Assembly (NCBI GenBank): GCA_017433375.1
Contig: JAFRHG010000015.1
Location: 1-49,264, forward strand
Direction of reading: 5' to 3'
Length of the DNA stretch: 49,264 bases
Source of the DNA: Bacillota bacterium
Lineage (GTDB): Bacteria > Bacillota > Clostridia > Peptostreptococcales > Anaerovoracaceae
Positions 1 through 49,264 of this stretch are shown here, in pieces; position 1 is the first letter of the stretch, and the number at the start of each line of letters is the position of its first letter. The notes below the pieces were generated by a model that did no database searches, was not told where the DNA came from, and saw nothing but the letters and a program-made list of their open reading frames with translations. The translations under genes and the position numbers were made by a program.

Positions 1-31
1 AGGCGATGCTCTACCCCTGAGCCACTTCCGC
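1..31 (-). tRNA. tRNA-Gly, 5' part only
   Basis: The first 31 bases, read on the minus strand, begin GCGGAAG and continue through a D-arm (GGCTCAGGGGTAGAGC) to the start of an anticodon stem (ATCGCCT). This matches the 5' part of bacterial tRNA-Gly(GCC). The anticodon lies outside the window, so the isotype is inferred. It is the last visible gene of a minus-strand tRNA run. Confidence 0.7.
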
Positions 32-40
32 TTATCATAT

Positions 41-125
41 TGGTCGAGGGAGATGGATTCGAACCATCGAAAGCTCAGCTAACGGATTTACAGTCCGCCC
101 CCTTTGGCCACTCGGGAATCCCTCG
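41..125 (-). tRNA. tRNA-Tyr (GTA), with C1:G72
   Basis: Type II tRNA with a long variable arm. The anticodon loop CTGTAAA holds GTA, the T-loop is TTCGAAT and the CCA end is encoded. The acceptor stem pairs CGAGGGA with TCCCTCG and the discriminator is A. The first pair is therefore C1:G72, whereas bacterial tRNA-Tyr normally has G1:C72. See findings. Confidence 0.93.
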
Positions 126-206
126 ACATCGCTGTGCGTAGGACATTATAACACAATCCCCTACATTATCCAACACCATTTTTTAAGTTTTTTTCCGGTG
201 TTGTAT

Positions 207-281
207 TGGAGCTGGCGGAGGGAATCGAACCCCCAACCTGCTGATTACAAATCAGCTGCTCTACCGTTGAGCCACGCCAGC
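207..281 (-). tRNA. tRNA-Thr (TGT)
   Basis: Acceptor GCTGGCG/CGCCAGC, D-arm GGCTCAACGGTAGAGC, anticodon stem-loop GCTGA-TTTGTAA-TCAGC with anticodon TGT, T-loop TTCGATT, discriminator T and encoded CCA. It is the first gene of the minus-strand run Thr-Tyr-Gly and follows a good sigma-A promoter. Confidence 0.95.
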
Positions 282-337
282 GCATCCGCATCGTCCATCG
301 GCAGATCGCGCGCTGCAATGACCCGACACAGTTATTA

Positions 338-366
338 AATATACCTTAATCATTCCGGGATGTCAA
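338..366 (-). promoter_or_regulatory. sigma-A promoter of the tRNA run
   Basis: On the minus strand TTGACA (361-366) and TATATT (338-343) are separated by 17 bp. Transcription would start near 331, about 50 bases before tRNA-Thr. Confidence 0.8.
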
Positions 367-425
367 GGCATAGTTAAGTCTATTTTTTCTCTCTTCCCGC
401 GGGTCGTCTTTCCCCTCTTTCCCGG

Positions 426-1070
426 TCAGTCCACCGGCCGCTGGACGGTCTCCGATTCCAGGATCTCTCCCTTCCCCGCGGTCAGGTTGATGAGCATCTT
501 CTCCACCTGGTCGCCGTACTCCTCCTGGGTCAGCAGGGTCATGGTCACCTTCTCCCCGTACTCCGCGCCGTCGATCACGAAGGAGCCTTCCCCGCAGGTC
601 AGGGTGTCCTCCCCCTTCTTTCTGATCCGCTCATAGAAGGTATAGTCCACCCGCACGCGGATCTGCCGCACGTCGCAGACCCGGCAGATCCCTGCCGCTT
701 CGATCGCCAGCCTGGCGCTGGAGGTATAGGCCCGGACCAGTCCGCCGGTGCCCAGTTTGATGCCGCCGAAATACCGGGTGACCACGATCACCAGATTGGT
801 CAGCCCCTCGCCCACCATCAGCTGCACCATGGGCGCGCCGGAGGTTCCCTGGGGTTCCCCGTCATCGCTGGCCCACTGGATCTGCTGTTTCTCTCCGATC
901 ACCATGGCCGGCACATTGTGGGTGGCGTCCCGGTATTCCCCCCGGATCCGGGCGATGAAGGCCTCCGCCTCCTCCCGGGTTGCCACCGGGCAGGCGTGGG
1001 CGATAAAGCGGGACCGCTCAATGGTCTGCTCCGCCGACACTTCCTCTCTGATTGTCCGATATCGTTCCAT
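426..1070 (-). CDS. yigZ: YigZ/IMPACT family protein
   Basis: A 214-residue protein of the YigZ/IMPACT (UPF0029) family. The conserved core is visible as DDGEPQGTSGAPM (about residues 68-80) followed by VVTRYFGGIKLGTGGLVRAY. The C-terminal part resembles the family's ferredoxin-like domain. The biochemical role of bacterial members is unclear; eukaryotic IMPACT binds the translation machinery. The start is the ATG at 1070, preceded by AAGGAG at 5 nt; an in-frame ATG 15 codons upstream has no ribosome site. It lies downstream of codY on the same strand, with a 91-bp gap holding one copy of the recurrent GCAAAGGCAA motif. Confidence 0.88.
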   Translation of the reverse strand: MERYRTIREEVSAEQTIERSRFIAHACPVATREEAEAFIARIRGEYRDATHNVPAMVIGEKQQIQWASDDGEPQGTSGAPMVQLMVGEGLTNLVIVVTRYFGGIKLGTGGLVRAYTSSARLAIEAAGICRVCDVRQIRVRVDYTFYERIRKKGEDTLTCGEGSFVIDGAEYGEKVTMTLLTQEEYGDQVEKMLINLTAGKGEILESETVQRPVD

Positions 1071-1103
1071 CCGTCTCCTTACAGAAAACGGCACAGATCT
1101 GCA

Positions 1104-1113
1104 TTGCCTTTGC
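1104..1113 (-). repeat. GCAAAGGCAA motif, copy 1 (set listed here)
   Basis: Exact copy on the minus strand between codY and yigZ. The 13 exact copies are 1104-1113(-), 9230-9239(-), 15713-15722(-), 15740-15749(+), 24210-24219(+), 29413-29422(-), 35078-35087(-), 36813-36822(+), 39247-39256(-), 39803-39812(+), 43226-43235(+), 48765-48774(-) and 49101-49110(+). GCAAAAGCAA copies are 2121-2130(+), 28039-28048(+), 32558-32567(-) and 41264-41273(-). One-mismatch relatives lie at 6784(+), 9033(-), 36518(-), 45666(+) and 45768(+). The next base is C or T in 16 of the 17 copies. Confidence 0.9.
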
Positions 1114-1161
1114 ACAGACCCGCGCCATATTTCTGTCTCTTCTTCTCCTCAACCGTCACGC

Positions 1162-1938
1162 CTATCTGGCGATCCGGGCCAATTCATCCTTAAACTTGTC
1201 GTTGAGGATCCTGATCCGGGTTCCCTTCATGCCAAGGGATCTGGACTCGATGATGCCGGCGCTCTCCAGTTTGCGGAGGGCATTGACGATCACCGACCGG
1301 GTAATTCCCGAACGGTCCGCGATCTTGCTGGCGACCAGAAGTCCCTCATCGCCGTCCAGCTCCTGGAAGATCTGATGCACGGCCTCGATCTCGGAATAGG
1401 AAAGGGTTCCGATGGCCATCTTCACCATGGCGAGCTGACGCTCTTCCGCCTTCTCCTCCTCCGTCTTTTTCCGCTGTATCTCCAGGCCGACAACGGTCGC
1501 GCCGAACTCGCCCAGAACCAGATCCTCGTCGGAAAATTCCGGCTCATAGCGAACCATGATCATGGTTCCCCAGCGTTTGCCGCCGCCGAGAATGGGGATC
1601 ACCGTGTGGATCTTGTCCGTGGTGTCGTAGTCGTACTTGAACATGTTCAGCACTTCATCCCCGGTGAGATTCGCCACCGTTTCCCGAACCTTCAGGAACT
1701 CGTCATTGTATTCCACAGGGAAGGCCTCCTCCCCCGTCTCCGAATCCGTAATGGTCGAACTGTCCGACTTGATTTCGTATCCTGCGCCGATTACCTTTCC
1801 CTTGCGGCTGACAACATAAACGTTGGAGTCCAGCATATCGCTCAGGATCTCGCACATCTCATTAAAGGAAAAAGCTCCCGAGGGGCTCTCCTGCAGAAGC
1901 CAGTTCAGTTGTCGCACGTTTTTCAGAATATTACTCAT
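1162..1938 (-). CDS. codY: GTP-sensing global repressor CodY
   Basis: CodY, 258 residues, the usual length. It represses amino-acid and nitrogen metabolism genes in low-GC Gram-positive bacteria, with GTP and branched-chain amino acids as corepressors. The N-terminus (MSNILKNVRQLNWLLQ) is typical, followed by a GAF ligand domain to about residue 155. The C-terminal winged helix contains IADRSGITRSVIVNALRKLE, the conserved DNA-recognition segment. The gene follows hslVU as in Bacillus, but after a 232-bp gap with its own tandem promoters. Ribosome site GAGGAGGGG. In an amino-acid fermenter it is a natural candidate regulator of the kam, arc and hppA genes nearby; that link is inference. Confidence 0.97.
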   Translation of the reverse strand: MSNILKNVRQLNWLLQESPSGAFSFNEMCEILSDMLDSNVYVVSRKGKVIGAGYEIKSDSSTITDSETGEEAFPVEYNDEFLKVRETVANLTGDEVLNMFKYDYDTTDKIHTVIPILGGGKRWGTMIMVRYEPEFSDEDLVLGEFGATVVGLEIQRKKTEEEKAEERQLAMVKMAIGTLSYSEIEAVHQIFQELDGDEGLLVASKIADRSGITRSVIVNALRKLESAGIIESRSLGMKGTRIRILNDKFKDELARIAR

Positions 1939-1978
1939 TTCCCCTCCTCTCAGGTCAAATTCTTACGGGTCTATATCT

Positions 1979-2070
1979 ATAATAATCCTCCAGTTTAGAA
2001 AATACAATGTGCATTAATGGGCTTTTGAATTGTTAGGCAAAAGTATAACAAGATAATCTTATAAAAACAA
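1979..2070 (-). promoter_or_regulatory. Two tandem codY promoters
   Basis: Distal: TTGTTT (2065-2070), 17 bp, TATACT (2042-2047). Proximal: TTGTAT (2002-2007), 17 bp, TATTAT (1979-1984). Both face codY. The segment is AT-rich compared with its surroundings. Confidence 0.6.
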
Positions 2071-2120
2071 CCGGGTAATGTTAAAAATCCTAAACTTTTG
2101 TAGGAAAAAAGAAGAGGGCT

Positions 2121-2130
2121 GCAAAAGCAA
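2121..2130 (+). repeat. GCAAAAGCAA motif variant
   Basis: Variant copy followed by TCCC, between hslU and codY, antisense to both genes. Confidence 0.6.
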
Positions 2131-2170
2131 TCCCTCCTCGCATTCACTTCCTGTTGTCCCGCGGAACGGT

Positions 2171-3604
<1,434 letters not shown>

Positions 3605-3614
3605 ATTCTCTCTC

Positions 3615-4154
3615 CTACAGCTTCTCTACGGAAATGTGATCGTTGGTGTACACGCAGATCGACGCGGCAATCTCCAGAGACTTCCGGACGATCTCCTCCG
3701 CGCTCAGCTCCGTGTTGTTGTAGAGCGCATTGGCCGCGGCGTAGGCGTAGTTCCCGCCGGAGCCGATGGCCACAAAAGGCTGGTCGGGCTCGATGACCTC
3801 GCCCGTTCCGGAGATGATCAGCAGGTCATCCTTGTCGGCCACGATCATCAGCGCTTCCAGATTCCGAACCGCCTTGTCGGAACGCCACAGCTGGGCCAGT
3901 GCGACGGCCGCCCGCTTCAGGTTCCCGCCGTGCTCATCCAGCTTGCTCTCGAATTTCTCCGTCAGCGAAAAAGCGTCCGCAACCGATCCGGCAAAACCGG
4001 TGATGATCGAGTTACGGTAGATCTTCTTCACTTTCTTCGCTCCATTCTTCATGATCGCAGTTTCGCCCATGGTGACCTGGCCGTCTCCGCCGATGCAGAT
4101 GTCGTCAGGACCGCGCTTGACCGCGACGATGGTGGTCGCATGAAATTGTCCCAT
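3615..4154 (-). CDS. hslV: HslV, peptidase of the HslUV protease
   Basis: Ntn-hydrolase peptidase (ClpQ), 179 residues, a proteasome beta-subunit relative forming a double hexamer with HslU. The start MGQFHATTIVAVKR is chosen because GGAGGA sits just ahead of it; an ATG four codons upstream would lie inside that ribosome site. As in Bacillus ClpQ there is a short leader before the TTIVAV segment, so the first Thr after HA would become the nucleophile only after removal of about six residues, or a different residue acts. The conserved SGDGQVT-type segment appears as GGDGQVTMG and the Gly-rich core as GSGGNYAYAAA. Confidence 0.95.
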   Translation of the reverse strand: MGQFHATTIVAVKRGPDDICIGGDGQVTMGETAIMKNGAKKVKKIYRNSIITGFAGSVADAFSLTEKFESKLDEHGGNLKRAAVALAQLWRSDKAVRNLEALMIVADKDDLLIISGTGEVIEPDQPFVAIGSGGNYAYAAANALYNNTELSAEEIVRKSLEIAASICVYTNDHISVEKL

Positions 4155-4198
4155 ATCTTCCTCCAATGTCTGTTGCAGCGTTTCTACTATTATATACG

Positions 4199-6253
4199 CT
4201 ACTCTTTATAATCGCATTCTTTATTTGCGCATTCGAATTCGTGGTTCTTCGTCTTCTTCTCCACCAGAAGGCTTCCGCACTTCGGGCACTTGCGGTCCAC
4301 CGGTCTGTTCCAGTAGACGTTCTTGCACTTCGGATAGTTGGAGCATCCGTAGAACAGGCGTCCCTTCCGGCTCCGCTTCTCGATGATCTCCCCGTCGCAG
4401 TCCGGGCACTTCACGCCCACCTTGTTGACGATGGGACGGGTGTTCCGGCACTCGGGATATCCCGTGCAGGCGATGAAGTCGCCGAACCGGCCGTGCTTGA
4501 TGGCCATGGGCTTGCCGCACTTCTCGCAGACCTCGCCCGTCAGCTGGACCTCCGGCGTCATCCGTTCGATCTCTTCGTTGGCTTTGTCCAGATCCTTCTT
4601 GAAGCCGACGTAGAAGTCCTCGATGATGCTCTTCCAGCGGGTGCCCTTCACCTCGATGTCGTCCAGCTTCTCCTCCATGTCCGCAGTGAAGCCGGTGTCC
4701 ACGATCTCCTTGAAGTATTCCGACAGCAGGTCGGTCACCGTGAATCCCAGGTCCGTGGGTACCAGGGACTTCTTTTCTTTTTTGATGTATTTCCGGTCGA
4801 TGAGGGTGGCGACGATGGGCGCGTAGGTGCTCGGCCGCCCGATGTCCTTATCCTCCAGATCCTTGACCAGGCTGGCCTCGGTGTACCGGGCCGGCGGCTG
4901 GGTGAAGTTCTGTTCCCCGTAAACCTTTTCCGGCTCCAGCGCTTCTCCCTCGGACAGGGCCGGCAGCCACCTGTTTTCATCCTCGTTCTTCGCTGAATCG
5001 TAGACCTTCAGGAATCCGTCGAAAAGCAGCTTGGATCCCGTGGCCCGCAGGCTGTAGTCGCCGTTCTCGATGTCCGCGGTGACGGCCTTGAAGCTGGCGG
5101 ATGCCATCTGGCTGGCGATGAACCGGTTCCAGATCAGCCGGTACAGATGGTACTGGTCCCGGCTCAGCTGGTCCTTGATGGACTCGGGGTCCAGATCCAC
5201 GCGGGAAGGACGGATGGCCTCGTGGGCATCCTGCACGTCCTTCTTCCGGTTGGTGTAGACGTTGCCGCCGTAATACTCCTCACCCATGGCTTCCACGATA
5301 TAGTCTTTGGCCGCCGCTCTGGCTTCCTCGGACACTCTCACCGAATCCGTACGGATGTAGGAGACGAGACCGATGGTTCCCATGCCCTTGATCTCGATGC
5401 CTTCGTACAGCTGCTGGGCGACCATCATGGTCTTCCGGGTGGAGAAGTTGATCTTGTTCGCCGCGTCCTGCTGGAGGCTGCTGGTGGTAAAGGGCGGAGC
5501 GGCCTTCCTGGTGCGCTCCTTCTCCTCGACCCGGCCGACGACGAAGGGATTCTTCTTCAGATCCTCCAGTACGGCCTCGTTTTCCTCCGCGCTGCGGATC
5601 TCGATCCTCTTTCCATTCTTTGCGGCCAGCTTGGCGGTGAAGGGCTTGTCCTTCCTGAAGTCGGCCATGACCTGCCAGTATTCCTCCGGCTCAAAAGCGG
5701 CGATCTCCCGCTCCCGGTCGCAGATGATCTTCAGCGCGGCCGACTGCACGCGTCCGGCGCTCAGTCCCCGGCGGACCTTCTTCCACAGCAGGGGAGAGAT
5801 CTGGTATCCCACCAGTCTGTCCAGCACGCGCCTCGCCTGCTGGGCATCCACCAGCCGCTGATCCACCGGACGGGGATTCTTCACCGCGTCCTTGATGGTG
5901 TTCTTGGTGATCTCATTGAACACGACCCGGCAGGGCTGCTCGGGATCGATCCCCAGAAGGGCTTCCAGATGCCAGGAAATCGCCTCCCCTTCCCGGTCCG
6001 GGTCGGTGGCGAGATATACTTTGGACGCCTTGGACGCCTCTTTTTTCAGTTCACGGATCACGTCGCCCTTTCCCCGGATATTGATGTAACGGGGCTCAAA
6101 GTCGTTGTCAATGTCAATGCCCAGCTGACTCTTGGGCAGGTCCCTGACATGTCCCACAGACGCGATGACCTTATATCGTTTACCGAGAAACTTCCCGATG
6201 GTTTTCGCCTTGGACGGCGACTCCACGATGACCAGATTCTTTTCTGCCGCCAT
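4199..6253 (-). CDS. topA: DNA topoisomerase I
   Basis: Type IA topoisomerase, 684 residues, which relaxes negative supercoils. The TOPRIM domain is at the N-terminus (VIVESPSKAKTI; then the acidic DPDREGEAISWH). The catalytic tyrosine lies in GLVSYIRTDS near residue 300. The C-terminus carries three Cys4 zinc modules (CEKCGKP...CTGYPEC, CPDCDG...CSNYPKC, CPKCGS...CANKEC). Start supported by GAGGAGG at 7 nt. It follows dprA by 45 bp and precedes hslV by 44 bp, the order also found in Bacillus. Confidence 0.98.
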   Translation of the reverse strand: MAAEKNLVIVESPSKAKTIGKFLGKRYKVIASVGHVRDLPKSQLGIDIDNDFEPRYINIRGKGDVIRELKKEASKASKVYLATDPDREGEAISWHLEALLGIDPEQPCRVVFNEITKNTIKDAVKNPRPVDQRLVDAQQARRVLDRLVGYQISPLLWKKVRRGLSAGRVQSAALKIICDREREIAAFEPEEYWQVMADFRKDKPFTAKLAAKNGKRIEIRSAEENEAVLEDLKKNPFVVGRVEEKERTRKAAPPFTTSSLQQDAANKINFSTRKTMMVAQQLYEGIEIKGMGTIGLVSYIRTDSVRVSEEARAAAKDYIVEAMGEEYYGGNVYTNRKKDVQDAHEAIRPSRVDLDPESIKDQLSRDQYHLYRLIWNRFIASQMASASFKAVTADIENGDYSLRATGSKLLFDGFLKVYDSAKNEDENRWLPALSEGEALEPEKVYGEQNFTQPPARYTEASLVKDLEDKDIGRPSTYAPIVATLIDRKYIKKEKKSLVPTDLGFTVTDLLSEYFKEIVDTGFTADMEEKLDDIEVKGTRWKSIIEDFYVGFKKDLDKANEEIERMTPEVQLTGEVCEKCGKPMAIKHGRFGDFIACTGYPECRNTRPIVNKVGVKCPDCDGEIIEKRSRKGRLFYGCSNYPKCKNVYWNRPVDRKCPKCGSLLVEKKTKNHEFECANKECDYKE

Positions 6254-6298
6254 GAATTGTCCTCCTCATAAGTACTCCGTTCCGATTATAAAGCATTT

Positions 6299-7177
6299 TT
6301 ATCTATTTGCAAGAAAAAATTTCCCCGACGCGGAGTGAAGGAATCCCTTGATCTCCATCACGGAAAGTACGGGGCTGATCCGCTGAGGCCTGTCGTCCAA
6401 CACCATGCAGATCTCCTCCAGCCCCATCTCTCCCCGGTCTCTGATCACCTGCCAGACCTGCTGTTCCAGAGGGGTCAGCTCCGTCAGCATGGCCTTTTCA
6501 TCCCGCCCGTTCAGTCCCAGGGCGTCCAGGATATCGTCCACCCGGATGAGGGGCGCCGCTCCCTCCTGGATCAGCTTGTTGGTCCCCAGGTTGTACTGGC
6601 TGTCGATGTTCCCGGGCACGGCGAAGACCTCCCTTCCCTGCTCCGCCGCCAGCTCCGCGGTGATCAGGGCGCCGCTGCGGCCTCTGGCCTGCACCACCAC
6701 CGTCACCTCCGACAGGCCGCTGATGATCCGGTTGCGCTGGGGGAACCGCCAGTACTCCGGCGGTGTCCCCGGTTCATATTCGGACAAAAGCAACCCCTGG
6801 GTTTCCAGTCGGCTCATCAGGGGACGGTTCTGTTTCGGATAACAGATATCCGGCCCGCAGCCCAGCACGGCCGCCGTTTCCCCGCCGGCGTTCAGCGCCC
6901 CTTCGTGGGCGCAGGCGTCGATCCCGGCGGCCATACCGCTGATCACGGTCACGCCCCGGCTCGCCAGGCGGGCGGCGATGGCCCTTGCCGTGTTCCTGCC
7001 GTAGGTGGTCGTCGTCCGGGATCCGACCACGGCAACGCACCGCTTCTTCAGCATCCCGATCCCGCCCCGGAAGTAGAGCTGCCGGGGATAGTCTTTGATC
7101 TCCTTCAGCCGGGCCGGATAGGCCGGGTCGCCCGACGTGATGACTTCGATCTCCGTTGCCTTTTCATTGTCTCTCAT
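6299..7177 (-). CDS. dprA: DprA/Smf, DNA-processing protein
   Basis: A 292-residue DprA, the Rossmann-fold protein that receives incoming single-stranded DNA during natural transformation and loads RecA. Visible landmarks are VAVVGSRTTTTYG, SGMAAGIDACAHEGAL, the signature FPQRNRIISGLS and SGALITAELAAEQGREVFAVPG. A C-terminal winged-helix segment (LTPLEQQVWQVIRDRGEMGL) follows. The usual N-terminal SAM-like domain seems shortened. Ribosome site GAGGAGG at 7 nt lies in a duplicated 24-bp segment. The neighbours yraN, yifB and topA form the conserved dprA neighbourhood. Presence of dprA alone does not prove competence. Confidence 0.96.
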   Translation of the reverse strand: MRDNEKATEIEVITSGDPAYPARLKEIKDYPRQLYFRGGIGMLKKRCVAVVGSRTTTTYGRNTARAIAARLASRGVTVISGMAAGIDACAHEGALNAGGETAAVLGCGPDICYPKQNRPLMSRLETQGLLLSEYEPGTPPEYWRFPQRNRIISGLSEVTVVVQARGRSGALITAELAAEQGREVFAVPGNIDSQYNLGTNKLIQEGAAPLIRVDDILDALGLNGRDEKAMLTELTPLEQQVWQVIRDRGEMGLEEICMVLDDRPQRISPVLSVMEIKGFLHSASGKFFLANR

Positions 7178-7182
7178 TGTTT

Positions 7183-7242
7183 CGCCTCCTCAGTTCCGGT
7201 CCTCCGCAGCCGTGCGGCCGCCTCCTCAGTTCCGGTCCTCCG
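7183..7242. repeat. 24-bp direct repeat, period 36 bp, yifB end / dprA leader
   Basis: CGCCTCCTCAGTTCCGGTCC plus CTCCG... reads identically over 24 bases at 7183-7206 and 7219-7242. On the minus strand each copy holds codons Glu-Asp-Arg-Asn-stop and a GAGGAGG ribosome site. The copy at 7219-7242 supplies the real end of yifB; the other supplies the ribosome site of dprA. Confidence 0.9.
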
Positions 7243-8752
7243 TCTCCACCGTCCGGTAGGACAGGGCTTCCGCGATATGGCACGTGCCGATCTGCTCCTG
7301 CCCGTCCAGGTCCGCGATGGTCCTGGCCACCCGGATGATCCGATGGAAGCCGCGCATGGACAGGTTCATCTTTTCATAGGCCGCCGACAACATGGCCGTG
7401 CACTCCCTGTCCAGGGCGCAGTAACGTTCCAGCCCGCTCTCATCCAGGCCGGAGTTGAAGGAGTACGGCTCCCTCGCGTACCGGCTCCTCTGGATCGCCC
7501 TCGCCCCTTCCACCTGGCTGCGCATCTGGGCGGAGGTCAGGCCCTTCCTGTCCTCCGCCCGCTGCTCCAGCAGTTCCCTGTCCACGGGCATCATCCGGAT
7601 GTGCATATCGATCCTGTCCGAAAAGGGCCCGGCAAGCCGCCGGCGGTGACTCTCCAGCTGGCGCTGGGAGCAGGTGCACACCCGCCGCGGGTCCCAGAGG
7701 TTCCCGCACTTGCACGGGTTGGATGCCACGACCACCATGACCTGGGAGGGAAAGACCAGCTCCGTCAGATTCCGGTTGATCCGCACGCATCCCTCCTCCA
7801 CCGGCTGGCGCAGGCTGTCGATGGTGCGCATATCGAACTCTCCCATCTCGTCCAGAAACAAAACGCCCCGGTGGGCCAGAGAGACCTCTCCCGGCCGGGG
7901 CTTCGCTCCGCCGCCGATCATCCCGGTCAGGGTGATGGAATGGTGGGGGCTGCGGAAGGGCCGCTGATCCACAATGGGATGCTCTCTGGACAGAAGCCCC
8001 GCCACGCTGTAGATGGCGGTCACCTCCATCTGCTCCTCATCGTTCATGGAGGGCAGGATCGTGGGCAGCCGCCTGGCCATCATGGTCTTCCCGCACCCCG
8101 GGCTCCCCATGAGCAGCATGCCGTGGCGCCCCGCCGCGCCGATGACCATGGCCCGCTTGACGCTTTCCTGGCCGATGACCTGAACGTAGTCCAGCTGCTC
8201 CGCCGCCGGTTTACCCGATTTGCTTCCTCTATATACGGGCAGGCTGCGCGCCCCTTCCACGTAGGCGATCACTTCCTCCAGGGTGGAGGCGCCCCGGATC
8301 CGCACATCCTTCACGAAGGAAGCCTCCTCCGCGTTCTCCCGGGGCAGGATGATGTCCCTCATCCCCGCCCGGCGCAGGCCGATGACCATGGGCAGCACAC
8401 CGCGCACGGGATTGATCCGTCCGTCCAGGGACAGTTCCCCGAGAAAGGCCGTCTTCTCCGGCGCCTCCCACTCCTCCATGAGGAGGATGATGGATACGGC
8501 GATGGGCAGGTCAAAGTGGCTCCCCTCCTTGGGCCTGGCCGCCGGCATCAGATTCACCGTCAGCCTCTCCACGGGAAATATGTATCCGCTGTTGCGGATC
8601 GCCGGCCGGATCCGCTTCACCGACTCCCGGATGGTCGCGTCCCCCAGGCCCACGATGGCAAACTCCGGCATCCCCCGGCTGATGTCCGTCTCCACCGTGA
8701 CCGGATACCCCTCCACGCCGGCAATGGCCGCCGTGCTCATTCTGATCAGCAT
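7226..8752 (-). CDS. comM: YifB/ComM family Mg chelatase-like AAA+ ATPase
   Basis: A 508-residue member of the YifB/ComM family. In Vibrio and Haemophilus, ComM is a hexameric helicase that drives branch migration during transformation; the role in Bacillota is less clear. Layout: N-terminal Lon-like ChlI domain (residues 1-about 180, with MPEFAIVGLGDATIRES), AAA+ Mg chelatase domain with Walker A GSPGCGKT and Walker B VLFLDEMGEF, a Cys motif (CKCGN...CTCS) and a C-terminal lid with SMRGFHRIIRVARTIADLDG. Start MLIRMST is preceded by AGGAGG at 5 nt. It sits between yraN and dprA. Confidence 0.95.
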   Translation of the reverse strand: MLIRMSTAAIAGVEGYPVTVETDISRGMPEFAIVGLGDATIRESVKRIRPAIRNSGYIFPVERLTVNLMPAARPKEGSHFDLPIAVSIILLMEEWEAPEKTAFLGELSLDGRINPVRGVLPMVIGLRRAGMRDIILPRENAEEASFVKDVRIRGASTLEEVIAYVEGARSLPVYRGSKSGKPAAEQLDYVQVIGQESVKRAMVIGAAGRHGMLLMGSPGCGKTMMARRLPTILPSMNDEEQMEVTAIYSVAGLLSREHPIVDQRPFRSPHHSITLTGMIGGGAKPRPGEVSLAHRGVLFLDEMGEFDMRTIDSLRQPVEEGCVRINRNLTELVFPSQVMVVVASNPCKCGNLWDPRRVCTCSQRQLESHRRRLAGPFSDRIDMHIRMMPVDRELLEQRAEDRKGLTSAQMRSQVEGARAIQRSRYAREPYSFNSGLDESGLERYCALDRECTAMLSAAYEKMNLSMRGFHRIIRVARTIADLDGQEQIGTCHIAEALSYRTVETEDRN

Positions 8753-8761
8753 GCTTCCCTC

Positions 8762-9100
8762 CTAAAAGGCGTGGCAGCTGTGCTCCACCACGATCTCGAT
8801 GATCTGAAAGTCGATCCTTCTCGGGATATACCCCTTTGACTTCATCTCCTCCAGGTACCGCCCGGCCACCCGGCGGATATGGCTCCTCTTCTCCCGGGAA
8901 ACCGCCTCGCATGGACGGCCGAAATGAAAACTCTGCCTCGTCTTCACCTCGATGAAACACAGCTCGCCGTACCGCTCCGCGATGATATCGATCTCCCCTT
9001 CCCCGCACCGGAAGTTCCGCCGCAGGATCTGATAGCCTTTGCTGCGCAGGACATCCGCCGCCATGTCCTCGCCGATCTTTCCTAATTCCATATTTTTCAT
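8762..9100 (-). CDS. yraN: YraN family (UPF0102) endonuclease-like protein
   Basis: A 112-residue protein with the PD-(D/E)XK-type core: GEGEIDIIAE (about residues 33-42) followed by CFIEVKTRQS. It belongs to the YraN/UPF0102 family, predicted nucleases related to Holliday-junction resolvases and usually encoded beside dprA and comM. The biochemical function is not established. Ribosome site AAGGA at 7 nt from the first ATG. The yifB start follows 9 bp after its stop. Confidence 0.92.
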   Translation of the reverse strand: MKNMELGKIGEDMAADVLRSKGYQILRRNFRCGEGEIDIIAERYGELCFIEVKTRQSFHFGRPCEAVSREKRSHIRRVAGRYLEEMKSKGYIPRRIDFQIIEIVVEHSCHAF

Positions 9101-9198
9101 ATTATTTCCTTTTATTTCCAGTTTCGACTTATCCGCATTATATTATGGAAAATATTTCCTGTCAAGGGCCGAATTGACAGATTTTGGAAGTTGGTTCG

Positions 9199-9228
9199 AA
9201 AAAAAAGACCGCTGTTTCCACAGCAGTC
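9199..9228 (-). terminator. Rho-independent terminator after the HAD gene
   Basis: On the minus strand GACTGCTGT-GGAA-ACAGCGGTC (one G:U pair) is followed by eight T. It ends the MBL-HAD transcription unit. Confidence 0.88.
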
Positions 9229-9229
9229 G

Positions 9230-9239
9230 TTGCCTTTGC
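9230..9239 (-). repeat. GCAAAGGCAA motif copy
   Basis: Exact copy directly upstream of the terminator hairpin after the HAD gene, followed by C. Confidence 0.85.
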
Positions 9240-9288
9240 ATATTATGTGTGCCCGGCGGGGCCGTGCCGGACTTGTCCGCGTCGGTGC

Positions 9289-10113
9289 TCAGTCCAGTAC
9301 GAATTTCTCGATGGCGTCGGCGACGCCGTCCTCGTGGTTGGTGGGGGCGACGTAGCGGGCGATCTTTTTGACCTCATCCTTGGCGTTGCCCACGGCCACG
9401 GGCATGCCGGCCTCCAGCAGCATGGCGATGTCGTTGGGGCTGTCCCCCACGGCCATCATCTCCTCCTGCTTCACGCCCAGAAGCTGGCCCATCTGCCGCA
9501 GGGCCTCCGCTTTGCTGGTGGTCGCGCCCCCGATCTCCAGATTATGATCGAAGGAACTGGTGATGGTCGCTTCCGGCAGCCGGATCAGTTTCTCGTACAT
9601 GCCCGGTTTTTCATCCAGATTCTCGAAGTTGACGTTGATGTTCTCCAGGTGCTCCCGGTTGTCCATCATGAACTGGTAGATGTCGGGGACGGGATTGCGG
9701 GTGTTCAGGATGTACTCCGCGTTGCGGAAACAGGTCCCCGTCTCCCGGACCTGCTCGTAGTACCAGCCCTCGATGTAGGCCACGCCCTTGACGAAGGTCT
9801 CCAGCACATAGTCGTACTGCCGGAGCAGTTCCACCGAGGCCTGCACCGCCCGGGGGGAAAGGCAATTCTCGTAGAAGGTCCGGTCCTCCCGGATATCCGT
9901 AATGGAGGCTCCGTTGGAGGTCAGGGCGTAGCGGATCGCTTCGATCTCGAAGACATCCGAAGGCAGGGCACCCAAAGGGCGGCCCGTAGCGATCACGATA
10001 TTGACCCCGCGGTCCGCCGCCTGGGCCATCGCCCGGCGGGTCCGCTCGCTGATCACCCGATCGTCGTTCAGTGTTGTGCCATCCAGGTCCAGTGCGATCA
10101 GTCTGATGCTCAT
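9289..10113 (-). CDS. Cof-type HAD-family hydrolase
   Basis: A 274-residue HAD-superfamily phosphatase of the Cof/YkrA type (class IIB cap). Motif I DLDGTTLND is at residues 9-17, motif II IATGRPLG near 41, motif III Lys in TTSKAEAL near 190 and motif IV GDSPNDIAMLLEAG near 215. These enzymes remove phosphate from small metabolites such as sugar phosphates, flavin or pyridoxal phosphates; the substrate cannot be told from the sequence. The ATG overlaps the stop of the upstream MBL gene (ATGA), indicating translational coupling. The unit ends at the strong terminator at 9199-9228. Confidence 0.92.
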   Translation of the reverse strand: MSIRLIALDLDGTTLNDDRVISERTRRAMAQAADRGVNIVIATGRPLGALPSDVFEIEAIRYALTSNGASITDIREDRTFYENCLSPRAVQASVELLRQYDYVLETFVKGVAYIEGWYYEQVRETGTCFRNAEYILNTRNPVPDIYQFMMDNREHLENINVNFENLDEKPGMYEKLIRLPEATITSSFDHNLEIGGATTSKAEALRQMGQLLGVKQEEMMAVGDSPNDIAMLLEAGMPVAVGNAKDEVKKIARYVAPTNHEDGVADAIEKFVLD

Positions 10114-10715
10114 CTTGTGCTTCTCCTGTCCACGATATCCAGAAACTCACGGTTTATCTCCCGCACATAGGCCATGGTGCAGTCGTCCCCGTGCCCGGGG
10201 TAGATCCGCACATCGTCGGCCCACCGGTCCACGATCTTGCGGATGGTCTGCTCCATTTCCTTCGGGGAGCCGTCGGAAAGGTCCGTCCGTCCCAGGTCCA
10301 CGTTGAAGATGGTGTCCCCCGTGAAGCAGCAGCGCTCTTCACCGAAGTAGAAGCAGACGCCGCCTTTGGTGTGGCCCGGGGTGTGCACCACCCGGCAGCT
10401 CAGGCTGCCCAGGGTCAGCTTTTCGCCCCCCTCCAGGAGAACGTCCGCCGGTCCGCCGTAAGCCGCCCGGTCCGCCCGGTGGATATAGACCGGACAGTCC
10501 AGCTCCCTCTTCAGCGCGGCCGCCGCGCCCGTATGGTCATCGTGGTGGTGGGTCAGGAGGATCCCTTCCGGCTGAAGCCTCTGCCGGCGGATGGTCCAGA
10601 TGAATTTCTCCGGATGATAGCCCGGATCGATCACCCAGCACCCCGTGCCTGTATCGCCAGTGATGACGTATCCGTTGGCGCTGTACGCGCCGCCAATAAA
10701 CCGTTCGATGTTCAT
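10110..10715 (-). CDS. MBL-fold hydrolase, glyoxalase II-like
   Basis: A 201-residue metallo-beta-lactamase-fold protein. The metal ligands are visible: THHHDDHTG (about residues 54-62), HTPGHTKGG, the bridging Asp in FTGDTIF and the final His in YPGHGDD. It resembles small hydroxyacylglutathione hydrolase-like (YcbL/GloB-type) enzymes; the natural thioester substrate is unknown. The start MNIERF is preferred over upstream in-frame ATGs because it falls where family members begin, although the ribosome site (GGGGTC) is weak. It is divergent from trkA and overlaps the HAD gene by 4 bp. Confidence 0.9.
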   Translation of the reverse strand: MNIERFIGGAYSANGYVITGDTGTGCWVIDPGYHPEKFIWTIRRQRLQPEGILLTHHHDDHTGAAAALKRELDCPVYIHRADRAAYGGPADVLLEGGEKLTLGSLSCRVVHTPGHTKGGVCFYFGEERCCFTGDTIFNVDLGRTDLSDGSPKEMEQTIRKIVDRWADDVRIYPGHGDDCTMAYVREINREFLDIVDRRSTR

Positions 10716-10724
10716 AACGACCCC

Positions 10725-10776
10725 ATTGTAACACATTCCGCAAAAACTTGGAATTCGTTCGGAAGAGTGATACAAT
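10725..10776. promoter_or_regulatory. Divergent promoters, MBL gene / trkA
   Basis: Plus strand: TTGGAA (10748-10753), 17 bp, TACAAT (10771-10776), facing trkA. Minus strand: extended -10 TGTTACAAT (TACAAT at 10725-10730), facing the MBL gene. A GGAATG...CATTCC inverted repeat (10785-10802) follows in the trkA leader, just before AGGAGG. Confidence 0.65.
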
Positions 10777-10819
10777 ACGATGTCGGAATGGGCAGTCATT
10801 CCACAGGAGGATAGTAAAC

Positions 10820-12193
10820 ATGAAAGTAGCAATTGTAGGTGCGGGAAAACTGGGCGTTAAGGTGGCCCGGGCGCTGCTGGACGGGGACAACTCCGTCACC
10901 ATGATCGACACCAACGAGGAGCAGCTGCAGAAGGTCAGCGGCCAGATGGATATCATGACGGTCAACGCCAACGCGAAGGAGATCCGGTCCCTGCGGTCCA
11001 TGGGGATCTCTTCCTATGATTTTCTGATCACCACCACGGGCAGCGATGAGTCCAACATCGTCATTTCCGCCTTTGCCAAGAAGCTGGGCTGTGACAAGAC
11101 CATCGCCAGGGTCCGGGATCCGGAGCACATGCAGCAGATCGAATTCATCAAGGAACTGATGAACATCGATTATGTGGTCAACCCGGACCTGGGCATCACC
11201 GTGGAAATCTATAAATACCTTGCGGAGAAATATACCCTGAGCAACGGCATCTTCTCCAGCGGGAAGATCTCTCTGCTGGAATTCAAGGTGAACCGCCTCA
11301 AGCAGCTGATCGACCTGCCGATCACGGAGTTCGCCTCCGTGCTTCCCGGCATGCTGGTGGTTGCCATCTCCCGGAACGGCAAGGTCATCATCCCCCACGG
11401 AAGCGACGTCATCAAAAGCGAGGACTTCCTCTACGTGGTCGGCGAAAAGGAGCCGATCCAGAAGCTGAACAAGAAGGTTCACGAGCGGGGAAAATACACG
11501 GACCTGCAGAAGGTCATGATCCTGGGCGGCGGAAAGACCGGATTCTATCTGGCCCGGATGCTGGCCGAATTCGGCGCGGCGGTCAAAGTCATTGAGCAGG
11601 ACAAGGAACGCTGCCACTATCTGGCCACCCATCTGAACGACGTCATGGTTCTCCACGGCGACGCCACCGACCGGACCCTTCTGGAAGAGGAAAACCTGGA
11701 TGCCATGGACGCGGTAGTCACCGCCACCGGCTTCGACGAGGACAACCTGATCCTGGCCCTCATGGCCAAGCACAGGGGTATTGAAGATGTCATCGCCAAG
11801 GTCAGCCGGACCAGCTATTCCGATATTATCTCCAGCATGGGCATCGACATGGCGCTGAATCCTCTGGATATCACGACCAGCACCATCGTTCGCCTCGTTC
11901 AGGGGAACAAGAAGATCCTGTCCTCCCAGCTGATCCAGGGACAGGCGGAGATCGTGGAGATCATCGCCGGCTCCCACATGAGCTTTGTGGACGTGCCGCT
12001 GAAGGAGCTGGATCTTCCGGACAGCATCATCATCGCGGCCATTCACCGGGGAAGGGATGTCATCATCCCCACCGGCGACACGGTCATCGAGGAAGACGAC
12101 AGGGTCATTCTCCTCAGCCTGCTCAGCGACATCTCGAGTCTGGAAAAGCTGTTGAAGGACAACAGCGCCCTGTACTCCTTCCTGAAGGGATGA
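10820..12193 (+). CDS. trkA: Trk K+ transport regulator TrkA
   Basis: A 457-residue cytosolic gating subunit for TrkH-type K+ channels. It is a tandem duplication: RCK_N (GAGKLG at residues 7-12) with RCK_C, then a second RCK_N (GGGKTG near 236) with a second RCK_C ending in EEDDRVILLSLLSD. RCK domains bind NAD(H) or ATP/ADP and regulate the pore. The start ATG at 10820 is preceded by AGGAGG; upstream in-frame ATGs overlap the promoter. Two trkH genes follow at 15 and 5 bp, so the three are one operon. Confidence 0.95.
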   Translation: MKVAIVGAGKLGVKVARALLDGDNSVTMIDTNEEQLQKVSGQMDIMTVNANAKEIRSLRSMGISSYDFLITTTGSDESNIVISAFAKKLGCDKTIARVRDPEHMQQIEFIKELMNIDYVVNPDLGITVEIYKYLAEKYTLSNGIFSSGKISLLEFKVNRLKQLIDLPITEFASVLPGMLVVAISRNGKVIIPHGSDVIKSEDFLYVVGEKEPIQKLNKKVHERGKYTDLQKVMILGGGKTGFYLARMLAEFGAAVKVIEQDKERCHYLATHLNDVMVLHGDATDRTLLEEENLDAMDAVVTATGFDEDNLILALMAKHRGIEDVIAKVSRTSYSDIISSMGIDMALNPLDITTSTIVRLVQGNKKILSSQLIQGQAEIVEIIAGSHMSFVDVPLKELDLPDSIIIAAIHRGRDVIIPTGDTVIEEDDRVILLSLLSDISSLEKLLKDNSALYSFLKG

Positions 12194-12208
12194 GGAGGAA
12201 CTGATCTG

Positions 12209-13681
12209 ATGAAACCGTCTCTGCGCCCCACCTTTCGGATCGTCGGCACGGTACTCATGGCAGTTGCCATTACCATGGTACCTGTTTTTGCCGTTGCGCT
12301 GATCTGCGGAGAACTCAGAGAGGGTCTGATCTTCATTATCCTCGCCGCCGTCGTATTCTTTCTGGGATATTTCATGCGGCGAAAATGCCGCCGGCGGCGG
12401 AACAGGAATGAGCTGATCCACATCGCCGACGGTCTGCTGATCGTCGTCCTCAGCTGGATCATCGTCTCCATCATCGGGGCCATACCCTACATGCTGATCG
12501 GCGCGGTGGAGAATCCCATCGATGCCTTCTTTGAGTCCTGCTCCGGCTTCACCACGACCGGGGCAACGGCCCTGACCAGCATCAACCATCTTCCCCGGTG
12601 CCTTCTCTTCTGGCGGTCCATGACCTGCTGGGCGGGAGGGATCGGCATACTGCTTCTGGGCATCGCCCTGATGCCGGCCCTGGGGCTCAACGCCCAGCGG
12701 CTCACGGTGGTCGACAGCCACGGCCCGACGCTGGACGCCCTTACCCCGAAGATGATCGCCTCCGTGCGGGTCATCACCCTGGTCTACCTGGTGATGACCA
12801 TCGTGGAAACGATCCTGCTGACCCTGGGCGGGATGACGCTGTTCAACGGCCTTCTCCACAGCATGTCCACGGTCAGCACGGGAGGATTCTCCCGCTATGA
12901 CCAGAGCATCGGCCACTTTGACAGCACCTACATCCGCACCGTGATCCTCTGCTTCATGATCCTGAGCGGAGTCAATTTCGAACTTTACGTCCGCGCGGTC
13001 CGCGGCGGCCTGCGCGCCTTCGCCGGCAATACAGAGCTGAAGCTGTACGGCTTCTTCATCGTTCTGGGGAGCATGGCCATCACCACGTTCCTGCTGCTGA
13101 ACGACACCTACAGTTCCACGACGGTCACGGTCTCCAACGCCCTGTTCCAGACGGTTTCCGTCATCACCACCACCGGTTTCACCACGACCTATTACATGTT
13201 CTGGCCGGTGGTCTGCCACATGATCCTCGTCCTGCTGATGTTCATGGGGGCCTGTTCCTCCTCACCCGGCGGCGGGATCAAACTGGTACGCGTAGCGGTC
13301 ATCCTGAAACTGATCCGGCACGGGCTGTCCATGCGGCTTCACCCCCGTTTCTTCGAGACGGTCATGCTGAACAAACAGGGGCTGCCCGGCGACAAGGTCT
13401 CCGGCGCGGTGACGATCCCCTTCCTGTATCTGACCGCCCTCTTCGCCGGCGTATTCCTGCTGACCATGATGAACAATCCCCTTCCGGAATCCTTCAGCGC
13501 CGGGCTCTCCTGCCTGACGAATACGGGAGCCGGCTTCGGAGGCGCCGGATCGGGATCCATATACACCATCTTTGACGGTCCGTCCAAGCTGATCCTCTCC
13601 ATTCTGATGATCGGCGGGCGGCTGGAGCTTTACGCACTGTTAGTACTGATCATTCCGAAATACTGGACAAAGGATTATTAA
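12209..13681 (+). CDS. trkH: TrkH family K+ uptake protein (first)
   Basis: A 490-residue integral membrane protein of the TrkH/KtrB family with four MPM repeats. The selectivity-filter segments are GFTTTGAT, STGGFSRYD, TTGFTTTYY and NTGAGFGGAG, each with its filter Gly, so the pore looks intact. It transports K+ inward together with TrkA. The third repeat is followed by SSPGGGIK, the usual post-filter segment. Its stop is 5 bp before the second trkH. It differs throughout from the downstream copy, so this is an old duplication, not a recent one. Confidence 0.95.
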   Translation: MKPSLRPTFRIVGTVLMAVAITMVPVFAVALICGELREGLIFIILAAVVFFLGYFMRRKCRRRRNRNELIHIADGLLIVVLSWIIVSIIGAIPYMLIGAVENPIDAFFESCSGFTTTGATALTSINHLPRCLLFWRSMTCWAGGIGILLLGIALMPALGLNAQRLTVVDSHGPTLDALTPKMIASVRVITLVYLVMTIVETILLTLGGMTLFNGLLHSMSTVSTGGFSRYDQSIGHFDSTYIRTVILCFMILSGVNFELYVRAVRGGLRAFAGNTELKLYGFFIVLGSMAITTFLLLNDTYSSTTVTVSNALFQTVSVITTTGFTTTYYMFWPVVCHMILVLLMFMGACSSSPGGGIKLVRVAVILKLIRHGLSMRLHPRFFETVMLNKQGLPGDKVSGAVTIPFLYLTALFAGVFLLTMMNNPLPESFSAGLSCLTNTGAGFGGAGSGSIYTIFDGPSKLILSILMIGGRLELYALLVLIIPKYWTKDY

Positions 13682-13686
13682 AGGCA

Positions 13687-15153
13687 ATGGGCAGTTCATC
13701 GACGAATTATCGGGTACTCATCAAAATATTCGGCATGATCATTCTGATCACCGGCATCGGCATGGTCTTCCCCTGGATCTACGCAGAGGTCACGGGAGAC
13801 CAGTCTGTCGCCCTGGCTTTTCGTGCCTGCGTTCCGGTCATCGTGATCATCGGAATCTGCATCTGCCTGTTTTTCCGCACGGACCGCGCCCACTTCCATG
13901 CCCGGGACGGCTATCTGGTGGTCTCCCTCTGCTGGATGCTGGCCTCCTTTGCCGGAAGCTTTCCTTATTATCTGTCCGGCTGCACGGAGACCTACGTCGA
14001 CGCTCTCTTTGAGTCCACCTCCGGCTTTACCACCACCGGATCGACCATCCTGGTCGGCGGGCTCACCAACCGGAGCCTGATGCTCTGGAAGGCCATCAGC
14101 CACTGGCTGGGCGGCATGGGAATCCTCGTGTTCGTGATCTCCATTCTCCCGGCCCTGGGCATCAGCGGCCAGTTCATCGTCCGCGCCGAGGCTCCCGGTC
14201 CCGTGTACCAGAAAATCACCACCCGGATCAGCAGTTCCGCCCGGGCCCTGTATATAACCTACTTCTCCTTCACCATCCTGGAGTTCATTCTCCTGATGCT
14301 GTCGGGAAAGATGCCCCTCTATGACGCGGTCATCAATACGCTGGGCACCATCAGCACCGGCGGGCTCTGCGCACAGCCCGCGGGCGTCGTCGCCTATCAC
14401 AGCCTGTACATCGAGCTCGTCATGGCGGCCTTCTGTATCCTGGCTTCCGTCAACTTCGTTCTCTACCACTATATGCTCACGGGAAAGATCCTGGAAATGC
14501 TCCGGGATATCGAGCTGCGGGCCTATCTGCTGATCATCGCTGTCGCCACGATGCTCTGCACCGTGAACCTGATCACGGTCCGCGGCATGCGTCCCTCGGA
14601 TGCCCTGCATGATTCCTTCATTCAGACCGTCTTCATGGCCAGCACGGCCGGCTTCTACCGTTCCAACCATCTCATCTGGCCGGCGGCCTGCCAGTTTGTC
14701 CTTCTTGCCCTGATCCTGATCGGCGGATGCTCCGCATCCACCGCCGGTTCCATCAAAGTCATCCGTATCCTGGTCATGTTCAAGCTCATGGCCAGAGGCA
14801 TGACCCGGAGGATCCACCCCCGGTCCGTCGTGGCGGTGAAACTGGGCGGCAACGCTATCTCCGCGCCGGTGGTTTCCAACATCACCATCTTCCTGCTGAC
14901 CTTCGCCGGACTCATCATCATCACGGCCCTTCTGCTGTCCATCCAGGGAGACGACATGGAGACCAGCCTCACCACAGCCATCGCCCTGCTCTCCAACACG
15001 GGCACGGCGATCACCCACGGGGTCACCTACAACGATTTCCCCCTCTATCATCCCCTGCTGAAGATCTACATGTGCGTCCTCATGATCGCCGGCAGACTGG
15101 AACTCTTCACGGTCATCCTGCTGTTCACCAGCGGGCTGTGGCGGAGGAGATAG
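13687..15153 (+). CDS. trkH: TrkH family K+ uptake protein (second)
   Basis: A 488-residue TrkH paralogue directly behind the first. Filter segments are GFTTTGST, STGGLCAQP, STAGFYRSN and NTGTAITHG. The first three are ordinary for TrkH. The fourth lacks the second Gly of the usual NTGxGxG pattern, having Ala-Ile-Thr, which may alter ion selectivity or gating. TrkH works as a homodimer; two co-expressed paralogues could form heterodimers, which is inference. The C-terminus keeps the family motif IAGRLELFTV. A hairpin with a T-run follows at 15174-15216. Confidence 0.93.
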   Translation: MGSSSTNYRVLIKIFGMIILITGIGMVFPWIYAEVTGDQSVALAFRACVPVIVIIGICICLFFRTDRAHFHARDGYLVVSLCWMLASFAGSFPYYLSGCTETYVDALFESTSGFTTTGSTILVGGLTNRSLMLWKAISHWLGGMGILVFVISILPALGISGQFIVRAEAPGPVYQKITTRISSSARALYITYFSFTILEFILLMLSGKMPLYDAVINTLGTISTGGLCAQPAGVVAYHSLYIELVMAAFCILASVNFVLYHYMLTGKILEMLRDIELRAYLLIIAVATMLCTVNLITVRGMRPSDALHDSFIQTVFMASTAGFYRSNHLIWPAACQFVLLALILIGGCSASTAGSIKVIRILVMFKLMARGMTRRIHPRSVVAVKLGGNAISAPVVSNITIFLLTFAGLIIITALLLSIQGDDMETSLTTAIALLSNTGTAITHGVTYNDFPLYHPLLKIYMCVLMIAGRLELFTVILLFTSGLWRRR

Positions 15154-15173
15154 TCTCCGGAGCCCCGGAAACC

Positions 15174-15216
15174 CGCACCATCTGTACCATTCCCTTCCCC
15201 CGCAGGTGCGATTTTT
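15174..15216 (+). terminator. Probable terminator of the trk operon
   Basis: CGCACC (15174-15179) pairs with GGTGCG (15205-15210) across a 25-base loop, followed by ATTTTTATT. The loop is long, so strength is uncertain. Confidence 0.5.
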
Positions 15217-15268
15217 ATTCTATACACAGTTTTTTGCAATACGCCTATATAAATTATTATCACTTTCC

Positions 15269-15295
15269 CTTCGGCAACATACAATTATCCCGAAG
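15269..15295 (+). promoter_or_regulatory. Inverted repeat over a possible -10 box of the XRE gene
   Basis: CTTCGG-N15-CCGAAG encloses TACAAT (15280-15285), which has a weak TTATCA 17 bp upstream. The placement suggests an operator, possibly for autoregulation by the downstream XRE protein. Confidence 0.4.
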
Positions 15296-15343
15296 CAATA
15301 CTTCCCGTCATTATTGTGTACAGGATTAAGCCGGAGGAACCCG

Positions 15344-15706
15344 ATGATAAACAAACAGACAGAGCTGCCTGTGACGGAACCGGATTACGCGGCCATCGGC
15401 AAGCGGATCCGCAAAGCCCGTAAGAAACTGAATTACACCCAGGAAAGGCTGGCCGAAAAGGTCAATCTTTCCGCGCCCCATATGAGCCACATCGAGAACG
15501 GCAAGACGAAGGTCAGCCTGCCCTCTCTGATCCTTATCGCCAACGCCCTGCAGACCACCGTCGATGCCCTTCTCCACGACAGCGTCACGGTCACGAGGGA
15601 AGCCTTTGACCAGGATTTCCGGGATCTGCTGGAGGACTGCACCGTGGAGGAAAAGCAACTCCTCTATACGGCCGTATCGGAGATGAAAAAGGTGATGAAG
15701 AAATAG
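15344..15706 (+). CDS. Small XRE-family transcriptional regulator
   Basis: A 120-residue DNA-binding protein. An N-terminal HTH_3 (Cro/cI) domain spans about residues 14-70: IGKRIRKARKKLNYTQERLA, then the recognition part VNLSAPHMSHIENGKTKVSLP. A short acidic C-terminal helix (FDQDFRDLLEDCTVEEKQLL) ends in a conserved-looking MKKVMKK tail, a layout common in clostridial stand-alone XRE regulators. GGAGGA precedes the chosen ATG by 6 nt. It is isolated between the trk operon and convergent hppA. Its targets are unknown. Confidence 0.85.
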   Translation: MINKQTELPVTEPDYAAIGKRIRKARKKLNYTQERLAEKVNLSAPHMSHIENGKTKVSLPSLILIANALQTTVDALLHDSVTVTREAFDQDFRDLLEDCTVEEKQLLYTAVSEMKKVMKK

Positions 15707-15711
15707 CCGGT

Positions 15712-15750
15712 GTTGCCTTTGCGCGGGGGTAAGGGGTCTGCAAAGGCAAC
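15712..15750. repeat. Inverted pair of the GCAAAGGCAAC motif
   Basis: GTTGCCTTTGC (15712-15722) and GCAAAGGCAAC (15740-15750) are perfect inverted copies, 11 bp each, separated by 17 bases, starting 6 bp after the XRE stop codon. As RNA they would form a stem-loop but no T-run follows. Confidence 0.88.
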
Positions 15751-15764
15751 GCCCGTAAGGACAA

Positions 15765-15801
15765 AGAAAAACCCGCTGGCGAACTGCTCGCAGCGGGTTT
15801 T
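15765..15801. terminator. Terminator between the XRE gene and hppA
   Basis: AAACCCGCT/AGCGGGTTT continues inward into GCGA/TCGC with one bulged base. The minus strand ends in five T, so it mainly ends hppA; the plus side has only four T. Confidence 0.8.
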
Positions 15802-15857
15802 GTGCTGTTCTGATGTCCTCAGGCGCGGTCCTGTGAGGACGCCGGAGCGGATGCCGA

Positions 15858-17897
15858 TTAGCCGATCAGGCCGCCGATGCTCACGAACAGGGGAGCGAAG
15901 ACGACGGATACGATGGTCATCAGCTTGATCAGGATGTTGATGGACGGGCCGGAGGTATCCTTGAACGGATCGCCTACGGTGTCGCCTACGACGGTAGCCT
16001 TGTGGGTATCGGAACCCTTGCCGCCGTAGTGTCCTTCTTCAACGTACTTCTTGGCGTTGTCCCATGCGCCGCCGGCATTGGCCATCATCAGAGCCATGAG
16101 GACGCCGGCTGCCAGCGCGCCGGCCAGCATGCCACCCAGGGCCTCAGGTCCCAGGACAATACCGATGAACAGGGGAGCGATGATCGCCATCAGGCCGGGG
16201 ATGATCATTTCCTTCAGCGCCGCCTGAGTGGAGATGTCCACGCAGTGGGCGTAGTCCGGCTTGACCGTTCCTTCCAGGATGCCCTTGTCGGAGCGGAACT
16301 GTCTTCTGACTTCCTCGATCATCTGGTTCGCCGCTCTGCCTACGGAATTCATGGTGAAGGCGGAGAACATGAAGGGAAGCATCGCGCCGACGAAGAGGCC
16401 GATGATGACGATGGGGTTCAGCAGGCTGATGGCGGACAGGCCGGTCACCGCCGCGTAGGAGGCGAACAGGGCCAGGGCCGTCAGGGCAGCGGATCCGATA
16501 GCGAATCCCTTGCCGATAGCCGCTGTGGTGTTGCCGACAGCATCCAGCTTGTCGGTGATCTCTCTGACTTCAGGTTCCAGTTCGGACATCTCCGCGATGC
16601 CGCCCGCGTTATCGGATACCGGGCCATAGGCGTCGACCGCAACGGTCATGCCCGTGGTGGACAGCATACCGACAGCCGCCAGGGCGATGCCGTACATGCC
16701 CATGCCCTGTCCGACGGTCTCCGTCGCGAAGTAAGCGGCGAAGATGCCGACAGCGATGCAGATGATGGGCCATACGGTGGACATCATGCCCACGCCCAGT
16801 CCGCTGATGATGGTCGTTGCGGCACCGGTCTGGGACTGTTCCGCAATCTTCTTAACGGAGCTGTAATCTCCGGAAGTGTAGATCTCGGTGATCTTGCCGA
16901 TGGCTACGCCGACGATCAGGCCCGCGATGATAGCCACGGCGAAAGCCAGGCTGCCCAGCATCACCTTGGAAAGGATCAGGGCGCAGATCACAACGCATCC
17001 GGCAGCGATGTAGGTACCCACGTTCAGGGCGTTGGCCGGGTTGGAACCGTCCTTACCTCTGACCAGCACAATGCCGATGATAGAGGAAATGATTCCGATA
17101 GCCGCCATGATCAGGGGGAACAGCGCCGCTGTAGCTTCATCAAACAGTCCGCCGGAAGCGGTTGCCGCTACGGCAGCCAGCGTGATGGCGGAGATGATGG
17201 AACCGACATAGGACTCGTACAGGTCGGAACCCATACCGGCAACGTCACCCACGTTGTCGCCTACGTTATCCGCGATAACCGCCGGGTTTCTCGGGTCATC
17301 TTCCGGAATGCCGGCTTCGACTTTACCGACCAGGTCAGCGCCTACGTCAGCAGCCTTGGTGTAGATACCGCCGCCCACACGGCCGAAGAGAGCCATGGAA
17401 GAGGCGCCGAATCCGAATCCGGTGACGCACTGAACGACAGTGGCCAGGTCCAGGCAGACAACGATCATGGACAGACCGAAGAGGCCCAGGCCGGAAACCG
17501 CCAGACCCATGACCGCGCCGGAACGGAAGGCAACCTTCAGAGCCTTGTTCATGCCGGAGTCCTTCGCCGCCGCAGCGGTTCTGACATTACCCCACGTAGC
17601 CACGTTCATGCCGAAGAATCCCGCCAGCACGGACAGTACCGCGCCGCATACGTACAGGACTGCCGTGGTCACGCTCTGCAGGCCGAAGCCGATGAGCAGG
17701 GCCAGAATAATGATAACGACGGCCATGATCTTGTATTCCCGCTTCAGGAACGCGAAAGCACCTTCCCGGATAAACCCGGAGATCTCTTTCATTCTGCTCG
17801 TCCCTGTGGGCTGCTTCCTGATCCAGGTGGCCAGCGAAAGCGCTACGATCAGACCGATGACTGCCGCACATACAGCAATCAGTGCTAATAGTTTCAT
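15858..17897 (-). CDS. hppA: Membrane-bound ion-pumping pyrophosphatase
   Basis: A 679-residue membrane pyrophosphatase with about 16 hydrophobic segments. It couples PPi hydrolysis to H+ or Na+ export. The PPi-binding signature is visible as [20 protein letters not shown], followed by DNVGDNVGD, with the second acidic motif in [15 protein letters not shown] near the C-terminus. The segment [15 protein letters not shown] has Ala where K+-independent enzymes have Lys (NTTKA), so this should be the K+-dependent type. I cannot decide H+ versus Na+. Known K+-dependent bacterial enzymes are often Na+ pumps, which would fit the NhaC antiporter and the Trk system nearby. Confidence 0.96.
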
Positions 17898-17932
17898 TTT
17901 GTTGTTACCTCCCTCACGTCATTAACGAGTTT

Positions 17933-17995
17933 AAGAGGCATCTGCCGATACCTCTTAGAAAGCGCTATAACACGATAATTATTTAGAAAATAATT
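17933..17995 (-). promoter_or_regulatory. hppA leader hairpin and CodY-like palindrome
   Basis: AATTATTT-AGA-AAATAATT (17977-17995) is a perfect 8+3+8 palindrome. Its best 15-base frame matches the CodY consensus AATTTTCWGAAAATT with four mismatches. Closer to the gene, a 24-base hairpin (17933-17956) lies in the leader. CodY is encoded in this window; binding here is inferred. Confidence 0.45.
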
Positions 17996-18016
17996 TCTAA
18001 CAATGTCACTTCTGCA

Positions 18017-18247
18017 CTATTCGATGGCTACCAGCACAAGCGAAATCAGGATGAACAGGATCGCTGTCACCGTGGAGATTTTGCTGAGGATCGCATCGTA
18101 GCCGGAACTTCTCTTCTTTCCGAAGAGCTGCTCCGCGCCGCCGCCGATGGATCCGGACAGGCCCGCGCTGTTGCTCGACTGCAGTAAAATGCTGACGGTC
18201 AGTATGATGCTGGCGATCAGCAGTACGATTTTCAGAGCCAGACTCAT
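18017..18247 (-). CDS. secG: Preprotein translocase subunit SecG
   Basis: A 76-residue SecG with two membrane helices: ALKIVLLIASIILTVSILLQ at the N-terminus and a second one (about 55-74, TVTAILFILISLVLVAIE). The family motif between them reads SSNSAGLSGSIGGGAEQLFG. SecG forms the SecYEG channel with SecY and SecE. The start is the ATG at 18247 with AAGGAGGG at 9 nt; the longer in-frame extension is non-coding leader. It follows eno, a frequent arrangement in clostridia, but has its own promoter. Confidence 0.95.
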   Translation of the reverse strand: MSLALKIVLLIASIILTVSILLQSSNSAGLSGSIGGGAEQLFGKKRSSGYDAILSKISTVTAILFILISLVLVAIE

Positions 18248-18280
18248 GGTAAAATACCCTCCTTGCGTTCTAACTTGGAT

Positions 18281-18309
18281 AGTGTAACACAGGGAACGGG
18301 AGAAATCAA
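18281..18309 (-). promoter_or_regulatory. secG promoter
   Basis: Minus strand TTGATT (18304-18309), 17 bp, TACACT (18281-18286). It lies between the eno terminator and secG. Confidence 0.7.
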
Positions 18310-18321
18310 CCGTTTCCGCGA

Positions 18322-18352
18322 AAAAGACGCCGCGCCCGGAAAGGGGCACGGC
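18322..18352 (-). terminator. Terminator of the glycolytic operon after eno
   Basis: Minus strand GCCGTGCCC-N6-GGGCGCGGC with one U:G pair (18329-18352), followed by GTCTTTTT. Confidence 0.82.
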
Positions 18353-18382
18353 ATCCTCATCATTCACGTTGATCCGCCGGTT

Positions 18383-19693
<1,311 letters not shown>

Positions 19694-19700
19694 TTATCCA

Positions 19701-20447
19701 TCAGAAATCGATGATCGCCATCAGGTCCGCCGGCTTCAGGGAAGCGCCGCCGACCAGGGCTCCGTCGATCTCCTCCATGTTCATGATCTCACTGGCGTTT
19801 GCCGGTTTCACGCTGCCGCCGTACTGCAGGATCACCTCATCCGCCGTCTCCTCATCGTAGAGATCGATGAGGGTCTGCCGGATGAAGGCGCACATTTCTT
19901 CCGCCTGCTCGGGCGTCGCCGTCCGTCCTGTGCCGATGGCCCAGATGGGCTCGTAGGCGATGACAACCTTACGCATTTCTTCCGCGCTGATGCCCTCCAG
20001 ACCCTTCTCCAGCTGGCCTCTGACCACGTCGAAGAGCTGTCCGGCGTCCCTCTGCTCCAGGCTCTCGCCCACGCACATGATGGGCCGGATCGGGCCTTCC
20101 AGCAGTTTCTTCAGCTTCAGGTTGACCGTCTCATCGGTTTCCGCGAAGTACTGTCTCCGCTCTGAGTGGCCGACGATGCAGTAATCCACGCCGATCTCCT
20201 CGAGCATCTGTACGGAGATCTCCCCCGTATAGGCTCCGCTGTCGGCGAAGTGCACGTTCTGCGCCCCGACGCCGATGCCCGTTCCCCGGAAGGCTTCCAC
20301 CAGAACATCCAGATCGGTAAAGGGCGCGCAGATCGCTGCCCGCACGTCGGTTCCCTTGTAAAGGGCTTTGAAATTGTACGCGAAGCTGGCAGCTTCGGCC
20401 TTTGTTTTGAACATCTTCCAGTTCCCGGCTATAAAGGGTATTCTCAT
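19701..20447 (-). CDS. tpiA: Triose-phosphate isomerase
   Basis: A 248-residue TIM-barrel isomerase interconverting dihydroxyacetone phosphate and glyceraldehyde 3-phosphate. Catalytic residues are visible: Lys in AGNWKMFKT (residue 11), His in CIVGHSERRQYF (near 95) and Glu in VIAYEPIWAIGTG (near 166), with the phosphate loop YGGSVKPANA. The ATG directly abuts the pgk stop codon and its ribosome site GGAGGATAAATA lies within the pgk end, indicating coupling. Confidence 0.98.
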   Translation of the reverse strand: MRIPFIAGNWKMFKTKAEAASFAYNFKALYKGTDVRAAICAPFTDLDVLVEAFRGTGIGVGAQNVHFADSGAYTGEISVQMLEEIGVDYCIVGHSERRQYFAETDETVNLKLKKLLEGPIRPIMCVGESLEQRDAGQLFDVVRGQLEKGLEGISAEEMRKVVIAYEPIWAIGTGRTATPEQAEEMCAFIRQTLIDLYDEETADEVILQYGGSVKPANASEIMNMEEIDGALVGGASLKPADLMAIIDF

Positions 20448-21632
20448 TTATTTATCCTCCAGACAGGCGATACCGGGCAGTTCCTTGCCCTCCAGGAATT
20501 CCAGGGATGCTCCGCCGCCGGTGGAGATGTGGGTCATCTTGTCCGCGTAGCCGAACTGCTCCACAGCCGCCGCCGAATCGCCGCCGCCGATGACCGTTAC
20601 GGCATCGCTCTCCGCCAGAGCCTGGGCGATCGCCCTCGTTCCTTCCGCGAAGGACGGCATCTCGAAGACGCCGCAGGGGCCGTTCCAGACCACGGTCTTC
20701 GCCTGGGCAATGGCCTTTTTGTACAGGTCAATGGTCTTGGGGCCGATGTCCATGCCCATCATATCCGCAGGAATCTGATCCCGGTCGACCACGGTCTTCC
20801 GGCTGTCATTGGAAAACTCCGCCGCGCAGACCGTATCCACGGGCAGGAGCATTTCCACGCCCATGTCCTTCGCCTTGGCCATGAGATCCTTCGCCAGATC
20901 AATGCTCTCCTCGTCCAGGATGGACGTGCCGATCTCCAGGCCCATGGCCTTGAAGAAGGTGTAGCTCATGCCGCCGCCGATGATGATGGTGTTGACCTTT
21001 TTCATCAGGTTCTCGATCACCGGGATCTTGTCGCCGACCTTGGCGCCGCCCATGATGGCGACGAAGGGTCTTTCCGGATTGTCCAGGGCGTCGCCCAGGA
21101 ACTTCACTTCCTTCTCGATCAGGAATCCGGATACCGCCGGCATGTACTTCGCCAGTCCGGCCGTGGAGCAGTGTGCCCGGTGGGCCGTACCGAAAGCGTC
21201 GTTGACGAAGATCTCGCCCAGCTCAGCCAGCTGGCCGGTAAAGGGCTCCTCGTTCTTCGTCTCTTCCTTGCGGTAGCGGGTGTTTTCCAGCAGCATGACC
21301 TGTCCGGCAGGCAGCGCCTTTGCCGCGGCGGTCACCGCCTCATCGACGACCTGATCGGAGGCGACGAAGAGGACTTCCTGCCCAAGCAGCTCCCTCAGGC
21401 GGTCGGCCACCGGAAGCAGAGTGAACTCCGGCTTCGGCTCGCCCTTGGGTCTGCCCATATGGGACATGAGGATGACTTTCGCGTCATGCTCGATCAGATA
21501 CCGGATCGTCGGCAGAGCGGAGCGGATACGGATATCGTCGGTGATCTCGCCGTCCTTCATGGGGACGTTGAAATCGCAGCGGACCAGAACCCGTTTGCCT
21601 GACACATCAATATCTCTGACTGTTTTTTTCAT
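20448..21632 (-). CDS. pgk: Phosphoglycerate kinase
   Basis: A 394-residue two-domain kinase making ATP and 3-phosphoglycerate. N-terminal signature [18 protein letters not shown], substrate segment [10 protein letters not shown], and nucleotide-binding [12 protein letters not shown] and [18 protein letters not shown] near the C-terminus. It lies between gap (52 bp upstream) and tpiA (0 bp). Confidence 0.98.
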
Positions 21633-21684
21633 CTTGATGACTCCTTTGACTGTTGAATATTCTCGAACTTCCCGTGGAAGCGGT

Positions 21685-22698
21685 TTACTTATGGTCTACG
21701 CTGTACATGTGGCGGATGAGCTCCATGACCTTCGTCGCATAGCCGTACTCGTTGTCATAGTAGGCGATCAGCTTGAAGAATTTGTCGTTGAGCGCAATGC
21801 CCATGGTGGCGTCGAAGATGGACGTGTTGGTGTCGCCCACGAAGTCGATGGTGACGCACTGATCTTCTACGTACTCCAGGATGCCCTTGAGTTCTCCCTC
21901 GGAAGCCTTCTTCATGGCCGCGTTGATCTCGTCCAGGGTGGTGGACTTCTTCAGCATGACGTTCAGGTCGACGACGGAAACGTCATTGGTCGGCACACGA
22001 TAGGCGAAGCCGGTCATCTTGCCCTTCAGGGAGGGGATGACCTTGGCCACGGCCTTGGCCGCGCCGGTGGTCGTCGGAATGATGCTGTTGAAGGCGGAAC
22101 GGCCGATTCTCCAGTCTTTCATGTTACGCTTGTCCACGGTGACCTGCTTGGATGTGGCCGCGTGAATGGTTGCCATGAGACCCTGCTCGATGCCGAAGTT
22201 GTCCTCCAGGACCTTGCACTGGGGTGCCAGGCAGTTGGTGGTGCAGGAGGCGTTGGACACAATGTTCATGTCCGAGGTGTATTTGTCCAGGTTAACGCCG
22301 CAGACGAAGGTGGGGGAATCATCCTTCGCGGGAGCGGTGATGATGACCTTCTTCGCGCCGGCGTCCAGATGAGGCTGCGCCTTCTCCGCCGTGTTGTACG
22401 CGCCCGTTCCTTCCACGATGTATTCCGCGCCGCATTCGCCCCACGGAATCATGGAAGGATTGGATTCACTGTATACGGGAACTTCTTTTCCGTCGATGAG
22501 CAGACCGCCCTCATAAGTTCCCAGTTCCTTCGGAAAACGTCCGAAGACCGAGTCGAACTTCAGCATATACACGAGATAATCCAGATCCGCGTTCCGGTAA
22601 TTGATTCCCGCGATCTCGATGTCCGGCATATCCATCGCCGTCCGTATTGCCAGTCTTGAAATACGACCAAATCCGCTGATTCCAACTTTAATAGCCAT
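21685..22698 (-). CDS. gap: Glyceraldehyde-3-phosphate dehydrogenase
   Basis: A 337-residue phosphorylating GAPDH. The catalytic Cys is in [12 protein letters not shown] (near 154) and the P-site in [11 protein letters not shown]. The N-terminus reads [11 protein letters not shown] instead of the usual VGINGFGRIGR. After beta-2, where NAD-specific enzymes have an Asp (AINDL), it has [11 protein letters not shown]. That Asp normally binds the NAD ribose, so cofactor preference may differ. It is first in the glycolytic block after rpoN and has a promoter candidate in the 103-bp gap. Ribosome site GGAGGGACATC. Confidence 0.96.
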
Positions 22699-22742
22699 GA
22701 TGTCCCTCCTGAAAAATGACCATTGAAATAATTAATTCTTTA

Positions 22743-22772
22743 TTTATATCGACCTGCCTGGGGCAGGATCAA
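22743..22772 (-). promoter_or_regulatory. gap promoter with an inverted repeat in the spacer
   Basis: Minus strand TTGATC (22767-22772), 18 bp, TATAAA (22743-22748). The spacer contains CCTGCC-CCA-GGCAGG, a perfect inverted repeat well placed to act as an operator. No cggR is present. Confidence 0.5.
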
Positions 22773-22801
22773 TATCTCCTCTGCCGGGCCCCCGCCGGGC
22801 C

Positions 22802-24193
22802 TCAGTACCGTCTCCTCTTCGACGAGGAGAGGATGCCCAGTTCGTCCCGGTACTTCGCCACGGTCCGCCGGGAAATGGTGAATCCCTTTTCGGCCAGCAT
22901 GCCGACCATGGCCTGGTCGCTGCAGGGCTTCTTCGGGTCCTCGCTGTCGACGATCTCCCGGATGTACTCCTTGATGCTCCGGGAGGAGACCCCTTCTCCC
23001 TGTCCGCCGGTGACACCGGCGGAGAAGAAGTGCTTCAGCTCGAAGATCCCCTGGCAGCACTGCAGGTACTTCCCGTTGATGGACCGGGAAACCGTGGATT
23101 CGTGCACGCCGATCCGCTCCGCCACGTCCCGGAGGGTCAGCGTCTTCATGTATTTGCTTCCGCGGTCGAAGAAGTCCCTCTGGAAATCGACGATCGCCTC
23201 CGCCACATTATATATCGTCTGTTTTCTCTGATCGATGCTGCGGATCAGCCAGAGGGCGGAATTCACCCGGTCCGACAGATACTCCGACAGCTGCTTGTCC
23301 TGATCCGCCTGACGCAGCAGACCCCGGTAATAGGAACTGACCTTCAGCCTGGGGGCGCTGGTGGAGTCGATCTCGATGGCATAGCCGTCCTCCGTCCTCT
23401 CCACGATGACGTCGGGGATGATGTACTTCGTCTCCCCGCCGCCGGCAAACTGCCGTCCCGGCTTGGGCTCCAGCGTCCGGATCACATCGCCCATCTGCTG
23501 CACCTCTTCCGGCGTGATGCCCATGGCCTTGGCGATGACGCCCAGCCGGTTGTCCGCCAGATCCGACAGATGCTCCCGGACGATGGTCTCCAGGGGTTCC
23601 GTCAGCAGGCCCACGCTCCTCAGCTGGATCAGCAGGCACTCCTGCAGATCGGAGGCGCCCACGCCGGAGGGATCCATCTTCTGGATGATCTCCACCGCCT
23701 GCTTTACCCGGTACTCCTTCGCCTGGACCGCCTCCGCGATCTCCGGGACCGTCAGGGTCATGTAGCCGTTCTCGTCCAGGGACTCGATGATGTACTTCCC
23801 GATGCGGTGCACCTCATCGCAGGGAGCCATGAACTGCAGCTGAAAGAGAAGGTGCTCCGGAAGGGTATCGCTGTCGGCAACGTAGCGCTCATAGAGATCC
23901 GTTTCCGGTTCCTTCTTCTCCGCCCACTGGCGGTAACTGATATCGTCGTAGGCGCTGTTGCGGATGTGCTCCTTCCAGTCCAGGGGCTCCGCCTCTTCCC
24001 GGGCGCGGGGCACCGGTTCCTCCTCGGGCATCTCCCGGTCCAGCACCGGATTGGCCAGCAGCTCCTCCTGCACATAGGCATCCAGCTCCTGGGTATTGAA
24101 CTGGAGGATCTTGATTGCCTGGATCAGTTCCGGCGTCATGACCAGTTTCTGCGTCTGTTCAATTGTCAGATCATATCCCAGTTTCAGGCTCAT
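22802..24193 (-). CDS. rpoN: RNA polymerase sigma-54 factor RpoN
   Basis: A 463-residue sigma-54. Region I is Gln/Leu-rich (LTIEQTQKLVMTPELIQAIK, residues 9-28), followed by an acidic region II, the core-binding region (MDPSGVGASDLQECLLIQL), the HTH around ERIGVHESTVSRSINGKYLQ and the RpoN box SRRTVAKYRDELGI near the C-terminus. It directs transcription from -24/-12 promoters and needs an AAA+ activator, one of which lies at 32069-34144. The start MSLKLGYD has GGAG at 7 nt; a GCAAAGGCAA motif copy lies just upstream. Placement of rpoN before gap is known from other clostridia. Confidence 0.97.
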   Translation of the reverse strand: MSLKLGYDLTIEQTQKLVMTPELIQAIKILQFNTQELDAYVQEELLANPVLDREMPEEEPVPRAREEAEPLDWKEHIRNSAYDDISYRQWAEKKEPETDLYERYVADSDTLPEHLLFQLQFMAPCDEVHRIGKYIIESLDENGYMTLTVPEIAEAVQAKEYRVKQAVEIIQKMDPSGVGASDLQECLLIQLRSVGLLTEPLETIVREHLSDLADNRLGVIAKAMGITPEEVQQMGDVIRTLEPKPGRQFAGGGETKYIIPDVIVERTEDGYAIEIDSTSAPRLKVSSYYRGLLRQADQDKQLSEYLSDRVNSALWLIRSIDQRKQTIYNVAEAIVDFQRDFFDRGSKYMKTLTLRDVAERIGVHESTVSRSINGKYLQCCQGIFELKHFFSAGVTGGQGEGVSSRSIKEYIREIVDSEDPKKPCSDQAMVGMLAEKGFTISRRTVAKYRDELGILSSSKRRRY

Positions 24194-24209
24194 GAACGTT
24201 CTCCGGTCT

Positions 24210-24219
24210 GCAAAGGCAA
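24210..24219 (+). repeat. GCAAAGGCAA motif copy
   Basis: Exact copy, followed by C, in the rpoN leader, a few bases upstream of the GGAG ribosome site and antisense to the gene. Confidence 0.85.
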
Positions 24220-24305
24220 CTAAATGATCCCGCACATACTCATTGTACCACATTTACCCTGCCGACGGGGAATTCATTTGCCCGGATTCCCCATTTCGGA
24301 GAAGG

Positions 24306-24355
24306 AAAAAAGCAGCGTGACCCGCTCCCTCAGGGGAACGGATTCACGCTGCTTT
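24306..24355 (-). terminator. Terminator of the kam operon
   Basis: AAAGCAGCGTGA pairs perfectly with TCACGCTGCTTT (24309-24320 and 24344-24355) across a 23-base loop. The minus strand continues as six T. It separates kamE from rpoN. Confidence 0.85.
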
Positions 24356-24386
24356 CGCCGTTTAATTCACAGGCATCCGGAAGGCC

Positions 24387-25163
24387 TTATACCATGCCCC
24401 GGTTGACGATCTCCGTCAGCACGAAGGAGGCCACGTCCTCGGCATACTTATGCGGGCCGAAGCCGGCATCGTAGCCCAGTTCCTGAGCCAGTTCGTGGGA
24501 AATACGGGGGCCGCCGCAGACCAGGATCACCTTGTCCCGCATGCCTTCCGCTTCCAGAAGCTCGACCATGTTGGTCAGGTTCTGGATGTGGATGTCCTTC
24601 TGGGTGACCGTCTGGGAAACCAGGATCGCGTCCGCGTGGACTTCCTTCGCCTTGGCGATCAGCACCTCGTTGGGCACCTGGGATCCCATGTTGTAGGCCT
24701 CTACGCCTTCGAAACGCTCCAGGCCGAAATGGCCGTGGAAGCCCTTCATGTTCATGATGGCGTCAATGCCGACGGTGTGGGCGTCCGTACCGGTGGACGC
24801 GCCGACCATGACGACCGGACGGCGGATGTTTTCCTTAATATATTCCGCACACTCCAGACGGTCCATAACATCGACTTCCACCTTGGCCACCTTGATCGTC
24901 GTGTAGTCCACGGTGTGCTGGCACTTGCCGTAGACCACGAAGAAGGTGTACCCTTCCGTCATGCTCTTGGAATAAACCACGTTGGGCTCATCCAGTCCCA
25001 TCTGCTTCGCCAGAAGTCTGGCCGCTTCATCCGCCTCATCACCGTAGGGCACGGGCAGAGTGAAGGCGACTTCCGTCATGCCATCGTTCAGTGTATCGCC
25101 GTAAGGCTTGACCTTGGTCAGGTCAACCTGCGCAACCGCAGTGTTCGCACATTGTTCTGCCAT
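24387..25163 (-). CDS. kamE: Lysine 5,6-aminomutase, beta subunit
   Basis: The 258-residue B12-binding subunit of D-lysine/beta-lysine 5,6-aminomutase. With KamD it moves the terminal amino group of beta-lysine, yielding 3,5-diaminohexanoate. The cobalamin motif DxHxxG is DAHTVG (127-132, ligand His129). Lys140 in MNMKGFHGHFGLER corresponds to the lysine that binds PLP in the well-studied clostridial enzyme. The N-terminal dimerisation region precedes the Rossmann B12 domain. The start overlaps the kamD stop by one base, so the subunits are translationally coupled. Last gene of the operon. Confidence 0.97.
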   Translation of the reverse strand: MAEQCANTAVAQVDLTKVKPYGDTLNDGMTEVAFTLPVPYGDEADEAARLLAKQMGLDEPNVVYSKSMTEGYTFFVVYGKCQHTVDYTTIKVAKVEVDVMDRLECAEYIKENIRRPVVMVGASTGTDAHTVGIDAIMNMKGFHGHFGLERFEGVEAYNMGSQVPNEVLIAKAKEVHADAILVSQTVTQKDIHIQNLTNMVELLEAEGMRDKVILVCGGPRISHELAQELGYDAGFGPHKYAEDVASFVLTEIVNRGMV

Positions 25164-26719
25164 TATTCTGCACCTCCTAACATGAGCGGAATGAACGGAT
25201 TGAAGTATTCATCGTCCTTCACGCAGACGCCTTCCAGACCTTTTCCTCCATCACGGGGACGCTTGACGCCGCCGAACTTGCCCTGCTCGATGGTGGAGAA
25301 CAGGCCTTCCTCGACGATTTCCGCCAGCAGCGCATCCGCCTTGTCCAGGACTTCCTGGGCACGGCTCTGGATGATTCCGCCTTCCTTATAATATACTTCG
25401 GAGCCGAGATCTCTCATGTTGTTGAAGATGTACTGCGCATTTTCAATGGAGAGATAACGGTCATGCATGTGGGGCGTGTGGATCGCCTCGGTCAGCATAC
25501 CCAGCAGCTGCAGGGACTGTCCGGACCAGATGGCGATCATGTTGAACAGCGCGTCCTGAACGTTGCCTTTGAAAATGTTGCCGGTCATGTACTTGGTCGG
25601 CGGCATGTACTTCAGCGGCGCGTTGGGGAAGATCTCCCTGGCCATGATGGCCTGGGACAGCTCGTAGAGGAATCCGTTCTCAATGTCCGGATCCATCTCG
25701 AAAGCGTGGCCGAGACCCATCTGCTCTTCCTTGACGTTGGCCAGTACCGCGAACTGCTCGTTGATCAGCTGGGAGGCCAGCACGGTGTGCGCGTTCTCGT
25801 AGGCGTCGTCCGTGGTCAGGTAGTTGTCCTCGCCGGAGTTGAAGATAATGTCGCAGTATCCGATGATGACACGGGAGAAGAACTGGTCGACCAGCGTTCT
25901 CTGCATGTTGATGTCTCTGAACAGGATTCCGTAGATCGCGTCATTGAGCATGACGTCCAGACGCTCGATGGCGCCCATGGCGGCGATCTCCGGCATGCAC
26001 ATTCCGGAGGAATAGTTGCACAGGCGGATGTAGCGGCCGACTTCCTCGCCGACCTCGTCCAGCGCCTTTCTCATGATCCGGAAGTTTTCCTGCGTCGCGT
26101 AGGTTCCGCCGAAACCTTCCGTCGTCGGTCCGTAGGGAACGTAGTCCAGCAGGGACTGGGCCGTCGTACGGATGACCGCGATAATGTCCGCGCCCTGGCG
26201 TGCGGCCGCCTGGGCCTGCACCACGTCTTCGTAGATGTTTCCGGTCGCTACGATGACGTACAGATAGGGGCGCTTGCCCTCGCCGATGGTGGCCAGGTAC
26301 TCGTTTCTCTTTTCCGTCTGCTTGCGGATCCGCGCCAGCGCGTCGTGCACCAGCGGCATGATCTTCTCTTCCGCTTCCTTGGCGGGAGCCATCTCCAGTT
26401 TGGTAATGTCCATCTCGCCTCTGCCGACAGCTTCCGCGATTTCCTGGGGAGTCTTACCCGTCTGAATCATGGCGTTGCCCATCCAGTAGGCGATGCCGCG
26501 GGGCAGTCCGCCTGCCTTCAGCAGCTGATCCACAACGACGTTCGGCAGCGGCTCATCGAACTCGTCCACACCGTCGACGCCCAGCAGACGGAGGACCGTT
26601 CTCTCCGTACTGACCGTGGTGTGCCTGTCGATGAATTCCTGCATGCTCTGCGCGATTTTCGCCGCGCTGGAGCGGGCATGATCCACCTTCGCCGGATCCA
26701 GGTTCAGTTTACTTTTCAT
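25163..26719 (-). CDS. kamD: Lysine 5,6-aminomutase, alpha subunit
   Basis: The 518-residue catalytic alpha subunit of lysine 5,6-aminomutase (adenosylcobalamin and PLP dependent), with a TIM-barrel core. It is full length and closely family-like: MKSKLNLDPAKVDHARSSAA at the start, YGPTTEGFGGTYATQENFRI and YSSGMCMPEIAAMGAIERLD within the barrel. With KamE it converts L-beta-lysine to 3,5-diaminohexanoate, the second step of anaerobic lysine fermentation. It follows kamC by 12 bp. Confidence 0.97.
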   Translation of the reverse strand: MKSKLNLDPAKVDHARSSAAKIAQSMQEFIDRHTTVSTERTVLRLLGVDGVDEFDEPLPNVVVDQLLKAGGLPRGIAYWMGNAMIQTGKTPQEIAEAVGRGEMDITKLEMAPAKEAEEKIMPLVHDALARIRKQTEKRNEYLATIGEGKRPYLYVIVATGNIYEDVVQAQAAARQGADIIAVIRTTAQSLLDYVPYGPTTEGFGGTYATQENFRIMRKALDEVGEEVGRYIRLCNYSSGMCMPEIAAMGAIERLDVMLNDAIYGILFRDINMQRTLVDQFFSRVIIGYCDIIFNSGEDNYLTTDDAYENAHTVLASQLINEQFAVLANVKEEQMGLGHAFEMDPDIENGFLYELSQAIMAREIFPNAPLKYMPPTKYMTGNIFKGNVQDALFNMIAIWSGQSLQLLGMLTEAIHTPHMHDRYLSIENAQYIFNNMRDLGSEVYYKEGGIIQSRAQEVLDKADALLAEIVEEGLFSTIEQGKFGGVKRPRDGGKGLEGVCVKDDEYFNPFIPLMLGGAE

Positions 26720-26731
26720 CCTTTTTCTCCT

Positions 26732-28363
26732 TTACGTTAAATACTCCTTCGCTCTGTCTATAATGTCGCTTCCTATGCCCAGCATCTGTGCGATATGAAG
26801 CGCATCCCGCGGGACATTGTCCCCGCCGCCTGCCGGACGCAGACGGTAGTTCATATGCCTGCGGATCACGTCGATCCTGCCCCTGGCATCGGCTGCCTTG
26901 AGCTGTGTATCCAGCTGGGAGAAATCCGCGTCCGCAAGTCCGGTAACCTGCAGTTTCACGATATCCTCCTCCGCCGGGCCCAGCTCGTAGTGGGTGGTCA
27001 TCAGCGTAATATAGGCTTTGGTTTTCAGGTGATCGATGATGCTTCTGGTCAGGGCCAGTCCCTCGGAAGGGTTGGTTCCGCCGGCGATCTCATCGATCAG
27101 CAGCAGGGCGCGCGGCTGGCTTTCGTCCAGCATCCGCTTCAGCTCTTCCATCTCGCTGCCGAAGCTGGACAGCCCCCGCTCCACGGACTGACTGTCGCCA
27201 ATCAGGATCCGTACGCTGCTGGAAAGGCCGATCCTGGCCGAGTCGCAGGGAACCGGCATACCGTACTGGGCCATGAGGGGCACCAGTCCGGACAGCTTCA
27301 GGGAGATAGTCTTGCCTCCCATGTTGGCTCCCGTGATGCAGGTGACGCCGTCGGACAGGCCGATGGAGATGGGGCAGTATTCGCTGCCGTCCTTCTTCAG
27401 GATCTCCTCCACCTGCAGATGCCGGCCGTTCTCGAACTCGACCACGTGGTCCGTGACGATCTCGGGAACCGTACACCTGTGCTTCTGCGCGTACTCCGCC
27501 TTGGCGACGGCCAGATCCAGGGCGCCGATCCTCCGGCAGTTTTCCTGAATCATCTTGCCGTGCCCGGCCACATGTGCCGTCAACCGGCGCCGCACGCGGA
27601 ATTCCTCCTGCTCGATTTCCTCTTCCAGATCGTTGAGCTCCCGCAGGATCCGATCCGTCGATTCATCGGCGGCCAGCTGCCAGGTGACGGACATATAGTC
27701 TTCCGCCGACTTTTCCAGGCCGGCGATATTCTCTATCATTTTTATACGGTCACGGTCCGCCTTGCTGACCCGGATGTCAAACTTCGGGGTCAGGGCGATG
27801 CCGTGTTCTTTTTTGAGCTGGGCTGCCTTCTCCTTGCGGAGTTTCCTTCCCTGCCGCTCCGCCTCCTTCTTCCTCTGCCGCAGTTCGGCCAGCTGTTCCG
27901 AGAAACTGTCGTAAATGTAGAACGTGCTGATCCGCCCGCCGTCTGGGTCGAGAATGTCCAGGAGTCTGGTCAGGTCGTCCGGGACAAAGGCCGGGGGGAA
28001 GTGCTCCGTCTCGTTCATCCTGCGGAGCTTCTCCATCTGCAAAAGCAATATTTTCAGCTCAAACAATTCCACGGTGGTCAGGGTGCTGTCCTTGCTTTTT
28101 TCCACGGTCAGCGTGTTGTCCTTGACCAGCATGAGAATCTCTTTGAGTTCGCCGGTCCGGGACGAATCCCGGCCGATGATCTCGCGGATTTCTTCGATCC
28201 GGTCCAGCTCCTCCCGCAGTTCCTCCTCCTGCCCCGGCAGGAAAGGACGGAATCCGCGCAGAAGCCTGGTGCCGTATGGAGTCAGGATGTTCAGGGAAGC
28301 AAAGACGTGTTCCAGTCCCGTTTCCCTTCTCACCTTTTCCGTTGCCAGTTCGTTCTGCTTCAC
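26732..28363 (-). CDS. kamC: KamC, MutS-like ATPase, aminomutase reactivase component
   Basis: A 543-residue protein related to the core and ATPase domains of MutS, without the mismatch-recognition domain. Walker A is GANMGGKT (near 350), followed by the Q-loop area and Walker B ALLLIDEIAGGTNPSEG, then MTTHYELG. A coiled-coil region (about 130-300) is rich in Lys, Arg and Glu. In lysine-fermenting bacteria this gene always accompanies kamB, kamD and kamE and is annotated as part of the system that reactivates 5,6-aminomutase after cobalamin damage. It starts 4 bp after the kamB stop. One GCAAAAGCAA variant lies inside at 28039-28048. Confidence 0.88.
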   Translation of the reverse strand: MKQNELATEKVRRETGLEHVFASLNILTPYGTRLLRGFRPFLPGQEEELREELDRIEEIREIIGRDSSRTGELKEILMLVKDNTLTVEKSKDSTLTTVELFELKILLLQMEKLRRMNETEHFPPAFVPDDLTRLLDILDPDGGRISTFYIYDSFSEQLAELRQRKKEAERQGRKLRKEKAAQLKKEHGIALTPKFDIRVSKADRDRIKMIENIAGLEKSAEDYMSVTWQLAADESTDRILRELNDLEEEIEQEEFRVRRRLTAHVAGHGKMIQENCRRIGALDLAVAKAEYAQKHRCTVPEIVTDHVVEFENGRHLQVEEILKKDGSEYCPISIGLSDGVTCITGANMGGKTISLKLSGLVPLMAQYGMPVPCDSARIGLSSSVRILIGDSQSVERGLSSFGSEMEELKRMLDESQPRALLLIDEIAGGTNPSEGLALTRSIIDHLKTKAYITLMTTHYELGPAEEDIVKLQVTGLADADFSQLDTQLKAADARGRIDVIRRHMNYRLRPAGGGDNVPRDALHIAQMLGIGSDIIDRAKEYLT

Positions 28364-28367
28364 TTCG

Positions 28368-29378
28368 TTACTCCATAACGTCGATGACGGGGATCTCCGG
28401 AACCGCTCTCTGCATGGCCGCGATCAGTTCCTGCTGATCGAAGCGGTAGCCCAGCGGCGCCGTGGGGTTGACGGTGATGGCCGCCACGTTGATCCCGTCC
28501 AGCACCCGGATATCCAGGCCCCGGTTCCTCAGCTTCCGCCAGAGGGGCGCGGGGAAGAATATTCTGGTCGCATCCCGCAGGATAAAAGTTGCCTGCCTCA
28601 GCTTCCGGGGATCGATCCCCTCGATGGATCCGGGGGTGAAGGCGCCGGGAAGGAAGATGTGGCTGACGGAGTCGTCGATCTTCGCCGCCAGCAGTTTCCC
28701 CGCTCCCAGGCCGGTGCGGATGTCCATGACCTCCGCCTTGCCGTCCCGGATCAGGAGGATCCGGTCGCTGTCCCGGTACTCTTCCACGGCCTGCCTGGCC
28801 GGTCCTTCATCCAGTTCCGGAAGGCTGTAGACATCTACCGTGTGAGCGGTCTCCTCCACGACGCTGCTCATCTTTCTCGACAGGACGGCGCCTGTGGACA
28901 GGATGATCGCGTCGGATGTCTCCGGAGCCGCGATGGATTTGCGGTCGATGGCGCCGTCGATCAGAATGACTTCGGCGCCATATCCCAGCATCTTCTCGCA
29001 AAGGGTCTCGTGCTGCGCGTTGATGACCGGTCCGGCCACCTGCACATACCCCGAGGCGGCGACCCTGCAGATCAGGATGGGGCCCAGGGAACTGCCGTAA
29101 TCGGTTCTCTCCAGGATCTCCAGTCCCGCTTCCGCCAGGTCATAGAGCTGCACCGGCACGGATACGAGCGTATCCTCTTCCAGGTAGATGCTCGGCTTTT
29201 CCGTCCCCGTTACCAGGTCCGTCCGTTCGCCGTCGCGTCCGGTGGAGGTGACGCCGCAGATCATGCCCTCGTCCATGGCCTCTTCCAGAAGATAGTTCAA
29301 TGTAGTGGTCTTGCCGGCGTTTTTCGCCATGCCCACGATCGCTATTCTCCTGTACTTTTCTGCCAATTCCCGAAGCAT
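28368..29378 (-). CDS. kamB: KamB, aminomutase reactivase component
   Basis: A 336-residue protein with an N-terminal P-loop GMAKNAGKTTT (about residues 16-26). It is otherwise known only from lysine-fermentation operons, where it is named KamB and paired with the MutS-like KamC as reactivase of lysine 5,6-aminomutase. The mechanism is not well established. The start MLRELAEKY is chosen because GGGAGG lies 4 nt before it; the longer in-frame version lacks a ribosome site. It lies between kamA and kamC with gaps of 51 and 4 bp. Confidence 0.85.
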   Translation of the reverse strand: MLRELAEKYRRIAIVGMAKNAGKTTTLNYLLEEAMDEGMICGVTSTGRDGERTDLVTGTEKPSIYLEEDTLVSVPVQLYDLAEAGLEILERTDYGSSLGPILICRVAASGYVQVAGPVINAQHETLCEKMLGYGAEVILIDGAIDRKSIAAPETSDAIILSTGAVLSRKMSSVVEETAHTVDVYSLPELDEGPARQAVEEYRDSDRILLIRDGKAEVMDIRTGLGAGKLLAAKIDDSVSHIFLPGAFTPGSIEGIDPRKLRQATFILRDATRIFFPAPLWRKLRNRGLDIRVLDGINVAAITVNPTAPLGYRFDQQELIAAMQRAVPEIPVIDVME

Positions 29379-29412
29379 TGATCCTCCCAGCCGGTGCAGT
29401 CCGATCCGCAAA

Positions 29413-29422
29413 TTGCCTTTGC
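29413..29422 (-). repeat. GCAAAGGCAA motif copy
   Basis: Exact copy in the 51-bp gap between kamA and kamB, sense to the operon, followed by T. Confidence 0.85.
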
Positions 29423-29429
29423 GAAAAAC

Positions 29430-30689
29430 TTATTTCTTGTTTCTCTCGTGGCGGAGCAGTCCCATGGGTTCCATGGACATTCTCTCGCCTTCCGCCAGTC
29501 CGGCAACGCCTTCGTAACGGTATTCCTCAACCGGCTTGCAGTTCTCGTAGCTGCACTGCAGCTTCGGCAGCATGGTCGGCTCGGTGTAGGTGGTGATGAC
29601 GCCTTCGTAGTTTCTCAGGATCACCTTGTCCGGTGTCTGGGAAATGACGTACTGCGGCATGACCGGAGTCTTTCCGCCGCCTCCCGGAGCGTCGACCACG
29701 AAGGTCGGAACCGCGTATCCGGAGGTGTGTCCTCTCAGGCCCTCGATGAGCTCGATGCCCTTGGAGACCGGTGTACGGAAGTGCTCGATGCCCAGGGACA
29801 GGTCGCACTGATAGATGTAGTACGGCCGGACTCTGTTCTTGACGCACAGGTGGACCAGGTTCCGCATGACGTGGACGTCATCGTTGACGCCTCTGAGCAG
29901 TACGGACTGGTTGCCGAGGGGGATACCCGCGTCGGCCAGCTTGCGGCAGGCTTCCGCTGCATCCGGCGTAACTTCCTTCGGGTGGTTGAAGTGGGTGTTC
30001 AGCCAGATGGGGTGATACTTCTTCAGCATATTGACCAGATCGTCGGTGATTCTCTGGGGCATGACGACAGGGGTTCTGGATCCGATACGAACGATCTCCA
30101 CGTGGTCGATCTTTCTCAGTTCGCTGATGATGTATTCCAGAACATCGTCCTCAACGCACAGCGCGTCTCCGCCGGAAAGCAGCACGTCTCTGACCACCGG
30201 AGTTCTCTTGATGTAGTCGATGCACGCGTTGATGTCTTCCATGCTTCTGGCGCCGTCGGTCTCGCCGGCCAGCCTTCTTCTGGTGCAGTGCCGGCAGTAC
30301 ATGGAGCACTGGTCCGTGATCAGGAACAGGACTCTGTCCGGATATCTGTGGGTCAGTCCCGGAGCCGGGGAGTCCTCGTCCTCATGGAGCGGGTCCAGCA
30401 TGTCGGCTTCGCCTCTGTGGGTCTCCGCCAGCGTCGGCACGGCCTGCATTCTGACCGGGCAGCCGGGATCATCGGGATCCATCAGGGAAGCGTAGTAGGG
30501 CGTGATGCCTACGCGGAAGCCGTGCATGACCTTCTCGATGTCCGCTTCTTCTTCCGGCGTCAGATTCACGACCTTCTTGATCTTCTCGACGGTATCCAGC
30601 CGGTTTGCCACCTGCCAGTGCCAGTCATTCCATTGCTCTTCGGTCACATCCTTGAACAGGGGGATGTCTTTCCAATTTCTGATAGCCAT
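29430..30689 (-). CDS. kamA: L-lysine 2,3-aminomutase
   Basis: A 419-residue radical-SAM enzyme turning L-lysine into L-beta-lysine, the first step of lysine fermentation. The [4Fe-4S] motif is C128-SMY-C132-RH-C135. The PLP lysine is Lys340 in VVDAPGGGGKTPVMP. The C-terminus (CSYENCKPVEEYRYEG) carries the Cys residues used as zinc ligands in clostridial KamA. Length and sequence match the fermentative KamA type rather than short EpmB-like enzymes. It lies 28 bp after kdd. Confidence 0.98.
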   Translation of the reverse strand: MAIRNWKDIPLFKDVTEEQWNDWHWQVANRLDTVEKIKKVVNLTPEEEADIEKVMHGFRVGITPYYASLMDPDDPGCPVRMQAVPTLAETHRGEADMLDPLHEDEDSPAPGLTHRYPDRVLFLITDQCSMYCRHCTRRRLAGETDGARSMEDINACIDYIKRTPVVRDVLLSGGDALCVEDDVLEYIISELRKIDHVEIVRIGSRTPVVMPQRITDDLVNMLKKYHPIWLNTHFNHPKEVTPDAAEACRKLADAGIPLGNQSVLLRGVNDDVHVMRNLVHLCVKNRVRPYYIYQCDLSLGIEHFRTPVSKGIELIEGLRGHTSGYAVPTFVVDAPGGGGKTPVMPQYVISQTPDKVILRNYEGVITTYTEPTMLPKLQCSYENCKPVEEYRYEGVAGLAEGERMSMEPMGLLRHERNKK

Positions 30690-30717
30690 TTGATTACCTC
30701 CAAATTATGTCGTCTGC

Positions 30718-31785
30718 TTACGCATACATCTCCGCGAACAGGTCTCTCAGGCCCTGGTGCTCTCTGAGTACCTGCAGGGTGATCTCCGCGTGGCCCTTGG
30801 TGTAGCCGTTGCCGATCATCATGTTGACATCCTTGCCAACGCCCTCTGCGCCCAGAGCAGCCTTGGTGAAGCTGGTGGCCATGGAGAAGAAGTAAACGAT
30901 GCCGTCGTCCTTGCAGGTCAGGATGGAGCCCATCTCGGTGTTCTCGATGGAAACGCAGTTGATGACCACGTCGCACAGCTCGCCATCGGTCAGCTCCATG
31001 ACCTTCTCATACATGCCCACCGCATCGGTGGCATCCATGTGGAAGTAATCGTCCGCCAGATCCAGCTTTCTCGCTCTGTCTTCGGACTTCTGGGAACCGG
31101 CCGCGCAGATGACCTGGCCGGTGACGCCCGCCATCTTCTTGGCCATGTACAGGCACAGCAGACCGGACTTGCCGCCGCCGCCGATAACCAGGACCTTGTC
31201 TCCGGGGCGGGTCAGCTTGGCCGCCTGTGCCGGCGCTCCGGCAACGTCCAGTGCGGACAGGGCCAGACCTTCGGGCATGTCATCGGGCAGCTTGGCATAG
31301 ATGCCGCTCTGGAACAGGATCGCCTGTCCGGTGATGTCGACCTGGTCGATAGCCGGTCTCATCTCGTGGATCTCTTCGATGACCAGCGGGGTCAGGGAGA
31401 GGGATACCAGGGTCGCGATCTTGTCGCCAGGCTTCAGGTCGCCCTTGTACTCCGGTCCGACTTCCTTGACGGTTCCGATCAGCATGCCGCCGGATCCGGT
31501 CCAGGGGTTCTTGTGCTTACCGGCGTTAGCCACGATGTCCAGCATCTTGGCCTTGACCTTCTCCATCGCCGCCTCGTCGCCCTCGATGTCGGCCGGCTTC
31601 TTGCCGTCGCAGACACGTCTGACGATTTCGGTGAAGGATGCGGAGTCGATGTTCAGCGTGATGACGTCGATGAGAACTTCATTGTCGTAGATCTCCATGT
31701 TGTTGTCGATCACGTCTGCCGGCTGCGGCAGGATGCCCTTCGGGGAGATGACTCTGTGCGTTCCAAACGGATTTCCTTTTTTCAT
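30718..31785 (-). CDS. kdd: L-erythro-3,5-diaminohexanoate dehydrogenase
   Basis: A 355-residue NAD(P)-dependent dehydrogenase that oxidatively deaminates 3,5-diaminohexanoate to 3-keto-5-aminohexanoate, the third step of lysine fermentation. N-terminal GroES-like fold (HRVISPKGILPQP; NPWTGSGGMLIGTVKEVGPE) and a Rossmann domain with VLVIGGGGKSGLL at 198-210. First gene of kdd-kamABCDE. The usual partner kce (3-keto-5-aminohexanoate cleavage enzyme) is not adjacent and not in the window. A -24/-12 promoter and an activator-type inverted repeat lie upstream. The N-terminal half of the regulator at 32069-34144 is homologous to this protein. Confidence 0.95.
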   Translation of the reverse strand: MKKGNPFGTHRVISPKGILPQPADVIDNNMEIYDNEVLIDVITLNIDSASFTEIVRRVCDGKKPADIEGDEAAMEKVKAKMLDIVANAGKHKNPWTGSGGMLIGTVKEVGPEYKGDLKPGDKIATLVSLSLTPLVIEEIHEMRPAIDQVDITGQAILFQSGIYAKLPDDMPEGLALSALDVAGAPAQAAKLTRPGDKVLVIGGGGKSGLLCLYMAKKMAGVTGQVICAAGSQKSEDRARKLDLADDYFHMDATDAVGMYEKVMELTDGELCDVVINCVSIENTEMGSILTCKDDGIVYFFSMATSFTKAALGAEGVGKDVNMMIGNGYTKGHAEITLQVLREHQGLRDLFAEMYA

Positions 31786-31903
31786 GTGCTTGTTCCTCCT
31801 TGTAAAACAGGTGTTATTGACAGGACCGGTGACCAGTGGATGAGCATTTTCCGCCGACCCCAGGTCCTTTGTAACCAGTCCGTTACGTTACATTCTATGT
31901 TAA

Positions 31904-31918
31904 GCAATTTGTATGCCA
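31904..31918 (-). promoter_or_regulatory. Sigma-54 promoter of kdd-kamABCDE
   Basis: Minus strand TGGCAT-ACAAA-TTGC: GG and GC are spaced exactly as sigma-54 needs, with one deviation from TGGCAC. Predicted start near 31892, about 107 nt before the kdd ATG. Confidence 0.78.
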
Positions 31919-31972
31919 TTTTCCCCGATCCGCCGGGCAAAAAGGCAACCCTTGCAAAATCAACGCTCCTCG

Positions 31973-32040
31973 GAACCGGTTATTCGTCTTGTATTAATCG
32001 GGATACAATCCCCCTCCTCTCTGAACCGGTTTTGGTTCAG
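31973..32040. promoter_or_regulatory. Activator site(s) upstream of the kdd promoter
   Basis: CTGAACC-GGTTTT-GGTTCAG (32021-32040) is a perfect 7+6+7 inverted repeat about 140 bp upstream of the predicted kdd start. A half-site GGAACCGGTT begins at 31972. The same core occurs upstream of kal at 34215-34232. Between them, TTGTAT/ATACAA arms (31989-32008) form another inverted repeat. Confidence 0.7.
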
Positions 32041-32068
32041 GGGGCGGTCCGCTGCCCTTCCGGCGGGA

Positions 32069-34144
32069 TCACTCGATGTTGTACTTGTTCTTTTTGCGGA
32101 CGAACTGGGTCTGGCTGACGCCGATGGCTTTGGCTGCCCGGCGGGTTGAGCCGTACTTTTCCCAGGCGTAGCGGATCAGATCCTTCTCAAAGGCGTCCAC
32201 CAGCTGGGTCAGGCTGGCGTTCTCCCGGTCGATCTCTTCCCTGCCCGCCGCGTCCTGCATGCGCATGGCCACCTTCTCTTCCATCTCCGTCAGCACGTCC
32301 ATGATGGTGATGCTGTCCTGGCGGCTGGCGATCATCAGCCGCTGGATGACGTTCTCCAGCTCCCGGATATTGCCCGGCCAGGGACGGTTCTTCAGGTATT
32401 CCACCGCGTCGTCATCGATGTATTTGTTCATGCCGAACTTCTCGTTGTACCGGCCGATGAAGGCGTGGATCAGGGGCGGGATGTCCTCCCTGCGCTCGCT
32501 TAGGGCGGGGATGTTGATGGGAAAGACGTTCAGCCGGTAATAGAGGTCCCGGCGGAATTGCTTTTGCTCCACCATGTCCTCCAGCCTGCGGTTGGTGGCG
32601 GAGATGATCCGCACGTTGGTCTTGATGGGCACCGTTCCGCCGACCCGGAGGAACTCGCCGTCCTGGATCACCCGCAGCAGCTTGGCCTGCATGTCCAGGG
32701 GCAGCTCCCCCACCTCGTCCAGGAAGATGACCCCGTTGTCCGCCGCTTCGAAAAGGCCCTTCTTGCCCCTGGTGTCGGCGCCGGTGAAGGCCCCCTTCTC
32801 GTAGCCGAAAAACTCCGATTCCATCAGGTTCGGAGAGATGGAGGCGCAGTTGATCCGGATGTAGGGGTACATGTTGCGCTTGCTGTTCTTCTGGATCAGG
32901 CCGGCCACTTTCTCCTTGCCGACACCCGTATCCCCGGAGATCAGCACGTTGCAGTCATACTTGGCCACGCTCAGGGCCTCCTCCAGAACTCCGCTCATGG
33001 TTTTGCTGGCGACGACGAAATCCCGGGCCTCCGACAGGTTCTGTCCCCGGTAGATCTCCTCCAGCTCCATTTCGTAGGTCACCCGGCGCTCCTTCTTTTT
33101 CCTGGCCTCCCGGCTGATGAGGCCGCCCTCCAGCCAGGGCGCCAGCTCCCGCACCAGGTCGTAGTCGAATTCATCGTACTCCAGAATGTACCCGTCGGCG
33201 CACTTGATGCGCAGCTCCCGGGAAACGGCCTCCGTGATGTACAGGGCGATGTTGTAATTGCTGATGAAATTGGCGAAGACCACCGTTCCGCCGGAGCGGG
33301 TCACCATGATGTTGATGGTCTCCGAACCGGGGATATCCACGCAGTTGACCGTCAGGTCCATCTGGGGATAGGGCTCCAGGGTCTCCAGGCAGGATACGGG
33401 CCGCAGCATGTTCATCCGCACCTCCGCGTCGAAGACCTGATCCATCAGTTCCCGGATCCTTTTGCCCTGGAGGGGATCCTCCGCGTTACGGTCCAGGAAG
33501 CAGTAGATCTTCGCCTCCGGACCCGCCGCCCGGCGGATCGTATAGCCGTAGAGGAGGTTGGTCAGGGTGTTGTTGCCGATGACCGCGAAGTTCTTCTTCC
33601 CCTCCGCCTCCTTGCAGACGTTGTATATGGTTCCCGACTCGTTGAATACAAAAAGCAGCAGATCTTCAGGCAGATCCGCCGGTTTTTTTAAAATGGGCAC
33701 GCCGGGCAGAAGAATGGCGTAGCCCTCCGCTTCAAATTGGGGGTGGATGGGGTCGATGGAGGTAATGTTGGAAACGGCCATGGGCAGGCCGGCCAGGGAG
33801 GCATTGCAGAACACCTCGTCCCCGACGGCGAATCCGCCCCCGTTCTCATAGTCCGGCGCGATCTCCTCGATGACGCCGTACAGCACGCCGCCCGTGTCCG
33901 TCACCGGATTGTGCAGTTTTCCCCGTTTCAGTATGATGTCGGAAATGATCTCCTTCAGGCGCTCCTCATCCCGGCCCGCGTCCTGCCACATCTGGCGGAA
34001 GCTGGTTCCTTCAATATGGACCCGCCTCAGGCTGACCCGGATCTCCCCCTTGCGCAGCTCCCGGCTGTTGTCCAGTTCCCACGCGGCCGCAGGGAAAACC
34101 TGCGGCGGAGACACCACTCTGTCGATCCCGTAGTTGCTCTTCAT
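32069..34144 (-). CDS. Sigma-54 activator with a Kdd-derived sensor domain
   Basis: A 691-residue enhancer-binding protein. Residues 1-345 are homologous to Kdd: YGIDRVVSP matches FGTHRVISP, and LHNPVTDTGGVLYGVIEEI matches HKNPWTGSGGMLIGTVKEV. The Rossmann loop, GGGGKSG in Kdd, is GNNTLTN here (190-196), so NAD use is doubtful. The AAA+ domain follows: Walker A GDTGVGKE (404-411), the sigma-54 loop GAFTGA (451-456), Walker B VIFLDEV (472-478) and PWPGNIREL. A Fis/TyrR-like HTH is at 664-690 (TRRAAKAIGVSQTQFVRKK). Start supported by AGAGGAAG. It lies between two sigma-54 promoters, for kal and kdd, and most likely activates both when the sensor binds a lysine-pathway intermediate; the ligand is inferred. 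Confidence 0.92.
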   Translation of the reverse strand: MKSNYGIDRVVSPPQVFPAAAWELDNSRELRKGEIRVSLRRVHIEGTSFRQMWQDAGRDEERLKEIISDIILKRGKLHNPVTDTGGVLYGVIEEIAPDYENGGGFAVGDEVFCNASLAGLPMAVSNITSIDPIHPQFEAEGYAILLPGVPILKKPADLPEDLLLFVFNESGTIYNVCKEAEGKKNFAVIGNNTLTNLLYGYTIRRAAGPEAKIYCFLDRNAEDPLQGKRIRELMDQVFDAEVRMNMLRPVSCLETLEPYPQMDLTVNCVDIPGSETINIMVTRSGGTVVFANFISNYNIALYITEAVSRELRIKCADGYILEYDEFDYDLVRELAPWLEGGLISREARKKKERRVTYEMELEEIYRGQNLSEARDFVVASKTMSGVLEEALSVAKYDCNVLISGDTGVGKEKVAGLIQKNSKRNMYPYIRINCASISPNLMESEFFGYEKGAFTGADTRGKKGLFEAADNGVIFLDEVGELPLDMQAKLLRVIQDGEFLRVGGTVPIKTNVRIISATNRRLEDMVEQKQFRRDLYYRLNVFPINIPALSERREDIPPLIHAFIGRYNEKFGMNKYIDDDAVEYLKNRPWPGNIRELENVIQRLMIASRQDSITIMDVLTEMEEKVAMRMQDAAGREEIDRENASLTQLVDAFEKDLIRYAWEKYGSTRRAAKAIGVSQTQFVRKKNKYNIE
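32558..32567 (-). repeat. GCAAAAGCAA motif variant
   Basis: Variant copy inside the sigma-54 activator gene, sense strand, read as Gln-Lys-Gln, followed by T. Confidence 0.55.
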
Positions 34145-34190
34145 CTGCTTCCTCTTGATTCTGTACCCTCATTGTCCAGCTGAACACATT

Positions 34191-34232
34191 TCGGATACAC
34201 CTTTTCATCCATTTTGAACCGAAATCGGTTCA
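34191..34232. promoter_or_regulatory. Activator site upstream of kal
   Basis: TGAACC-GAAATC-GGTTCA (34215-34232) is a perfect 6+6+6 inverted repeat, with GA..TC extending inward. It ends 28 bp before the -24 element. A weaker relative begins at 34191 (TGAACA-N6-GGATAC). Confidence 0.72.
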
Positions 34233-34259
34233 TCCTGTTCTGTTTTCAATGATACCCTA

Positions 34260-34276
34260 TTGGCACAGCATTTGCA
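34260..34276 (+). promoter_or_regulatory. Sigma-54 promoter of kal
   Basis: TTGGCAC-AGCAT-TTGCA is an exact match to the -24/-12 consensus TTGGCAC-N5-TTGCW. The predicted start near 34287 gives a leader of about 47 nt. Confidence 0.92.
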
Positions 34277-34333
34277 ATAGATAATCGGCGTAACACCATC
34301 AATCATCTCTCATTGAACCTTAAGGAGAATAAC

Positions 34334-34723
34334 ATGGAAAAGATTACTTCAACCCTGAGATTACGTATGTCCCACAAGGATGCCCACTACGGCGGAAGCC
34401 TGGTGGACGGCGCTCACATGGTTCACCTCTTCGGAGACGTGGCCACCGAGCTGCTGATCAAGGCCGACGGAGACGAGGGTCTGTTCCTGAGATACGATGA
34501 GGTCGAGTTCCTGGCTCCCACCTATGCCGGCGACTACATCGAAGCTTACGGCGAGATCACCGAGTTCGGCAACACCTCCAGAAAGATGGTCTTCGAGGCC
34601 AGAAAAGTCGTCGCGGCCAGACCGGACATCAGCCCCTCCGCTGCCGACGCGCTGGATGAGCCCATCGTCGTTGCCAGAGCCAAGGGCGTCTGCGTAACCC
34701 CGAAGGAAGCCAAGAGAAAATAA
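34334..34723 (+). CDS. kal: 3-aminobutyryl-CoA ammonia-lyase
   Basis: A 129-residue single hotdog-fold protein matching Kal of lysine fermenters, which removes ammonia from L-3-aminobutyryl-CoA to give crotonyl-CoA. The N-terminal [20 protein letters not shown] and the central helix region [19 protein letters not shown] are typical. AAGGAG lies 6 nt before the ATG at 34334. It is transcribed away from the regulator and the kam operon, from a near-perfect sigma-54 promoter, and ends at a terminator at 34785-34836, so it is monocistronic. Codon use is strongly biased, as expected of a highly expressed gene. Confidence 0.93.
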
Positions 34724-34784
34724 ATCCGCTGACCCGGACCACCTGATTCATCGGTCCGATTCAACGGTTCATCTCTCAAAACAG

Positions 34785-34836
34785 GAAACTGCTGCGACAG
34801 GCATCCGCGAATGCCGAAGCGGCAGTTTCTTTTTTC
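34785..34836 (+). terminator. Terminator of kal
   Basis: GAAACTGC (34785-34792) pairs with GCAGTTTC (34822-34829); an inner GGCAT/ATGCC stem fills the loop. Seven T follow. Confidence 0.85.
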
Positions 34837-34865
34837 TCTGCTTCGCGGATCGCATCCCGATGCCC

Positions 34866-35570
34866 CTACAGGGACTTCAGATACTCCACTTCCTCCCGGC
34901 TGAGCTTCCGCCAGTGCCCCTCCTTCAGATGGCCGAGCCGGATGTTTCCGACGGCCACCCGCTCCAGGGCCTGCACCCGGTTGCCCACCGCGGCGAACAT
35001 CCTGCGCACCTGCCGGTTCTTCCCTTCCCGGATGGAGATCTCCACCAGGGCGGAATGGGGATGCTGCTTCAGCACCGTTGCCTTTGCGGGAGAGGTAACG
35101 AACCCGCCGATGTCCACGCCCCTGCGCAGCTTCGCCAGGCGGGCATCGCTCATCACGCCGGCCACCAGCGCCACATAGGTCTTGTAGACCTCATGGCCCG
35201 GATGGGTCAGGTGCTGAGCCAGATCGCCGTCGTTGGTCATGAGCAGCAGGCCGGTGGTCTGGGCATCCAGCCGTCCCACAGGGAACAGCCGCTGGGGGAT
35301 ATCCGCCACCAGATCGGCGACGGTGGCCCGGTCCTTCTCATCGCTCAGGGTCGTCACATAGCCGGCGGGCTTGTTGAGGGCCACATAGACCTTCTTCTCC
35401 GCCGCCTCGATGGTCCGGCCGTTCACCTGGACCCGGTCACCTTCTTCCACCTGGCAGCCCATCTGCCGGCACACGGCGCCGTTGACTTTGACATTCCCCG
35501 CCGCGATCAGCTCATCCGCCTTCCTGCGGCTGCAGATCCCGGCCGCGGCGATATACTTATTGAGACGCAT
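34866..35570 (-). CDS. rluB: Pseudouridine synthase, RluB/RsuA family
   Basis: A 234-residue rRNA pseudouridine synthase. An S4 RNA-binding domain occupies residues 1-60 (MRLNKYIAAAGICSRRKADE). The catalytic Asp is in GRLDAQTTGLLLMTNDG, followed by KTYVALV and the C-terminal REGKNRQVRRMFAAVG. In Bacillus the homologue RluB modifies 23S rRNA; site specificity is not readable here. Its ATG overlaps the end of the upstream XpaC-like gene by 14 bp. It contains a GCAAAGGCAA motif copy, read as Ala-Lys-Ala-Thr. Confidence 0.95.
   Translation of the reverse strand: MRLNKYIAAAGICSRRKADELIAAGNVKVNGAVCRQMGCQVEEGDRVQVNGRTIEAAEKKVYVALNKPAGYVTTLSDEKDRATVADLVADIPQRLFPVGRLDAQTTGLLLMTNDGDLAQHLTHPGHEVYKTYVALVAGVMSDARLAKLRRGVDIGGFVTSPAKATVLKQHPHSALVEISIREGKNRQVRRMFAAVGNRVQALERVAVGNIRLGHLKEGHWRKLSREEVEYLKSL
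35078..35087 (-). repeat. GCAAAGGCAA motif copy in rluB
   Basis: Exact copy on the coding strand, in frame as GCA AAG GCA (Ala-Lys-Ala), followed by C. Confidence 0.8.
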
Positions 35571-36567
35571 TCTGCTGCACCTCCGCCTGGGGCGGCTGGG
35601 TCTGGGCCTGCTGGGCCGCCGCTCCGAAGGGATCCCGGATCAGGCCGTCCTTGGCGAACATATTCTTCAGCACCTCGATGTCCACTTCCACGTCCATCTG
35701 ATCGCTCTCCAGAAGATCCGCCTCGATGTTGCTCAGGGCGTTGGCGCTGGTCAGCAGGGCCTTGCGGATCTGCCGGCGGGTATCCTCCGTGGTATCGTCA
35801 TCCTGATACCGCTGGATCAGCTCGATGATCTGGGGCATGTAGTATCGGTAGAGATTGCGGATGCTGCTCTTCTTTTTCAGTTCCGGATTCTCCTGCACCC
35901 GTTCGTCGATCCGGCGCAGGGATCCTTCCAGGCCGTAGAGGGAGTTGCGCACATCCTCCTCCGGCGTCATGGCGATGGCCTGCTGGATGGTCTCCAGGTC
36001 GGTCATCTCCACCCTGATGGGATTGTCCTGCCACTGGGCCTGGGGAATGTCCTCGGGGTCCTGCCAGTTTCCTTCCGCCGGCTCCTCCCGGGGCGCCTCT
36101 TCCTGCACCTTCTCCAGCAGCGGCTCAATGGGGACCCCTCCCCGGCACATCACCAGCATCTCGTGCTCCCCGTCGATCCGCGCCTCCACGTTAAAGGCGG
36201 GCCCGACGAAGAAGTCGTTGCTGATCATCCGGTGCAGGTCCGCGTAGACGGTCTTCTCCGACAGCTTCATTCTCCGGGCGAGCATGGGTATGGATGTGTT
36301 GCCCTCCTTGTTGATCAGGGCCTCATACCGGTCCCACCGCTTCACCTGGCGGGCGGCCATCCACAGCAAAAGCAGTCCGGGGATCAGGAAGACCAGCGCC
36401 GAAACCAGTCCGTCAGCGCCGCCTCCCGCCGCCAGTCCGGCCAGGGTCTCCAGTGCCGTGATCCCGCCCAGGGACGTCAGCACCCAGCCCCAGATCTTCA
36501 TGGTCCGGCAGCTGCGTTTGCCTTTGATCTTTCTCAGTCTTTTCGGGTTAAAATACAGATTATCCAT
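35557..36567 (-). CDS. XpaC-like membrane protein
   Basis: A 336-residue protein of uncertain function. Two membrane segments occupy residues 25-70 (MKIWGWVLTSLGGITALETL; LVSALVFLIPGLLLLWMAA). A small winged-helix-like part follows (NTSIPMLARRMKLSEKTVYADL), then an acidic linker. The helical C-terminal region IRNLYRYYMPQIIELIQRYQ resembles XpaC, the 5-bromo-4-chloroindolyl phosphate hydrolysis family, which in other bacteria is paired with TelA. The tail is Gln-rich. No TelA gene is next to it. A -10 box (TATGAT) ends only 6 nt before the ATG and no ribosome site is visible, so the mRNA may be leaderless. Confidence 0.75.
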   Translation of the reverse strand: MDNLYFNPKRLRKIKGKRSCRTMKIWGWVLTSLGGITALETLAGLAAGGGADGLVSALVFLIPGLLLLWMAARQVKRWDRYEALINKEGNTSIPMLARRMKLSEKTVYADLHRMISNDFFVGPAFNVEARIDGEHEMLVMCRGGVPIEPLLEKVQEEAPREEPAEGNWQDPEDIPQAQWQDNPIRVEMTDLETIQQAIAMTPEEDVRNSLYGLEGSLRRIDERVQENPELKKKSSIRNLYRYYMPQIIELIQRYQDDDTTEDTRRQIRKALLTSANALSNIEADLLESDQMDVEVDIEVLKNMFAKDGLIRDPFGAAAQQAQTQPPQAEVQQNASQ

Positions 36568-36573
36568 GGCATC

Positions 36574-36603
36574 ATCATATCACAGATCGGCCCGGGAGGG
36601 CAA
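36574..36603 (-). promoter_or_regulatory. Promoter abutting the XpaC-like start codon
   Basis: Minus strand TTGCCC (36598-36603), 18 bp, TATGAT (36574-36579), extended by TGA. Only 6 nt separate the -10 box from the ATG at 36567. Confidence 0.7.
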
Positions 36604-36613
36604 CGGCGATTCG

Positions 36614-36642
36614 TTGAATATCCCCGGGGAATGGAGTATACT
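36614..36642 (+). promoter_or_regulatory. Promoter of the DUF815 gene
   Basis: TTGAAT (36614-36619), 17 bp, TATACT (36637-36642). Divergent from the XpaC-like promoter. Confidence 0.75.
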
Positions 36643-36688
36643 GTGGTCATCCGATAGTCGACAGGATCAGAGAAGGCGAGGTGCCCTG

Positions 36689-37912
36689 ATGAACAAGGAA
36701 TTTGCCGCATACAAAAGCCAGCTGGACGCGCTGACCGTATTCAGCGCCCTGAAACAGGACCCGGTGGTCCGGGGGCTGCGCCGGCTTTTCGCCGAACTGG
36801 CCTCTTCGGGGGGCAAAGGCAATCCCGGCGGGGAACCATCCGATGAACTGGTCGGCCTCTACGCCGATGTGCTGGCCGCCCTCTACCCGGTCACCTCGGA
36901 CCTGAGCCGGTACATCCAGCAGATCGTCCTGGCCGACGACAACTTTTACGTGCGGGCCGTCGCCGCCGGAAAGCCCCAGAGCGACGAGATCCAGACCGCC
37001 GTGCGCCGGGAGCTGAACATCCTGGAGGACCTGGCCGCCCTGCCCTGCGGGGAGGTGCGGGAGGCCATGGATTACCACGGGTATCTGCCGGCGTGGACCA
37101 ACAGCAGCGTCCACCTTTTGGGATCCTTCACGGAAAAACTCCGCCGCCTTCCCGTCACCGGCTACGGCATCTTCGCCCGGCACCGGTTCTTCCGTCTGGC
37201 CGGGGAGGAAATCCTGCCCGTCACCCATCCCGATGTCCAGCCCCTCTCCCGCCTCTTCGGTTATGAGCGGGAACGGGAAATGGTGATCCGCAACACGGAG
37301 GCACTGCTCTCCGGAAACGGCGCCAGCAACATGCTCCTCTACGGCGACGCGGGAACGGGCAAGAGCACAACCATCAAGGCCGTGGCCAATGAGTATGCTG
37401 AAAAGGGCCTCCGCCTCATCGAAATCAAAAAAGACCAGCTGCTTCAGATCCCCGGGATCCTGGAAGAGCTGTCCGATAATCCGCTGAAGTTCATCCTGTT
37501 CATCGACGACCTGAGCTTCGCCGAAAACGACGACAACTTCTCCGCCCTGAAGGCGGCCCTGGAGGGCAGCGTCGCCGGGCGCAGCGCCAACACGGTGATC
37601 TATGCCACCAGCAACCGGCGCCATCTGGTCCGGGAGACCTTCAACGACCGGGAGGGGGATGAGGTCCACGTCAACGATTCCCTGCAGGAGACCATGAGCC
37701 TGGCGGCCCGCTTCGGCCTGGCCATTCCCTTCCAGAAGCCGGACCGGGAGGAATACTTCCGCATCGTCCGCGCCCTGGCCGACGACGCCGGCGTCGACAT
37801 CTCCGACGAGGATCTGGCCCGCAAGGCCGAAGCCCACGCCATCCGCCGAAACGGAAGAAGCCCCCGCACTGCCCGGCAGTTCGTGGAGCTTCTGCAGGCC
37901 GGCCTGGCCTGA
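36689..37912 (+). CDS. DUF815-family AAA+ ATPase
   Basis: A 407-residue protein of the DUF815 family. The N-terminal third is helical and of unknown role. The ATPase domain begins near residue 190: Walker A YGDAGTGKST (about 216-225), Walker B FILFIDDLSF, a sensor-1 Asn in YATSNRRHLV and a C-terminal lid with RNGRSPRTARQFVE. Relatives are widespread in bacteria but uncharacterised; the fold suggests a DnaA/ClpX-like motor. GAGGTG precedes the ATG by 6 nt. It carries one GCAAAGGCAA copy read as Gly-Lys-Gly-Asn. Confidence 0.88.
   Translation: MNKEFAAYKSQLDALTVFSALKQDPVVRGLRRLFAELASSGGKGNPGGEPSDELVGLYADVLAALYPVTSDLSRYIQQIVLADDNFYVRAVAAGKPQSDEIQTAVRRELNILEDLAALPCGEVREAMDYHGYLPAWTNSSVHLLGSFTEKLRRLPVTGYGIFARHRFFRLAGEEILPVTHPDVQPLSRLFGYEREREMVIRNTEALLSGNGASNMLLYGDAGTGKSTTIKAVANEYAEKGLRLIEIKKDQLLQIPGILEELSDNPLKFILFIDDLSFAENDDNFSALKAALEGSVAGRSANTVIYATSNRRHLVRETFNDREGDEVHVNDSLQETMSLAARFGLAIPFQKPDREEYFRIVRALADDAGVDISDEDLARKAEAHAIRRNGRSPRTARQFVELLQAGLA
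36813..36822 (+). repeat. GCAAAGGCAA motif copy in the DUF815 gene
   Basis: Exact copy on the coding strand, offset by one base from the other coding copies (GGC AAA GGC AAT), followed by T. Confidence 0.8.
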
Positions 37913-37946
37913 GGCCCGCCGGCAGTCTGTTCACGATGAGAAAAGA

Positions 37947-37971
37947 CCGCGCCCGCCGGCGCGGCTTTTTT
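37947..37971. terminator. Bidirectional terminator, DUF815 gene / cca
   Basis: CCGCGCC-CGCC-GGCGCGG followed by C and six T on the plus strand. It ends the DUF815 gene and nearly touches the cca stop. Confidence 0.88.
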
Positions 37972-37972
37972 A

Positions 37973-39400
37973 TCACTCGATCCGCCTCTTCGCTTCCGCC
38001 AGGAGCGCTTCCCGCTCGTTGGGCAGGTCCCCTTCGATCACCTTGTCCAGAAGATCCCGCAGGATCTCCCCCAGAAGGGGCCCTTCCTCCGCGCCCAGGG
38101 CGAGGAGATCCCTGCCGCCCACGGCCAGCTCGGCCAGGGTGATGCAGTCCCCCTCGTCCAGGATCCCGTAGATCCGATCCCTGATGCGGTCGAACTTGAC
38201 CAAAAGTTCCGCCGTCACGTTTCCCGTGGCGATGTTGTCCGCCCGCTTCAGAGCCAGGATCTCCAGAAGGATCTCCGGCGTATATCTTCCCATCCACCGC
38301 TTCAGCAGACGGTCGTCTTCTTCAAAGTGCAGGTCGTGATGGCGGATCAGGGTCTCCACCCGCTCCGCCGCGGCCCGGTCCGCCTTCAGCCGTTTCATGA
38401 CCCGGCGGACGATCGCCGCCCCCGCCTCGGGATGTCCGTAGAAGTGGCCGATGCCCTCCTCATCCCGGAAGAAGGTCTCCGGCTTTCCCGCGTCGTGGAG
38501 CAGGGCCGCCAGCTTCATGACCGCTTCTCTCTCCGGCGGCGCCTTCACCGCTTCATCACCATCCGGCGGCGCCTCCACCGCCTCCACCGTGCGGATGCAG
38601 TGCTCCAGCACGTCGTAGCGGTGGTAGGGATTGTGCTGCTCGAACCCCTTCATGGGCGTAAGCTCCGGCAGGATCTGCTCCAGCACAGGGGTGTACTGCC
38701 GCAGGATCCGGCCCGCAGCCTTCCCGCAGAGGAGCTTTTTCAGTTCCGCATAGATCCGCTCCGCGGAGATGCCCTCCAGGAGATGGCTGCACTCCATGAG
38801 GGCACGGCCGGTCTCCTCCTCGACCCGTGCGTCCAGCACGGCGGCAAACCGCAGGGCCCGCAGGATCCGCAGGCCGTCCTCCTTGAACCGGACCCGGGGA
38901 TCGCCCACGGTTCGGATCAGTCCCCGCCGAAGATCCTCCTGCCCGCCGAAGGGGTCCACCAGTTCCCCCCGCAGGGAAAGGGCCATGGCGTTCATGGTGA
39001 AATCCCGCCGGGAAAGGTCTTCCGTAAGGGATCGGACGAAGCGGACCTCATCGGGATGGCGGCCGTCGGAATAGGGGCCGTCCCACCGGTAGGTGGTGAT
39101 CTCCACCGGGCGGCGGGGAGGCATGAGCACCGTCACCGTCCCGTGTTTGATCCCGGTCTCGATGACCGGCCAGTCGGAAAAGACCTGGGCGGTCTCCTCC
39201 GGCAGCGCGCTGGTGGTCACATCCAGATCCGTCAGCGAAGCCGGACTTGCCTTTGCGCCCTCTTCCGGAGAGACTTCCTCCCGCAGGCTTTCCCGCACGC
39301 AGCCGCCCACCAGGTAGGCCTCGAAACCGGCCTCCTCCAGACGGGTGAGCACAGGCGCTGCCTGGGCGATATATTCCTGTTGTCTTCTCGTGCCTTCCAT
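37973..39400 (-). CDS. cca: CCA tRNA nucleotidyltransferase with HD domain
   Basis: A 475-residue class II nucleotidyltransferase. The head domain has YLVGGCVRESL and the catalytic acidic pair in TDLDVTTSA, then RRDFTMNAMALS. The neck has the nucleotide-recognition motif EDGLRILRALRFAA. An HD phosphohydrolase domain follows (ALLHDAGKPETF). It adds or repairs the CCA end of tRNAs; the HD part suggests additional phosphatase activity. The start is taken at MEGTRRQQ. No Shine-Dalgarno is present and an extended -10 box (TGCTATACT) ends 6 nt before the ATG, suggesting a leaderless mRNA. A GCAAAGGCAA copy lies in the 5' part of the gene. Confidence 0.9.
   Translation of the reverse strand: MEGTRRQQEYIAQAAPVLTRLEEAGFEAYLVGGCVRESLREEVSPEEGAKASPASLTDLDVTTSALPEETAQVFSDWPVIETGIKHGTVTVLMPPRRPVEITTYRWDGPYSDGRHPDEVRFVRSLTEDLSRRDFTMNAMALSLRGELVDPFGGQEDLRRGLIRTVGDPRVRFKEDGLRILRALRFAAVLDARVEEETGRALMECSHLLEGISAERIYAELKKLLCGKAAGRILRQYTPVLEQILPELTPMKGFEQHNPYHRYDVLEHCIRTVEAVEAPPDGDEAVKAPPEREAVMKLAALLHDAGKPETFFRDEEGIGHFYGHPEAGAAIVRRVMKRLKADRAAAERVETLIRHHDLHFEEDDRLLKRWMGRYTPEILLEILALKRADNIATGNVTAELLVKFDRIRDRIYGILDEGDCITLAELAVGGRDLLALGAEEGPLLGEILRDLLDKVIEGDLPNEREALLAEAKRRIE
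39247..39256 (-). repeat. GCAAAGGCAA motif copy in cca
   Basis: Exact copy on the coding strand, in frame as Ala-Lys-Ala, within a head-domain insertion (EEGAKASPASL). It is the only copy followed by G. Confidence 0.8.
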
Positions 39401-39469
39401 GGGTTCAGTATAGCACAAAGAGTTCCCGGCTGCGTTTACTTTCCGTTCATCTTATGATAATCTTGAGCC
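39401..39469. promoter_or_regulatory. 69-bp divergent region, cca / DUF5685 gene
   Basis: Minus strand: TGCTATACT with TATACT at 39407-39412, 6 nt before the cca ATG. Plus strand: TATGATAAT (39453-39461), 8-11 nt before the ATG at 39470. Neither gene has a recognisable ribosome site and the -35 elements are poor. Confidence 0.6.
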
Positions 39470-40408
39470 ATGTTGGGATACGTCACACCGGACAAGGGCG
39501 AACTGAAGGTTCGGGAATACGAGATCTACTCCGGCTACTACTGCGGCATCTGCAAATCCATCGGCCGGCGCTACGGCCAGCTGCCGCGCATGGCCCTGAG
39601 TTATGATGCCGCCTTCCTGGCCATCCTTCTGGCCTCCGTGGACGGGGAGCCCGACGCCCCCCGGCAGGAGCACTGCGCCGTCCACCACATCAAATACAAG
39701 ACCATCATTCAGAACCGGGCCGTGGAATACGCCGGGGACGTCATGCTGATCCTGGCCTGGCACAAGCTCCAGGACGACGCCCGGGACGAGGGGAAAGTCT
39801 ATGCAAAGGCAACGTCCGCCCTGCTGAAGGGCCAGTACCGGAAGCTTCAGGAAGCCTACCCGGAGCTCACCCGCCTCGTGGGGGAGCACCTGGCGGAACT
39901 GTCCGCCCTGGAAGAGGAACAGTGCCCCAGCATCGACCGGGTCGCCGAGTCCTTCTCCCATATCATGGCCGTCATCTTCCGGGAGGGATCCCGCCTGCTC
40001 TACGGGGAGGGGGATTTTCCCGAAAATCTTCACGAAACCTTTGCAAAGGTCGGGTATCATATGGGCAAGTGGATCTATCTGATCGACGCCGTGGATGACA
40101 TCGAGGAGAACCTGCAGTCCGGCGCCTACAACCCCCTGTTCCCCCGGTTCGGATTCGACGGGGACACGGAGACGGCGGCCTCCTTCCGGGAGCGGATCAA
40201 CGGGACGCTGCAGTTCAACCTCTACCACTACCTGGCCGTCATCAGCGAGTCCCTCAAAGACCTTGATATCCGGAAGAATTCTGGTATTATAGAGAACGTG
40301 GTGTACTTCGGGCTGAACCGCAAAACGGAAGAGATCCTGAAGGGCATCCGGCCGCCGAAGCGAACCTTCCTCGGCATACCCAAAACCAACGATCAACTAC
40401 AGGAGTAA
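39470..40408 (+). CDS. DUF5685-family protein
   Basis: A 312-residue, mostly helical soluble protein matching DUF5685. The N-terminus GYVTPDKGELKVREYEIYSG is followed by YCGICKSIGRRYG, a conserved Cys pair. Near residue 205 is YLIDAVDDIEENLQSGAYNP, an Asp-rich segment reminiscent of the DDxxD region of all-helical prenyl synthase-like folds; whether it binds metal or isoprenoids is unknown. The ATG has no clear Shine-Dalgarno and lies 8-11 nt after a -10 box. It is 6 bp upstream of a DnaJ-domain gene, a recurrent pairing in clostridia. One in-frame GCAAAGGCAA copy. Confidence 0.82.
   Translation: MLGYVTPDKGELKVREYEIYSGYYCGICKSIGRRYGQLPRMALSYDAAFLAILLASVDGEPDAPRQEHCAVHHIKYKTIIQNRAVEYAGDVMLILAWHKLQDDARDEGKVYAKATSALLKGQYRKLQEAYPELTRLVGEHLAELSALEEEQCPSIDRVAESFSHIMAVIFREGSRLLYGEGDFPENLHETFAKVGYHMGKWIYLIDAVDDIEENLQSGAYNPLFPRFGFDGDTETAASFRERINGTLQFNLYHYLAVISESLKDLDIRKNSGIIENVVYFGLNRKTEEILKGIRPPKRTFLGIPKTNDQLQE
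39803..39812 (+). repeat. GCAAAGGCAA motif copy in the DUF5685 gene
   Basis: Exact copy on the coding strand, in frame as Ala-Lys-Ala-Thr, followed by C. A related half-motif, CCTTTGCAAAGG, occurs at 40038-40049. Confidence 0.8.
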
Positions 40409-40414
40409 AGCCTA

Positions 40415-41032
40415 ATGAATCCCTATGAAGTTCTGGGCGTTCCCGAAAACGCCACCGACGAACAGGTCAAAGAAGCCTACAAGGAACTGGTCAAGAAGTA
40501 CCATCCGGACAGATACCAGGACAACCCCCTGGCGGATCTGGCGGAAGATAAGCTGCAGGAGATCAACGAAGCCTACGACACGCTGATGAAGCAGCGGTCC
40601 AGCGGCTACGGACAGTCCGGCGGCTACAGCCAGTCGGGCGGTTTCAGCCAGTCCGGAAGCTACGGACAGTCCGGCGGTTACAGCCGGTCCGCCGACTACA
40701 ATCAGGTCCGCAGGAACATCGACGCCGGCAACCTGGCCGCCGCCGAGCAGATGCTGAAGGAGACCTCCGACCGGAGCGCCGAATGGTTCTTCCTCACCGG
40801 CGTCCTCGCCTCCCGCAAGGGCTGGTACGACGAGGCCGTCAACCAGCTGCAGACCGCCTGCGACATGGCGCCCGCCAACATCGAATACCGGCAGCACCTG
40901 AACGCGCTGACCAGCCAGGGCGCCCGCTACCGCAACACCGCCGCCGGCAGAGGCTACGGCACCAATGACGATCTGTGCTGCCAGGCCCTGCAGTGCTACA
41001 TCTGCGCGGACTGCTGCTGCGACTGCATCTGA
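40415..41032 (+). CDS. DnaJ-domain protein with Gly/Tyr/Gln repeats and Cys-rich tail
   Basis: A 205-residue protein. The J-domain (1-58) keeps the HPD triad at 30-32 (KKYHPDRYQ), so it should stimulate an Hsp70 such as DnaK. Residues 64-93 are five six-residue repeats of the type GYSQSG. Residues 95-160 look like a TPR-type helical pair (IDAGNLAAAEQMLKE; ASRKGWYDEAVNQLQTACDM). The tail CCQALQCYICADCCCDCI has eight Cys and could bind metal or be acylated. It lacks the zinc-finger and substrate domains of true DnaJ. Co-transcribed with the DUF5685 gene and a small membrane protein, possibly a membrane-associated unit. The partner and client are unknown. Confidence 0.85.
   Translation: MNPYEVLGVPENATDEQVKEAYKELVKKYHPDRYQDNPLADLAEDKLQEINEAYDTLMKQRSSGYGQSGGYSQSGGFSQSGSYGQSGGYSRSADYNQVRRNIDAGNLAAAEQMLKETSDRSAEWFFLTGVLASRKGWYDEAVNQLQTACDMAPANIEYRQHLNALTSQGARYRNTAAGRGYGTNDDLCCQALQCYICADCCCDCI
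40604..40693 (+). repeat. Five 18-bp in-frame repeats in the DnaJ-like gene
   Basis: Encodes GYGQSG, GYSQSG, GFSQSG, SYGQSG and GYSRSA. This is a low-complexity, prion-like linker after the J-domain. Unit number may vary between strains. Confidence 0.85.
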
Positions 41033-41052
41033 TCCGGACCCCGGGAGGAGCC

Positions 41053-41586
41053 ATGGAAAGAAGCCGCACCTTCAAGATCGCCCTCGGCGGAATATGTCTC
41101 GCGCTGACGATCATCTTTCTCTTCGGCGGGACCATCGTGCCGGGCATCGACATGACCCTGTTCATGCTGGCCTCCCTGTTCACGGCCGTCATGATCATCG
41201 AGACCGGGGTGGGCGGAGGCATTCTCCTCTACGCAGCCGCGCTGCTGCTGGGATTGCTTTTGCTCCCCAACAAGCTGGCCATCCTCCCCTACGCCGCCTT
41301 CTTCGGCTGGTGGGGGATCCTGAAATTCTATATCGAAAAAATCCGCACGCCCTGGGCGCAGATCGCCCTCAAGTGTGCGGTTTTTGCTGCCGTTCTCTGC
41401 GTCGGCCTGCTGGGCCTGCGGGAGCTTCTGGCCCGGAGCATCCAGATCCCCGACTACCCCGCCGCCCTTCTCATCATCGCCGGCATCCTTTTCCTCCTGC
41501 TCTATGACTTCGTCTTCACCTTCCTGATCAACTGGTATATGCGCCGGTTCAAAGGCCCGGGGGAAGACGCCATGAAACTGAGCTGA
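41053..41586 (+). CDS. Small multi-pass membrane protein
   Basis: A 177-residue protein with about five membrane helices (TFKIALGGICLALTIIFLFG; MTLFMLASLFTAVMIIE; ILLYAAALLLGLLLLP; and two near the C-terminus) and a basic end WYMRRFKGPGEDAM. The pattern resembles the small membrane proteins often encoded behind DnaJ-like genes in clostridia; no function is known to me. GGGAGGAG lies 2-3 nt before the ATG at 41053, rather close. A GCAAAAGCAA variant is inside, antisense (41264-41273). Confidence 0.75.
   Translation: MERSRTFKIALGGICLALTIIFLFGGTIVPGIDMTLFMLASLFTAVMIIETGVGGGILLYAAALLLGLLLLPNKLAILPYAAFFGWWGILKFYIEKIRTPWAQIALKCAVFAAVLCVGLLGLRELLARSIQIPDYPAALLIIAGILFLLLYDFVFTFLINWYMRRFKGPGEDAMKLS
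41264..41273 (-). repeat. GCAAAAGCAA motif variant
   Basis: Variant copy, antisense inside the small membrane protein gene, followed by TCCC. Confidence 0.55.
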
Positions 41587-41649
41587 ATCTTTTCCCCCGC
41601 CCCGTCAAAAAAATACTTCAATTCTGAATGCTTTTATGGAGTAATGTGT

Positions 41650-41655
41650 TATAAT
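41650..41655 (+). promoter_or_regulatory. Extended -10 promoter of nhaC
   Basis: TGTTATAAT with no clear -35 element, about 50 nt before the GTG start. No lysine riboswitch or T-box is recognisable in the 119-bp gap. Confidence 0.5.
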
Positions 41656-41705
41656 CCATGGTGTAATCATCATTATCATTCATTTTCAGAAAGGAGGAAA
41701 GGAAA

Positions 41706-43217
41706 GTGTCTTTCAATGAGCAAAGCGAGATCATTACCAAGGAGATCGAGACATTCAACGCCAGAAAGTCTCTTGCCGGGGTACTGATCATCATTATCGC
41801 GACATTCATTCTGAACTTTTTCCTGCCAAAGGACCCGGCTGACTTCGGCTTCCTGTGCACGATCCCGGCGCTGCTGATGATCGTCTACATCTTCGTGACC
41901 AAGCGGATCATCGAAGCGCTGACCATGGGCGCCGTCGTCGGATTCATCATGTGTTCCCAGCCGGGAGACAACGTGCTGCAGATCGTCTGCGACTCCATGT
42001 CCAAGGTCATGTCCGAAGGCGACATTCCCTGGCTGATCCTGGTCTGCGGAACCATGGGCGGCATCATTTCCCTCATCGAGCGTTCCGGCGGAGCCTACGC
42101 CTTCGGCCAGTGGGCGTCCAAGCGGGCCACCAGCGAGAAGCCGGCCCTGATCTGGACCTGGCTGCTGGGCATCGTCATCTTCATCGATGACTACCTCAAC
42201 TCCATGACCGTAGGATCCTGCATGGCGTCCCTGACGGACAAGCACAGGACCCCGCGGGAAATGCTGGCCTACGTCTGCGACTCCACCGCGGCTCCCCTGT
42301 GCGTACTGGTTCCCATCACCACCTGGGGCGTCTTCTGCGGACGGATCCTGGTATCCAACGGATGGCAGGTGGGCGATGCCAGCGAGATCGAGATGTTCGT
42401 CAAGACGATCCCGTACAACCTCTACGCCTGGATTGCGGCGCTGCTCGTGCCCCTGGTCATCCTGGGCGTCGTGCCGAAGATCGGCCCCATGAAGAAGGCC
42501 TACGAGCGTGTGGCCAACGGCGGCCCCCTGGCCCCGGAAGGATCGGACAAGATCTCCATCCTGGCCTCGGATAAGGGCGAACTGAACATCCCGGACAATC
42601 CGAAAATGTTCAACTTCTTTATCCCGATCATCGCCCTCGTGGCGTCGACCATGTTCTTTGACAACGCCATGGAAATGGGCGTTCTCTTCACCGTCGCGCT
42701 CATGTTCGTCATGTACACGGCGCAGAACATCATGTCCGCCGCGGAGTTCTGGGACATCATCATTCAGGGTATCCAGAACATGATCCTGCCCCTGCTCCTC
42801 ATGGTCATGGCCTTCACCTTCGCCGACATGAACGAGCAGATCGGCTTCACCAAGTGGTGCATCGAGTCGGCAACAGGTGTCATGACCCCGGCCACCGCGC
42901 CCATGATCATCTTCCTGATCCTGGCCTGCACCGAGTTCATCACGGGCACCAACTGGGGCATGTACGTCATCGCCCTGCCCATCATCATTCCGCTGGCCAT
43001 GAACATCGGCGTGTCCATGCCGCTGGTCGTCGGCGCCTGCATCTCCGCCGGCGTCTTCGGGTCCCACATCTGCTTCTACTCGGATGCGACGGTCCTGACC
43101 TCCGCAGCCTGCGGATGCGACAACTTCAAGCACGCCCTTTCCCAGATGCCCTACGGCTTCATCGCGGCGATCCTGAGCTTCATCGGATACGCGATCATGG
43201 GATTCGTCATGGCGTAA
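41706..43217 (+). CDS. NhaC-family Na+/H+ antiporter-type transporter
   Basis: A 503-residue membrane protein with about 12 helices of the NhaC/ion transporter superfamily. Characteristic segments are FIDDYLNSMTVGSCM, DSTAAPLCVLVPITTWG and TEFITGTNWGMYVIALPIII. The start is GTG at 41706, with GGAGG 8 nt upstream. NhaC relatives include Na+/H+ antiporters and amino-acid exchangers. In a lysine fermenter it could supply Na+ homeostasis or amino-acid exchange; the sequence does not decide. Monocistronic: own promoter, and a terminator at 43277-43314. Confidence 0.9.
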   Translation: MSFNEQSEIITKEIETFNARKSLAGVLIIIIATFILNFFLPKDPADFGFLCTIPALLMIVYIFVTKRIIEALTMGAVVGFIMCSQPGDNVLQIVCDSMSKVMSEGDIPWLILVCGTMGGIISLIERSGGAYAFGQWASKRATSEKPALIWTWLLGIVIFIDDYLNSMTVGSCMASLTDKHRTPREMLAYVCDSTAAPLCVLVPITTWGVFCGRILVSNGWQVGDASEIEMFVKTIPYNLYAWIAALLVPLVILGVVPKIGPMKKAYERVANGGPLAPEGSDKISILASDKGELNIPDNPKMFNFFIPIIALVASTMFFDNAMEMGVLFTVALMFVMYTAQNIMSAAEFWDIIIQGIQNMILPLLLMVMAFTFADMNEQIGFTKWCIESATGVMTPATAPMIIFLILACTEFITGTNWGMYVIALPIIIPLAMNIGVSMPLVVGACISAGVFGSHICFYSDATVLTSAACGCDNFKHALSQMPYGFIAAILSFIGYAIMGFVMA

Positions 43218-43225
43218 GCCGGCAG

Positions 43226-43235
43226 GCAAAGGCAA
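43226..43235 (+). repeat. GCAAAGGCAA motif copy
   Basis: Exact copy 8 bp after the nhaC stop codon, followed by TCCC. Confidence 0.85.
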
Positions 43236-43276
43236 TCCCGCCTGAGCCGGACGGCAAATCGACGGCAATAAAAAAT

Positions 43277-43314
43277 CTGCTGCTCCGGACATCCATCCGG
43301 GCAGCAGGTTTTTT
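43277..43314. terminator. Bidirectional terminator, nhaC / phzF
   Basis: CTGCTGC/GCAGCAG with an inner TCCGGA/TCCGG stem, six T on the plus strand and an A-run on the left flank. It serves both convergent genes. Confidence 0.88.
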
Positions 43315-43329
43315 CTGTTTCCTTTTCTA

Positions 43330-44205
43330 CTAGATCCGGATCTCGCCTTCCGCCAGGACCACGGCGCTTCCGCCCACCCGGATCCGGCAGTCTTCCCCGT
43401 CCATCCTCAGCTGGGACAGGATCAGGGACGGCCGGTCCATGGCTTCCCCCTGGATGAACCGGCAGTCGGCCTCATCGCCGATCACGCCGTTCTGATGGAG
43501 ATAGTAGGTCATGGCCCCCGTGGATGTTCCTGTCGCCGCCTCCTCGTCGATGTCGTAGAGGGGCGCGAAGTTGCGCGCGTGAGCGGTGACGCCTTCCTCC
43601 GCGTCCAGGGTGAAGGCGTGGACGCCCACCACCTCGTACCGGCGGGAGAGCTCCGTCAGCGCCTCCATGTCCGGCTTCATGGCGTTGAGCGCTTCCCGGT
43701 CCGCCAGGGGCATCATGATGTCCGGAAGCCCTGTGGAGATCAGCCGGGGGACCATGCCGATCCGGGCGGCGTCATACTCCGCCCCCATGACCCCGTACAG
43801 TTCCTCGATGGCCGCCGGGTCATCCATGACGCTGATCTGCCGGGGCGTGGCCATGTCCATCATGACGAAGCCGTCCCCCACCTGGATCTGCAGATCGCCG
43901 GCCAGGGTATGGTTCATCACCGTCTCCCCGGGACTGATCATTCCCAGATGGGCCAGGGCGCAGAAGGATCCGATGGTGGCGTGGCCGCACAGATCCACCT
44001 CCGCCGCCGGCGTGAAATACCGCACCCGGTACTCCGCCGGGGAGATGGGCTGGATGAACGCCGTCTCCGAATAGCGCAGCTCGGCCGCTGTCTTCACCAT
44101 GGTCTCATCGGAGGGAAAGTCCGCCCCCTCCGGAAGGATCACCACCCCGGCGGGATTGCCGCCGAAGAGGGTCCGGGTAAAAGCGTCAACAATGAGAAAC
44201 TTCAT
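43330..44205 (-). CDS. PhzF-family isomerase/epimerase-like protein
   Basis: A 291-residue PhzF-family protein with the duplicated diaminopimelate-epimerase-like fold. N-terminal MKFLIVDAFTRTLFGGNPAGVV, the catalytic-Glu segment ELRYSETAFI and the anion-binding DLCGHATIGSFCAL are present, as is the matching Gly-rich segment EEAATGTSTGAMTYYL in the second half. Substrates are unknown for most family members. Its ATG is 3 bp from the stop of the upstream lipoprotein gene, so XRE-lipoprotein-PhzF form a probable operon. Confidence 0.93.
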   Translation of the reverse strand: MKFLIVDAFTRTLFGGNPAGVVILPEGADFPSDETMVKTAAELRYSETAFIQPISPAEYRVRYFTPAAEVDLCGHATIGSFCALAHLGMISPGETVMNHTLAGDLQIQVGDGFVMMDMATPRQISVMDDPAAIEELYGVMGAEYDAARIGMVPRLISTGLPDIMMPLADREALNAMKPDMEALTELSRRYEVVGVHAFTLDAEEGVTAHARNFAPLYDIDEEAATGTSTGAMTYYLHQNGVIGDEADCRFIQGEAMDRPSLILSQLRMDGEDCRIRVGGSAVVLAEGEIRI

Positions 44206-44208
44206 ATC

Positions 44209-45129
44209 CTACCTCTTTTCCGCCAGGGCGTCATACCACTTCTGCATGACGGCGCTGGCCTTGATGCTCTCATCGGCAAAGACCGCCTTGTACAGCATCT
44301 CGTTGTCGGACCAGGTCTGCCGGATATAGTTTTCGCCTCCCTCCGTCAGGAAGAAGTCAAAGCGCACTTCGTCCCCGGGGAAGTTGAGGACCACATACTC
44401 TCCGTCGGGAGCGTCCTTGATGTCCGCTTCCTCATAGGTCACCCCGTTGAGCAGGGGCGCGATGTAGGGCAGCGGATCCACGCCGTTGGGTTCCAGGGGG
44501 CCGTATTCCAGGGTGCTGACCGTGTAGTCCTTTTCCCCGCCGTAGGCGATCTTGGCCAGATAGATGTCCAGATCCGTGTTTCCGTGGGTCTCCGCCGTCA
44601 GGCCTTCATTATCCTTCACGAAGGTCGCCGGCACACCGGCCGCCCACTCGTTCAGCGCCGACCACTGGTCCATGGATGCCTCCATCTCCTCGTTGTCCAT
44701 CCGGATAAGGCGAACGTCCGTGGGATGATAGAAGATATAGTAATTGTCCTCGCCGTCCTTGGCGAAGACTTCCCCGCCGGACATGTCCCCGGTCAGCATC
44801 TGGTGCATCTCATCCTCGCTGACCCGTCCGATGCTGAACAGCCATCCGGGGCCTTCCGGATCGTCCGCGTCCTCCGAGCCCTGCTCCTTTGCCGCCTCGA
44901 TGGAAGCCTTCTCGGCAACCTGGAACAGTCTTCCTTCCTTGCTGCTGTCCGACGTTTCCACCGCCACCAGCTCCGCGTATTCCACCGGCACCGACAGGGT
45001 CATTCCGTCATTGGTGAACTCGCTGGAGGTCGGTTCCGGCTCCGATGACTCGCCGCAGGCTGCCAGGGCGAATACCACCAGGGCGGCGACCAGCAGTCCC
45101 GTCAGCGTTATTCCCAGTCTTCTCTTCAT
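44209..45129 (-). CDS. Secreted lipoprotein of unknown function
   Basis: A 306-residue lipoprotein. The signal peptide MKRRLGITLTGLLVAALVVF ends in the lipobox LAAC (Cys25), followed by an acidic Ser/Glu linker. The mature part has no domain I recognise; it is acidic and Tyr/Asp-rich with a segment RFDFFLTEGGENYIRQTW. It would sit on the outer face of the membrane. Its start overlaps the stop of the upstream XRE gene (ATGA), so the regulator and lipoprotein are translationally coupled, and phzF follows at 3 bp. Confidence 0.85.
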   Translation of the reverse strand: MKRRLGITLTGLLVAALVVFALAACGESSEPEPTSSEFTNDGMTLSVPVEYAELVAVETSDSSKEGRLFQVAEKASIEAAKEQGSEDADDPEGPGWLFSIGRVSEDEMHQMLTGDMSGGEVFAKDGEDNYYIFYHPTDVRLIRMDNEEMEASMDQWSALNEWAAGVPATFVKDNEGLTAETHGNTDLDIYLAKIAYGGEKDYTVSTLEYGPLEPNGVDPLPYIAPLLNGVTYEEADIKDAPDGEYVVLNFPGDEVRFDFFLTEGGENYIRQTWSDNEMLYKAVFADESIKASAVMQKWYDALAEKR

Positions 45130-45644
45130 CGTTTTCTCCTCTCTGCCTTTTCATAGGCGGCACAGTAGGCGTCCCGGGAGATCTCTCCCCGGCTGATTTT
45201 CCGTTCAATGCACAGCTGCAGCGCTTCGACCATCACCGAAAGCCGCTCCAGGGTGTACTGGGCATCGGCCAGGCTCTCCACCTCCGACTCGTCGATAACG
45301 TCATCCGCCGTGATCCGAACCAGGCTCTTCTCGATGTCCTCCACCTCGTACACGGAATCCAGCAGATGAAGGATGATGCCCGGAAGTTCCGAATCGGGAA
45401 CCCGAGGCACGTACCTCTTCCCGATCTCACAGTCCGTGCTGCAGTAGAAATTGCACAGTTCCGGGGCCTGGTAGACCTCGGACATGATCAGGACGTCCTG
45501 GGGATTGGGGCGCTGCTTCCCGTTTTCGATCCGCTCCAGCTTATCGTCGGATACGCCGATCTTTTCCGCGGCGTGCTCCCTGGACCAGCCGAGGGCCATC
45601 CTCCGGGAACGGTACGGGGTTGTGGGGGTCTTCGCTTCAGCCAT
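45126..45644 (-). CDS. XRE-family regulator with Cys-rich middle
   Basis: A 172-residue protein. An HTH_3 domain spans about residues 9-60 (YRSRRMALGWSREHAAEKIG; VSDDKLERIENGKQRPNPQD). Then comes ELCNFYCSTDCEIGKR with three spaced Cys, a pattern found in a recurrent clostridial regulator family and perhaps metal- or redox-responsive. The C-terminal helices are acidic. First gene of the unit with the lipoprotein and phzF. Target unknown. Confidence 0.85.
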   Translation of the reverse strand: MAEAKTPTTPYRSRRMALGWSREHAAEKIGVSDDKLERIENGKQRPNPQDVLIMSEVYQAPELCNFYCSTDCEIGKRYVPRVPDSELPGIILHLLDSVYEVEDIEKSLVRITADDVIDESEVESLADAQYTLERLSVMVEALQLCIERKISRGEISRDAYCAAYEKAERRKR

Positions 45645-45731
45645 GCTATACCTCGATGATTTTCTGTAAAGGCAATAACTGTCCGGGGCGGCCCTTCCGG
45701 CCGCGGTGCCGCACGTTGATTATACCATCAA

Positions 45732-45760
45732 TTGACGGAGGCGGAAAGGTGTGGTATCAT
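45732..45760 (+). promoter_or_regulatory. Promoter of the thioesterase gene
   Basis: TTGACG (45732-45737), 17 bp, TATCAT (45755-45760). A one-mismatch relative of the recurrent motif (45768-45777) lies in the leader. Confidence 0.75.
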
Positions 45761-45801
45761 GCTGCGGGCAAAGCCAACGAAAGAAAAGGAGGACGAATTC
45801 T

Positions 45802-46230
45802 ATGAAACGCTACCGTTCATCTCACATGGTCAGAATGGAGAACCTGAACCACCACGGCAATCTCTACGCCGGTCAGGGCATCGAATGGATGATCGAGACC
45901 TCCTTCATCGTGGTCTGCACCGAGTACGGCGACCCCCAGGGCCTGCTGTACAAGAATACCCACAAGTTCGATTTCTACCACTCCGTCGTCCCCGGCGACA
46001 TCATCACCTACGAAGGCCTGATCGTCCGGACCGGCCGGACCAGCCTGACCCTCCGGGTCGGCCTCTACAACGAAAAGACCGGCGTGCTCCACGCCGAGGG
46101 ATTCACCACCTTCGTTTCCGTCGACGAAAACAACCACTCCGTTCCCCACGGCATCGTCCTGGACGAACCCGCCGATGAGGAGGAGGCCCGCTGGCGGGCG
46201 GAGGCGGACAGCTTCTTCAGAAAAAAATAA
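45802..46230 (+). CDS. Hotdog-fold acyl-CoA thioesterase
   Basis: A 142-residue single hotdog domain. The segment MENLNHHGNLYAGQGIEWMI carries the Asn-His...Gly pattern and the active-site helix of the acyl-CoA thioesterase (BACH/YciA-like) family, and VVPGDIITYEGLIVRTGRTS forms the central strands. It should hydrolyse an acyl-CoA; chain length is not readable. It is not a second Kal: the N-terminal motif differs. AAGGAGG lies 9 nt before the ATG. Own promoter upstream. The hairpin after it faces the other strand. Confidence 0.88.
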   Translation: MKRYRSSHMVRMENLNHHGNLYAGQGIEWMIETSFIVVCTEYGDPQGLLYKNTHKFDFYHSVVPGDIITYEGLIVRTGRTSLTLRVGLYNEKTGVLHAEGFTTFVSVDENNHSVPHGIVLDEPADEEEARWRAEADSFFRKK

Positions 46231-46281
46231 AACAAAAGGTAACGACCGCTTCCTGTTTCCCAACATTCCGCGGTCGTTACC
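46231..46281 (-). terminator. Terminator of the GGA-rich RNA
   Basis: GGTAACGACCGC and GCGGTCGTTACC pair perfectly (12 bp, 46238-46249 with 46270-46281). The minus strand runs on as TTTTGTTTTATTTTTTT; the plus strand lacks a T-run, so it serves minus-strand transcription. Confidence 0.88.
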
Positions 46282-46514
46282 CTTCATGTGTTACATTTTG
46301 CACTTCCGGTGGACTCACCTCTTTCTTCCGGCTTCCGCTCATCTTCGTCATCCTGAGACCCTCTGTCCTGTTCCGTTCACCTCTATCACTCTTCCCGGTG
46401 ACACTTCCTCCGTCTTCCGGCTTCCCGTGAACTCCTCCAGGTTCGAATCACTCCGTATCCGACTCGCTTCTTCCTTTATTACCTTGGATCCGGGTCCTCC
46501 CTTTCTCCTTGGTT
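46231..46514 (-). ncRNA. GGA-rich small RNA, about 285 nt
   Basis: A free-standing minus-strand transcription unit between two plus-strand genes. It has a TTGCCA-N17-TATAAT promoter (46521-46549), a predicted start near 46514 and a perfect 12-bp terminator stem (46238-46281) followed by T-rich sequence. No reading frame of note. About 23 GGA triplets occur, several in hairpin loops: CGAGTC/GATTCG (46444-46466), GAAC/GTTC (46429-46444), TCAC/GTGA (46386-46401) and CTCA/TGAG (46338-46357). GTTCAC/GTGAAC (46375-46432) closes a larger domain. GGAAGCCGGAAG occurs twice. This is the layout of CsrA/RsmA-titrating RNAs. It does not match RNase P, tmRNA, SRP RNA or 6S RNA as I know them. Confidence 0.7.
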
Positions 46515-46520
46515 GACTGT

Positions 46521-46549
46521 ATTATATCATCACATTAAAGCGATGGCAA
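46521..46549 (-). promoter_or_regulatory. Promoter of the GGA-rich RNA
   Basis: Minus strand TTGCCA (46544-46549), exactly 17 bp, TATAAT (46521-46526): one of the best sigma-A promoters in the window, with no gene behind it on that strand until the terminator. Confidence 0.85.
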
Positions 46550-46647
46550 GAATTTTTCGGCAATTTCTCTAATTGTTTTTTCATGTTTTTTCAGGCAGGG
46601 GCTCTGCCCGTCCCCGGATTGCCTTTTTCCCCTGCCCCGGTTTGTGA

Positions 46648-46653
46648 TATAAT
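46648..46653 (+). promoter_or_regulatory. Extended -10 promoter of the HD gene
   Basis: TGATATAAT without a clear -35 element, 21-42 nt before the two candidate start codons. Confidence 0.6.
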
Positions 46654-46694
46654 GACCCGGGGGGTAACCCGAATTGACGAGGAACGATTTTCTG

Positions 46695-47552
46695 GTGGAA
46701 AAACAACTGCATAAGCTGGATCCGGACCTGCACAGGAGATTCGCGAATTCCATATTCCTGCTTCCGAAACTCCTGTCGAATTATCTTGTCCTTTTCCCGG
46801 AGTTCACGGATCATTCCGAGACCCATTCCGTTGCCATCATCGATTACTGCAACAAACTGATCGGTCATGACAATCTCGAGCATCTGAATGCCGACGAACT
46901 CTATGTCCTCCTCATGGGGGCCTATCTCCACGATGTGGGGATGGGCGTCTCCGAAAAGGATTTCCAGGAGTTCTCCGAGCAGGTGGAATTCGACAGCCGC
47001 ATCAGGGATCATGAAAACGCCAGCATGTTCGATGTGACCAGGGCCTATCACAACGATTTCTCGGCCTGCTTCATCGAGAAGTATTCCCAGCTCTTCGACT
47101 TCCCCTCAGAAGCCCATGAATTCGCGGTGATCCAGACCGCGAGGGGCCACAGAAAAGCGGACCTCTTCGACGAGGCTGAGTATCCCGCCAAGCTGCCTCT
47201 GGAAAACGGCAACACCGTATGCCTGCCCTACCTGACGGCGATCGTAAGGCTTGCCGACGAGGTGAATATAGAAAAGGACCGGAACCTGCTTCTGACCGTG
47301 GATCCCAGCAATGTGACCACGGAAAGGCAGCGCCTCGAGTTTGACAAACACGAGGCGGTAAAAAAGGTTACGATCTGTGAGGACAGAATAGAACTGGATG
47401 TACAGACCGACAATCCCTATCTCTTTGGGCTGATATCCCAGCTTGCGGATAAGGTCCAGGAGACCCTGGACTACTGCGTCAGGGTCGTGGACGAGAGGAC
47501 TGACTTCGTCATTACCCAGAAAAAGATCCAGATCGTCCGGCCCTCTGCCTGA
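46695..47552 (+). CDS. HD-domain phosphohydrolase-like protein
   Basis: A 285-residue HD-superfamily protein. Metal ligands are visible: His in FTDHSETHSVAI, the HD pair in GAYLHDVGMGV and the distal Asp in AIVRLADEVNI. The C-terminal part (LEFDKHEAVKKVTICEDRIE) is a small alpha/beta domain as in stand-alone HD proteins related to those linked to HtpG-like ATPases. The substrate is unknown, possibly a nucleotide. The start is uncertain: GTG at 46695 has GAGGAA 10 nt upstream; an in-frame TTG at 46674 would add seven residues. Codon use looks less GC-biased (AGG, ATA, GAG) than its neighbours, perhaps a transferred gene. Confidence 0.8.
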   Translation: MEKQLHKLDPDLHRRFANSIFLLPKLLSNYLVLFPEFTDHSETHSVAIIDYCNKLIGHDNLEHLNADELYVLLMGAYLHDVGMGVSEKDFQEFSEQVEFDSRIRDHENASMFDVTRAYHNDFSACFIEKYSQLFDFPSEAHEFAVIQTARGHRKADLFDEAEYPAKLPLENGNTVCLPYLTAIVRLADEVNIEKDRNLLLTVDPSNVTTERQRLEFDKHEAVKKVTICEDRIELDVQTDNPYLFGLISQLADKVQETLDYCVRVVDERTDFVITQKKIQIVRPSA

Positions 47553-47575
47553 ATCAAAATTTTTTCATGTTTTTC

Positions 47576-47605
47576 TTGGCGGCACCCCTGCCTTCGTGGT
47601 ATACT
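47576..47605 (+). promoter_or_regulatory. tRNA-Val promoter
   Basis: TTGGCG (47576-47581), 18 bp, TATACT (47600-47605), about 30 nt before the tRNA. Confidence 0.75.
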
Positions 47606-47635
47606 GTTGTCGCTGTCCGCGAAAGCGGATACCCG

Positions 47636-47711
47636 GTTCCGTTAGCTCAGCTGGGAGAGCGATTGGGTCACAACCAATAGGTCGGCGGTTCGAGCCCGTC
47701 ACGGAACACCA
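47636..47711 (+). tRNA. tRNA-Val (CAC)
   Basis: Acceptor GTTCCGT/ACGGAAC, D-arm GCTCAGCTGGGAGAGC, anticodon stem-loop ATTGG-GTCACAA-CCAAT with anticodon CAC, T-loop TTCGAGC, discriminator A and encoded CCA. It stands alone, with a promoter and a terminator. Confidence 0.93.
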
Positions 47712-47716
47712 GTAAA

Positions 47717-47748
47717 AAATCCCTGAAGCTCTTTTGCTTCAGGGATTT
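47717..47748. terminator. Bidirectional terminator, tRNA-Val / arcA
   Basis: AAATCCCTGAAGC pairs with GCTTCAGGGATTT across a 6-base loop. The minus strand continues with a T-run, the plus strand with TTCC. Confidence 0.85.
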
Positions 47749-47772
47749 TCCTTTCTTCCGTGATCTCTGTCC

Positions 47773-48993
47773 CTACAGATCGTCCCGGTTCACCGCGCAG
47801 CTCATGCAGCCCGGGCCGCCCCGTCCTCTGGACAGCTCCGCGCTGGGAATGGTGATAACCTCCAGTCCGTTGGACTCCAGCACGCTGTTGGTGATGTAGT
47901 TCCGGTCGTAGGTGATGATCTTGCCCGGCCTGATGCACAGGGTATTGGTTCCGTCGTTCCACTGCTCCCGCTGGGCTGCCATGGAATCGTTGCCGCCCAC
48001 GTGGATCAGCTTGACCGCCGGCACGCCCAGGATCTTCTTCAGCATATTCGCCATGGAATCGGTGATGGTGCTGAACTCGGTCTCCCCGTCCTTCGTCAGG
48101 TGGATCTCATAGATGCCCACCGCGTCCAGGATCTCACTGTGGATGGTGAACTTGTCGTAGTCGATCATGGTGAAGACCGTATCCAGATGCATGAAAGCCC
48201 GCCGCTTGGGGATATCGAAGACGATGATCCGCCGGATCCCGGATTCGCCCAGCAGCCTCTTGGCCAGGGCCTGGATGCCCAGGGCCGTTGTCCGCTGGCT
48301 GAGGCCGATGATCATGGTTTCCCGGTTCAGGATCATGATGTCGCCGCCCTCCAGGGCTTCCGGTCCGTCGAACTCGTACCACAGGGGCGTTCCCTCGGGC
48401 ACCACGTCGCGGTTGTATTTATGGATGTACTTCATCAGCAGGGATTCCCTGCGGCGGTTCTTCATCCGCATATGGTTGACGCAGATGCCGTCGCCGATGC
48501 AGGCCGCCGGATCCTTGGAAAAGTACAGGTTCGGCATGGGAGTCAGGTAATACAGGTTGGACGCGTAGACGTAGTCCGCCAGGGTCTCCTTGGCCTTCCT
48601 GGGCACATCGGATTTCTTCACGCCGGCGATCACCGTCTCCACCAGCTCCTTCGGCTCCATCCCCGAAAGGTACTCCGTCAGGATCTCGGAGATCTCCTCG
48701 GATTTGACCTCGCTGCAGTCCAAGAAGTCCCGGATGAACTCCGCCTTTACCGCCGGGTCGGCGATTGCCTTTGCGGTCTCATCCACATAGAAGAGAACCT
48801 CAACGCCGTTCTCCTCCAGCACCTGCACGTACCGGTCGTGCTCCTTCTGGGCCGCCTTCAGATAGGGAATATCATCAAAAAGCATGTTCTCGAGATTGTC
48901 CGGCACGATGCCTTCCACCGCCCGGTCGATCCGGTGCATCAGCACACGGTTCAGCTTCCCGATGTCAGAAAAATTGTGGACGCCTATACTCAT
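47773..48993 (-). CDS. arcA: Arginine deiminase
   Basis: A 406-residue arginine deiminase converting L-arginine to citrulline and ammonia, the first step of the ADI pathway. Landmarks are LMHRIDRAVEGI, TPMPNLYFSKDPAACIGDGI, FDGPEALEGGDIMIL, FMHLDTVFTMID and the C-terminal nucleophile region GRGGPGCMSCAVNRDDL, with the catalytic Cys before MS. Family members usually have GGPRCMSMP; here it is GGPGCMSCA. The start at 48993 has AAGGAGGTG upstream; the longer reading frame runs through the leader. arcB and arcC are not in the window. A GCAAAGGCAA copy lies inside and another upstream. Confidence 0.96.
   Translation of the reverse strand: MSIGVHNFSDIGKLNRVLMHRIDRAVEGIVPDNLENMLFDDIPYLKAAQKEHDRYVQVLEENGVEVLFYVDETAKAIADPAVKAEFIRDFLDCSEVKSEEISEILTEYLSGMEPKELVETVIAGVKKSDVPRKAKETLADYVYASNLYYLTPMPNLYFSKDPAACIGDGICVNHMRMKNRRRESLLMKYIHKYNRDVVPEGTPLWYEFDGPEALEGGDIMILNRETMIIGLSQRTTALGIQALAKRLLGESGIRRIIVFDIPKRRAFMHLDTVFTMIDYDKFTIHSEILDAVGIYEIHLTKDGETEFSTITDSMANMLKKILGVPAVKLIHVGGNDSMAAQREQWNDGTNTLCIRPGKIITYDRNYITNSVLESNGLEVITIPSAELSRGRGGPGCMSCAVNRDDL
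48765..48774 (-). repeat. GCAAAGGCAA motif copy in arcA
   Basis: Exact copy on the coding strand, in frame as Ala-Lys-Ala-Ile, followed by T. Confidence 0.8.
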
Positions 48994-49080
48994 TCGCGCA
49001 CCTCCTTTTTTGGCTCGGGGCCCCGAAAGAGGACCCGCTGATCTTCTCTTATCATAACACAGGCCGCAAATGTATGCTTT

Positions 49081-49110
49081 ATGAATATATGCATGAATAT
49101 GCAAAGGCAA
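49081..49110. repeat. ATGAATAT direct repeats plus a GCAAAGGCAA copy upstream of arcA
   Basis: ATGAATAT occurs at 49081-49088 and 49093-49100, directly followed by an exact GCAAAGGCAA at 49101-49110 (+). TGAATAT resembles an ArgR half-site; the spacing (12 bp, direct) is not the classic inverted ARG box. Confidence 0.5.
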
Positions 49111-49149
49111 CGCCCCTCCCCCGCCTCCAACAACTTTCTCAAAAAAGGC

Positions 49150-49179
49150 TTGAAATGCTCCGCCGGAATGTGCTATACT
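49150..49179 (+). promoter_or_regulatory. Promoter of the tRNA-Lys gene
   Basis: TTGAAA (49150-49155), 18 bp, TATACT (49174-49179), 29 nt before the tRNA. Confidence 0.78.
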
Positions 49180-49208
49180 GACTTGCGTCAGTCAGACAGA
49201 GATGACAT

Positions 49209-49264
49209 GCACCATTAGCTCAGCTGGCAGAGCACCTGACTCTTAATCAGGGTGTCCAGGGTTC
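49209..49264 (+). tRNA. tRNA-Lys (CTT), 3' end beyond the window
   Basis: Acceptor GCACCAT, D-arm GCTCAGCTGGCAGAGC, anticodon stem-loop CCTGA-CTCTTAA-TCAGG with anticodon CTT, and the start of the T-arm (CAGGGTTC). The sequence ends inside the T-arm. Confidence 0.92.

Follow-up and report, generated by a model that had tools for sequence, protein, structure and literature searches.

The window, that is, the whole stretch of 49,264 nucleotides that was analysed, contains a gene located between the divergent gene kal and the operon kdd-kamA-kamB-kamC-kamD-kamE. We call this gene kddR (a name coined here); it encodes a sigma-54-type activator of 691 amino acids with a sensor domain apparently derived from Kdd. 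The genes of the minus strand follow in the order kddR, kdd, kamA, kamB, kamC, kamD, kamE and then rpoN, and kdd and each kam gene were called by an NCBIfam model above its cut-off. The features of the locus are the following.

34313-34723, plus strand: kal, 3-aminobutyryl-CoA ammonia lyase, divergent from kddR (NF052388, above cut-off)
34261-34276, plus strand: sigma-54 promoter-like site TGGCACAGCATTTGCA upstream of kal
34216-34231, plus strand: putative KddR operator GAACCGAAATCGGTTC, 29 bp upstream of the kal -24 element and near the kddR start
32069-34144, minus strand: kddR, sigma-54-type activator of 691 amino acids
33110-34144, minus strand: kddR sensor domain, residues 1-345, Kdd (MDR) fold
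33557-33577, minus strand: degenerate Rossmann loop of kddR, GNNTLTN, residues 190-196 (GGGGKSG in Kdd)
32501-33013, minus strand: AAA+ sigma-54 interaction domain of kddR, about residues 378-548
32777-32794, minus strand: GAFTGA loop of kddR, residues 451-456
32075-32215, minus strand: HTH_50 DNA-binding domain of kddR, residues 644-690
32023-32038, minus strand: putative KddR operator GAACCAAAACCGGTTC, 104 bp upstream of the kdd -24 element
31903-31918, minus strand: sigma-54 promoter-like site TGGCATACAAATTGCT upstream of kdd
30718-31785, minus strand: kdd, 3,5-diaminohexanoate dehydrogenase
29430-30689, minus strand: kamA, lysine 2,3-aminomutase (TIGR03820, above cut-off)
28368-29411, minus strand: kamB, lysine 5,6-aminomutase reactivase subunit (NF052386, above cut-off)
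26732-28363, minus strand: kamC, reactivase ATPase, MutS-like (NF052383, above cut-off)
25163-26719, minus strand: kamD (NF052384, above cut-off)
24387-25163, minus strand: kamE (NF052385, above cut-off)
22802-24253, minus strand: rpoN, sigma-54 itself (PF00309, PF04963, PF04552)

The rpoN gene lies directly 3' of kamE and is followed by gap-, pgk-, tpi- and eno-like genes (window 18383-24253, gene names by reading). The position beside gap, pgk, tpi and eno is frequently occupied by the glycolytic operon's own regulator.

Profile searches assigned the AAA+ domain of KddR to Sigma54_activat (PF00158, E = 1.2e-65), with Walker A (GDTGVGKE at residue 404), Walker B (at residue 471) and GAFTGA all present, and its C-terminal HTH to PF18024 (E = 2.7e-13), in agreement with the first-pass annotation, which had described a complete GAFTGA motor and an HTH fused to the sensor. 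No PAS domain was matched in the protein up to an E-value of 1. Structure prediction and comparison of residues 1-345, which the same annotation had aligned with Kdd by eye, showed the Kdd fold across the entire domain. The claim that a complete sigma-54 activator adjoining the pathway operon carries an input domain derived from Kdd was thus borne out by profiles, fold and neighbourhood. By its domains, by the presence of rpoN in the window and by the exact -24/-12 sites before kal and kdd, KddR is a sigma-54-dependent bacterial enhancer-binding protein, and it is presumed to activate transcription in an ATP-dependent manner. As an enzyme, the sensor falls outside Kdd: it scored 119 bits against the NF052381 equivalog model, of which the cut-off is 200 bits and against which the free Kdd of the window scored 240, and it has GNNTLTN in place of the glycine-rich NAD(P) loop.

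The annotation had also called for a tree of Kdd-like domains with and without the AAA+ fusion. In our tree of 100 domains (57 Kdds and 43 sensors), a single branch parted all Kdds from all sensors (SH-aLRT 99), and the same split was obtained in a more careful tree of 40 rows (bootstrap/SH-aLRT 100/99). Since one branch separates all sampled Kdds and sensors, the split is old, and the view of the sensor as a retired copy of this genome's own kdd had to be abandoned; both trees rule out a recent duplication of that gene. Both trees are unrooted, a single ordinary MDR dehydrogenase having been found in the sampled loci, so that the direction from Kdd to sensor is suggested by the fusion and by the loss of the loop. 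The tree allows a single old fusion event, and the sensors closest to Kdd came from genomes G586, G055, G068/G079, G118 and G192. Six enhancer-binding proteins of about 700 amino acids that matched only residues 341-690 (L056 to L061) were considered as carriers of hidden divergent Kdd domains and rejected, their N-termini being CBS/PAS-like by eye.

Comparison of the dinucleotide loops showed that four early-branching sensors (L097, L070, L071 and L054) keep it, as GAGGKIG, GANGKVG, GASSKIG or GANGKIG, and that the sensors of L049 and L052 read GAWTKLG. The remaining sensors, including that of the window, have patterns such as GNNLLSN and GNNTLTN; the full G..GK.G pattern is absent from every derived sensor, and L041/L043 and L047/L048 retain only G.G. 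The change from GGGGKSG to GNNTLTN that had been noticed at first therefore holds for the window protein, but not as a trait of the family, because four sensors near Kdd keep the loop. At 24 positions, many of them in GK..NP.T..GG, the same residue occupies at least 95% of each set, the 43 sensors and the 57 Kdds; in the window protein these positions include G75, K76, N79, P80, T82, G85, G86, E275 and E305. Another eight positions are invariant within the 29 core sensors and within the Kdds but differ between the two groups, among them the swaps D83 for G97 and T84 for S98 in the active-site loop. Residue Glu310 of Kdd touches the NADPH amide (PMC9902596). Its equivalent, E305 of the window KddR, is among the positions retained in at least 95% of the sensors, and Gly323, the neighbour of Glu310, corresponds to G318. 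The sensor of the window lineage is likely to be without NAD chemistry, as was first proposed, but with E305 kept it may still bind a nucleotide. Taken as a whole, the initial reading was right in its observation but only partly in its interpretation, the sensor being no copy of the present kdd.

A Kdd-type domain was found in 31 of 391 genomes of the class and was fused in seven of these (frames of at least 686 amino acids, the window's genome included); all seven also encode a free Kdd, and the other 24 have the free Kdd only. In the phylum sample, 64 of 299 genomes had a match and two a fusion, G586 and the window's own. A scan of genome contigs with the peptide pattern RGK[LM]HNPxT, which is carried by none of the 57 Kdds of the tree, gave at least 590 sensor-domain relatives among 593 stretches, the fusion itself being checked in the best 80 of these loci. 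The relatives include Emergencia timonensis, Aminicella lysinilytica, Hornefia butyriciproducens, Clostridium aminobutyricum, Sinanaerobacter chloroacetimidivorans and [Eubacterium] infirmum. Of the best 80 loci, 78 hold KddR, and two (L129 and L179) stop inside kddR at the contig end. The neighbourhood is conserved: kal was divergent in 68 of the 71 KddR loci with more than 800 bp upstream, kdd was downstream of kddR in 62 of the 64 loci with more than 1.5 kb, and kamA was downstream in 54 of the 57 with more than 4.5 kb. Tandem copies of kdd occur in L166 (12247-14541, Emergencia timonensis), and also in L139-L142, L150-L152 and others; the L166 genome has an extra GAACACATTTCGGTTC site some 1.2 kb downstream from the operator of kdd, in what appears to be the space between the two copies.

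We then considered the sequences upstream of kdd and kal. The window matches TGGC-N7-TTGCW exactly at just two places, one upstream of each of kdd and kal. When one mismatch was allowed, 27 sigma-54-like matches were found against a shuffle mean of 18.8, and five of 100 shuffles were as high; only the exact sites are informative, because the one-mismatch matches barely exceed the shuffles. Among related regions, 69 for each gene, the strict site TGGC-N7-TTGC pointed to kdd in 54 and to kal in 48, while on the wrong strand it was found in 0 of 69 at either gene and in random 400-bp chunks of the same loci in 32 of 1560. Both exact sites of the window have the palindrome GAACC-N6-GGTTC upstream of them. 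This pattern alone is unspecific, since four of its six places in the 1.95-Mb genome lie outside the KddR locus. In the related regions, GAAC-N8-GTTC was present in 104 of 138, against 134 of 2340 random 350-bp chunks.

The distance between the palindrome and the promoter differed in behaviour at the two genes. At kal, the operator stood 29-30 bp from the -24 element in 33 of 34 operator-promoter pairs (33 loci). At kdd, this distance ranged between 52 and 213 bp and changed by about 11 bp at a time, with a periodicity of 10.9-11.0 bp (38 distinct distances, R = 0.65) that none of 2000 random sets equalled; 60 distances were taken, one overlapping case (-123) being excluded. Such phasing would fit DNA looping that requires one face of the helix.

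Our preferred interpretation, to which as a whole we give a probability of about 0.82, is that KddR controls lysine fermentation in these gut bacteria as a one-component activator that depends on sigma-54 and has a Kdd-type sensor. A Kdd-type dehydrogenase domain would have been joined to an activator, keeping many residues of the active-site half and losing its dinucleotide loop in this lineage. KddR would bind the GAACC-N6-GGTTC palindromes upstream of kal and of the kdd-kamABCDE operon, and a metabolite of the pathway would fill the old substrate pocket; 3,5-diaminohexanoate, or else a beta-amino acid intermediate close to it, is the likeliest candidate. Occupancy of the pocket would then release the AAA+ ring to remodel the sigma-54 polymerase at the -24/-12 sites. 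Computation established the domain fusion and the fold, a long-standing shared ancestry with Kdd, a conserved neighbourhood, conserved and phased promoter- and operator-like sites and purifying selection acting on the sensor. The identity of the ligand is suggested by descent and operon context, the binding of KddR to the palindromes and the ligand-dependent release of its motor are probable, and the sequence of ligand binding, ring release and activation is proposed by analogy with the enhancer-binding protein family.

The entry substrate is a common inducer of catabolic operons, and the sensor might thus read lysine or beta-lysine rather than 3,5-diaminohexanoate or 3-keto-5-aminohexanoate. 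The swaps D83 for G97 and T84 for S98 of the core sensors could suit another amine, and the paralogue pair of L041 adjoins kamA with no free kdd in the stretch covered; common descent with the 3,5-diaminohexanoate enzyme and the many retained loop residues argue against this alternative, which we consider unlikely though worth serious attention. An input from the redox state or from NAD(P)H through the old cofactor site agrees with the loop kept in the four early-branching sensors and with the retention of E305 and G318 in the window protein. However, the window loop reads GNNTLTN, no derived sensor has a full G..GK.G, and the operon-specific pairing with Kdd points toward a pathway ligand, so that a redox input seems improbable.

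Alternatively, given the lost cofactor loop, the N-terminal domain could be purely structural, a dead oligomerisation scaffold in a protein of which the activity is set by expression level or by a partner protein, and catalysis by the domain is indeed not expected. We regard this as very improbable: residues of the former active-site loop are conserved, this type of sensor is encoded at many loci, and the sensor is under purifying selection, with dN/dS of 0.006-0.10 in the eight of 12 pairs with computable dS, values that are rough because several dS exceeded 1. As for an artefact of assembly or frame, the draft assembly of the window genome has 38 contigs and is 89% complete, but unbroken frames of similar length occur in many independent assemblies, including strains of Emergencia timonensis, Aminicella lysinilytica and Hornefia butyriciproducens, and this explanation is effectively ruled out.

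Comparison of the AAA+ domains showed that GAFTGA was replaced or deleted in 12 of 79 KddRs (those of the 78 loci and of the window), in a manner that differs between clades. These proteins (L142, L151, L154, L160, L163, L167, L168, L171, L175, L176, L181 and L182) include those of Aminicella lysinilytica, Hornefia butyriciproducens and [Eubacterium] infirmum. The HTH was conserved in 11 of the 12, the sequence of L175 ending before it, and one clade (L142, L151, L160 and L167) has LNE instead of LDE in Walker B. Strict sigma-54 sites were missing in all 12 GAFTGA-less loci but in only five of the 65 with an intact GAFTGA (L156, L165, L169, L173 and L177, of which L165 has a TGGT variant); the Fisher value of 1.7e-10 ignores relatedness, and two KddRs without a scorable region were excluded. 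Counted by region, 15 of the 69 upstream of kdd and 21 of the 69 upstream of kal have no strict site, and GAFTGA-less relatives account for 11 and 12 of these, respectively. RpoN was present in 10 of the 12 genomes, so that the change is specific to KddR in most of them.

The palindrome was recognisable at kdd in nine of the 11 GAFTGA-less loci having a kdd region. A -35/-10-like pair (at least 10 of 12 positions) began 46-47 bp past the palindrome in nine of nine GAFTGA-less loci and in none of 47 with an intact GAFTGA, the closest case among the latter being L166 with a weaker pair (9 of 12) at 45 bp. Taken singly the boxes are weak, since for eight of the nine loci 0 to 19% of shuffles scored as high, and for the ninth, L142, the shuffles used a stretch ending before the box; it is the fixed spacing, not the individual scores, that makes them credible. 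GAFTGA was likely lost repeatedly, with four changes on the best tree and one forced by well-supported branches. Its joint loss with the promoter corresponds to one to four independent pairs, for which a sign test is not significant. GAFTGA variants were also found in paralogues outside the 79 counted (NSFTGA in L047 and GAFTGS in L045).

The 12 proteins thus appear to have made a switch resembling that of TyrR, with a putative action on sigma-70 promoters. The input region of TyrR includes an ACT domain and, unlike that of KddR, no enzyme-derived domain. E. coli TyrR is described as an AAA+ activator-family protein without GAFTGA and tied to sigma-70, with a PAS input (PMC6375630). We tentatively propose, at somewhat below even odds, that a single dehydrogenase-activator fusion was followed by stepwise wear of the sensor and then, in several lineages, by abandonment of the motor, with GAFTGA gone and the -24/-12 elements giving way to -35/-10-like ones while the operator was unchanged and the DNA-binding domain conserved. 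If this is true, stages between enzyme and sensor, and between control by sigma-54 and by sigma-70, would survive today at one operon. The relatives that lose GAFTGA and the sigma-54 promoter are natural experiments on a change of sigma factor with the same operator.

Enzyme-derived sensors in which a catabolic enzyme fold serves as ligand sensor are known from the MocR/GabR aminotransferase-like regulators and from Gal3/Gal80 of yeast. Unlike KddR, these have other folds, other DNA-binding or partner modules and no AAA+ motor. The fold of the KddR sensor is shared with the Kdd structures PDB 7DL0, 7DL1, 7DL3 and 7DL7 (NCBIfam NF052381), to which KddR adds the AAA+ and HTH domains and from which the window lineage differs by the lost cofactor loop; because Kdd has solved structures and adjoins kddR, the path from enzyme to sensor can be traced at the level of single residues. 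KamR of Bacillus thuringiensis HD73 is reported likewise to adjoin a lysine 2,3-aminomutase operon, being a sigma-54 activator next to the kamA operon that it activates, but its input is a PAS domain and not a Kdd-type one, and the term 'kdd' is absent from the main text (PMC4428206). The sigma-54 activators of 57 Clostridiales species form 39 groups, including PrdR and OrdR, which like KddR are associated with amino-acid fermentation operons and are mostly one-component. The input domains named in the main text of that survey, as far as available, are PAS, GAF, PTS-HPr, PrpR_N, ACT, CBS, Fer4, Fe_hyd_lg_C, FeS, V4R and receiver; a Kdd-type dehydrogenase is not among them, nor do 'lysine', 'kdd' or 'kam' occur in that text (PMC6615313). 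A Kdd-domain activator was not found among the open-licence titles and abstracts listed, and within these the first-pass remark that no described activator with a diaminohexanoate dehydrogenase input was known stands. KddR would thus represent a class of enhancer-binding protein sensor undescribed in the literature searched, with relatives in named strains of lysine-fermenting anaerobes.

Kdd-domain activators were also observed beside other genes, and the class of ligands may therefore be broader. The labels Kce, TRAP, permease and aminotransferase at these paralogue loci come mostly from sequence reading. A sigma-54-like site before the neighbour was present in nine of the 16 loci examined (L049, L052, L054, L184, L041, L047, L053, L055 and L187); no such site was found in L185, L186, L045, L046, L048, L050 and L051. 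A distinct second clade of Kdd (100/99) was formed by L049:10516-11589, L052:6392-7432, L184:10068-11111 and L185:7201-8238, of which those of L049 and L052 read GKFQDPVTKSGG. These Kdds adjoin Kdd-domain activators, Kce, Kal and a TRAP transporter or permease, as well as AtoDA in L049 and L052; kamA is absent from the stretch read around them, and L049 has another Kdd at its end. Such loci could possibly serve to take up a 3,5-diamino acid from outside and degrade it. Two Kdd-domain activators stand in tandem in L041 (8071-12312) and L043 (2258-6423); the tandem of L041 adjoins kamA-, thiolase-, AtoDA- and aminotransferase-like genes, with no free kdd in the stretch read. The activator of L047 adjoins an aminotransferase-like gene. 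At L053:2464-4074, L055:5518-7080 and L187:5956-7458, the activator is divergent from a transporter of the Na+/H+ antiporter family, a candidate amino-acid transporter; the family was tested by profile for L053 and L187, and the sigma-54-like site lies before the transporter.
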